Source: Rhea pennata
Taxonomy: Eukaryota; Chordata; Aves; Rheiformes; Rheidae
Assembly (NCBI RefSeq): GCF_028389875.1
Contig: NC_084702.1
Location: 40,857,053-40,921,052, forward strand
Reading direction: 5' to 3'
DNA: 64,000 nt
Within the stretch, counting starts at the first letter, position 1. The number at the start of each line of letters is the position of its first letter. Below, piece by piece: positions 1 to 64,000 of this stretch. The translations under genes were made by a program, and so were the position numbers. The notes beneath the pieces were generated by a model. It saw only the letters and a list, made by a program, of their open reading frames with translations. It did no database searches and was not told where the DNA came from.

Positions 1-3000
1 TGACAAAAATAGTAAATTTCTCCTCACTTGTGTGTCCTCTGCTGCCAGCTCATTACCTCTCTGTGCTTTGCTTCTTGCCAGCAGATAGGAGATCCCTGCA
101 TAGAGAGCAGAAGACCTGCTCTTAGTTTTCCTTGCCCTCTTTCTCTCCGGTTGGGAGGAACTGTATCAGTTTGTTGTTGTAAAGGAGCCTCTCTACTCAT
201 CAGCTATTGTGGAACAAGACATAACTTTATGGACACTAGTATTATAGGTGCATGAAACAGCAGGGAATATTTCTGAAATAGTAGATTAGCATAGGAGTAC
301 CAAAAAAGTACGTTATTATTTATTTTACGAGGAATGTTGTTTTCTACTGCTTCTGCCTTATTTCTATCTTGAGGTTGTATAAATAAATTGTATAAATTTA
401 TAAATAAATGTATAAATTCTGAGGCTACGCATAGAATTGTGGCTTGATAGCCATAATTTTCTATTTGTCTGTCACCATTTTTCTTTGTAAATTGGGAAGT
501 CCTTATGATTAAGGCTAATCTGAAAAACTGAAGCTGTATATGTCTTTCTTTCCTGGTCATCAATTACAAAGCTTCCTTTACTGTCTTTAGGGAAAACTGT
601 CAGGTCGAGAACTATTATACTCTAGTCATATTATATTAAGTGGCTAAGTGATTCTTTGCAGGCTAGTACTAAAAATCCCATGGTTTTCTATCTGTTAAAA
701 CTAAGACAAGTGATGTCACTTGCAACTGAAGCTCTCATTTGTGTTAGCTCAAGCATGCAGTTTGTTTTTTATTGAAGCTTTATAAAAAATAGTGGTTGAT
801 AGTCTGTGCCATCTGCTGAAAAGGAATGAGAAAATCAACTGCCTGGTACAAGGGATTTAAAATCCTGCTTGACAGTAAACATTCAATAGTTCCATTGACT
901 GCAATGAAAGTATTCATGTGTTTAAAATTAAACACCTTTCAAGTGCTTTTCTGGGTAGGGCACATTTTTTAAACTGACATGACCGAAATGCCATCAACAT
1001 AGCAATAACCATGGGCAGCTTTATAGTTGAGGCTTTCTCAAAGCAAAAGAATTCAGTCTGCAATGGCCCTGGCTACTCCAGTGCCCAGCCTGTGTTTCTG
1101 GACTTATTTCCCTCTCTGGGTTAAACCTGGAGTATTGCTCTGGTTCCCCAGTGCAAGCTGCCTGGTTTGGTGGTGCCACGCACAGCATCTCCCCGGCTGC
1201 CCCCAGTGCCCTGCTCCCTCATGGGGTGGTGGGACGGGCCCGGACTGCCAGGCCCTGCCCTGCTGCACTGGCAGCCCCCGCCAGTACCAGCTCCTGGTAT
1301 ACCAGCTGCCAGCCCGCGTGGCTGACGCTAAGGTATATATAGAAAAATAAGGTGTTTTGTATCTAGCATATCTCAAAATCCAGGGGACCTCGAAAGAAAT
1401 TGTGTAGTTCCTGCCTCTCTATGTGTCTGTGGCACTTAAGAAGACCACTGTGCAACAGGTCTAATTTCTGAGCATTTTTACAATGAAGAGGAAATACAAA
1501 GTTGTTATTTCAAAAATAAAACCAGAGTCCTGGACACGATTCTCCAGGGAGGCATCTTGATGCAGTTGTAAAAGGGAATAGCTGAGGGCCCCACTGCTGT
1601 TCATGTCTAAATAGAGCAAATCTAGTCATCATTTTCTAAAGGTTTTAAGCTCATTGAGTAGGTCTTTGGAAATGATAATTATTTCTAAATTCTAATGCTA
1701 ATGCCTGACTGTTCACAACAGTTATAGCTTTCTATATACACATTGACTGTGTGCAAATCTGAAAACATGACACAGAACTTTCCTTTCAAGGTGCTGTATG
1801 TACTTTATTGCAATAAACTCAGTGTGCCTTAGCACAGGACTTCCTCAGATTTCTATTGACATTTTTATGGCATTTTGGTTTTGTTATGTCACTGCATCCA
1901 CTTTCTGACTTTACAAAGTTCAGGCACTTCCAGCTTGCCCTTCTATAAAATGCAGTAAGGCATTTAATTAAGTGGTTCAAATGTGCCTGTAATCTAGACT
2001 GAGAAAGGTCCCCTCATTGCTGCCCAAAGCAGGTAAGCAATTAAGCCTTGCCCTTCAAGGCTGTCGTGCTGTTGCAGGGCATCCTGCAGCTGCAGAAATC
2101 AGTGGCTTTCACAGGGACATCAGTCAGAATAATTCATGTGTGCCATATGCTATCGTTGCTCAGAGCTGCAGTTTTGGGCACTGAATACTTTGTTTTCTTT
2201 TTTTATTGTCAGATTCCCTCCTTGCCGTACACCCATATCATGGTACATCTGAAGGCATCCCTACCTCGGTGATATTTAAAGAGGAAAAGGTGGAAGAAAT
2301 ATGAAGTGTGACCAATTCATGAAAGACTGTAGTATTTTAAATATATATGTGCTATTCCAGGTGTGTTAGTTACGTATCTGAAAATAATTCTCAGCCTCTT
2401 ACTTGTCCATTAACTGAGTCTAAGAATGATCTGGAAGCCTGAACTGCTCCAGAGGCCAGGATTTGGTATTTGGTAGCCAAAAAATAAAAGCAGGGTTGGT
2501 GGAACTTCCAGATGGAAAAGCCTAATGAAAGGATTGTTGGTCTTCTCTACGTTGATTATAAGCTATTGTTAATTTAATATAAATAAGCCATAGAGTAGGA
2601 CAGGCACAGGATTTTCCTTGTGTAACATTAGTGAGTGGTCCAGGACGAGGGACATGAGTGGTCACGTAGCACTGTGGGAGGCAGGAGTGGAAATAGATGG
2701 TAGCCTGCTTTTTCAGGTTGTAGGCTGCTACTGAAAAAAAAGGGGGACGTTTCCAGTGTATAGATCCACTGTGCCTTGAGATAATGTCACTATCATAAAA
2801 AAAGCAAAGGTCATTGCAGGTATACTAGGAGCTTTCTTGTCCACAGCTACTCTGGGGATCCTTGTTCAAAGTGGGATGTTCTTTTGACAAAGAGGAAAAC
2901 TGTAAAGCAGAAACTCTGCAAAAATGGAGATCCTTGGGTATCCCCCACTCTGTCTCTTATGAGCACCTTACCTGTGGAACTGAAACTTATGAGAAACACT

Positions 3001-4429
3001 ACAGATACTACAGTTCTCCTTGATGAGGACTGTTGAATTTTAGAGGGAGAGAGGAAAGCCTGAAAGACAGGCAAGCATTTAGCTATGACCTGCCATTTTA
3101 GGACCCACTCCCTTCTTTCCAAGGAGCTGTGGAGCTCAGGACCACTGAAGACAGGATTTATTTAATTACTAAATTATTTTTTTAATTTAGAAAGTTATTC
3201 AGACTATAACAACATAGTTAATCACTGTAAAAACATTAATGATAAATATTGATTATTTTTTAGCTACTAAGTAAGCAGTTGTCCAATTTTAGACCATTGC
3301 TTATTACAGCAACTTAAAATTTGCATGCAGTGACCATACTGTAATTTCACAGAGAAAAAAATGTGCTGTAAATGTGCTGCAAAGCTACCTGAAAAGTTCA
3401 TTTACTACCATTTGCTTCCTTCAGGGTATGTTGGTAAGGGGTGGAGAATGGAGAAATGAACTCTCTCCAGAAACACTTGGACATCTGTTTCCTTTCTTCA
3501 GCTCTGTGCACAATGGATTGGGGTCTACTCTCCTTTTTTGGGTGGGATTTGTCACAGACCATGGCTAACCAGAGGCCTTCATGACATGACAGTAGCATGA
3601 GACATGCCTAAGTGAAGACTCAGGTTGAAGTTATACCATGCAGGCAAGTCAATTTATGAAAGGTGTATGTGGGTCCCACCCCCCAAGTTGAGATCCCGCT
3701 CCTTTGCTTCCTCCCCAGCCCCATGGTCCAGCCTGCCTCAGCAAATTCAGAAACGCTTGTGCTGCCGAACTAACCAGCAGCAGGGCCGTGTGACTGGTGA
3801 GTGAGGGCAGGGGAAAGCCAGGCAGCCCTTGCCGGTGGCAGCATGCTGTGAGGTTGGCTCAGGTCCACTGTGAAACCTCATCCTCACGCCCTTGTGTTGT
3901 TCCGTTGAACTAGCTGCATGCACTGAAACAGCCTGCAGAATTACTTCATTCATCATTAGAAAAGCTTCTGCTGCTCATAATGACATACAACTTGGATGTG
4001 TCCATCAGGTCAGCATCCCCGTGTCTCAGTTGCATGCAGCAGACGATGAACCGGGACACTTCCTACTCCTTAAGAGTGAGACGCTTAAGTCTCATCTTTC
4101 AGATTCACTTCTCTCCTGCTCTGTTTGAATTCAAAATACTTTTGTCTTCAAAAAAAAGAAAAAGGTAAAGCTTCCCATTAAATTCCAGCCCTTGCTCTTT
4201 GCGCAGTGACATTGTCTCTGTTTGGTGTCACCACTTTGAGATACTCAGAGGAGCTGAAGCTGGGGAACAGCTGTGCCCCTCTGACTTCACCATTGGGCCT
4301 TAATGTTTTTGAAAGGAAATGTTTATAAATATCACTATCTCCAGTTTAACGTGAAAATATCTTTATTTCTTCTGTGTATGAAAATGTTCCTGATAAAATT
4401 CAAACACTTTTATGTTGAAGTAACATTGA
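1..4429. other. Intergenic, nothing gene-like seen
   Basis: AT-rich unique sequence far 3' of KCNN2. A GC-richer patch at about 1150-1330 opens overlapping frames on both strands, as expected from base composition; none shows a known domain. No repeat family was recognised. Confidence 0.6.
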
Positions 4430-4650
4430 TATTTGCTGTCCGTCCTGCAGCGCAAGCAGGAGCATTGCCCCTGTGCATTCAGGTCTAATTAAGGAACAAA
4501 TTACAGGACGGACCTGCCCCATTAGGAGGTGATAATATTCATAGATTAGATTGCTCGCTAGTGTGCTTGTTTTCGCTAGGACTGGAAATGTTACAAGCCT
4601 AATCTGCGTCCTAATGAAATTTGACTACTACATTGCAGCCAACAAGATCA
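4430..4650. promoter_or_regulatory. Candidate conserved non-coding element
   Basis: This block has a perfect 10-base inverted repeat (GTCCGTCCTG at 4438-4447 and CAGGACGGAC at 4504-4513) flanking a TAATTA homeodomain core (about 4487-4492), then GATTAGATTGC and two CCTAAT motifs. The complexity and absence of simple repeats resemble deeply conserved enhancers near ion-channel and developmental genes. Conservation itself could not be tested. Confidence 0.3.
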
Positions 4651-6311
4651 GGTGTCAGCCATGATCATAGAATGTGATTATTGGTGTCAGGGTTCGTAAA
4701 TATTTTAAGTACCTTCACCATATTAACCTGAGATATTGCCAGCTTTTTTGTTAAGCCTTCCTCAGTGAAAATGGAACCAGAGGGTAAATTACCTAGAAGG
4801 GCAAAGAAAGGAAATCCACTTTTTCTATTGTAGTAAACTCAGAAGGGTACAGTTATGTGCAATTATGAAAATTAATCTGTACATACTTTTCTTAAAAGTA
4901 ACGAAATAGGAATATGTGTTACTACACAAAAGAAGACTCAGAAGATCAGTTAGCTGACAAGCTGCCGTCCCTCAAAGACAGTCTGGTGCACCTTTTCCTC
5001 TTTTTCTCACCCCACTGCCTTAATTTAGCGTATATTTTCTCAGGGATTCGTAAGTACAGAATGCAATGGTTTGTTTTGCATGAAAAACGTCTTAGAACTA
5101 GTTTGCCTGTTGTGGCTTTGAGAAACATTTTAAAAAGATGTTAAGGTGTTAATCATGAAGTAGCTTACCAATGCAAACAGTACTTTGGGAATTAAGAAAG
5201 CAGCTCTGTCAAGGAATTAGTCATAGTCAAAGTCTGAAGTGAAATAAAGAATGAAAAATCACAAGGGTTCTCAAATTCAAGTGCTTTTCATAAAGCATAC
5301 AGCCCCCTGTAAGTTCTCCTGCCCACAAACTCACAGCAAGCTAAGTAGAATTTCTGCCAATCTCACCTCTTTATTTTCTCTTTGTTTGTAAGGCATCTTT
5401 TCATTCTGAACATAATAGCCCCACTGACTGCGTGGATCTTACTTTCTAAATGTTTTGTAATAGCTTGAAGCCACAATCAGCTGAAGAACAATGTATAATA
5501 ATTTGGGGTAACATTAGGGAATAAGTCTTCTTTGTGTGTAACCAGTGGAGAATTTATGGATGAGTCTTACATTTTTTATTTAGTGCAGCATATATCCACA
5601 AAAGATTTCTGAACACGTTAGTCATTATTTCTGACAAAATGGTTTTCAATTACATTAAACAATGTTAGAAATTAACCTTCTCCCAAGAATCCTCTTCGAA
5701 TTGAATGCCTATTTACAAAAATGATGGTGGTTTTAGAAAATCATTTACAAAACAAAATTTTTTTTACAGGAATTATTTGGTTGCCTTGGACACTCAGTAT
5801 TCTGTACTCCCGTGAAAGATGCAGGTTCATTTCTTACACTCAGCCTTCAATGCCCATGAAATATGGGCCTATGCATAGATTAATCACTGATTTTTTTGAT
5901 GCTGAATACTGTACTTTGGATATGTATCAAAATATGCAGTTCCTTTCTGGTTGATCAATATTCATTTCTTAAAAAACTCTTTTTGCTGTCCTGATAAAAT
6001 TTATGAGATATTTTTGCTCTAAAGCCCTGAGCTTTAAAACATTGTAGATGAATGGTCTAGTGAAATGGGTTATTAATGGGAATTTCTTTCACAATTAGAA
6101 GTGAGGACTCAGGCATGAGAAAGTTGTTTATCTTACAGTTCCGGTTTGTTTTTAATGATGGTGCACAAACAAGTCTGAAGCATTAAATAAATTAATGCTA
6201 CTAACCTTTTAAAAAACTGAAAATGCCATTGCTCCATAGAATACCTGATCTGAAAAGCTCCTATTAAATATCCTAGTGAGAGATCTTCTGCTCCTCAGAT
6301 GGGAACGCTGA

Positions 6312-6331
6312 CAGCTTTCAGCTGAAAGCTG
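6312..6331. repeat. Perfect 20-bp palindrome
   Basis: CAGCTTTCAGCTGAAAGCTG is its own reverse complement and is centred on a CAGCTG E-box. Confidence 0.95.
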
Positions 6332-6999
6332 CAACCTTAGAGACATTACATATTAAAGTACATTTTAACCTTCTTTCTCTTACGCACGAAGCCTGCAGCA
6401 TCTGTGAAATGATTATGCTTGCTCTTTTTTCCCTTTTATGTTAGCTTCCTGTTGGGCAACGTGTGACCAAAAGGGAACATTTCACTTTGAGTTTCTCTAC
6501 TACGGACTTCTGCTGCGGATAATCCCTTTGCTAATCTTTATAAAATGTACAGCCTAATGAGACCATGCAGCTGGAGTGCACAGTTGTGACCCCAAGCGTT
6601 TTTGCCCCAGTGACCACCAACGAGTAAGAATTTTGTGTGAAATTGTTCTAATAAAATGTCCTTTCCCCAATGACAGGTAAAAGAAGCAGCACAAGATACA
6701 GATTGCATCCCAATATGGTTCAAAAATTTTAATTTGGTCCCAAAATGAGATTATGAAGAACTGACTGAAAAAAGTCTTCATGGGAGAAGGTGCTAAGAGG
6801 TATCTGGTTAATCTGCTATCCATAATGAGATATGAATTTTTGTTTCAATCTTTTTGTGTACTATCATTATTTTGCAGAGTTGGATAATATATCAACCTTT
6901 ATTTTTAAATCTTAGCATAGCCACCATCTTTTATGGGAACATCATCCTTAATAACAAGAAGACCTATTTTACTTCAGAAGGACCCTATTAATGTTCAGT

Positions 7000-7085
7000 T
7001 ACATATATTTATAATATATAATAAATATATATTAATAAAATAATATTATATAAATAATAACTAAAATTATATAATTACATATAAT
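7000..7085. repeat. AT-rich low-complexity tract
   Basis: About 85 bases almost entirely A and T, made of irregular TATA, AATAAA and TTATAT units; no regular period. Confidence 0.85.
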
Positions 7086-10000
7086 GTTCAGTTAGATGGA
7101 CATTTGCTTTCAGTTTTATAGCTATTTCAACAGCCATACAAAGATGGCTCCAGTTTAAGGATCTGAAGTGAAGATATGATTTTGCTGAAATAGGCTTTAA
7201 AGAGAGACACAGGAAGATCTACACCACAGTCACAGATGTTAGTAGTAAATATTTAATTAAGGAAAAACCTTGTTGTGTTCTCTGCTTTGTATTAAATGAC
7301 CTTATGCTAACAAGGGTACCAGGAGCTGGTTCTGAATAAACACTAAGAGTCAATATTTCCAGGGCAGTAAGAATGCTACTGTTAGCAGATTGATCTAAAA
7401 TTTTTCTCTTCTATAATATTTTCACCAAGAGGTCTCAAAAGCAGCTCTGCAAAAAAGTAGCTTCTTAAATGGGCAAATGGGGCAAAGTAACCATGTCCAG
7501 AGAACCTGCTGAAGTTGGCCTCCTGTGCTGCTGGGAAGGAAACATGGGCATCCCTGCACAATACACTCCTTACTGAACAGCACTGTTTGCTTTACCAACT
7601 GTTTGTTAACTAGACCATCATCTAGTATGTACTCCCTTCGATATTTCTTGAGTAGCCAATAAAATATGTGGAAGTGATTTAAACCAATAGGTGAGACCTG
7701 AAACAAAGGGGTTTACAGGTTTGTCAGTCATTAGAAATTCATTTAATCAATGGAGGGCTTAGGCAAATAGTTGCAAATCTTTTGAAAGCTGAAGCTGATA
7801 GCAAGTATTTCAGAAAATAGAGTAGCCTTTTTAGTATAACATGAAACTGGACACAACTCTCAGTGACATCTGTAAGAGCAGATCCAGCCTGGATTAAAGC
7901 TTACAAATGATAATAAAAGTGATTAAAAAGTCCTTATTTATACCTGGTTATCAAATCATCTTAAAACTGTGAAATCTGGCCAATGGTTTGAATCCAAAAT
8001 TATGCTCAAGTCGTGTTAAATAAAGGTCCCTTTAAAAACAGATGACCAAGATCTGCTAGCTAGACATTACTAATGTTTAGGTTGTTAAATGCCAGATTTG
8101 TCAGCTTAAGTCCATTTCTATTTTTAATGCTGTCTAATGACTTCATGCTCACTGTAATTCCATTTCTTGTAAAATAAATATTACATTTGCTAATACTAAT
8201 AAATATTGCATTTGGTTACAATAATAAATGTGTCTGAGTGTGCTAATAGGCTCTCTATTAGGGTATTTCCAAACTGATGGTTCTTATTAATGTTAATGAA
8301 ATTGCCAGATGGCATCCAGTGTCGATAGAGGCCTTGGCAAAAATGACAGTCGGTGTAGTGTACCACTTCATCACGTGTGTAAAATTTACAAATCTGTCTT
8401 GAGGAGCTAACTAAATTCATTATGGAGTCTGCAAAGAGAAAAAGTTTATGATCCTCTTGACTTTTCTGTAATGCGGTTGTAACATGAAATTCCCCTTTCT
8501 TGTCTTTTCTTTGTTTATTGAATTTTCACATTATAAATGGTATGAAATATATCTGCATCTATTTGGCAAAGAGAAATTCAAGTAATAGTTAAATACACAG
8601 AATACCTAGTAAGTATGTATATAGGCATAATGACCTGACATTTTTAGAGGTCTATTTAAGCCACTCTGCAATATACTTGTTTCCTATAATTACTATGATT
8701 TCTTTTTTATTTCCTTAGTCTTTTACCCTCCAAACCTGGCACATAAACTCCATAGACATCACCACAGGACTGCACTTGGACCATTGAAAACTGTGACCTG
8801 TCCTCTGAGTCTTTCTGCAGGTAGGTGTTCCCACAGGCCTAAAAATCTCCATTTAATCATTCTTTGCTTCCATACTTCCATCTATAAAAAAACAGAAATT
8901 TTAATCCCTCACAGAGAGGGATGTAAATAGCAATCCATTACTTTTTGTTCGATTTTTGAATGTCTTCCATTGCAGAAATAAAGAGTTTAAAAACATACCT
9001 GTTGTCTCCATTTTGTCAAAGACATATGGAGATCTCTCAAGAATCATGACTAATATAGACAGTATTATTGAGTTAGTAGTTATATGACTATTGTTTCAGC
9101 AATAAACAAAGACAATCTTTAATTTACAAATACTAATTTAAAGATGTTTGTTATCTGGCAATCATAATTAAGTAGAAATACCTGGTGAAAAGTTTTATCC
9201 TGAGAATACTCATTCTCCTTCACCTTACTTCCCAAAGAACAGTTATATGGCAGTCTCAAGAAAAGATTATTTCTTGACATTTGGATACAGTCTGAGAGCT
9301 TCAAACTATGCCTTTGCAGTCCTGAGCTGTCTTTAAGCAAGATGTTAGTTGCATGACTTGTCACTATATACAGTTTAGTGCCTCTTTTCTAGTGTCATCT
9401 TTTAGTTGTAGAGTGAGTCATATTTAAGCACTTATAATTTCACTACGGTGTTGATACATTTCTTATGCAAAGAATCCATGTAAATCTAAAAGCCTGTCTG
9501 TATCTATGTGTAACAGCAAGATTTTGAATTTACTGGCTAATGTGCACTGCCTGTTTTTGCTGCTGAACAGAAATGTATTACAATAAAGAACAGGAGACTC
9601 TAGAGATGGAAATGGCCTACAATATTAGAGTATCAGCCTGTACCACACCTGATTCTGCACAATACGTTATCCAGCACTGTGTTTTGTTTTGCTTTGAAGT
9701 TCTACTGTATCCCTTGGGAGCAGGTCCCCCATGCAAAGTAATGAAATGGCACGGATTGTCCTGAGTGTGTGTCATTCTCTTCTCCCGATTACAGCTGAGG
9801 TAATGGCCTTGTAATTCTATTCTAATTATGATCATAATTCTAATAATTCCTCTATACTGTTCTAATTTCGTCTCCATTCTCTCAATTTAAGTAATTCTCA
9901 GCTAAATAGATCTAGGGGATAATTGGCAACTTTGCCTATCAGACTAGTGAAGAAAACTACTTTTTAAAAACTGTTTAGGGCAGAGATTCTTTCTGCGCGT

Positions 10001-10479
10001 GTGTTTTACCATTCCAAGCGTAGTGGGATCTAATGCACAAATAAGCTCCTACATAACATTGCAATGCAATCTGGGATTACTTAATAAAAGTAGAAGTGGT
10101 AAGAACTACTTCTGAAGTGGATAGGTATGTTATGTCAGGTATGAATGTTCCACTAAAATGCTTTTTACATTTTTTAAGAACATTTGACATTAGTGAGCTG
10201 TACTCAACCAACAGTGCATAGCAGGATTGTAGCAGAGGTTTTGTATGTTTTGATATATTCTGAGCATTCAGCTCAAGTGCTCAAAAGCCTACTCAGTAAA
10301 GTTCTAACGTCAAAGCAAAAAAATGGGCATGGAGAATTACTAAAATTCTGACCTTTTAATTATAAAACATTAAGAATTTCATGACAAACCAAGTCTTCAA
10401 CTCATTTCTTGGATAATGGCTATAATTTACTGATAAATATGAATTCACCATTATAATATTCTGTCTTTTGTAGAAATGT

Positions 10480-10511
10480 AATTGTTATAATCCATAATTG
10501 TTATAATCCGT
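10480..10511. repeat. Two-copy 16-base tandem repeat
   Basis: AATTGTTATAATCC occurs at 10480-10493 and again at 10496-10509, a 16-base period. Confidence 0.8.
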
Positions 10512-12418
10512 ATGACCTGGTTGAATATTTTTATATTATTACAGTTAATAGCTAGCCTTTGACTCACTGACTCAACTCTCAACTGACTGATTCCTTTGAA
10601 ATAATAATGAACAAATATATTAAGCGCATTTAATGTGCTATTCTTTATGATACAGCTTTATTTATTTAGATAAATATATGCATGTTGTCATTTCTGGATA
10701 AGATGAAATACTATTCCTATTTGATCTCAGAGAAAATTATAGAGTATTATTCCTTTCCTTATTCTTTTTCTCACTAACCACATCTAGAAAAGAATGTAGG
10801 GATGGTAGGGTCCAATTATTTGTATTGCAGTCACAAAGATTTACTACAAAATTCACAAAGCAGTTAAGTTGCGACCAGGCTTGGATAGAATCAAGCAGCA
10901 AATTACGAGATAAAACATAAGGGCAATTTATCCCTCTCTGTATCTCTCTAGAAGCTTAAAGAGTCACAGCTACAATAGTATCTGAGCACCTAAAAAAAGC
11001 ACAGCATCCTGAAATAGCAGTGGAAATGTACCAGAGTCCTCTAGCAGCAGCAGGACACAAAGTGATTCCAGACACTGTTTCCTAAGTATATGTGGCTCTT
11101 TTTACTGTTATTGTCAAATCTGTCCCTTCCAGTAATAATGTATTTGAGACCAAAAGGAGTTAGGCACCAGAAGCCCCTTCCACAGTCCTCTCCTTAGAAG
11201 GAGGCTAACCGGTCAAAGAGGCTAAAGGGTCAAATTGTCAGCCAGTGCAGACTGGCATTGCTCTGCAGATACCAAGGTCACTTCACTGACTTATCTCACC
11301 TTAAGATCCTGCCTATTACATATACAAATAACATGATTTGATATCAGTGTAACAGTTACAGGCAAAGGGAACCCCTCCATTTCATTTCTAAGGAGAACAA
11401 AATGGTTTATATATTTTTTAAACGTTTGCAGTTGGTTTAATAAAGTTGCATGCATGATTTTGGTGCCCTGCACAATGCAAAGCCCAGGTGTTACATCGCC
11501 TTTTCAGCACAGCTCTTCTTGCTACAGCTGTCGCTGCTGCTCGCTGTCTTTCTGAATCCCACTGGTCCCAGCCTTCACAGCACAGCCTCCCAGAGCCTTG
11601 GTTCAGGAGCCTGGAAATCCCACTGATGCTGGCAGTGGATTCAACTGTCCCCTACAAAGGATGGCATAGCTGTTGGGAAGCCACTTCAAAGAGAAAAGGG
11701 GGCTGAAGAAAGAAAGATGGGCTTGTTTTGCAGCAGAGAAGAGTCATCAGGATCTCTGGTCTGTGAGAGTGAGAAAGAAATGGAAAACAAAAAAAAGATG
11801 AAAGAGAGACAACCTGCTGTCACTACACACAGAATAATTCACTGTCCTTGAGGTAAAAAAGAGTGCAGTGAGACTTACGATACCCAAAATTCAAGTGAAA
11901 CTTCAATGAGCAAGTTAACCACTGTGAACCATATCTCTCTCAAGGAAAATTTCTACTTTTAGAAGCCCTACCTTCTTAGCTTCCCTCAACTGACAGCTTT
12001 TGAAAGCAAATGACCAGTAGTTCTGTGAAGAACAGTAGGATGTGTCCTCCTCTAAAAAGCATAATCTTTCAGATGTGATTCATGGTTGAAATACCTTGGA
12101 GTCTTTCTCCTTTGGGAACAATTAAAGCAAAACCAGGGCAAAATCTCCTGCAGATTCTGGCTGTCTAATGGAAACTATTCAGTAACATCATCAAGGATGA
12201 TATTGCACAGTCTGTAGCATTTTTCTCATTTCTCGTTCAGACCAGGAGAATGCAACATGCTCACACTGCAGAGTATCACCTGCAAGGCAGTAGTGGAGTG
12301 GAGCATGATATCTCTCTGCTACCAGCTATGAGTTGGCAAAATACAGGCATACATTAAAGGCCTTCCTCCCATCAAATGCATAGCTAAGATGAAATTATAT
12401 TTTTGAATAATATAAAAG

Positions 12419-12442
12419 GAAGTCTTTGAAAACAAAGACTTC
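12419..12442. repeat. Inverted repeat, 10-bp stem with 4-base loop
   Basis: GAAGTCTTTG, AAAA, CAAAGACTTC: a perfect stem. No T-run or poly-A context suggesting a known RNA. Confidence 0.95.
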
Positions 12443-13456
12443 GTGGAATATCCAGCTGGTATTTTAGTTCTTCCTTTCCTCTCCTGAGAAATAGGTGAAC
12501 AATGGTAGTGATTTGTCTCCATTAAATAGTCTTTTTAAAATAGACTGTTTTTTCAAGCTTTTATTATGAAGATAGCACTTCTGTACAGTCATTCATTTTC
12601 TTTAAAACTGAATTTAACTTCATGGCTATCATTGGCAATATTGCCTTTTAGATTTGCTGAGTGTGCAGTCACAGGATTAATCACAAGACCTTTTTAAAAT
12701 TACAGTGAATTATTGGTTAAGAGTGTTCCAAAAATCATTTTAGAAATTAATTGAGTACAAAATGTGCAGTTTTGTTTCAGTTTCTGCATGTAGAGTACAC
12801 TCTTGGAATTTACTTGCAGTGTCAGATCAGTGATTTTTCAGATGTTTCAGATATGAAGTCTTTATCAGTTTCTACATGGACATTTGCGTATTTTATTTAC
12901 CTATCGTATCACTGAAAGTACATATATCAGCTGCTATACTATGGTCTGTTGCAAAAGCTGCCAAGAAATTCTCACTATTTATAACATAAAGCCCTCTTGC
13001 AGTTATCGGCTTATTGGCAAGCATGTTCCGTGGTAAAAGAGAAGACAGCCAAGCACCTATGTATACTGGTAATCTCTCGCAACCAGAAGAAACTGGAAAG
13101 GCCAAGACATATCTGTATGCAAGTGAAAAGCAATGCTGAGTATGTGCCAATTAATCATAGAAGCAAGCTTGTTTTATTCCTCTTCTCCCATCCTCCTTCC
13201 CAGATCTCTGAGGCAAAATTGGGGCAAACGAAAGGGCTAATCTGTGGGTGCTTCTTTTTGGCAACGCATAAATAGCTATAATACTCTCAAAGTATAAGCA
13301 CACTTCTGTTTGAGTGAATAGCAAAAAAAAAATGTATTTAACATACTTTATTTTCCCACCCAAGTGCAAAAGATGTTTTTACAGAAGGGGATAGAAAATT
13401 GTTCAGGTCAGCTGTATCACATTACAGATTTATAGATCAAGAACTAATCTCATACA

Positions 13457-13490
13457 CTTTCTTCTTTTCTTTCTTTTCTTTTTTTTTTTT
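13457..13490. repeat. Pyrimidine tract
   Basis: Thirty-four uninterrupted pyrimidines of CTTT/CTTTT units ending in a T homopolymer. Confidence 0.85.
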
Positions 13491-16400
13491 AATGTGTGGG
13501 CCTTTGTTATGTTCAAAATTAGAAACATCTTTCCTTTCTTATGGAAATAACAAAATCTTATTTACTGGAGTAAGAGTAGAACCACATATTTTTTTCCATT
13601 TCCCATTGAAAAGCTGCAGATTTGAGCTTCAGAAACTTGATTGGGTTGCAGCTATTTAAAATAACTCCTAACTCCTAGCAGCTGTGGTTAATGGAGCTAC
13701 TCAATACAACAGCCACCTGGTTAAACATGATTAACCTTCACAGGTTTCTCATTGTCTGTCTTATGCTGGAGTTAAATGCTTCTGAGACCTCAAGGAAGAT
13801 TTTGTTCTTTTTCTTAGGTGGGTGAAAGAAATTTATTCTGATTCTAAACTAGCTTTATAGTACTGTTTGTTTAATACACTCTATTATTGTTTTATCCTAG
13901 GCAGCAAAATTTTGACAGATAAGAGTTTGATTTCAAGTTATAATACTAGAATAGCAGTAGAAAAATAGGTTCCCTTTATTTTCATGTTATTTTGAATTTT
14001 AGAGAGGGAAAATATTTATTAATCTGTTTTGTCTGAATATAAAGTTATGGTTTACTAGGTAAATACAAACCTAAGTGGAGTTTTTTGGAAAATGTATTTC
14101 TGTGACCTAATAGCCAACAAAATGAAAATTCTTTGCTTTTTTTCTAGCTATTAACTCTTATTTATAGGATTATCAAAATAATATATGCTAGTAAGGACAG
14201 GAGAATCTTGTATCTCGGACTGTGGGAAGCATTCTGTTTAGAGAAGGGGGCTTCTTGAGATTCCCTTTCACTTTCCCAGAACTTTGTTTTTAGAGGTCTG
14301 TGTGACTTCTTAAAGAAAAGAAAAAACTTTGGCTTTAAGGTGACCTTGTTTCTCTTTAGTAAGAACTCTTTAAAAGAAATACTCTTTTTCCCTTCGTTTA
14401 TTTCAACCCAGATTTTCCTGAATCTTATGTTTAGAGTGCCTCAGTTTACTGGTTCCTTGCTCCCTTCCAAAGTATAATGTGTAAAGTAAGAACTAATAAA
14501 TATGAAATGTTAAAAACGTTAAGCTAGTCCTTCACTACTGTTCAGTAGCCACACAACAAAAATGACTGGTTTTGAAATTGCAATTTCCTGAATTTTTGTC
14601 TAATTTGGTTCTCCAGATGTTTAATTTACTTAATGTTTGTCTAGTTTATTATTATAACTAGTTGAGAACTAAGTTCTTTAGATATTTTTAATTAATATTT
14701 AGACTCCTGGTAGAAACCTCAGGAACAAAATGTGTGGAGAGTGTGGTGGTGGGGAGATGAATTTTCATCCTGTCTCTGTGTTGATGCTAGCAGTACAAAT
14801 CAATTAGGAACCCTGACTTGCTCTGCTTAAGGCTCAGCTGCTGCTCTTTAAGGTCTGTTTGAATTTGTGTTGAGAGGAACTGAACCTTGGCAGCTAATGT
14901 CCAGTTAAAGTCACATTGGCCATGTTTAAGTGGATCCTCTAGGGAGAATTAAAAATGCGAGTGTACTGCATGGTGAATTTCTGTGGTGGTTCAATTTAAC
15001 TAGAGTGTTGAACTTGATACAAGAGGAGCAGTACCTCTACTCAGTGAAGCAGATGACTACCCAGTGTTGTTTAAATAGAAATTCCAAAGACTGCTTTCTC
15101 CTCAGTTCCTGGAAAAAAATGTAAAAGAGGAAAATAAATCGACTGAAAAATATTGGCCAAAACCCCATGTTTTTCCAAGTAAATATTAAAATGGGCATTG
15201 AAAGTAGTGATAAATATCCAGGCTTAAACTTCTAGTTGTTTTGTGAGAATCCATTTGATCTTCTGAACAAATTAAATCAAATTGATATCTTTGATCTGCA
15301 AAATACTTGTGATATTCTTTCTAGCATTTAGAAGTTTGTCACTCGTGCTTCATACCAGTTAATCTTGTGTAATCTATGCCCAAGTTGGAAGTAGGTGGTT
15401 TTCTTGTTCCAGTGTAAACAATACTGAGTGCAGTCCCTCTGTATACAGGAAAGACTGAAAATTTTGAGGCATTAAAAGATTGCAGGCATGGACCCTGCTG
15501 TCCTTGTGCCACCTATTGCCAGACAGTGCTGCAGGTGAGTTCCTGTGCCAGCTTGTGCAGCCTGCTGAGCTAACAAGGCTCCAGGCAGGGGAGAGAGCAA
15601 AGTGGAGGCCAGCAGAGTTCATACTTTCCTTTCGGTAACAAATAAAATGCCAGTAACTATGGATGTGTAGTGGAAGCTATTCTTAAGTGCAATAGACAAA
15701 AGATTGTGAGTTTTGCTTTCCAAAAATAGTTATAGGTGTGGTACAGTCCTGAAGGAACAGAAGATGAAGAAACTATGAAACTATACTGCGAAGTGCTGTT
15801 AAGTATAAAGATGAGCACTAATGGCAGTCTGGCACAATGCTGCTAATTGATACTGTGGTTTTTAGTAAAGGAGTGGTGTAGTTACTCACCCAGGGCAATG
15901 TTCTTGTGTAGAAAAATGCCTCTGAAAGATAATGCTGAGGGGTTCTCAATACGGCTAGGCTTAGTGGGCAAGTTGTGCTGGCAGCTAAACCAGGTGAAAG
16001 ATTGGCCTTGCTGAGGCTGATATGGGTTCACTTGCTGACTCCAGGGATAATGATCTCACCTCAGGTCTTACTGTTAAAACTGTTGAGGGTATGACTCTCA
16101 GCTTTAATTGGGAATTAATTTTTAATAAGCTGGTTATTCCCTTTTCATTGCATAACTGAAGTTTCAAACTTACTTGTTTGCTTCAGGATTTTATTTTTTA
16201 ATAAAATAATTAGTGCTTTGGCCGTTTTGTCTTGAGACTCAGAACATAAAATGATGTTTGGATTTTCCTCTAAACTCTTCCTGTATTAGGGATTTCTTTG
16301 AAGTCACTGGTGACCTGAAGCACATCAAAACAGTGTCAGGATATTGGTTATGTAGTAACAGGTTTGTTTTATTTCAAAGTTTTGCTAAGACTATTGGATA

Positions 16401-17760
16401 TTTTCCAGCTTGTTGTATAGCCTGTGTCTTGAGCACACTAAGGATTATGTCCCTGAAAAAAGATCCTAACAACGGGAGGAGAAAGAATTTTTAGGTCATT
16501 TAGTTTATTAACCTGCCAGTTCAAGGATGTGGGTTTTGTTGTTGGTGTTGGAGGTATTTTTTTAATAATACACATGTAGGGCTTTGTACAGCCTAATTTA
16601 AAATCTCCAAACACAGGATCCCATATTCCTGTTTTACAGCTACATGACTCTTGATATTTATTCCACCTCCTGTCACTCCTGTAGTCCTATCTTTCATTGT
16701 CTAAAGAGTAAGAGTAAACAAGGAACCCCCCAACCCGTCTTCCAAAGAAGCATGCACAGAAGCATGCTGTTTTTTGCATATCATCCTTTACAGCTAAAAG
16801 CTAAAGTATAATCCACTCTTAATAATTTTGAAAAGTAACAAGGTGTTTCTCAAGTCCCTTGAGGGATGTGTGTATGTGCGCATATGCTTGTTTTCCACAG
16901 GTTCTCCACCCTGAGCTGCTGGATGTAAGATGCTTGTAGCAGCTGTATTTAAGAGAAGGAACAGTCTGTGCAAACGAGAGAGGGTACAGAGGAAGCATAT
17001 AGAGGTGTGGATATCTCTGCCTTGGGGGTATGACTCACCTCTGGGACAGTTGTGTCAAAGCCAACTCCTATGTGTTTTCCCTGTTCTGCCTCCCTACCCA
17101 AGTGCCCTGTCCTGTGCTCTTTTCTGTAGCAACTGCCATGAGAATGATAGTGCAGGACTGAAATCTAGGGTGCTTCTCAATTATGCTACAGGAGGACTTT
17201 CTGGAGGAGAGTGAAAGGAAAGTAGTAGAAGAATCTGTTTTTCTGGCAGTATGTCTGATTTTTTTTTTCTTTTAATCTAAACCAAGCATGTATACTCCTA
17301 AGCTAGCAGCTCTTTTTCATTTTTCTTAGACCAACTTTTCCTCATACTTCTTTTCAGGTTTGTCCCATTATGTTCCTAATTTTTGTTTGTGTGTGGATAG
17401 TGTATTTTTCTTAATTGCTCCAATTTGCCTCTGTTTTCCTATTAGGGAGAGTTCTAAAGATAAATGCTTTGTTTCACATACAACCACAGTAAAACTGCTT
17501 AGAGAGAGTCTGTAGCTTCCTTTCCTCCATATAGAAACCAAGACTGTGTTAGTCCTTTTATGCTACCATATGGCCTTGTACATGCATGTGCTTGTGGTTT
17601 ACCGTTGCTGCTACAATAAATCTTTTAGGGGCTGGAATACAGCTTAGGAGTCAAACTAGATGAGTGAGCAAAGGAAATACAGGTCACTAGGGGACTTTGT
17701 GCCATGACTCAGGTCACCAGTTTGGCCTGTTTGCAGCTCTTAAAGTGAATTCTTGAATCA

Positions 17761-17906
17761 ATTTCTTGAAAAAGAGTTGAAATCTTTACATCTGGGAAAA
17801 AGGGCTGTAAGAACTACTATTTCCACTCAAACATTTCTTGAAAAAGAGTTGAAATCTTTACATCTGGGAAAAAGGGCTGTAAGAACTACTATTTCCACTC
17901 AAACAT
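17761..17906. repeat. Perfect two-copy 72-bp tandem duplication
   Basis: Copy one is 17761-17832 and copy two 17833-17904, both starting ATTTCTTGAAAAAGAG and ending CCACTCAAAC, identical at every base, with two further matching bases. Identity indicates a recent event. The period is a multiple of three, so a short open frame crosses it, but the frame shows no domain. Confidence 0.95.
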
Positions 17907-20900
17907 GCTGGAATCTAGGTGAGCACTTGAATTGCAAGACAGCTCTATCCTGAGACATGTGAAGTCCCTGAAGTGGTGGAAGGGAATGGTGTGGGGGAGG
18001 GAGGGCAAACACATATGAATAAAGTAGGAAGTGGCTGTGGAAGTACAGCCTCAAAGTAATCAGTTCAACCATAGCAGGGCAGAGAAAAAACATTTTTGAG
18101 CACATTAGCTCTTCTGAAACAGCAAATTTCAAGTGAAGTAATATTTGAGTTAATTTGTTATTCAACCAGGCGATGTGAGGGAAAGCAGTAGCTGATGTAT
18201 GGGGCAGAGAAGAAGGTCAGCAAAGGGGAGTGACTTGGAATAGGCTGCAACACGAGGAAGCGTCATCTGCAACTGGTTGCAGCTTGCAGCCAATATGAGT
18301 CATACTGGGCAAGTGTCCAATGTGAAGGTGTGACCTCTCAGAAAGAGCCTAAAGGAGCAGCCTTCAAGACCTTGATTCATGATCTGAAAGCTAGCTTGCA
18401 CAAAGAATGATACAGATGAGATTTGAGGACCTTGAAGCTTAGAGAAGAGGATGCTGAGAAGGGGCAGGATATGGAGGGAGTAAAAAAGGGGCTAAATGGT
18501 CCAGCAAACCAGGTCAAGTATTTAGTAGGTATAGGAGTTCCTTGCATCGCACACAGGATGCTGAGTTTGGCTGTTTTATAAATTACACTTCTGTACCCTG
18601 CTTAATTCCGTGTCAAGATTCTCTGTCATCTTTTGCATCTCATCTGAGCTGAAGAGCAAAGAAGGTAGCATTTTACATGTGTTTTTTTGTGTGCTGAGAT
18701 TATGTGCTTTGGCATCTGGCTCTTATCAGTAATGAGGCAAGGAGGGAGCTGAATAGCTCTAAAATGCTGTCAGATTATACTGTGTGTTATTCCTCAGTCT
18801 GCGATTTATGATGATTTGAAAGCTTAGGAACAGTTCAAGGTGTACTGTCTATGCCTGTGGCTCACCATACATGATGCAGGGCAGATGGTAAATAAGGTCC
18901 CCACCCCTTGGATTTGGAACTGGTCTGACATGGAAATGTTACCCTGAACATGGTACCCTGAACCCTGGTCTAATCTATGGGAGGCATCTTTGAATTGCTG
19001 AGGTGAAGAATGTGCCATTTTTCACAGAGGTGAAACTCTTGTGAACTAGTGGAAATAACATTGACTAATATGAGCTGGTTATTGCTCCAGTATTCAGCCA
19101 GTACACTGTATCACATTCTTGGAGATGGTAGGAATTATTGTTTAGCTTAAGTTGTTGTACAGTTGTTCACTCCCCAAAGGCCAGGTGTTTTTTTGTTTTG
19201 TTTTTTTTAAATCAGGGGCATTCTAAAAATAGAAACATAGAGTAGTCACAATTAGTATTTAGAGTCATTACGTAAAGTGTAGTGTATATAGCTGACAGGT
19301 TAATTCTCTAACAGCTTTGAAAATACTTCCTTTGAATGTGAATATTTTAAATAAATTGCCTCTTAACTGTTACAAAATGCATTATTTGTGTCAGAAGTAC
19401 TTGTTTAAAATATAGGGGATGCCTAAAAGCTGATTCAAAAAGCAGACGTCTCCTTGCCTTTGCATATATAAATGGAAAAAGCCTTTTATTTTTATCTTGA
19501 GTACTGAAACATTTTTGATGTTTGTCATACTGTTATTGGCAAGTGTCAAGATGAAGTTTTCGCAGACCTTCGTACAACCCGTGCGTGACTGCTGAGCCAT
19601 AAACAAGGACGAACCATGCAATTGTAGCGCTCAAAGGCTGTATCCTAAACTTCAGTACTACTGTTTCTTACTGTGTGTCTTTATGGTGGGTCTAAAAGGA
19701 CTTAGCCTCCTATATAGGCTAGAATAAAATTGTGTAACAGGTCAAACAAAAAGGAAGAAAGTCTTCTGTCCTGGAAAGCTCTCCTGTGTCATTCATTTGG
19801 CCTTCCTAAATGGAATGATGGGGAGGGTAACTCTCTTCACTCCAGGTGGGTTGTAATCTAAAAATTCCGCCATATCACACTCATCATACATTTCTCATAA
19901 GATAATGCACTCTGTAGATGTCCAATAGTTTTAATAGCTTCCTGAATGATTGCAAAATAAACACTGGCTTTTAAGAATGTTTAAGGGAAAAAAAGACTTA
20001 CATAACCGAATTGTATGCTGCTTTACATCACAGTGAGCAAGCCAGAGCTGTAATTGCTGCTGTACTAAATCTCTTTGGAGAAGGTAGTTAAGCTACTTAG
20101 TACAAGTACAAGATATGATGCATTTTTGTAAAGATTCTGAAAAATCTTTATGTATATAGGAATTAGTCGTGACTACAGTATAGTCACCTTGGGGTGCTGA
20201 AAATGTACAGCAACTTCTAGTAAAGATTAAGAGAATTCCATGACTAAAGAGCACAAAGGACACAATGTTCTAGATTAGCAAGATTAACAGTGCTCTGTTT
20301 AGACAGTATAGTAGAGCCTCACAAATTACTCGGGTCTCTTATTTATGCAACACTTTAGGGTTCATAGTAATGATGTATATTATGCTGGAGCACAGTCTCA
20401 GCTCTTGAAAGAATCACTTTCTGCAGCCTTTGGCTCTTTCTTCAAGTACTGGCTAGTCTTGAGGCTACCAAGTACCTTAGAGGACAAGATCAATGGTAGT
20501 TGTGAGTGGGTTGCAGCAGAATGAACAGTAATCACACAACAGATGATGATAAAACATTAGAAAAATGTTTAAGTATTGTGAGAAGCTACCAGAAGCCCTA
20601 AATATTCATTTGTAACTGAAGAGACCTACCTCATGCTGGAAGATGCCATGGAGTTTGAATGGGGCTCATTGCCAGGCTGCAGCGTTGGTGAAACACAGCC
20701 ATTTCAGATTCTTGTGACTACCATCTTCCTTCTTGAAATCTATATTTAAGATATGCTAAGGGTCATAACATCCAAAGGTAAATTGTCATCTGTGAAGACT
20801 TTGAAAAGTGTTAAAATTATTCAGCATATGGTGCAGGAAAAATCCAGGAGAGTCCAGTATCCACTTAGGAACAAAATGAACTGGGAAGCATGTGGCTGTG

Positions 20901-21152
20901 TTTGTCTCTAGATGATTTTCATTGCCCAATAAGGGAGAGAAAACTTTTCATGTGAATCTATTTTGTTACTTGATGTCCCTAAATAGAAAAACCTAACTTC
21001 CCAAAGTCTACTGTTAGTATTGTAAGTAGTGCAAAATTCTAATTTACAGGGAACTTTATAATGAAGATGACAATCTCCCCTAAGGCTCCAGGAATATAGA
21101 TTAAAAAGGGCAAGGGAAGGACATGATCTAAAAGCTGAAAATAGTTGAAACA
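17907..21152. other. Intergenic, nothing gene-like seen
   Basis: Mixed-composition unique sequence with purine-rich stretches around 18180-18500. No exon, RNA gene or classified repeat recognised. Confidence 0.55.
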
Positions 21153-21470
21153 AACCCAGCAGCACTGGTTCACACTGGGACAGAACAGAAGATTAACTGG
21201 GGAGCAGCAGTGGAGCCAGGAACCGAGGGCAGCTGGGGCAGGCAGGGCATCCCTGATGAGGGCACAGGCCCGCAGCACCTGAACAAGGCGAGCAGAGCAG
21301 AGCCAGGGAATGTGCCTGGGGACAGCTGAGGAGCCTGTGACCAGTCCACAGCCCCTGGTGAGGGGCTTGCTGATGCATCCCACAGCCTAGCTGTTTTCCC
21401 AGCAGTCTGATCCAAGGCTGTGACATGACAGAGCTGATCTTCAATTTGGGTGGCTTAATGCTTAGGGTAT
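21153..21470. repeat. Dispersed repeat, copy A (unclassified)
   Basis: Shares an ordered series of matches with 26937-27390: AACCCAGC then CTGGTTCA, GAGCAGCAGTGGAGCCAGGA, TCCCTGATGA, then GTCCACAGC, TAGCTGTT, and an ending with CTGA.CCA.GGCTG and a CAGAG.TGA motif. It is GC-richer than its surroundings and shorter than copy B, with an internal deletion. Open frames here on the minus strand are repeat-derived. It may be an LTR or other avian repeat; I cannot name the family. Confidence 0.7.
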
Positions 21471-24400
21471 ATGGGAAAGCATTTGAGCCTGTTGCTGCAC
21501 TTCAACAAATGCTGACTTCAAAAATGTTAAGGACATTAAGGAAATGTTAAGGACATGGAGCTGATGTCCGGTTCTTCTCTGTATAAATAATGCAGTCCTG
21601 TGTTAACTAACACTCGTGTAAATAATTGATATGGTTACAACACCAAAGCCTGCAGAGAAATACTTAATCAAGCAGATATAATCGTTTACTTCCCAGTAAC
21701 TTTTAACATGTTACACGTAGAACAGAATTTATTCAGCCATAGAAGGTGCATGTCTTGGCTGTATTCAGCTGCTGTTTTCACAGTCGTAAAACTAGATCAG
21801 TATAGTACCTCAGCGATACCAATCTGATCTGCATCTCGCGTAGCATGTGATAGCACTTCTATAGAGCTAGCCAAAGGATGTGGTAAAGAAAATGGACAAG
21901 ACGCAATTTTGTCCATCTTTCATCAGCCAACGTAAAATTAGCACAGAGCCTGCTTATACAAAGTTGATCCTTCTGTGAGAATGTGACCTCCCAAAGTTGG
22001 TTTATACTGGAGCAGGGCCATGCTTCACACAGCAGTGACATCTTCTGATTCAGCACTGTGAGCCCAAGAGCTGGAGGCATTGTGTTTGTGTAAGTGGTGT
22101 TAGCCCCGTTGTTTTGTCAGGGATTGGTGCCACTTCAATCACATCTATGTCTCTTCCGTCATGCCTGGTATTTACACACACAGTTTACCTTGCCTTGAAA
22201 AAGGTAACAAAGAAGGTGCCCTTGTGAGATTGTAGCCTGTGTTCATAGTAAAGGTGGGACTGATCTTTCCTGTGGTTGTAAAATAAACTGCCTCTAGTTC
22301 ATTAGCTTGCCTGAATTTTTCCTTCATAACTCATGGGCTTTTTTTTTTCCTTCTCTCTCTTGTTCTCTGAAATAAGTGCAAGGCTTCAAACTTCTTGTAA
22401 TCCATTAGTCTAAAAGGATGATTCAGGATGATGTCATGCAGGAAACCTTGAATCTATCACGTGGTGTTTGTACAATGATGACTTCATCCCAAGAGTGTAA
22501 GAAATTGCCTTTATGTGAGGCATTTTATGTAGACATCCATACTAAATACAAGTTCAGAGTGAAGTGGAAAGCCACGCTTATAAAGTAAGTAGCCTCCTAG
22601 CACAGGAGAAGCCCAGACCAAGAGAAGGCCATTAGTGTTCGTACCTCTGAAGCAGTCGAACAAGATATACTTTGAAATGATGGGCTCTTATCTAGAGCTC
22701 TTGCATTTATATTTCAAAATCTAATTCTGATGCAAGTAAATATAGGGAAAGATTTCCAAAATGAGGATGGATTTTTGAAAGTAAGCATTTCAGGATCAAG
22801 ACAGCATCTCTGCCCTAATATCTGAGAGAATGATAAGCAAGTCTAAGAAATATTTCAGCTCTGACTAAAATACAAGTGTTCTGTTTTACTCGTCACCTTC
22901 TGTTTCTTCACTCACAAATAAAATTGTGACTTTAATCTCAATATGTTAAAAGATTGGATGGGGGAGACATTTTTAAATTGAAATTGGGAAACTCCAGTGC
23001 TAATCTTAACAGAGGGTGAGTCTGTATCCAAGAGTGCATATGGATGATAAGGACCCAGATGCCGGGGACTGTTTCTTGCTGAACTGACGAAACCCAGTGT
23101 GAAGATTGGTATCACCAAGTGCTAAGGACGAGTCCTGTCATGAGGCTCAAGCCTGGGCTTCCCTGCACAAAGCAGAAGACTGAAAAGAACTCAACAGGCC
23201 TGCACAAACCTTAAATCTTTGCACTCCTGTACTGGCTTTCAATCACGAGTTTGCTATTCCGTCAAATTCAGCATGCATAAGCTACTTCCATCTTGCACTG
23301 CTGTAATGGCACTGAAGTGCAGAGGCGGATTTACTGGGGCACATCAGGGTAATTGGAGGGAAACAGGAACAGAAATGAGACCAACCTTCTGTGTTGGTGA
23401 GAAGGAGGAACAGAAGTAGATCCTTACTATCACACTTATGAAGTAAATTGCTTCTGTTAAAAGTTCTCATAAGTAAGGAAGTTACTCAATATCAAAACAT
23501 TGCCTATTCTTCTTGAATAATATGTAGAGAACATTATTCAAGTGCCTCCGAGTGCCTTGCTTGTAACTTTCATGGAGGACTGCAGATCTATGCTTCGCAA
23601 AAAATGTTAACAGTCAAGTCAGCTAATAGTTATATTTCCCTCCCTTATTAACTGAGCCTCGGTCAATCTTCCTTCTTAAATCTGTCACTCATTTTTTTTT
23701 CCTCTTGGTAATGCTGAAAAGAGGAGATGAAACACCCTAGTAGCATAACCAAATCAGAAATGTCCTACTGATGTACTTCAGACTTCTGGCACCTTCAGAA
23801 TTGCATTATGTTTATTCGTTTCTACCCACAGTTTTATAATCAAATGTTCCCTTCTCCAATGATAAATGTTAAGAGCAGGAAAAATGTATTAGTATCTGTT
23901 GGAATTGGAGAGAGAGTGGAGGCAAGTAGATAAGCGTCTGAATAAGTGGCTGTTGCAGGCGTTTTCATTTCTTGAAAAATAAAAACAGCCTTCTATTGTT
24001 TTGCAACCATGTCAGATAAGTACTCTTCCTTTTTCTCATTCCGTATCTCCTTGGGAATTCTGTTCTCCAAAGGCAATAGTAGCTGCTGCTGGAAATTTCT
24101 GGTGATGCAGGAGATGAAAAGGTAGAGAGGAGCTCAAAGAACTCATAGAAGCTGTGTATATCACTAGTACTTGGAGGAAAGTGCTTTCAGGTTTTCTGTT
24201 TGTTTTTCTGCTGAAGAAGTTTGGTGCTGACAGATTTAGAGGTTAAAGGATGTATCTTCAAGGAACAGATTTGCTAAAGAAGAAATATCCTCCTGCTTTA
24301 CAAGTAGAAACCCATTCTTCGCTCTGCACTTCTGAGGTGTGCCATGAGACATCTTTTTGGCATGCATCTCCCAGGGAGTCTGATCATGAAAGCAGTGTCT

Positions 24401-26936
24401 CAGTGATTCTGAGAATCTGCCTAACGCAGGAAAACTGGAGAAACTCCTGAAAAAAATGGGCCACTATTGCCTTGAGCAATGGTTTGCTCTCTGCAACAGA
24501 ATTCTGCATACTTTGTGGCACACAAGCAAAAAAGTCTCTCTGATATGTCTCTATTTCTTTAAAGCAGATAAGGAATAGGAGAGAAGAGCCTCTCTTAAAT
24601 TCTTGCTTCCTTCAGATCTCTCATGCTGTATTCAACTCCAATATATTGGTATGTTCAATAAACTGTCAGCAGTTTTAATGCTTTTTGTTGTAGTTACCCA
24701 TGCTGTACCACCAAAAGCCTTGAGCTAATTAGTGGGAAAGGGCAACACTTCAGTGTTATAGAGTTCTGCAGCCACTCAATAGACCTTAGTTTGCAACAAA
24801 GGTGTTGAAAAGTGTGTGTAATAACCATGCTCAGCAATATTAACAAAGATGAGAATTTGTTGGCACTGCTGTTCTTTAAGATCTGATCTTATCTCTCTGT
24901 GAATTTGCCTGATGCTGAAATATGCTGTCCTGCAAAGTCCTTGTGATGACCAGAAATCCACCCAGGAAGATCATTTTGTATCTGCACAGCTTTGGGATGG
25001 GATCAGTACCAAAGTCTAGATGTTCTGTAATCATAGTGATGGCTTGAAAACCCCTGGGGACTAGCTCTTGCTTACTATGCTAAATAATCTGGAAGAAGAA
25101 AGCTTATGCTTGATACAGGATGTGATAAAAACAGCTTGTAGAAGAGCTGAGGGTGGTGATGAGGAAAGGCAGTTTGGGGTGTTTTATGTGGCTTTTACTG
25201 GAGTGAATTTCTCTCAAGCATGTTCAAAACTATAACTGATCATATACATTCATAAACATATTTGATCCAGGAGAAAGACAGAATTGAGCTCTACAAATCA
25301 GCAAACATTATCAGAAATTCTGTTGACCTGAGAAAAATCACACAGAATAGATCCCCACAGCATGGTGGGACTGTTTTAAAGTAAACTGCTGAGAATGAAG
25401 GCCAACTGGGACATAGTCGAGTATGAGAACAGATGAGATGATTTTGTTAAATGAGGATGGATGTGATAGGGTAGGGTAGAATAGAGAGGATAAACTATCA
25501 TGCTAAGAACTCTTTAATAACATTGAGTAACTTCTGAGTAAGGAGTAGTAGTGACAGATCTTAGGGTCTGCTTCTGCTGCCAGTTGGAGTCCTGTCCATT
25601 TTTATTAGTTAAAATTAAAAACAGAATCTTATCCAAAATGTGTAAATAAGTTGATGTACATGGCAGAATAAGAGAAATATGGTGTATACATTGTTAGACT
25701 TGTATAATCCTAGCAACTGCATACCTATAACATTTTAAACTGTTAAGTGATATGTGTGGGCAACCCAATGCCTTTATATAAACACTTGTATTCTCTTTTA
25801 AAATTCAGTTTTGAGTTGTAAAAATTTCTGTTCCTGAAGGAAATCAGAGTAGAAAAATACTGAATTTGAGAGAGGAGATTGCTAGGACCAGCAGCATTTA
25901 TATGCCCATAACTTGCAGAAGGTTGTGTGATTATGAAATATGGTGTTGTGTTTTTAAAAAGCAAGAAACTGCATGCTTACCATAGCAACCTTTTTGCTAC
26001 ATAGTTCACATGCTACAAAGATGCATGACAACTTGCTCAAGAAACTCCCACACTTGCCCTTGCCTTGTAACATTATGAATTTGTAAAGCTTTTTGTGGAA
26101 ATTGTTTAAAGAAACAATTCCAAGTATCTAAATACAACTGTTGAGTGGGAGGAGAAGATTGAGGTTTTCTTCTTCTTCCTGATCACTGAAGATTGCTCCT
26201 AAGGATCACAGAAATTGCTAAGCTTCTGTGAGTTAGGTAACACTTGCTTTTTCTATTGTGCTCTGTGAAAGGGAATAGCAAAGTAGCAACTGTGTGATCC
26301 ACTTGAGTTGATCAAAATCAATGGCACTTTGAAAGTGCCCTGGATTAGAGCAACTCTCCTGTGTAGACAATTCTTATGAGTTAAAGAAATGAAAGTCCCC
26401 TAATAGGCACTTAATTCACTGGATTGATTGCAACCAGTTCTCAGCTAGTGTCTTCAGAGATTTTTGACGCGTTCTGAGAGCAGAACTGGAATTATTAGTT
26501 GGTTTGATGCCTAGGGCTCCGGTGCATTGGAGCAGAACAAAAGTGTGGCAGAGACTGTCCCTGCCCTGAAGTGGATATAATTTGAGAGTTCACCCTGATT
26601 TCTGTAATGGAGAACTCGTGGGATTCCACGCAGGCTGATTGATGTGCAGTTTTTTACGGGAAGGCTGAGAAGAAGAATTTGCTGTTCTCCCTGGATTTCC
26701 CCACACCCACCCCCACTGAACCAGGAATAAATGCAGAGAGAATTTGCCCAGCTGCCCTGCTTCCCGCCTCTGCCAAGCTGGCTGCTTGTTAGTGCTGCGA
26801 AGGAAAGTGGGTAGGGGTGGGCAGGAGAGCAGCTGCTGAGAACGTTTTGGGGAGGGCATTCCTGAGAGAAAGCCCAAAAGCAATTGGGAGTGGTAGCCTA
26901 GTGTGTCCTCCAGAGAAGTTTGCGATGCTGGTATGC
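21471..26936. other. Intergenic, nothing gene-like seen
   Basis: AT-rich unique sequence. A 15-base tandem pair (AAATGTTAAGGACAT) starts near 21522, just before this segment's left part. A GC-richer patch lies at about 26620-26850. No domain-bearing frame was found. Confidence 0.55.
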
Positions 26937-27390
26937 AACCCAGCTCTCTGGTTCAAAAGTTACTCCATTTTTAAGATATTTTAAGCCAGAGAGCAGCAGT
27001 GGAGCCAGGAGCAGAGGGTGGCAGTGGGGCAGAGCCTCCCTGATGACGGTGCAGGCCTGCAGCCCCAAGTTGAGAGCAGAATGGGGCTGTGGACAGTGGC
27101 CTCAGCCCTGAGGTGGGTCCAAGGTCAGGCTAGGGAGTCACATGAATGGTCCAGGCCAGTAAGGTTCATGCTGAGAACAGTGTACCTTCAAGACAGCTCA
27201 GGCAATGACCTGAGGAAGGGCTGAGCATAAATGCACCCCCTAAGCCGGGGGAGACTGAGGCACTCCGTGACGTGTCCACAGCTCTTTCCCACTATGTAGC
27301 TGTTCTCCCTGCAGCCTGACCCAGGGCTGCGCTATGGCAGAGATGACCTACAGCACAGGCAACTAAACCCTGAGGAGCAGGGGGAAGAGG
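26937..27390. repeat. Dispersed repeat, copy B (unclassified)
   Basis: The longer counterpart of copy A at 21153-21470, same orientation, 5.8 kb away. It includes about 130 bases missing from copy A (around 27100-27240). Divergence between the copies looks substantial by eye, so the pair is old. The segment from GAGCAGCAGTGGAGCCAGGA to the GGCTGCGCTATGGCAGAG end is the alignable core. Confidence 0.7.
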
Positions 27391-28526
27391 TTGCAGTCTC
27401 TGCTTCTTGCTCAGGGTTCTTGAATCCTCTATGGTTAAGAGCTTTTTCTCACTTAATTTCACAATTTCCACAGCTCCAGCCCCATGGTAATACTACATTT
27501 CACAGATTCCCTGATATACTCATCTTTCAACCCGTTGCACTACAGATTATGGGGGCAGAAAGCATACTGCACATAGCAACTGTATCAGGCATGCTAATAA
27601 TGTTTGTTTGCCTCAGATACTCAAATGCCATTGAGCAGAAGAGGCATCTGTTGTGAAATGATGTTCTCGTGACCCATCCCTCTCAGCAGGGCATAGCAAC
27701 CACAGGAAACTGTAGAAAACTCTTAGCCCTATCTTGACTGAGTGCTTTGCTTTTCATAGGGGGCTGTTAACTGAGCTCTGTGATTCCCTGCATCCCCTCC
27801 TGTTGATTCAGCTCTTGAGTTGCAAAAAATGAAAGTGGCAGCAGTGTACACCTCCTCTTCTGAATCCTTTCCTCCCAAGCTGCCTCCCAGCACTTCTGGA
27901 AGCCCAGAGAGGGATGCAGCGCAGCAGCAGCAGTGCTGGGGCTGGAGGCTTTGTGGAGGCACACCAAAGAGCTGTGGCAATTTTGAGCGTTGGAGGGAAA
28001 CTGTTCCCTCAAAAGGCGAAGGCTGGACCCTGATGCAGTGCTATCACGGTAACTGTGTGTTACCACCTCAGCTTGAGATGGCCACATGGTAGATAAGTGC
28101 GATGTCGGGATAACGGAATATAAAATGCTGTGAAGTGTTCAAAGGGAAAGTGTTATAAACAGTGAAAATATCACTTGTGTTATGGAGGCAAGGTATTGGC
28201 TTGACTCTTTCCAAGACAAGCTTTGACTTTCCTCTCTCCTCCTCTCTCCTCTTGACCTGATATAGTACCAAAATGACATTAGAGTAGAAAGGTCAGATTT
28301 TGACAGCATAGTATACTGACAGCTCTATATTGGTGAGGGTAAAACTGGATATGATTAGCAGTGGTAAAGGAAAAATGTTCCTCCTCTTTTCCTTTGTAAA
28401 CGTGCTGTCTAATATTATTGGATGCTGAATTTCTTAGTCTTGGATGCTGTGACAAACCAAGGCAGGGTTGTGACAGACCTGTCCAAATGCCAACTTATCC
28501 TCATGCCCAGGAGCGAATGCAGCCCT

Positions 28527-28546
28527 GATGTCAGTGAACTGACATC
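28527..28546. repeat. Inverted repeat, 9-bp stem with 2-base spacer
   Basis: GATGTCAGT, GA, ACTGACATC: a perfect dyad. Confidence 0.95.
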
Positions 28547-29041
28547 GTCCTGCCTCTTATGTTGTGGTAAATGACAGAGGATGAGACCGCAAAGCAGGGT
28601 GGCAGACAGTGAGAAAACCTCTGCTCTGAACAGAATTGCAGATTCAGCCCTCTTCCCAGCCCTGGCACATAGGCAAGAGGGCTGAGGAGCTTGGGATGCG
28701 TGCTGGGAAGGGAGCAAAGCGCCCTCACCACGTTTCTTTGCTCCCATGCTTGAACAGCAAAGCAGTATTTGTACTCAGAGCTGGAAGAGGGTAGAGGAAG
28801 GACTAATGTCAGAGCCCTGGAACCTGTCGCTGAGTAGAATTGCTGTTTTATTTAAGCCCCCGGTGAATGCTACACTGCTCTAATGCGCTGAATGTGAGGT
28901 GGGCCCAAGACTGCCATTTGCTCTACCCACCCATAAATAACCTAACTTATTGCAAATATAGAAGTTGTACAGCCCTCATGTACCCAAATGTACCCACAGG
29001 TGCAAAGTCCTTTTCTTTGGGCTCTAAATAAGTTTATTGTG

Positions 29042-29059
29042 TTTTTTTTTTTTTTTTTT
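29042..29059. repeat. Poly(T) run of 18
   Basis: Uninterrupted T homopolymer in intergenic DNA. Confidence 0.9.
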
Positions 29060-30623
29060 AATGAATATGCATCTCCTTCTGTACTATATTTGACCGCATG
29101 TACAGAACAAGGAAGCTATGATAGGTGAACTTGATTCCAAGAGCAGAAGATGCTTTCTGCATGATTAGCTGTTCCTGGAGTCTGGATGCATTGCATCTCT
29201 GCAGAGATCATGTCATGGAGTTCTGGTCCCTTGGGTTTAGATTTTGTACAGGTTTTTGTAGAAGTGGGTTATGTTCTGGTACTTAAAAACCATTATTAGA
29301 GTCTACATTCCAAAGGATCCTGTTTGTGTTAATTGTGTCTCTGGAAATTTCTGTAAAGGATTTGTATTGGGGATTTTAGAATAAATATATAGTGGCAAAA
29401 TCCAGAAAAAAAGGCTGTTTACAGGTTTCTGCGTTTTTGGATTTGCCCTTGTTAGAGAGAGGCAACATTTTAGGGAGTCTCACTCTCTCCTCTGTAGCAG
29501 AGGAGAGAAATGGAATATAAGATGGTTTAGCTTGCATTGTAAGCAAATCCTTGATAGATATGTATTCTGTATTAATATATATGTACATGAGCCCAAATGT
29601 TGTCTAAATAGCAGTCAACGAGATGGCTGCTTTAGTCACTTGCTAGTGAGAGGACCTCTATCGGTTCCTGAAAGTCTGGTGGGCCAGTCTTAGTGTAAAA
29701 TCAAAATAGATAAATGAGCTTTCTGATCCAGGGAGGTTTTAGAAATTCCTCTGACTCTGGTATCTAGAAAATTCTTTCCTGAGGTTAGAAGAAGCTCACT
29801 GTCTGGAGCACAGTTTAACAGCACTGAACTCCTTGGACACAGCTGCTCTTTATGGGCTATTTTGTTTCACAGCCTTCCCTCCGCTGTGGTTCAGGTTTCA
29901 TGGTGATTGCAACAAGCCCTTACCGGCAGCTGCTGCAGTTGAACAGAGAGGGCTCCTGGTCTCTGCCACCGCTGAGCCTTTCCTCGGAGCTACCGACAGA
30001 ATGTCTAATTTAAAAAAGCATGTGGTGTTTCATCATTATCTCATTTTCTGAATATGATTTTTGGGACCAATCTGAGTTAATTGAATTTCCCTCTTACGAC
30101 ACTGGGATCGACGGTATTTATAGCAACCTAATTTAAGTTTTCACTTGCTCAAGTGGATATGCTGTTCATATTAAGTTTAAAGACGTACTTGGATCTCATG
30201 GAGGGCTCAGTTTTCCGGGCTAGGAGGCTACTGTTGATGGTATCTTGCCAGCTGCCGGAGGATAGCCTTGTGGTCACAAGGAGTTCAGTTTGTGAATGGC
30301 TAGCAGTATTCCATTTTTTTTTTGCCTTTCTTAATCAATTATACTACTCTGGCATTTTAGTCTATTGGCCAAAATTAATGTTTGCTGTAGGGTTACATAT
30401 CTGCGAAGTTAAAAAAAAGGAAAAAAATGTTTAGGGTGCTACAATATTTTAATGATTGGTTTCTTCTCTAGGGGTTGCTATGAGAAGTAGTGAAAGTTTT
30501 TGCACCTTGCAATGCGTGTGAGTTCCCTCCACTTTCCACAGGTCTCCCTCCTCCAAGTATTTAAATAGTCAGTTAAGTTTAGTTGACATAGGCACTTATT
30601 TAAGATAACTTATTTAAGATGTT

Positions 30624-30638
30624 TGTGTGTGTGTGTGT
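30624..30638. repeat. Short (TG)n run
   Basis: Seven TG units within a T-rich context. A 15-base tandem pair with core ACTTATTTAAGAT immediately precedes it (about 30594-30620). Confidence 0.8.
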
Positions 30639-31939
30639 TTGTTTTTTAATTATATCCAACACTTGCCAATAGATAAAATAATTCTCAGCTAGTATGATTC
30701 TCTATCACAGATTCCAGGCAGTTCATAAGTTGGTCACAGTGTCATCATCTGTGTTTTGTTACTGAGTGTCATCAACTCCTTCTGTCACACCCTGCTTTTT
30801 CAGCAACTGGATGCATTCCAGCTGCTCCTGTAGCTGTTTCAGAAAAATAAGTCCAGTTGACTTTTTGATGCCCTCGGTCATAAAGAGAAGATTTTCAGAC
30901 ACTCTTCCAAACTTACTAAAGAACTTTGGAAGTGGGACAACAAAATAATTCCAGTTTCTTCAATTCTTGTATTTGCAGGGAAGAGACATGTTTTTATTTT
31001 TTGGGGGGAAAAAATCATTGCAACTCATTTGTGTTATGTATTTTAAATCAGGAGTTGTGCTCTATTAGAACACAGTATTTTGCTGAATTATTCACTTTTC
31101 TTCACTGTCTCCACATTCTCAAAGGAGAGTGGAATGGAGTTGGTAGAGGTTTTGAGAGTGCCGTAAGGCTAAGCAAGAGCCATTAGTTTTGGCTGCCTCT
31201 GCTCAGCCTGTGTAGAGGTAAGATGAGACTGCAGAGGACTTGGACCCTCTTTCCTTATTACTGCTTTGTACTGAGGATAGGTGGACCTTGTGTGTGTTTC
31301 CTGCTCTAGTTGGATGCTTTGACTACTTGTAAGGCTTTACCTCTGCACAGGAGGCCTCCGCTATTTAGCCATCCTGGAAGAAATTAGTTTTAACTTTTCT
31401 TCTAGAGCATTGTCCATACAGGAACTTAATTCTGGTGTAGCTGGAAATGAATTATTATCTCAATGTCTTCATGGACAGAAATGTCATTATCTAGACAAAT
31501 TTAGACTTAGACCAGCTTTCAGTAATCATAATTTCTTTTAAACTGTGCTTTTGGCACCTTTTAAGAAATGCATTATCTCTGACCTACACTTCTCAAGATA
31601 CAGCTTCAGAAGTGCAGTGCTAAGTTGCTCTGGTTTTTGCCTCCTTCTTCCCTTTCTCCCTTCCCTCTCACAAAGACCATTTGTCTGAAAGCACTAAGTT
31701 ACCGGTTCCTTCCTTGTCTCATACAGGAAGCACTCAGGAGAAGAAAGACCTTCATGTAAAGCCTTTGGTCTACGTCTATTCTGAAGCAGGCTTTTTAGGA
31801 ACAAAAAATACCCTGCTTTTTGCCTCTGAATGAGGTTTCCCTAAATGTAAAGGAAGCTCTTATTTGAATGTACAAAATTTGAAAGAAAACTAGCTGGGAT
31901 ACCATATTCTGCGTTGATACCAGATGCTGAAGAGTGCAG

Positions 31940-31970
31940 GCCAGTGTCCTTGGATTTATGTGACACTGGC
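31940..31970. repeat. Inverted repeat, 9-bp stem with 13-base loop
   Basis: GCCAGTGTC at 31940-31948 and GACACTGGC at 31962-31970. Confidence 0.9.
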
Positions 31971-33665
31971 TGAGGCTATGTCTGACATTGATGTATTAGG
32001 AGACCAGGGGCCACAGGAGAAACAAGAGCAGTTGTTTCCTGTTGTGCTTATCACCAGTAGGTCTTCACATTAATTCTCGGTTGTAGTTGGTGTTGCATCT
32101 TGTTCTCCATCTGCCAAGGTAATGCTTCGCATAAGAACAGGTAGAATGCTGCTGTCTATGCAAAGAAGTTTTATTTTGCAGTATGATATTTAATATGAAC
32201 TTTGTACTTGCTTTTAAGCATTATTTCAAGAAAAATGTTTCTGCAGCAACCCCACTTGATTTGATTATACCTTCTTGGCTTTCAAACATGTATTTGAGAG
32301 AGACTCCGTTTCTCTGTCAGAGCATGCTGTAATTAAAGCAGCACTACTTATTTTCACGTTGAATTTCATCTTACTGTTAAGGCTCTGTTTTTTTTTTTCC
32401 TGTTTGTTTTCTGTTAGTGTCCTGCCAGTCATTTACCTCCAGAAATCATAGGACTGACTGGAAGAACAGCTGATCTTTGGTCTTTTTGCTGCTAATTTTG
32501 TTAGCTGACAACAGAAGCCTTCCATTTCAGGAGAACTTGCGGGAAGAGGTTTGTCGTCTTTATGTGCAATAGTGCTGAGTAACCCTTCCTCTTGCATTGT
32601 TGGTTGTCCTAGACTCATTCTGAGGAGGAATAAAAAATACATTGCCCTGCCTCCCCCTTTCCAATTTGTTTAGTAATTCTTTGCAGAAGTTCGAAAGACA
32701 AAAAACAAAACAAAAAATCCAAACTTCTCCACCCTCCAAAACCCCTCCTTGTGTTGGATAATGGGATCTCAATTAAAATTCAACTAATAAGAGATCTTAT
32801 TATTGTCTTACCTCTTTAAGCGACTTAGTATGTGCAACAGCAGAAGCAGATGAGTCAAATACAAGCACTTGAGCTGAAGGGTACAGTCAAAGAGGTTATA
32901 GTTGGGGCTGATCAAATCAGACAATGCTCTTCTGTTTACATTACAGGCTGCAGTTTCATTTATTCACAGTAGACATGAAATAACTAGTTTTAACTGCCAG
33001 GATTTTCAAAATGTAGGATGGTATGCTATTGTTTAGGGGTGCAAACTCTTATCTAAGCATTATAACACGAAAAGCATCAGGAAATTTGATAAGGGCAATT
33101 CATTCTCCAAGCTCAAAAAGTAAGTTGTTTGTTTATGTACTGGCATATGAATTCAGAAACTATATGCGGGCACTCTTAAGGCCAAAATGAATAAATCAAA
33201 TTTTCTCTGCAAACTTACTCACACAGAAGTGTGTGACCATGTAATTGTGTATGAAGGCTAATAATAAGCCCTTCTAAAAGCATTAAAACTTGGATGTTTA
33301 TTTACTGTGTTCAGGATATCAAGGTGTACCTTGTACCAAAATGTAAACATTTGGTTTATTTATTGACATCTCTTTTCTCTACAGTTATTTTTCACATAAT
33401 TATTGTCCTGTCAAAGATTTCTTTTTCTTTATATGGCAAATAAAAGCTAGACAGATGTTCAGATTTAATGAATTGGGCCATTAGTAAAAACTCTCAAGGC
33501 AAAAGTATCCTAGGAAGGAGATTTTATAGATGGTGTGCCAGGTGTGCCAAAGTAATATTTGCAGGATTTTTATTCACCATCACTACTGCTTTAATTAGGC
33601 ACTAATACTGCTTGTTTTTCTGGAGAGGATTCTTGATCTATTTTTGCTTTGTTTGGGATTTTTTT

Positions 33666-33704
33666 GGGGGGGGGCAGGTGGGGTGTTTTCTTTTGTGGGG
33701 GGTG
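33666..33704 (+). repeat. G-rich low-complexity stretch
   Basis: G runs of 9, 4 and 6 separated by CAGGTG-type and T-rich spacers on the plus strand. Quadruplex potential is modest because one spacer is long. Confidence 0.6.
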
Positions 33705-35299
33705 TTCCCCCTTACATAGGAGCAATATGTATGATTAGAGCCTACTGTTGACCTCAGATATGCCTGCCAAGGAGATATCTGAAAAAAGTTCAAAAAATTC
33801 AAAAAGTTGAGAGTTAGTAGGAATACCCATAAGTTGTTGCCAGTTTCATATGTGCAGTGGGATACATCCTAATGATGAAGATGAGTTGGCTTAATTATAA
33901 GTGTTTAGAGGATCACTGCTGTGGTGGTGTGTTTCTTTTCCTTCCATGAAAGCACAAGGTTGGGGTATCTCACAGAGTGGAGATGAGAGAAGAGGGAATG
34001 AGCATTCTTCTGTTTAGTTATCAAACTGAACAGAACTGTACAACTTATTTCCCTTCAATGCCTAGTCTTCCTGTTTTTAGGTCTTTGGGGATGGGTTCAG
34101 ATGTCCTACCATAATAGTGAGCGTAGGAACATTGAAAAATAGAGCTGATAGCTAATATTGCATTGCAGCAAGGAGAAATAAACATCGGTGGTAAATGTGC
34201 GTGGAAAGTGGAATATAGATTTCCTTGTGTATGCATGAGCAATCATAGGCATACTTTAAGATGTAGACAGTCAGATCACTCTGACCTGAAAAATTGCAAC
34301 ATAAGCTGGAGAGAGTATGAGATCTCTCCAACACTGTGGACTGCAACTCTGAAGGAACTGCCAGTATCTTCTGACTAGTTGTGTAGTGCATGCATGAAGA
34401 ATGTATTAGGGAAAAATACTCTAGAGCTTGGCTACCTTAAAATTTTTGTTCATTTGTTTAAAGGGGGATGTTGTGCAGGTTCTGCGGAGAACATTACATT
34501 TTCAAGTGTCTGATGCCCACTGTCAGACTTCGAAACCACTAGATTTTGAGATGGAAGAACTTCCCCTCAGTTTTGATTGCAGAGATCTTTTCCTTTCCCC
34601 CTGCTCCTCTGCCTGCCTTGGAAAGGTGGCATGTGATAATGGAAGTTGTGAGATCATGAAAGGTTTTCCCAGTACTAACCTTGTTTATTTGGCAACTCTG
34701 TCCTTAATTAGCATGAATCCCCCTCCCTCCCCTTCCAGCTTTGTTTGTTGCTGGAAGAGGTTTTGTTTTGGAATCCATCGGACGCCCCAGGGGAGACGCA
34801 GCTTGTTTGGCGCCCAACTGTCTTCCTTGGGGGAAAGCAACAGCGCCTGTGCAAGACTGTGAGGACTGAAGCTCTTCAGTAAGAGTTTTCAAAACAAAGA
34901 GAGAAATTGCACAAATTGATGGGAATTAAGGGACAGAAAGAAAATGCTAAAAACTAGATAAGCAGTTAAATCCATTTTAGAAATGCATTTTTATCTTAAT
35001 TCTTGAAAATGAGTCACCTATAGTCATTGCCTCTTATTTAGATTTTGTAATTTTAAGTAGACGATAGTCTTCAAATATTAATGGTATATTATATCCTGCC
35101 AAGTTAATTGCCGGGTACAAAGTCCAAGAAAGTTGCATTGGGTTTGTAGGCAGACCTCAAGTCCTGAAGCAACGCAAAATGAAAAGTAAAAGGGAAGCTC
35201 TGAAAGTAGCAGTGCAAAAATGCAAAGTCTGAGTAAAAGGGTTTTAAGTTTTTTTTGCACTATCACGTGCTAAGGTCAAAGCCTTTCCTTTAACTAGGG

Positions 35300-35325
35300 A
35301 AAGCCTTGACCAAGGCTTTGGTCAA
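35300..35325. repeat. Two overlapping inverted repeats
   Basis: AAAGCCTT/AAGGCTTT (35300-35307 and 35312-35319) overlaps TTGACCAA/TTGGTCAA (35306-35313 and 35318-35325), so the strand could fold in two mutually exclusive ways. Confidence 0.9.
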
Positions 35326-35499
35326 GTGGAAGTTGGTCATTTTCTTGTTTATTCTCTGTGATCTCGACTGCCAAAGCTGGATGACTAGGATTTGCAGGCA
35401 ATGCATCTGAAGCATTAAGCCCTTTTGAAATATGGTCCCGGGTTCTGTATGCATAGCAGAGAGTTGCCAATAGCTGGCTGATAGAAATGCTTTCCTGAG

Positions 35500-35600
35500 A
35501 GGCAAGTGGCCTAGTAGCTAGGGCTCCAGTCTAGACCTAGGTTTCTCTGTTACGGGTTTGTTCGTCAACCTTTGTGGGTGAATTCCCCTTGCTTTCAACC
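35500..35600 (+). mobile_element. Probable ancient tRNA-derived SINE relic (MIR/CORE-SINE-like)
   Basis: The order of motifs follows the head of MIR-type and sauropsid tRNA-derived SINEs: GTGGCCTAGTAGCTAGGGCT (A-box-like region), CCAGTCTAGACCTAGG, then CTCTGTTACGGG, TTGTTCGTCAACCTTTGTGG (compare the family's TGTGACCTTGGGCAAG region). The A/B boxes are decayed and the 3' part is not recognisable. The match is from memory of the consensus, so family assignment is tentative. Confidence 0.4.
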
Positions 35601-36115
35601 TTATACAAGCTTGGATGCTTTTGGAAGAGAGTAGGACAATCCTGCTGTGAACAACGACGCCCCGAACAGAAGAGAGCTCTGCTCATTCCGAACTAGCACA
35701 AAACCTATTTTGCCATACTGTCAATAAGGGTCATCTGAATACTGATAATATCACTTGACTTCAGCAAATTTAACACGGAGTGAAGTCTGAGCAGGAGGGC
35801 TCTTGCCTTTTGATACAAACTCTTTGCAGTTGTCTGCTTTTGACTATGACCTTTTTTTCTGGTTGTGTTATGTGCTGTCTAAATATGCCTTACCATCCCA
35901 GCTTACAGAAGGGAGGTACTTTGTTAGGAAATAAGGTCGTCATCTTCCAACTTCTGTCATGTGTTGGCCCAGAGGGTGATCAGCAAGTGCTGAAAGCTTT
36001 CAAGGGCAGAAAAGCGCAATAGTTGAGCACAAGCACTACATACAATATGAAGTCTGAAGCCAAATGTCTTTCACTGTTCAGAAACCTGCTGGGAGATACT
36101 GTAGCTGGTTGCAAA

Positions 36116-36137
36116 CCTTTGGCTGTGCAGCCAAAGG
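36116..36137. repeat. Inverted repeat, 10-bp stem with 2-base spacer
   Basis: CCTTTGGCTG, TG, CAGCCAAAGG: a perfect dyad. Confidence 0.95.
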
Positions 36138-39100
36138 AAACAAAATAAAGAAGGAGGCTCATATCTGAAATGATGTGAGGATGAGTTGTATCTGGTGATC
36201 ACACCTATTCTTTTCTGGAGTCTGTTGCTTTTGCTGTGGTACATTTTTATTTAGTGTTCCAATAGATGTCCAATAGCTTGAATCAGAGTGAATAAGGTAA
36301 CTGCAAAGATGAACAGATCTGTGTAAACAGATGTAGTGATTTGGTAAACCTCAAAGGAAAGCCAAGGAAGTTCTCTGCTGTTATTGAACTGCAGGAAAAC
36401 GAATAATGTATAAACATCTCCATAAGGTGAAGAAATTTGTATCTTAAGAGGGAAAAGAAAATACTCTGAACTACATTTACTGTAAAAAGATGTGTTGTAC
36501 AATTGAAAGGCTCTGAACTTTTGAACAACAATATAACTGGTAGAGAAAGGCCCTAACTGTTGTTAGAGATGAGGAAAATAACGCTGGGCATCTCTGTGCC
36601 CTGTTTACCTATATCCTCACTAACAAAATTTACCTGTATTAGTGGCACCACAATTTTATCCCCTCTGAAAGGGGAACCAATCTCCACTGCCCATTTGACA
36701 GCTGAGTGGCATGACTGACCTGTAGCTAGGAGCAAGCAAAAGAAAATGGCAAGCTTGGAGGATGGTTTTTTCTCTAACGTATTTATAAGTTAGGCTGCTT
36801 GAAACAGAAATAAATTCTTCTCCACCTTAGGTCTGTCAGTTGTACCACAGTGTAGGAGGGGGTGTACGCTCTGTAGGGTGTAGTTGGCCAAGTATGTTTT
36901 TGGGGAAATCATTTTTTTTTTCTTTGAGGTCAGGACATTTCACAGAGACATGTTGTTCTCCTCATGACTTGGAAAAAGCGAGGGGGGCTTCAGCTGATTT
37001 ACTGGATTATGGGGCTGAAATGTGTCCAAGGCAAGTAGGGACTACTGCTATTTTGTAGCAAAATGCTAGTCTTGTATGTGCTGCAAAGCAAGACTTGAGC
37101 CAGGCTCTCCGGGAATATCCCATTCCTATGCATTACCAGCACACACCCACTTGTGCTTTACCATGAATACCTTTCAAAGGCTGCTGTGATACTGAATTAT
37201 TTTTCCCCCACCCCCAAGAGCTGTGCAGCCAAATACTCTCACTGCTTCCTGGGACCGCAGCAGAAATGTGGCCAGGCTCTGGGGAGCCACACAACTATTG
37301 CTTTTTCTTCTTGCCTGTTTTTGCTGGAAGATGCAATAGTAATGAGCTTCCCTTCTTGCCCCCTGAGGAACAGCTGTGTGGCAAAAACTTTTCTTTGGAA
37401 GATGTTACAGGTCATGAAGTCCAAGTGTATGAACAAATCTGTGCCTGGATTAGTTTAGCTGCTCTAACATAGTGTAAAAGTGTCATATTTACAGAGCAAG
37501 AGAGAGCCTGAGAATTAACTGTTCATTCTTTAAAAGTAATGAGAGAGTGCACAGTTCCATAATGTTGCTTTGCAAAGAGCTGCAACAGGCACTTTTCGTG
37601 GGAGTTTTGTATTGGCACTCCAAGGTTGGGGGTGGTGGTTTTGCAGCCATTTGGAGGAGTACAGAAGAGCGGCTGGAAGAGGGCAGGCTGATCAGATTGC
37701 CTTGGAAAGCCTTGCAGCAGCGAGAGCAGGGGTCTGTGCTGGATATTCCTGCATTAGGGCACCCTCCGGGCACTGGCATGACCTCACTGCTGTTAGGTCT
37801 TTCTTAAACTTCTTTGAGATTAGCATCGGATAAAAAATGCTTTGTCATGTAAAAATAGCCTGCTTACGTAACAGACCACAGAAAATTGCATAGAAGTTCT
37901 GCAAAAATCCTTCACCTTTTTAAGAGAGAAACGACTTGTGCTGTTAATGGCAGCCAGGAAGGTGAACATGTGTTGTCATGGAGGTGTGTTAATCTTCCAG
38001 TCACCTGCCGGGACAGGTGCTTTAGAAAGTTGAATCTCATGTTAAAGTTTTAGCATTTGGGGATTTTTTTGACTGATTTATTTGGAAAAGTATTTTATTT
38101 CCAAGTCTGGGTGCAGTATCTCCATTGTTGTGGGGTATTCTGATTCTTAGGGGATTTCTGTTGTTCTTTTGACTTATTTTCTCTCCACAAGTGTGAGGGA
38201 ATGGCTGCATGCGCTTTGCTGATAATATGGTAAGACCCCAAATCCAAAACACTTGCTGAGGATGCCAGCTATTTTGCATGCTGGCATTGCTCTGCATGCC
38301 CTGCACGTTACGTATGGAACTTACCTAAAGGTGTTTTGGAGTTGTCCAAGAAGTGATAGGAGCAGAAACTGTCTTAACAGTTAGTTACCACTGGATGAAA
38401 ATCCACTGGGAGGTCTCTGGCTACCTGCCAGCCCACCTTGTGTGATGCAGTTTACCATACGTGAAAATTAACCCTTTTTAATTCCTGGAAACAAGAGGGT
38501 CCCCTTGAGGGAGGAGCAAAGGAGCTGCTTGGTTTTAGGGCACTGTTGACAGTTGTGTTAACTGAACTCCTGTGCAGCTCCAATAACTAAAGTTGCACTG
38601 GGTTTCGGTTTTGACCTAGGGGTGAGGCATAGTACGTACCCTTTCTGATCACATTAAACCATTAAGGGCTTTATCTAAAGCCTACTGGTGTCTTTTTAAA
38701 AGGCTACTGTTAATCTAGACTGATTTTCCTTGGATTTCCTTGCTTCCATGGTGATTTTCTTGTTTGTTTGTTTTTAACCAATGTTCTTATTACTCTTTCT
38801 ATAATCCTGTCTCCCACCCCATTCCCTGTTATTGATATTTTTGAGATTTTTCTTCTGGCTGCATAAGCTTCTGTCTTTGTGGGTTACAGATCTACTAGGG
38901 ACTGGCCGAGGTTAGGTTCATGGCCGTGACTGCAAGTTTTCCATAATCCAGTGATTTTTTTGAACCCCTCAGGGGAGGAGCGAGGCGTTCAGTAACAAAA
39001 ACATGACTTCAGACCAGCTGATGGGCAAGTGGTATCTGTGCTAGACTTCTGTGTTTGACAGCACTTAAAGAAAATATTAATTGGACAAGTTTGAAGTATA

Positions 39101-40564
39101 GGAGTCTGAATGTGTATGGATTGTCAATGCAGGAGCACGTTTTGATCTACGGCTTGAAAGGAGCATCCCTGCTTTTAAAAACACGTATATATGTATATAT
39201 AAAAAAAAAAGAATTTCGTGCAGAGGGTTTTCTTCCAACCACAGCACTAATCTCTTGCCAGCAATTCAAGAAATATTCAAATCATGCAAATATGAAAGAA
39301 GGAAGGGAGAAATATAACACTTCAACTCATCCCACGTTCTTTCTGTGGAGTCTAGTGTAGTCACAAACAGTGAAGTTGCATAAATATTTCAGCAGCAAAT
39401 TCTCATGTGTTTTTCCTAAGTGACTGGTTAATGCCCAAATGGTTGCATGTTACAAATTACCTCTGAAATGGTTGCACCTCTTGTAAAATAAAGCACTTAC
39501 GGCATTTCACATATCATTAACTTCTTGCAATGCTTTAAGTGAAAAGTAAACTGCAGTAACACTGACATTTTAGCTTTTCCCATTCATTTACTGTATAGCT
39601 AAGTACTTTCATGGCACTTGTGTTTGTGTGAGCATCTTCTATTTTATGCTGTTAACCCCACTTGAATTGAGGGGGAACTGAGATTTTTAAAACAATTTTT
39701 ATGATATTTTAGTATTGGAGTCCCAAAAGAGAGTGAGTGCCACTCTACTTGAACTTTTTTCATACCTTTTCTGAAGATCAAGCTGTCTAGTGCAATCCTC
39801 AGACCTGGTTTAGGTGCTCAAAGCCTCCCCTTGAATAACAGGGAGAATTAACTCATGAAACAAAGATTGCTTTGTAGTGGGTCAGCTTGTTTTAGGGGGA
39901 GGTAGGAAGAAGGTTTAGAAGAAAAATAATTAAATGCACAAAGTTGAGTAAAATGATTGGGGGAAAGGACTTAGGCCCTTAGCAAGGAGTTAATTCTGTC
40001 TGTCTAGGCTCATCACCCTGCTCTGTCTGCTGAAGTTAAGCTCTCTCCTATTACACATGATGCCTCTTAAATCACAGCCGAAGAAAAATAATCCTTGTTT
40101 TCTAGTTCATCCCTTAACAGGACAATAGACTCAAAACCTTTAGTGAGAAATGAGCATTAAAGTGGTTGTTAGTATTTCTTCAACATGGAAATATACAGTG
40201 GAAATTTTAACCTTGATCAGATTAAGCTTGCCTGTAACCATCACCCAAATTGCATTCAGCCTAACTGTTACCAGCTTGCTAGTTTTGCCTGTGTGACAGC
40301 AATAGTGAAGTAAGAAATAACTTTAGGTAGTGTTGTCTTCTTGTTTGCATTTTGGAATACGTTAAACACAACATCCAGTACAAATACAAACACGTCTTTT
40401 AATAGCAGGAAAGTCAGCGCAGCACTTCTTAGTAGAATTCTAAGCAGTCATCTCTGAGAGCTATTAAGCTAATAATTCTGCTTTCCTAAAGCAATAAAAA
40501 TATACAATAAAGCACATTCCCTTTGATTCGTTTACTTACTGTGAGACTGTCTCATGGATTTCTG

Positions 40565-40760
40565 TTACATATAAAAGGGCGTTGCCCGATGCAAATGTTC
40601 AGATCATCTCTGAACGGAAAGAAGCAAAGCACCAAGTCACTGGTGCTCCCTCCCGTCTAATAAGGCAAGAGGGAGGCTGTCAGGAAACGTGCGCTCGACA
40701 CTTCTTGTTTTTCATATGAGGATTTGAGCGCAGCCTTCCAGCTGTTTAGAGGAGAGTCTC
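40565..40760 (+). promoter_or_regulatory. Candidate enhancer or cryptic promoter with TATA and octamer motifs
   Basis: TATAAAAG at 40570-40577 is followed 11 bases later by the POU octamer ATGCAAAT (40589-40596), an inverted repeat GTTCAGA/TCTGAAC (40597-40603 and 40609-40615), and further on a CATATG and a CAGCTG E-box. The density of motifs is suggestive; no transcript can be traced from it. Confidence 0.25.
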
Positions 40761-41001
40761 CTCTGACAGGGAGAGTGGCACTGGCTGATGTGCAGTCGTT
40801 ACAGCATGCACCTGGAAAGGAGCGGGAGAAGAAACATGCATTCTGGTTCTTGCTGTTATATGTATCTTTGTATTCTGGTCATCTGAGCACATACAGAAAA
40901 TGACACAGCTAAACCAAATCCTCTTCCAGAAATGAAAATATTTCCTCTCCAATGAACATCCTTGCTTGCAAGCTTTTTGATTATTTCAGCTGCTTTTCCT
41001 C

Positions 41002-41046
41002 AAAAAAAAAAAAATAGAGAAAGAAAAGAAAAAGAAAAAAAAGAGG
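41002..41046. repeat. A-rich purine tract
   Basis: About 45 bases of A runs interrupted by single G and one T. Confidence 0.85.
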
Positions 41047-41553
41047 AATTTCTCTTTTGGTAGACACACAGATCTCCAAGTATGTTAACAGGTGTGGGTT
41101 ACGTACATCCACCCCCGGGGGACAGGAATCAAATCTTGGGGAAAAGAGTCATATTTCCTATAGATTAATTTGGATTGATAAATTGTTCGCTGTGACCCCT
41201 CTTTCATGGGCAACTTGTGTACCAGAAATGGTACAGGCTACCAGGGTGTGCAATTAATATGAGTTTACTTGCCATCAACATATTCTGACAGTCGTCTTGC
41301 AAGTTACTTGGAGCAGTAGTATGCGTGCAGCTTCAGGTTAGCTTCTGTCTCTGTTAAATGAATTGGTGAGCGGTGGGGGATTTGCTTCCTGACTGACTCT
41401 TTATGAGGTGAATGTCAGCATATCCCTTTCTGGGCTCCTTTATGCAGTTGCCTTGTACCTAAATATATCATCAGCCCATTTTCCCCCTTCTCCATATGCT
41501 TCTGACATGGCTGTCACTATATCCCTTTTGTGACTGGAAAATGTTGGTATTTA

Positions 41554-41570
41554 ATTCTATGATTCTATGG
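41554..41570 (+). mobile_element. CR1 LINE 3'-terminal octamer remnant
   Basis: Two tandem ATTCTATG units (41554-41561 and 41562-41569) followed by G, the terminal repeat of chicken-repeat-1 LINEs, in plus orientation. The upstream 150 bases do not clearly match the CR1 3' UTR, so this is a decayed or very short 5'-truncated copy, or a chance match. Confidence 0.35.
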
Positions 41571-43649
41571 AATAATTGAGATACCTTGCAGAAGCAATGT
41601 GTCCTCTTTCGTCAGGAAAAAGAATATAGGTCAGGCATCAGATAGCTTTCCTTAATCTTCGAGCTGAGTTTTATTATTTGTTCCACAGAGCCATGCTGTG
41701 TAGACTGGGAAAGCTCTGGGTAGCATTTTGACTTGTAGATGACTTTCAGGTTCTCCTCCTTGTTGTTCCCTTCCTGCTCTGAGATGGAGAGAAAAATAAG
41801 CATCTGCAGTGGTCAAAACGCTTGGAACAAAATACTGTCCTTGCTCAGCTTCTGCAACACTCACTAAGACTTAACCAAAAATATTCAAATAACTATCAGA
41901 CAGCTTGAGTGGCAGTGCAAGGTGTGCTGCTCTTTAGCTTCTTGCAGTGCTGACAGAGAGTCAAGGCAGAGGGAACTTCGTAACCTGAACTGGTGGTGAG
42001 CCACCAGTGAGTATCTGACCACTCTACACACAAGTAACTGGCATTTTCTTCACCAGCCTAGAAGCTTGCAAAAGGCCTCTGCGTCTGACAATGTCTTTCT
42101 TAGAGCCACTGAGCAAGGACCAAAGTGGGGAGGGTGAAGACAGCTTGTAGGGGGAGAGAGACTTTACCAATCTGCTTGTCATTTAGAAAAAGCTTAATGT
42201 ATAAATGTCATGGAAACAAGCTGTTCCTTCTGAATAAAACCAATACTGCGCTTCATACTTCTTCCTTCTTAATCTTTTTGATGCAAAGGAAAAAGAAGGC
42301 AAATGTTAAACAGTTAAAAGCAAATATTTTCTATGGTAGGAGTCTAGCTGTCTTTAGTTTAATGTCTAGTCATCTTTGAATGTTATATGCTACAGCTGGA
42401 GATCCTTGAGAGGAAGCTGACTTCCCTGGCAGATGAAGTGGATGTTCATACTGATGAAATCTGGGCCAAGAACAGAAACTCTTGAACTGCCACCAATACC
42501 AGCCCATGTCAGTGTTGCCTGTAGAGGTGGCCCATCTCTTTGTCAAGGCAGAGCTGGGCATGGCCTTCAAAGGACAGTTCAGACCTATCCATTGGCCATT
42601 AATAGACAGGCTCCAGGCTGTGACAGTTGAGGATCAAACTCTGTCTCGGTCCTATTTCTACCTCTGGAATTTGTTGCAGAACTTGTTTGGAAAGCCTGCC
42701 CACAATTTGCCCATGTCTTTTCCACTTCCATTCTGCTGAGAAGAATATCTGCAATTCTGAAAGTGCACTTATTTCATGCTGCTGTATTACAGTAATTGCT
42801 TCAAACCCCAAATAAATATCACTAAATATATTTTAGAGGCTGGAGAAAATGGGGTAGCATGGCAGGAAGTATAACCCTGAATCCTTGTGGCACTGGAAAA
42901 GTAATCTATTTCTCATGTACAATTTTTAAGTTTCTTTTCATGCACTTGATAACTGAAGTAAGTGAAGTATGGCCTAATTTCCTACCACTGCACTTTTGCT
43001 ACCTGAGCAGCTTCCTCTGTGTGTAGGTTGTAACTAAAACAGCTAAAAGAGCAGAAGCCCATCCAGCTACTCCTGTGTTTTATTCCAAAGTTGCTTGGGA
43101 TTCACGGGAAAGATGCTTCTCTGTGGAGTTAGTTTGGGATGTGCTAAGCACCCTGAAGGTGCCAAGAACCTGCTGAGCAGGTGACCTCAATGGGCACGGA
43201 CGTTTCTCGTCCCTTCTGCGGAAGTGAACCCGCAGTGGTGCTGGCTGAGCTGCCGGAATTCGGTGCGCTGCTCAAGGGATCCCAAGCCCAGCGGCACAAA
43301 GTGCTTTAAAAGCCTGTTGAAACCACTGATAATGCAGCAAGTTTGAGTTGCAGTTATTCGTCAGCTGTATTGCAAGCTCTGCCTCAAGGGAAGCTGATGA
43401 AGCTGGGTGGCTTGCTGGCACGTTTCTGCCTGGGGGACGTGCTCCGAGCTCGTGCGCTGGGGAGTGAATCCCTCAGCCTCCTGACTCGCTGCTGTGCAGT
43501 GCAAGTCTGAGCTCCGGTCTGAGCTCCGGCGAGCAAAGATATCAGTAAGTGCTAAGGAGCATCAGCCAGAAATCAATGTCTGTCCTGACACTAGGCCTCA
43601 ACTTCTTTTGCTGTTGTTTGGGGGGTTTTGTTTGTTTGCTTCCCTTGAG

Positions 43650-43855
43650 TCAGAGAACCGCTGCTGACGAGCGGTGGTTGATGTGATCGTAGAAGCGGGT
43701 GGTTGCCTCGAAAAGGTGCTGCAGAGCAGCACAGCGTTGCCTCGTGTGTGCGGGGGAGCAGCAGACGCTGGGTTTTCCTTGCAGCAGCGGCACAGGGCTG
43801 TCAAAACGAGCGTTGTCAAAATGAGTGGGCGGCGGCAGTGGCGGAGCGGGCTGCC
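43650..43855. promoter_or_regulatory. CpG-dense patch, possible small CpG island
   Basis: I count about 17 CpG dinucleotides in roughly 200 bases, far above the surrounding desert, with a GC box GGGCGG at 43827-43832. Open frames on both strands here are a by-product of GC content. It could be the promoter of an unannotated non-coding transcript or simply a GC-rich repeat. Confidence 0.35.
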
Positions 43856-44079
43856 AGGCACTCTTGAAAGACTTCGTAGCTTAAGCCTACGTGTTTGTAA
43901 TTGTAATGGGGTTTTCTCCTGGCCACCACGTGCTGCCTGAGGACGTGTTATACCGTACCCCATCATGTCTTTGCGCAATGCCTCTGTCAGTGACTGGCCT
44001 TTAACGTGGTGCCTTCTGCTAAATGATGTTTATGAAATTCAGGTTTGGGGGATTTGATCATTTCTGTAACGTTACCCTA

Positions 44080-44217
44080 AATATATATGTGTGTGTGTGT
44101 ATACGCACACACATGCACGCATACATAATTATATATATACACACACCTTTCTCTCTCTCTCTATATATATCTCTATACACACACACACACACACACACGC
44201 ATATACACACACACACT
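44080..44217. repeat. Compound TA/TG/CA/CT microsatellite
   Basis: Consecutive runs of TA, TG, CA, TA, CT and CA units over about 140 bases. The encoded Thr/His frame is not a gene. Confidence 0.95.
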
Positions 44218-44653
44218 CCTTTCAAGCAAGTATTTGAAAGTGCAGGATAAATTTAGGGGTGATTCTTAAGACAGATTTCTTGTCTTCCTATGTGCGTGTG
44301 AAGCTCATGTGCCGGCCAGGTTTCTCTCTGTGGACCTTTCTAACTTCTCCTGTTGGAATTTGGGTTTTGGGTCCCTTTGGGATGGCAGAGCACTGCCACG
44401 CTTTGTTTTGGGCAGGCCGGCCTTTGCTGCTCTGCACATCGTGAAGTTTTTCTTAAAGGGCAATTCAGAGTGTCCAGAATGTTCCTGAGGCAGTTTTTAA
44501 CCCTTGTTTTGGTTTTGTTTGCTTTTGTTTATAACTTCATTTCTCCCAGTTTTTCTGGAGGCCAGCTGCCGGGCAAGGCTGGCTTTTCAGATGCTAATTT
44601 ATTATAAGCTCTTTCATGTTTTCTTCTGCTTTCTACTGTGGAGCTTTGGAGGA

Positions 44654-44678
44654 TTTTTTTTTTTGGGGGGGGGGAGGG
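44654..44678. repeat. T11-G10 homopolymer junction
   Basis: Eleven T directly followed by ten G, then AGGG. Confidence 0.9.
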
Positions 44679-46324
44679 AATTGTTTTGTTTGGTGTGATG
44701 AGTGGCCCTCGTATTTCTGTAACTGTTTGACAACTTTTGCTGCATAAGGTGATGGATGCTATTAATCACCAACAGTGCATCCCCATTGCTCCTTGGCAGG
44801 AAACATAATTGCATTGGCTCTTCCTCTGCACTGATACGCACGGCTTTCAAACGCAACGCAAAGCTTCGCTTAAATCTCTTATAAGCTCTGAAGCTTGTAA
44901 CTGGCCAGTTCACTTATCTTCAACACATTCTCTAACTTCTTTATCGTTCCTGGCACCACGTGATTGATGCTCCATCTGGCCTGGAGATGCTTTTCTGCCT
45001 AGAGACTGGTTTTGTTGTAATGTAACAGAACATGCAGCTACTCTTTGGACTCATCTTAGGATATTTGGAAATGCAAGTTTGGAAGACAGTGAGAGGTCAA
45101 AATAAGCATTGTTTTAAAGTAGAACCTCTGACTCAAACTAAAAGCTTGTTTTCTTCATGTATAATTGAAAACAATCTAGATACTCCTAAGGTATTTCGAG
45201 ATGCTAATGGGCTCAAGTGAATCTCAATGCAAGGGAAGTCAACATAAAGCATTTTATGTTTTACATACAGTTTGGTTACTTGCCGTGTTAGACTGCAGCA
45301 GGTTCATGTTTATGGCTTACAGTTTTATTAGCACAGCACCTGTATTGCATCTTTTCTGTTATGTGGAAAGGCTTGCGGTTTTCCACAGGAGAAACTTCTT
45401 CATGTAAAAGCCTGAAAATTGTTGACTTAATGGAACTTGAACTGTATCACTGTGATGTAGAGTAATACAGGGCAACATACTCGTGCTAATTCTGGCAGCT
45501 GATTCCATTTCAGTTTTCTTAGAGCATATCTGTACAGCCTGGCCAGACTGCACTGCACCTGCTCCATCCATATGCTGAACTGCCTGGCTGCAAGCAAATT
45601 CTTGGCTGAAAGTCAAGTGTCTGCAGTAGGCTTGGTGCGGTGCTAAGCCTCCCGTCCTGAGGACAGTTACATAAACGAACAGAACTCGCCTCTCCCGATA
45701 ATCTCGCACATTCGCCCGTTGCTGAGAGATGGGGCTTATTTGCCCACTGCTGTTAACTCACTGTCATGTCTGTGGACCAGCGCTGATGTGCAGCTAACGT
45801 GGAGCTCAGGGAGGCCGGGGGCATTCTGGTGCACGGCGGACTGCAAAGACATTTCCTGAACATCTCTTTCCTTAATCTCCCACGTATAGAATCAGATTCA
45901 TAAGCCCTGACTGACAAATGTACAGTAATTTTATTCTTAAGTACACACGAAGTACAACACACCTAAATGATTGGCTGTAAGTGTGGATAAGCTCCACCTC
46001 AGGACTGCTGTGCTAATACAGCAGTGCTTTTCTTGGGCCACAGCTGGCTCGTATCTAAGCAGCCAGGAGTGTTGGTGGAGGAAGTTTGTGACTGTTTCTA
46101 CCCACACTTGCAGATATACTGCTAGGGACCAGGTTCCTAAAAGTTAGGCATTGCAGTGGTAGCTCTTTCCTCCCTTTTTCTCTTCGTTCGCTGTTCCTCA
46201 CTGCTTAATTATTCTGAGAAGGGTGGACAAAAAAAGGCCAAAGGAGGGGCTTGGGTTTTCTTTTCTTCCTTTTGAAAAAGGAAAAAAATGACGTGCGCAA
46301 CAATTTTTGATAAATGGAGGAACA

Positions 46325-46340
46325 GACTGACTGACTGACT
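46325..46340. repeat. (GACT)4 run
   Basis: Four perfect GACT units. Confidence 0.9.
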
Positions 46341-49300
46341 TACTAGAAAATTTTTCCTCTGAAGATGGAACTCACTCACTGAGATTTGTTTTGTAATCCT
46401 TCACTAGGGGAAGAAGAGCTTTGGGACAATTTCCATCTGGAAAACATGGGTAATAGGTTCTATTCTGGATATTAGCACTCATGTTTAAACTATTTATTCT
46501 TCTTTTATATTTAAATAGTATCCTGTATGTCACTTTGAATGCTCGTGTATGAGCTGATGTAGGAAGAGTCGTTAAAAGAGAACAGCAGCAGCAGAATATG
46601 CCTGTTGCCTCTCTCTGACCTGTGACGATGACAGCGATTCAGAGCCCTCAGCCTAGGGGTTTTAAATCGTGAGGAAAGGCTTGGGCTTCCAGGCGGCGTT
46701 CAGAGCTCCTAAGCTGGATGCTTAACTTCTAGGTTGTGAAGTTTCTTCCATGTCAGAGCCAAGGCTATGGAGTTGCGGGGGGGGGTAAAGAAAATCTGAA
46801 TTGCGCAGCACCTGCAGGCTTACGACAGCTACTGACATGCAGAATTAAGATCTGCAGAGCATTTTGCTGTGAACATGTATTTCAGTCTTTGCAGGATGGG
46901 AATAATAATAACCTACACTATTTTCATCAGTGATGTACTTACTTACTTAGTCTTAAACATGGTGGATATGCCTGTTTGTTTGTTTGTGATTGCCTTTACT
47001 AGCAAGGTGTCTTGGTAAGAGTCACTAAAAATGCAAGTATTAGTAGCAAGACTTCAAAGCAACTGGTAAGTGGAATCAGTATGTGGAATGCAATGAAACA
47101 GAGAAATTCAGCAGCAAACAAAAGTGAATTTTCCAATCCATGAGACTAAATGAACGTATGCATGAGGTTCTTGTAATATAGTAAATATGCCGTGTGCTTC
47201 TTTTGAGAGATTCCTTGTTATTTGTAAACAATCATTCAAAGAAAAAATCTAACTGTAACTACAGAAGCAGTTTTGGAGATCTACCATAATGCTACTTTCT
47301 TCTTTTGGTGAGCTGATACAGTGAACACTGTGAAGGAGCTTATGTTTCAGAAATAAATTTTTAAAAGTTAGTAATGGCATTCGTGGTGCAAGATTCAAGC
47401 AGGGAAAAATGAAAAGGAACTTTATATTAGGAGTAAGAAAGTTAAAGCCATAGTACTTTTGTGCTCTCCTGACTGTAAGTCTCTATCTGTACTTTCTTGA
47501 ACGAGATTCACGTGTACTGCTTTTCTAAGCCAGATGATATTAGAAGGAAAGAATTATCAATGATGTTAAAAATTCAGGTAGAATCTGTAGTGAGCTGTAG
47601 AGTAAATCAAGAAATGGAACCACAGTATTCTATGGTGTTATCATATCATAGGAATGAAAGAGTTTGGCAGACTATTACAAAATCCTGTTGATGTGATTAG
47701 TCCCATTAAATCTAACAGGACTGCTTGCAAGAATTTAGTAGGCTCAGTCCCACTCTGTAACAGAGGTTGGAGAGGTTGAGGTGACAGATCTTTCTGCTCT
47801 TTCACAGCAGGATCAGCCAGCTCAATGCTTGTAGCCAGATCCTGACTCAACCTTAACCCCGAGAGATCAGCAGGATTTTTCAATATGGAAATATAGTTAG
47901 TTATACAGTCGGGGGTGGGGGGGAAGTAATAATAAAAGAGGTCGTACAAATTATATAAACAGAAAGTTGTAAGCAAGATAAGAGCTAGTTCAAGCTGTCA
48001 ACAAACAATGATTTAAGCTCAGAAAGGGTATTTTGCATTCAATGACAGCATATGACTATATATAAAAAAATGTGAGAATGACAAAATGAAAATCTTAAGA
48101 AAAAAATCCTGCTGCCTAACTTCATCCCAATGTTACTAATCAATACTTCTAATCCTGCCACCTGGGCAAAGCAGATGACTTCGTGGCCTTCGAAACTGCA
48201 TTTAGTTGTTCAGGATTTACTGTGACAGGGCTGGTACAGTAGTAGCACAATATAGTATCATCCATCATTTTTGCCTTTGGTAACTAACTAACTCAAAGGA
48301 GAGGAACTTCTGGAAAAACAAAGCAGAATTGTAAATACTGTACATAGTGCTTACCATTTCCAGTCACAAAATACTACAGTGTGTAAAGAAGTAGCACTTC
48401 AGGCATGCAACTGTGCTGCCTATCTTGGGGGGTGGAAAGCACTGTAAAGAATCTTTCTTTCCAAAGGATGGAAAGGTGTTGGAGACTCTCTTGAGCTTTT
48501 TTTTTATAACCAAACCGTGCCTCTGGATATAACTCATATTCATCAATTATAAATTTTGTACTAAAAAAAGACACGTCCTTTTTTTTTTATAAATAGGTCT
48601 AAAGTGTGTGCTGGTTTTGAGATTATGAAAGGTCATGCATTTGGTTTGGGAAATTTTGAGTGTTGAGAATAGTTCTGTTGTGCCTGACTTCCTGTGTTAC
48701 TGTCTTTTCTGGCTGTCACGACTAACCAGAACTTGTGATCCTTCCATAAAGCAACCCTCGTTTCTTTCATCGTGCGTATTAGTTAGTTAGATCAAGACAA
48801 GCTTATTATTCCTAGGAAACAATTAATTACTCCCACCCCTTACTGGCTACATTTAGCAATAGTTGTAACTCTTGTCTGTAAATTAACAGAGGCTAATATA
48901 ATTTGCTATTTATAAAAGAGAAAATATTATGAAATATTTTATAAAGTAATATCCTATTTATAAATACAAATCATAAGTGCAAGTTGTATGTATGTGTGTA
49001 TGTATGCATTTGTGCTTACCTATGATTGCTGCTCTGCAATGGAAATGAAAAGGCAGCTGGAACTGTTTGACAAAAAAGTGTACCATATGCTTTCTATGAA
49101 AAGCAGGAGACTTACTTATTATTTGTGCATGAAAGTACCACAGATGATAGATACCCACTGGTGTAGCTCAGTCTGTGCCAGGTGTGTTTCCACCGTGTTT
49201 GAAAATACTGATAAAAGCGCCTTTCGAAGTTGGCAGTGGAGCAGAGGCCCCGCGGGGACTGCCTGCACGGGATGTGCGCAGAACCTTGTGCTGCTCGCAC

Positions 49301-49931
49301 ACCATCGTGTGTCCTGCACCGCTGCGTCTTCAGTCACTCCAGAAACTTTAACACAAAGATGGGAGTGGAAAAAGGATCAACCTAAGACTTTCAAAGCCCA
49401 AATGGTTTTAATGGAAGGCTACCAACTTAAAAGTGATGCTTCTTTCTGGATATACTTACCTGGTACAACTATGAGACTCCAGAGCTCAATAAATTAATGG
49501 GAATTCAGCCATGCTTTTTTTTGCACACCCAGTTTAAAAAGTCTTTGCCATGGGCACTGCATAAATAATTTAGAACGTGTGCGTGTGTACAAATGCATTA
49601 TTAAACAGAAGTGCTAAACAAAAGCCATAAGATTTTTAAAAACTCATGGCATACTTCATAACTGATTTTCTAGGATAAATTGTATTTTCAACTAATCACT
49701 TCAGTAACTGAAGCAGTTAGTGACCTTTTAAAATGAGTATATATACACAGCACACTGTTAGAGGAACATTGATTTTTTTCCCCCCTCCACTGCAAACAAA
49801 GTTTAAAGAATGAGTTTCTATGCTGTGGGATAATTAAGCTTGAATTTTGTTTCTTAAAGGGCTTTTGATAACAATTTTTTTTAACTGTTAAAGTCCAAGC
49901 AACCAAGCAAGTAAGTGCAGAAATTAACCTT

Positions 49932-49937
49932 TTTATT
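49932..49937 (-). terminator. Distal polyadenylation signal AATAAA of KCNN2
   Basis: AATAAA on the minus strand about 306 bases beyond the stop, followed within 20-40 bases by a GT/T-rich stretch with two GCTTGG repeats, the usual arrangement of a cleavage and polyadenylation site. Confidence 0.45.
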
Positions 49938-50215
49938 ATATTATATACTGTAGTAGTAAAGTTTGTTTGAAGTGCATGAATAAAAAGTTAGTGAAATTAC
50001 AGGAGGAACAATCTAATATAGCAATAATAGGTGCATTCACTGTGCATCTGAGAGGAGGAAGAGGGGGAAAAAAAAAAGAGTTTTCACTCATTTTGGCCTA
50101 AAACATTGTGTTCAGGTTTCCAGGATTCTGACATCAGAACCCAGATAACGCTGATTAGAACCATAGGGCTTTACAATAAAAGCTAAAATATTGACCATAT
50201 GATGGCAAAAAAGTC

Positions 50216-50221
50216 TTTATT
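50216..50221 (-). terminator. Proximal polyadenylation signal AATAAA of KCNN2
   Basis: AATAAA on the minus strand (TTTATT on plus) begins 22 bases after the stop codon and is followed by GACTTTTTTGCC, a T-rich stretch. If used it would give an unusually short 3' UTR of roughly 40-50 bases. Confidence 0.4.
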
Positions 50222-50242
50222 TTGTGGTTAACTTATTCTCTT

Positions 50243-50530
50243 CTAGCTACTCTCTGATGAAGTTGGTGGTGCTGTGGAGGAGGATCTCCTTCTTCTTGAC
50301 AAAGACCGTGATCGCTCAGCACTGTAGGCAACATGCTTATCATAATTTTGTATCTGAGCCTCGAGGAAATCCCTCTGCTGCTGGCTGATTGTCTGGCTAA
50401 TCAGTCCTGGGAGAGCTTGAATGCTACCAATTAAAGTTTCCAGTTTAGTTTCCAGAGTAACAATTCTCTTCTCAAAATCTTCGCTTCTTTCATTTAAGTC
50501 AGAAATCATGTCGTACATGATGTTTTGAGT
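50243..50530 (-). CDS. KCNN2: KCNN2 terminal coding exon: coiled coil and Ser/Arg-rich SK2-specific tail, stop codon
   Basis: This is the last exon, with 95 codons and a TAG stop. The acceptor is TTCTACTTTCAG before ACTCAAAAC. It begins [20 protein letters not shown], continues through a heptad-like region ([20 protein letters not shown]) that is a likely coiled coil for tetramer assembly, then a QQQRDF-containing linker, and ends with an arginine/serine block and [10 protein letters not shown]. This tail separates SK2 from SK3 and SK1, whose C-termini differ. Compared with my recollection of mammalian SK2, there are substitutions in the linker (for example SIQAL where mammals have SIHAL, and HVAYSAE where mammals have HVTYNAE) and a leucine interrupting the serine run ([10 protein letters not shown]). 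An ATG open frame seen slightly upstream (to 50554) is intronic read-through and not a start. Confidence 0.97.
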
Positions 50531-52515
50531 CTGAAAGTAGAAGGATGTAAGCAAAGGTTTAGAGAGCTCTTACAAACATTGCAACGTGCAACACAGCTTT
50601 GCAATGGTTCCTAAATGGTTCTGCACCTCACAAAAGAGGATATGAATATTAGAATAAAAGATCTAGTGTTATGAAATAATGTTACTTCTAGATTCTCAAC
50701 AAAACTTACTTTCTATTAGCGCTAAATTTTTTGAATGTAAATGTAACACTGATATTTTCAGTAGCATTTTAAATGTCAAGCTCGTAATGAATTAGATAAA
50801 CCTTTTTAGAAGTTCAGGTGTTTAGAAATGCACCATCATAAGATTTGTGAACAGAATTAATAGTCTAAGTCATGAGTAGACCGAAGTTGCGAAGTGCAGT
50901 GATTGATACACTCTTGACTCTCCTGTTCTTCCTCTCATATTTTAAAAGACTTGACAGTTTTAAGCAGAATAGTTTTGTTTTCTCCTTAAGTAAGTATGTC
51001 GAGCAGGATTTCTTGAACTGGTTGTAACTAAGAGCAGTAGGTGGGACTCTTTTTGAAACGTAGAGCATGAAGTAAAGCCTCAAGCGTACAGTTCTCTGCT
51101 TCTGCCTTCTCCTACCTATCTACCCTCCGCAAAACAGTGTTTCTTAATGGAAAGTATGCAAGTAAAATTTAAACTGTCATAATGATAGGTACAAATGTAA
51201 TCTAAAGTGTATTATTTCATAGAGTCTGTCAGTTTTTATTCTTTCATTTTTGTTTGTTTTTTTTCTTGCAATGATGCACAGAAGTGGTTAAAAGTAATGA
51301 TGGAATTTCTAACCCTTATTGTCTAAGACTTCAGATTAGACTAACTGAAGTTTAAAATAATTGGATGTAATTCAGTAGACACACTGGCTGAAGTTTATAA
51401 CCCATTATATGGGAATGAAAAATTAATTGAATGACTGACTACCTGAAGTGCAAAGAACTGAAGTATCAGATGAGTGTCTATAATCCATTTTCCCTGCCCC
51501 TGTTTCAAGATGCTAGCATAATCCCTGAAAGCAAATTAGTCTACATGAAATAATATCTGAAAAGTCCTTATCAGTTGCCAGAAGCAGCAATGTGAAATGT
51601 ATTTTCAGCATCTGAAGCTAAGGCAGGTGGTTCTCTACAGCAAACAGGGAACAAACACACACTGCCATGTCTAATCTTGGCCTTGATGATACACTTACTT
51701 TATATTGAGATAACTTTTGAGTTGCCTGAAGATATGTGTATGAGGAACCACTAGGAAAAGTATACAAACACTTCTAATGTAACCTCACCAGAAGTCCAAA
51801 CAAAGTAATTGTTACATGTTAGTAGTCTAATGTGAAACCCAAAATGCACTCAGCTGCCTGTGTCTCATTATTTATTGTTTTATATTTATAAAACAACAGG
51901 CAAGTAGTTTGTGCTTGAAAAGCCTCTTATCTCATCTCAAATGGCTTTCAAAAGATTAAGAAAGCCTTATAATATCCAGTCCAGTTACTATTCGTTATAA
52001 AAATCTGGAACAAATAGAAACTCAGTCATTTAAAGACCAAAGTCACTGCTTCACAGAAAAGCTACAGTGGAGACACAGAACCTCTGATTTTCATCTGTGT
52101 GAGCACCTCAAAACTGTGATTTTTCATAGTACAGTTGCTGTAGCTGGAAAGGAGAATCCTTTATGATATGGCTCTACACAAATGCTGCCCCGTCACTGTT
52201 CAGGCTAAGCATTCACCATCATCACTACAGCAGCCCTTGGAATCAGCCCATCAGTTATGAAAATGTTTTTCAAATATCAAAAAAAAAAAAAAAAAAAAAA
52301 GTGCATTCAAACCTTGACCAGTGCTGTAAATGCAGTATTTCATTTAATAAATATTAACTCAGAAAGAATAGATATAGATTTTCTTTTTCTACAGATAATA
52401 AAATTGTTATGCATTATGCAGGCAAATACTGTTAACATTTTCACTTACTTACTTACACGCTCTTCATTTTGAAAGGATGAAAGTTAATGCAAGACAACTG
52501 TAATTGCCTACTAAC
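50531..52515 (-). other. KCNN2: KCNN2 last intron
   Basis: A 1,985-base intron with GTTAGT donor and TTTCAG acceptor. AT-rich, with a 22-A run (T in the transcript) at 52279-52300. No further exon is evident. Confidence 0.85.
52279..52300. repeat. Poly(A) run of 22
   Basis: An uninterrupted 22-A homopolymer on the plus strand in the last KCNN2 intron, a T run in the transcript. It could be a relic retrotransposon tail, but no element body or target-site duplication is visible. Confidence 0.9.
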
Positions 52516-52585
52516 CTTTGCCAGGTCCACCAAAGTGTTGGCTTGATCATTCAGTTTCCTTTGTTCCATTTTCACACTTCTTAAT
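52516..52585 (-). CDS. KCNN2: KCNN2 coding exon: distal calmodulin-binding helix
   Basis: This small exon of 70 bases consists of one base completing the split Gln codon plus 23 codons. The acceptor is CCACTTTTTAG before ATTAAGAAG, and the donor is GCAAAG followed by GTTAGT. The peptide is [19 protein letters not shown] followed by DLAK. In SK2 this helix completes the calmodulin-binding domain; the family segment around [13 protein letters not shown] contacts the calmodulin N-lobe when calcium is bound. The exon ends in phase 0 and joins the last exon cleanly. The acceptor has no alternative AG nine bases upstream, so an ARK insert cannot come from acceptor slippage here, which supports a separate microexon. 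Confidence 0.97.
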
Positions 52586-53668
52586 CTAAAAAGTGGAATT
52601 TAAAGAAGTCAGATTGGGTGGGTGGCTCTGTAGTCACCTGAGGCTTTCTAAAAAGCATGCATAAAACTTACAAGGACAAATAACTGCATGGACAATGCCT
52701 CGAGTATTTTGTGTAAAGTCAGAACTGGTCATGTGTCTGGTCAATGAGGAGCATGCTTCTTCAACACCGCAAAAAAGAAAGAGCAAGGAAATGTGATGTC
52801 CTTGAAACTACTGTTTGCCATGGTTGAATTCAAAAAGGGAGATAACAGTTTATCCAGGCTACATGAAAGGAAGCCAAAACATTCCTCAAAGCCTCAGTAT
52901 CGTGACAAGTAGATATAGGAAGAAACATGAAAGAAATTATTTTTGTCATTAATGTTGTAGTAATCAAGAATCTTCCCATGCCTACATGACTAGATACAGG
53001 TATTAGCCCTGTTCAGTCGGAAATGGATTGGGTTAGCAGGTGTTTGAACCTGATGGAAATACAGTGATAAGTGAGTTTCCCACTACTTTAAACATAACTG
53101 TCATCTGACCAGCAGCTAAATAAGCTATATGCTTGCCAATACATTTAATTTCCTTACCTTTCTGTATATAGCTTGCAAATCTAAATATGATTGAATTTTA
53201 AACTTTAGACATACCTTTTCAATCAAGTATTCAAAAATATTATGAAAAAAATGAGCATAATTTTATCATCTTTGATGCTTACCTAACTTTATTATGTTAT
53301 GCACGTACTTTGAAAGATGATATATACACGACCCTCTCTCTGTGTTCGCTGACTTACTTATACTCCATGGTTTTCAGATTAACTAACTTCCATAGGACTG
53401 GTTTCTGTATGTGATTTTTCAAAAATAAGCCATTTCGCTCTTAAGTGTATGAGTGGTTTGTTAAACATTTTCCAGAGCTTAAATAGGACTTTCAGTGACT
53501 TTTCTAGTGGATGTTCCGAGCTACAAATAGCATTTTTGTCAGAAACACCACAGAAATTTGTAACACGTGAATGATAGATGCCATGCAATGTTCTAGTAAG
53601 TATCTCAAGAGGCAACCAAATGATTAGCTCTCAAATAACGGCAGTATTTTATGGCATGTGGGTTGCTA

Positions 53669-53688
53669 ACACACACACACACACGCAC
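53669..53688. repeat. Short (CA)n run
   Basis: About ten AC units ending in a GC-containing unit. In the KCNN2 transcript it is a UG run between the microexon and the next exon. Confidence 0.85.
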
Positions 53689-54249
53689 CGCCCCTCTCTC
53701 AATTACTGTGTTACTTAGAAAGTTATGTATATCTCACAAAGCAAGCATGACTTTACAAAAGCATATACAACTGCTCTTGTAAACAAAAACTGAAGCTCTG
53801 GCAGTGGCACAAAAGAGCTCCAGGCCGCTGCCAGCTTGTGCGGTACGGTCATGGCAGTTGCATACAAAGCCATGAGGTGAAGAAGAACGTCTTTGCCTCA
53901 CAATGCTCCAGCCTCAGCCCAGATGTGGAAAATACTTTTGCCTTCTCTGTATTTTGAATAAATACCAGATGAAATTCTGACTCCATTAAGTAAGTTAGTA
54001 ACAAAACTGCTGAGGCTTTCAGAGGGATCAGGAGTATATCCTTAGACTCCTGGAAGCCAACCCCTCTGCTCATCTCCAATAGCTTAACATTTGCCAAGTG
54101 GCTATAAATTATTTTAAACTGGAAGCAGATTTGGGGGAAGAAGTCCTATTCTGTGATGTTTGTTTTTCTAAACTAAATTGGAGAAAACAGAAACAAATTA
54201 CCACTTAAATCCGGAGAAGCAGATGAAGGCTGGTAGCTTCAACAATGTA

Positions 54250-54350
54250 TTTTGTTGGTTGGGTTTTTGTTTGTTTGTATACATACATACATGTAGCTAT
54301 ACATATCTGTATTTCCAGCTGTCTGTGTGTCTGTCTGTTCATCTATCTAA
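54250..54350. repeat. Degenerate tetranucleotide-repeat cluster
   Basis: Adjacent short runs of GTTT, ATAC, CTGT and ATCT units, for example GTTTGTTTGTATACATACAT and CTGTCTGTGTGTCTGTCTGT. Low-complexity sequence inside the KCNN2 intron. Confidence 0.75.
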
Positions 54351-54756
54351 ATAAAAAGAAAAGCCTTTTGGGAGATGCTCCAAAATCAGGGAGTCTGTAC
54401 TCAGACCTTTAGTTACCAAATATTTGCCTTTCACGTCTAGGCTGACCTCTGTGAGGCAATCATCTGTTATCAAAAGCAGCACCAGCTGACATCAGTGTAA
54501 CAGCACCTAATGGTAACGAGCCCCAAACCCACCCAGACTGTAAAAATGGCTCTCTAGGTAATGGCAAGTCTTTAGCTGCAGCAGCCAGATTACAAGAAAA
54601 GTGGCAGGCTTTTGTTCTCAAGTTCATTAAGAGGAAATATGCAACATCCTGATTTTATAAACTTCACTTATCACAGCAAAAGATCATGATTCTGGATCGC
54701 GTTTCCATGGCAGCAATCAGACCATCGAAGTTCACAAATAAAGACTCTATTTTTTG

Positions 54757-54762
54757 CATGCA
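54757..54762 (-). promoter_or_regulatory. RBFOX-type splicing enhancer motif TGCATG downstream of the microexon
   Basis: TGCATG in transcript sense lies 50 bases after the donor of the 9-base microexon. It is part of the self-complementary TGCATGCA at 54755-54762. RBFOX proteins bound within about 200 bases downstream of an exon usually promote its inclusion in neurons and muscle, tissues where SK2 acts. The motif is seen; its function is inferred. Confidence 0.5.
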
Positions 54763-54812
54763 GACAGTGGTAAATTCTGCAAATTTAGAAAGGAACAGCT
54801 CATACAACTTAC

Positions 54813-54821
54813 TTCCGAGCT
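54813..54821 (-). CDS. KCNN2: Candidate 9-nt microexon of KCNN2 adding Ala-Arg-Lys (SK2-b type insert)
   Basis: On the minus strand the sequence reads AATAG, then AGCTCGGAA, then GTAAGT, so nine bases are bounded by an AG acceptor and a perfect consensus donor. The phase fits the flanking exons: CA from the upstream exon plus A gives Gln, then GCT (Ala), CGG (Arg), and AA plus the A that begins the next exon gives Lys, then TTA (Leu). The product at the junction is IHQ-ARK-LRS instead of IHQ-LRS. A three-residue ARK insert in the calmodulin-binding domain is, to my knowledge, the defining difference of the mammalian SK2-b splice form, reported to alter calcium sensitivity. The polypyrimidine tract is weak and interrupted by ATGAAAA, which fits an optional exon. 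A TGCATG (RBFOX type) lies 50 bases downstream of the donor. Use of the exon in this species is inferred, not shown. Confidence 0.82.
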
Positions 54822-55525
54822 CTATTTTCATTTTGTTGAAATAAAAAGACAAAACAAAAGAAAACAAACTGTAAAATATACTAAAACAACCAAATGAGCA
54901 CAGTGGGCTCGATTCAGCATGTGGGATGTCCTAGGGACTTGCTACTGCTTCTACTCAGAAACTGCCTCACGTGGTGTCTAATTTGTTTGTGTTTATGAGA
55001 AGGGAATTTGCGGTATGTTGAAACCTTCCCATTAGCTTTCAGCTGTAGATTTTTTTGTATTCATACAATACATAAAGATCCAATATTGTTGTTTAGAGTG
55101 AGTGCCAATTTCACCTTCACTTTATTTAGTGTATATGAGGAGGAAAAAAGATCCAGACCAGCTGAGGGTTGCACAGTCACAGGCAATATATTGACCTTTT
55201 AGGGCTATGAGTTTGGGAGTGCTACCGTGCCCTGCTCTCATTTCTCGTATAATAGTGGCCCTTAGCATCACTCCTTTCATCCCCATCTCCAGCCCAACGG
55301 TTGAGGAAGTGCAGGAGAGAGACCAATAAAAACCTGAGAATCTGGAAAGATGGGAGAGCGCCATATGCTGCGGTGAGTCCCCTGGTCATTTGAGAAAAGT
55401 TCAGAGATGCAAGGGGAGAGCAAACAAATTGCACCCAGCTACTCTGCAGCCACTGGAAGAAAGCAGACTGCTAGAGCAATGTTTCCATCCAAAGCACATT
55501 CCTCAGCATATGGAGAAAGCTATCC

Positions 55526-55541
55526 TTTTTTTTTTTTTTTT
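55526..55541. repeat. Poly(T) run of 16
   Basis: Homopolymer in the KCNN2 intron, about 0.7 kb upstream (transcript direction) of the microexon. Confidence 0.85.
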
Positions 55542-55834
55542 CTTAAATAAAACTGCTTTTGGAATGGGAAGCAAAGTGCTAAAGGACAGAGGGAAATGTA
55601 TTATTGAGAAGATAGATAGCTGTTCAAAGTTTGGCTGGTACAGCTAGGGGGAAAAAAAACACAACTGCTGCCACCTTCTCCACTCCACCCTCTCCCCCCC
55701 CACCTGATTAATGACTTCTTTTTAAGGCAGGTGCACAACAGCACTGCTTACAACCTGTGAAGCTCTTCTGGGCTTGAATGATAATGCAAAGCTGCAGATC
55801 GAGCCTGCTGTGCTTTTTATTTTAGGTTCCTCTT

Positions 55835-55870
55835 TGTGTGCACGTGCGTGCACGCGCACGCACACACGCG

Positions 55871-55931
<61 letters not shown>
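55835..55931. repeat. (CA)n/(CG) alternating purine-pyrimidine tract
   Basis: About 97 bases of uninterrupted purine-pyrimidine alternation: TGTGTGCACGTGCGTGCACG at the left, then GC-containing CACG units, then about 60 bases of (CA)n with one TA. It sits in the KCNN2 intron about 1 kb upstream of the microexon in transcript direction, where it reads as UG repeats. Such tracts can adopt Z-DNA and bind UG-repeat proteins; both are inference. Confidence 0.95.
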
Positions 55932-55935
<4 letters not shown>

Positions 55936-56030
55936 TAAATACTAAGGTTAAAATGTTAAGGCATAACTTTTGCAATCAGAGAGAGATTCAAGTAAGGCTT
56001 CAAAGGCTGTGCAAGACATACCATCCTCTA

Positions 56031-56070
56031 CCCCCCGAACCTCTCCCTCTCCTCTACCCCCTCCCCCCCC
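56031..56070. repeat. C-rich tract, G-quadruplex-like on the KCNN2 transcript strand
   Basis: C runs of 6, 3, 5 and 8 at 56031-56036, 56045-56047, 56057-56061 and 56063-56070. On the minus (coding) strand these are four or more G tracts, with two loops of 8-9 bases, so only a relaxed quadruplex motif. Confidence 0.6.
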
Positions 56071-57397
56071 AGGTCACTCAAGCTGAGCAACATGTCAGAA
56101 TTGAGCCAATATAGGTCTTTTTCTACCAAAAAAAACAACCAAACAAACAAAAAAGAATCAGCTTTTGTGGCCTTGTTATTGCCTCGACTTTTTCTACAAG
56201 AGCATAGTAACAGTTAATATTGCAAGTTAGCAAAATATGACACAGTAGTTGTTAGTTAACGTTTGTAAAATATTTCATATTTTAAAACTTAGATACCTAT
56301 TCCTTAGAACAACGCTATGGGACAGAGAAGCAGTGACTGTTACCCTCGATTTACTAACAAGAAATATGATAACCCGGCCTTCCCTCTTCTGTCTGTCACG
56401 CAAAATGACGCCACACAGGAGAGCCTGCATGAATGCAGGTGGGTCAGTAATACGTAGCCTTGCTTGCAGCACTCGCGCATGTGTGCGTGTGCACCCCCCC
56501 CGCTTTCTCCCTTAGAAGTTCAAACTGGACCTTAATTAATTTAGGTGCCTTTCCACAATATGGCAGGAAAACATATTTTGTTGGCTGTACAAATGGCTGC
56601 CACAGGCTGGATGGTATGTATGTCAAACAGAGCACACAAATAGTGGCATGGGTCCTGGCCACTCAGTATGATCAATCTGTGGTTCCTGAGGACAAAAGGC
56701 CTTTTTTTCCTAAAGCTAAGAAATAGCAACTGATTCATTGTACAATTCTAGTGGTGAGATAGCTTTATAACAAATACATATTACAAATTTTGGCTAAATA
56801 CTTATAGACTAGCATACTATAATTCAGCCTAATCCTACTGTTGGTCACAGTTCTCAGGCCTGTGTTCAATGCTTTTGAGTGTTCAGCAGATGGGAAGCGC
56901 TGACCTGAATTACACTAGCAGTATCCAAGCCATACAGTGGTTGCTGGCATATACTCCCATTCTCTACACCTGATGCTAGGGGTAATAGTTAACCTATCTA
57001 CTTTTGATTTTAACCACTAAGAAAATACGGAGGAGGGAAGCAGCTAACTGCTGTTGAGCTAGACAGAGCAAGCCAAGAACTTGATTGTGTGTGCTTTTCA
57101 TTAAGCACAACATACTTATTCATAGCAGCTGTTCTATCACATCGTTCTGAAGTGAAATTATTAAAGCATTTGCTACAAATGAAACTATTTTTTCCCCTTA
57201 TCATCATCTGTGGTGTTTTACTGCTTTTTACTTGTAGAGCAAATAAATAGATACCACACACATACACACACACACAGCAGCTCAGCTAATTCGTGAAACG
57301 TTATGAATACCTATGGAAAAAAAAAACTATGAACAATTTTGATTTATCCTGTGTTCAGCATACACAGAGAGCATACTTTGTTTTCTAAATAGATACT

Positions 57398-57419
57398 AAA
57401 ATAATAATAATAAAAAAAA
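57398..57419. repeat. (AAT)n short run with A tail
   Basis: Four ATA/AAT units followed by eight A, in the KCNN2 intron 120 bases downstream of the calmodulin-binding-core exon. Confidence 0.8.
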
Positions 57420-57538
57420 TTGGCTTACTTTCTGAAAGGAGGAGAAAATGCAAACTCAACAGCAAAGTTCTCAGTAGGGGGAGAGAAAGTGAGGGAAAGA
57501 AAACGCTTGGACAAGAAACCAAAGCAAAATAGTACTTA

Positions 57539-64000
<6,462 letters not shown>

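Follow-up and report, generated by a model that had tools for sequence, protein, structure and literature searches.

A nine-base microexon of Rhea pennata KCNN2 encoding the Ala-Arg-Lys insert of the SK2-b splice form, and its counterpart in SK1 proteins

Results

Organization of the KCNN2 locus

The window, that is the whole 64 kb stretch of Rhea pennata DNA analysed, carries four coding exons of KCNN2 together with a nine-base exon, AGCTCGGAA, all on the minus strand (Table 1). The five pieces (60618-60508, 57667-57540, 54821-54813, 52585-52516 and 50530-50243) were joined by script, and the resulting frame was open through to the stop codon both with and without the microexon. The intron hosting the microexon is 4,954 nt long and lies between the second and the fourth of these pieces, the two exons that encode the SK2 calmodulin-binding domain. 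On the minus strand the microexon is flanked by an AG acceptor and a GT donor in the context AG/AGCTCGGAA/GTAAGT, and the surrounding letters read ...CAACAAAATGAAAATAG/AGCTCGGAA/GTAAGTTG... The upstream exon closes on CA, its last base being 57540, and the donor there is GTAAGT; the downstream exon starts with an A at 52585, preceded by TTTTTAG, and the split codon CA/A with the nine bases in between reads Gln-Ala-Arg-Lys-Leu. The Ala-Arg-Lys (ARK) triplet would be inserted in frame between AIHQ and LRSV. The initial annotation was reproduced exactly, base for base, as to coordinates, letters, splice dinucleotides, reading phase and encoded peptide.

Table 1. KCNN2 exons and signals associated with the microexon in the window
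Feature	Position	Strand	Evidence or remarks
Coding exon of 111 nt for S6 and the beginning of the C-terminus (GAGCTALVV...TQLTKR)	60508..60618	minus	Frame, splice sites; donor GTAAGT
Coding exon of 128 nt for the initial part of the calmodulin-binding domain (VKNAAANV...FLQAIHQ), with CA of the split codon at its end	57540..57667	minus	
Microexon acceptor region	54822..54863	minus	Pyrimidine-rich tract at -42..-23
Nine-base microexon AGCTCGGAA, Ala-Arg-Lys	54813..54821	minus	Splice sites, frame, peptide match to PDB 3sjq_C
Microexon donor GTAAGT	54807..54812	minus	
TGCATG, presumed RBFOX-type motif, 51 nt downstream of the microexon	54757..54762	minus	Lead only
Coding exon of 70 nt for the remainder of the calmodulin-binding domain (LRSVKMEQ...VDLAK), starts with A of the split codon	52516..52585	minus	
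Terminal coding exon of 288 nt, including the stop codon (TQNIMYD...TSSESS)	50243..50530	minus	

Searches with Rfam at gathering thresholds and with ARAGORN returned no matches over the window, and eight other long open reading frames, hand-picked from 163, showed no Pfam match at E 0.01. A 72-base unit is present twice in tandem at 17761-17906 with a 100% match. The unit might have been duplicated recently, be polymorphic or result from a slip in the assembly. CA/AC microsatellites occur at 44177-44216 and at 55857-55932, the latter inside the intron of the microexon and about 1 kb upstream of it.

The insert corresponds to SK2-b

The joined peptide including ARK was compared with SK2 chains of known structure. 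It was identical at 69 of 69 residues to PDB 3sjq_C, an SK2 chain containing ARK, while the printed alignments to SK2 chains devoid of ARK (1qx7_D, 5wbx_B, 6ale_B and 1g4y_B) matched with a three-residue gap falling exactly at the insert. The insert is moreover covered by the Pfam CaMBD domain (3e-33). We take 3SJQ to be SK2-b, the molecule name in the record itself being only SK2. The assignment of the gene to KCNN2 and of the insert to the ARK of SK2-b, both put forward in the initial annotation, was borne out. Compared with the SK2-b form of rat and chicken, the gene, the insertion point and the three residues are the same, and the only apparent difference is the species.

Inclusion of the microexon would leave the split codon as Gln and bring Ala-Arg-Lys into the calmodulin-binding domain in frame, adding one neutral and two basic residues, while its skipping would produce standard SK2. 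Passages of PMC6048120 attribute reduced calcium sensitivity to SK2-b variants "of rat or chicken", and inclusion would then be expected to lower the calcium sensitivity of the Rhea channel as well. A variant of SK2 with three extra residues is mentioned at cochlear efferent synapses in a passage of PMC8209339, citing Scholl 2014. The excerpted text of a review on cochlear splicing (PMC10018040) names neither SK2 nor KCNN2. The finding is correct as sequence, and the SK2-b microexon is already known, also in birds. The idea that the microexon predates the bird-mammal split was right; this conservation is not new, because chicken SK2-b is already in print according to the same passages of PMC6048120.

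Chance expectation for a nine-base exon

An intronic nonamer merely flanked by AG and GT might read Ala-Arg-Lys by chance, and the frequency of such stretches was therefore evaluated in the host intron and in 2,000 dinucleotide-preserving shuffles of its 4,954 nt. The bare pattern is common, since the strand of the microexon contains 21 AG-N9-GT stretches in this intron, 20 of them stop-free in phase, and an AG-N9-GTRAGT arrangement of any content arose in 358 of the 2,000 shuffles. The splice pattern is accordingly not unusual and by itself is weak evidence. However, a GTRAGT donor follows only one of the 21 stretches, which is the ARK-coding microexon itself, and an ARK-coding nonamer with AG and GT was obtained in just 5/2,000 shuffles, and with a GTRAGT donor in none (0/2,000). 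A slightly wider ARK pattern was found once in the whole window on both strands and at least once in 14 of 100 shuffles. The coincidence of the coding match with the right phase and the right intron is strong evidence, and ARK also occurs at the equivalent place in other vertebrates and in 3sjq_C, so that a chance origin is extremely improbable. We read the nine bases, with a probability of about 0.96, as an alternatively spliced KCNN2 microexon producing SK2-b, which Rhea pennata would use as well.

Distribution of ARK among database proteins

Three protein searches, from which the best 120 of 569, of 133 and of 268 matches were retained, yielded 345 distinct proteins. As each cluster of the database (90% identity) is represented by a single protein, a row without insert is uninformative on its species. 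Alignment at the insertion point assigned the 345 listed proteins to ARK (46), AQK (42), GQK (2), no insert (248), odd (2) or unreadable (5), and the motif A-R/Q-K-L-R was present in 88 of the 345, namely the 46 ARK and 42 AQK rows. Among the matches listed, three frog rows (P0291, P0292 and P0334) read AIHL-AQK-LRS. Among the listed rows without insert, 203/248 read LQAIHQ up to the insertion point and 45/248 otherwise, these being mostly invertebrate-like (LLAIYA and similar), with a few showing a different preceding exon. In the odd rows P0025 and P0060 the usual exon behind the insertion point is missing or unreadable.

Among the matches listed, ARK was found in birds (Aythya fuligula P0134, Oxyura jamaicensis P0124 and P0135, and the manakin Corapipo altera P0235), reptiles (the giant tortoise Chelonoidis P0001 and a gecko, P0165), amphibians (a caecilian, P0181, Xenopus P0196 and P0200, and another frog, P0221), mammals (a vole, P0213) and fishes, the last with 33 teleost rows, including the trout 'potassium channel TSK2' P0250, and the skate Amblyraja P0342. 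Judging by their names, most of the ARK-bearing proteins look like gene predictions. The expectation that automatic annotation would probably miss the microexon was not borne out, as isoforms named by NCBI contain ARK in Aythya fuligula (P0134), in Oxyura jamaicensis (P0124, P0135) and in other species.

The 198 residues of the window outside the insert were identical in 11 of the 239 proteins compared, corresponding to ten bird rows (Mergus, Alopecoenas, Asarcornis, Aythya twice, Cepphus, Oxyura, Apteryx, Anas and Cuculus) and to Crocodylus porosus. The galliform rows P0171, P0173 and P0176 had 196 matching residues outside the insert. The duck proteins P0134 and P0135 carried ARK with 198/198 other residues identical to the window.

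Splice sites and candidate regulatory motifs

The donor of the microexon is near consensus, while its acceptor is unusual, the pyrimidine tract being displaced. Pyrimidines account for 90% of the positions from -42 to -23 and for 40% (8/20) of those from -22 to -3, where the four other KCNN2 acceptors in the window reach 70-80%. This poverty in near pyrimidines is what might be expected of a fossil microexon, formerly used and now always skipped in this species. However, nothing is disrupted in the nonamer, in its two splice sites or in the phase, and two ducks whose flanking protein is identical have predicted isoforms that include the microexon, which makes such a fossil very unlikely, if slightly less so than a chance match. 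For a microexon that is still alternatively spliced, the displaced tract may create a weak site, which together with the good donor would fit regulated inclusion.

Two motifs were considered in this respect. TGCATG, which we take to be an RBFOX-type motif, lies downstream of the microexon (Table 1), and has 27 copies on the same strand in the 64 kb, corresponding to about one chance in eight per 300-nt stretch. An upstream UGC is a sign of the class of neuronal microexons controlled by SRRM4 (nSR100). The KCNN2 microexon resembles this class in size and in belonging to a gene of excitable cells, but differs from it in that the 76 nt before the exon contain no TGC, the nearest being at -79..-77. 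Neither the downstream TGCATG nor the missing upstream TGC is strong evidence.

A similar insert in SK1 and the probable age of the microexon

SK1 (KCNN1) proteins, a different paralogue, carry three residues at the same place of the calmodulin-binding domain as the SK2 ARK, reading AQK or GQK in 44 of the 345 listed proteins (e.g. P0021, P0243 and P0336), with Gln in place of the Arg of SK2. Among the matches listed, rows with the SK1 insert came from mammals, birds, turtles, a lizard, amphibians, and ray-finned and cartilaginous fishes, the GQK rows being those of one catshark and one skate. Cartilaginous fishes hold both kinds of insert, with ARK in P0342, GQK in P0336 and P0305, and AQK in P0244.

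A tree was calculated on 75 of the 345 proteins, hand-picked to include 19/46 ARK, 28/42 AQK, 2/2 GQK and 26/248 rows without insert, the insert having been removed beforehand; it was of the 'quick' type and returned long-branch warnings that included Priapulus and Lampetra. The SK2 clade gathered the 19 ARK rows and nine without insert, with a support of 88, below the star of the tool, while the SK1 clade contained 30 AQK and GQK rows and the SK3 clade 11 rows, both with a starred support of 99. No insert occurred in the SK3 clade (11 of 11 tree rows). On the 75-row tree, ARK versus AQK/GQK required one change, located between the SK2 and SK1 clades; scoring the absence of the insert as a separate state raised the number to 9, which is what a mixture of skipped and included isoforms in the records would give. 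The lamprey rows P0041 and P0049 had no insert among the matches listed, and none was found among the listed invertebrate-like rows, a result that may merely reflect skipped forms on record.

Nine rows named SK2, SK2-like or KCNN2 (P0244, P0246, P0249, P0274, P0280, P0281, P0291, P0300 and P0305) bear an AQK or GQK insert and group with SK1 in the tree; they are probably misnamed SK1 proteins.

The SK1 insert would be encoded by a separate exon too, and the simplest reading is probably that a single microexon preceded the SK1-SK2 duplication. We consider it likely that an ancestral nine-base exon was present before this duplication in early vertebrates and was retained from then on by both genes, as ARK in SK2 and AQK/GQK in SK1, acting as a calcium-sensitivity switch, with SK3 lacking it. 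Under this reading the microexon would be over 400 million years old. As judged from the proteins, the age originally proposed, before the bird-mammal split, is understated, ARK being also present in a skate SK2 and AQK/GQK in SK1. A mouse KCNN1 with an alternative three-residue exon was reportedly described by Shmukler in 2001, and that work may already report the SK1 insert; among the open-access papers listed in our search for the AQK insert, none contained the word AQK.

Conclusions

The raw sequence confirms an exon of nine bases that, according to the literature, alters how strongly a neuronal potassium channel responds to calcium. SK2-b is already known, both in kind and in birds, and the pre-duplication age is the part of possible interest. 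The pair formed by ARK in SK2 and AQK/GQK in SK1 can be used as a marker exposing probably misnamed 'SK2' proteins, and the protein survey suggests that the switch formed by the microexon is much older than the separation of birds and mammals.
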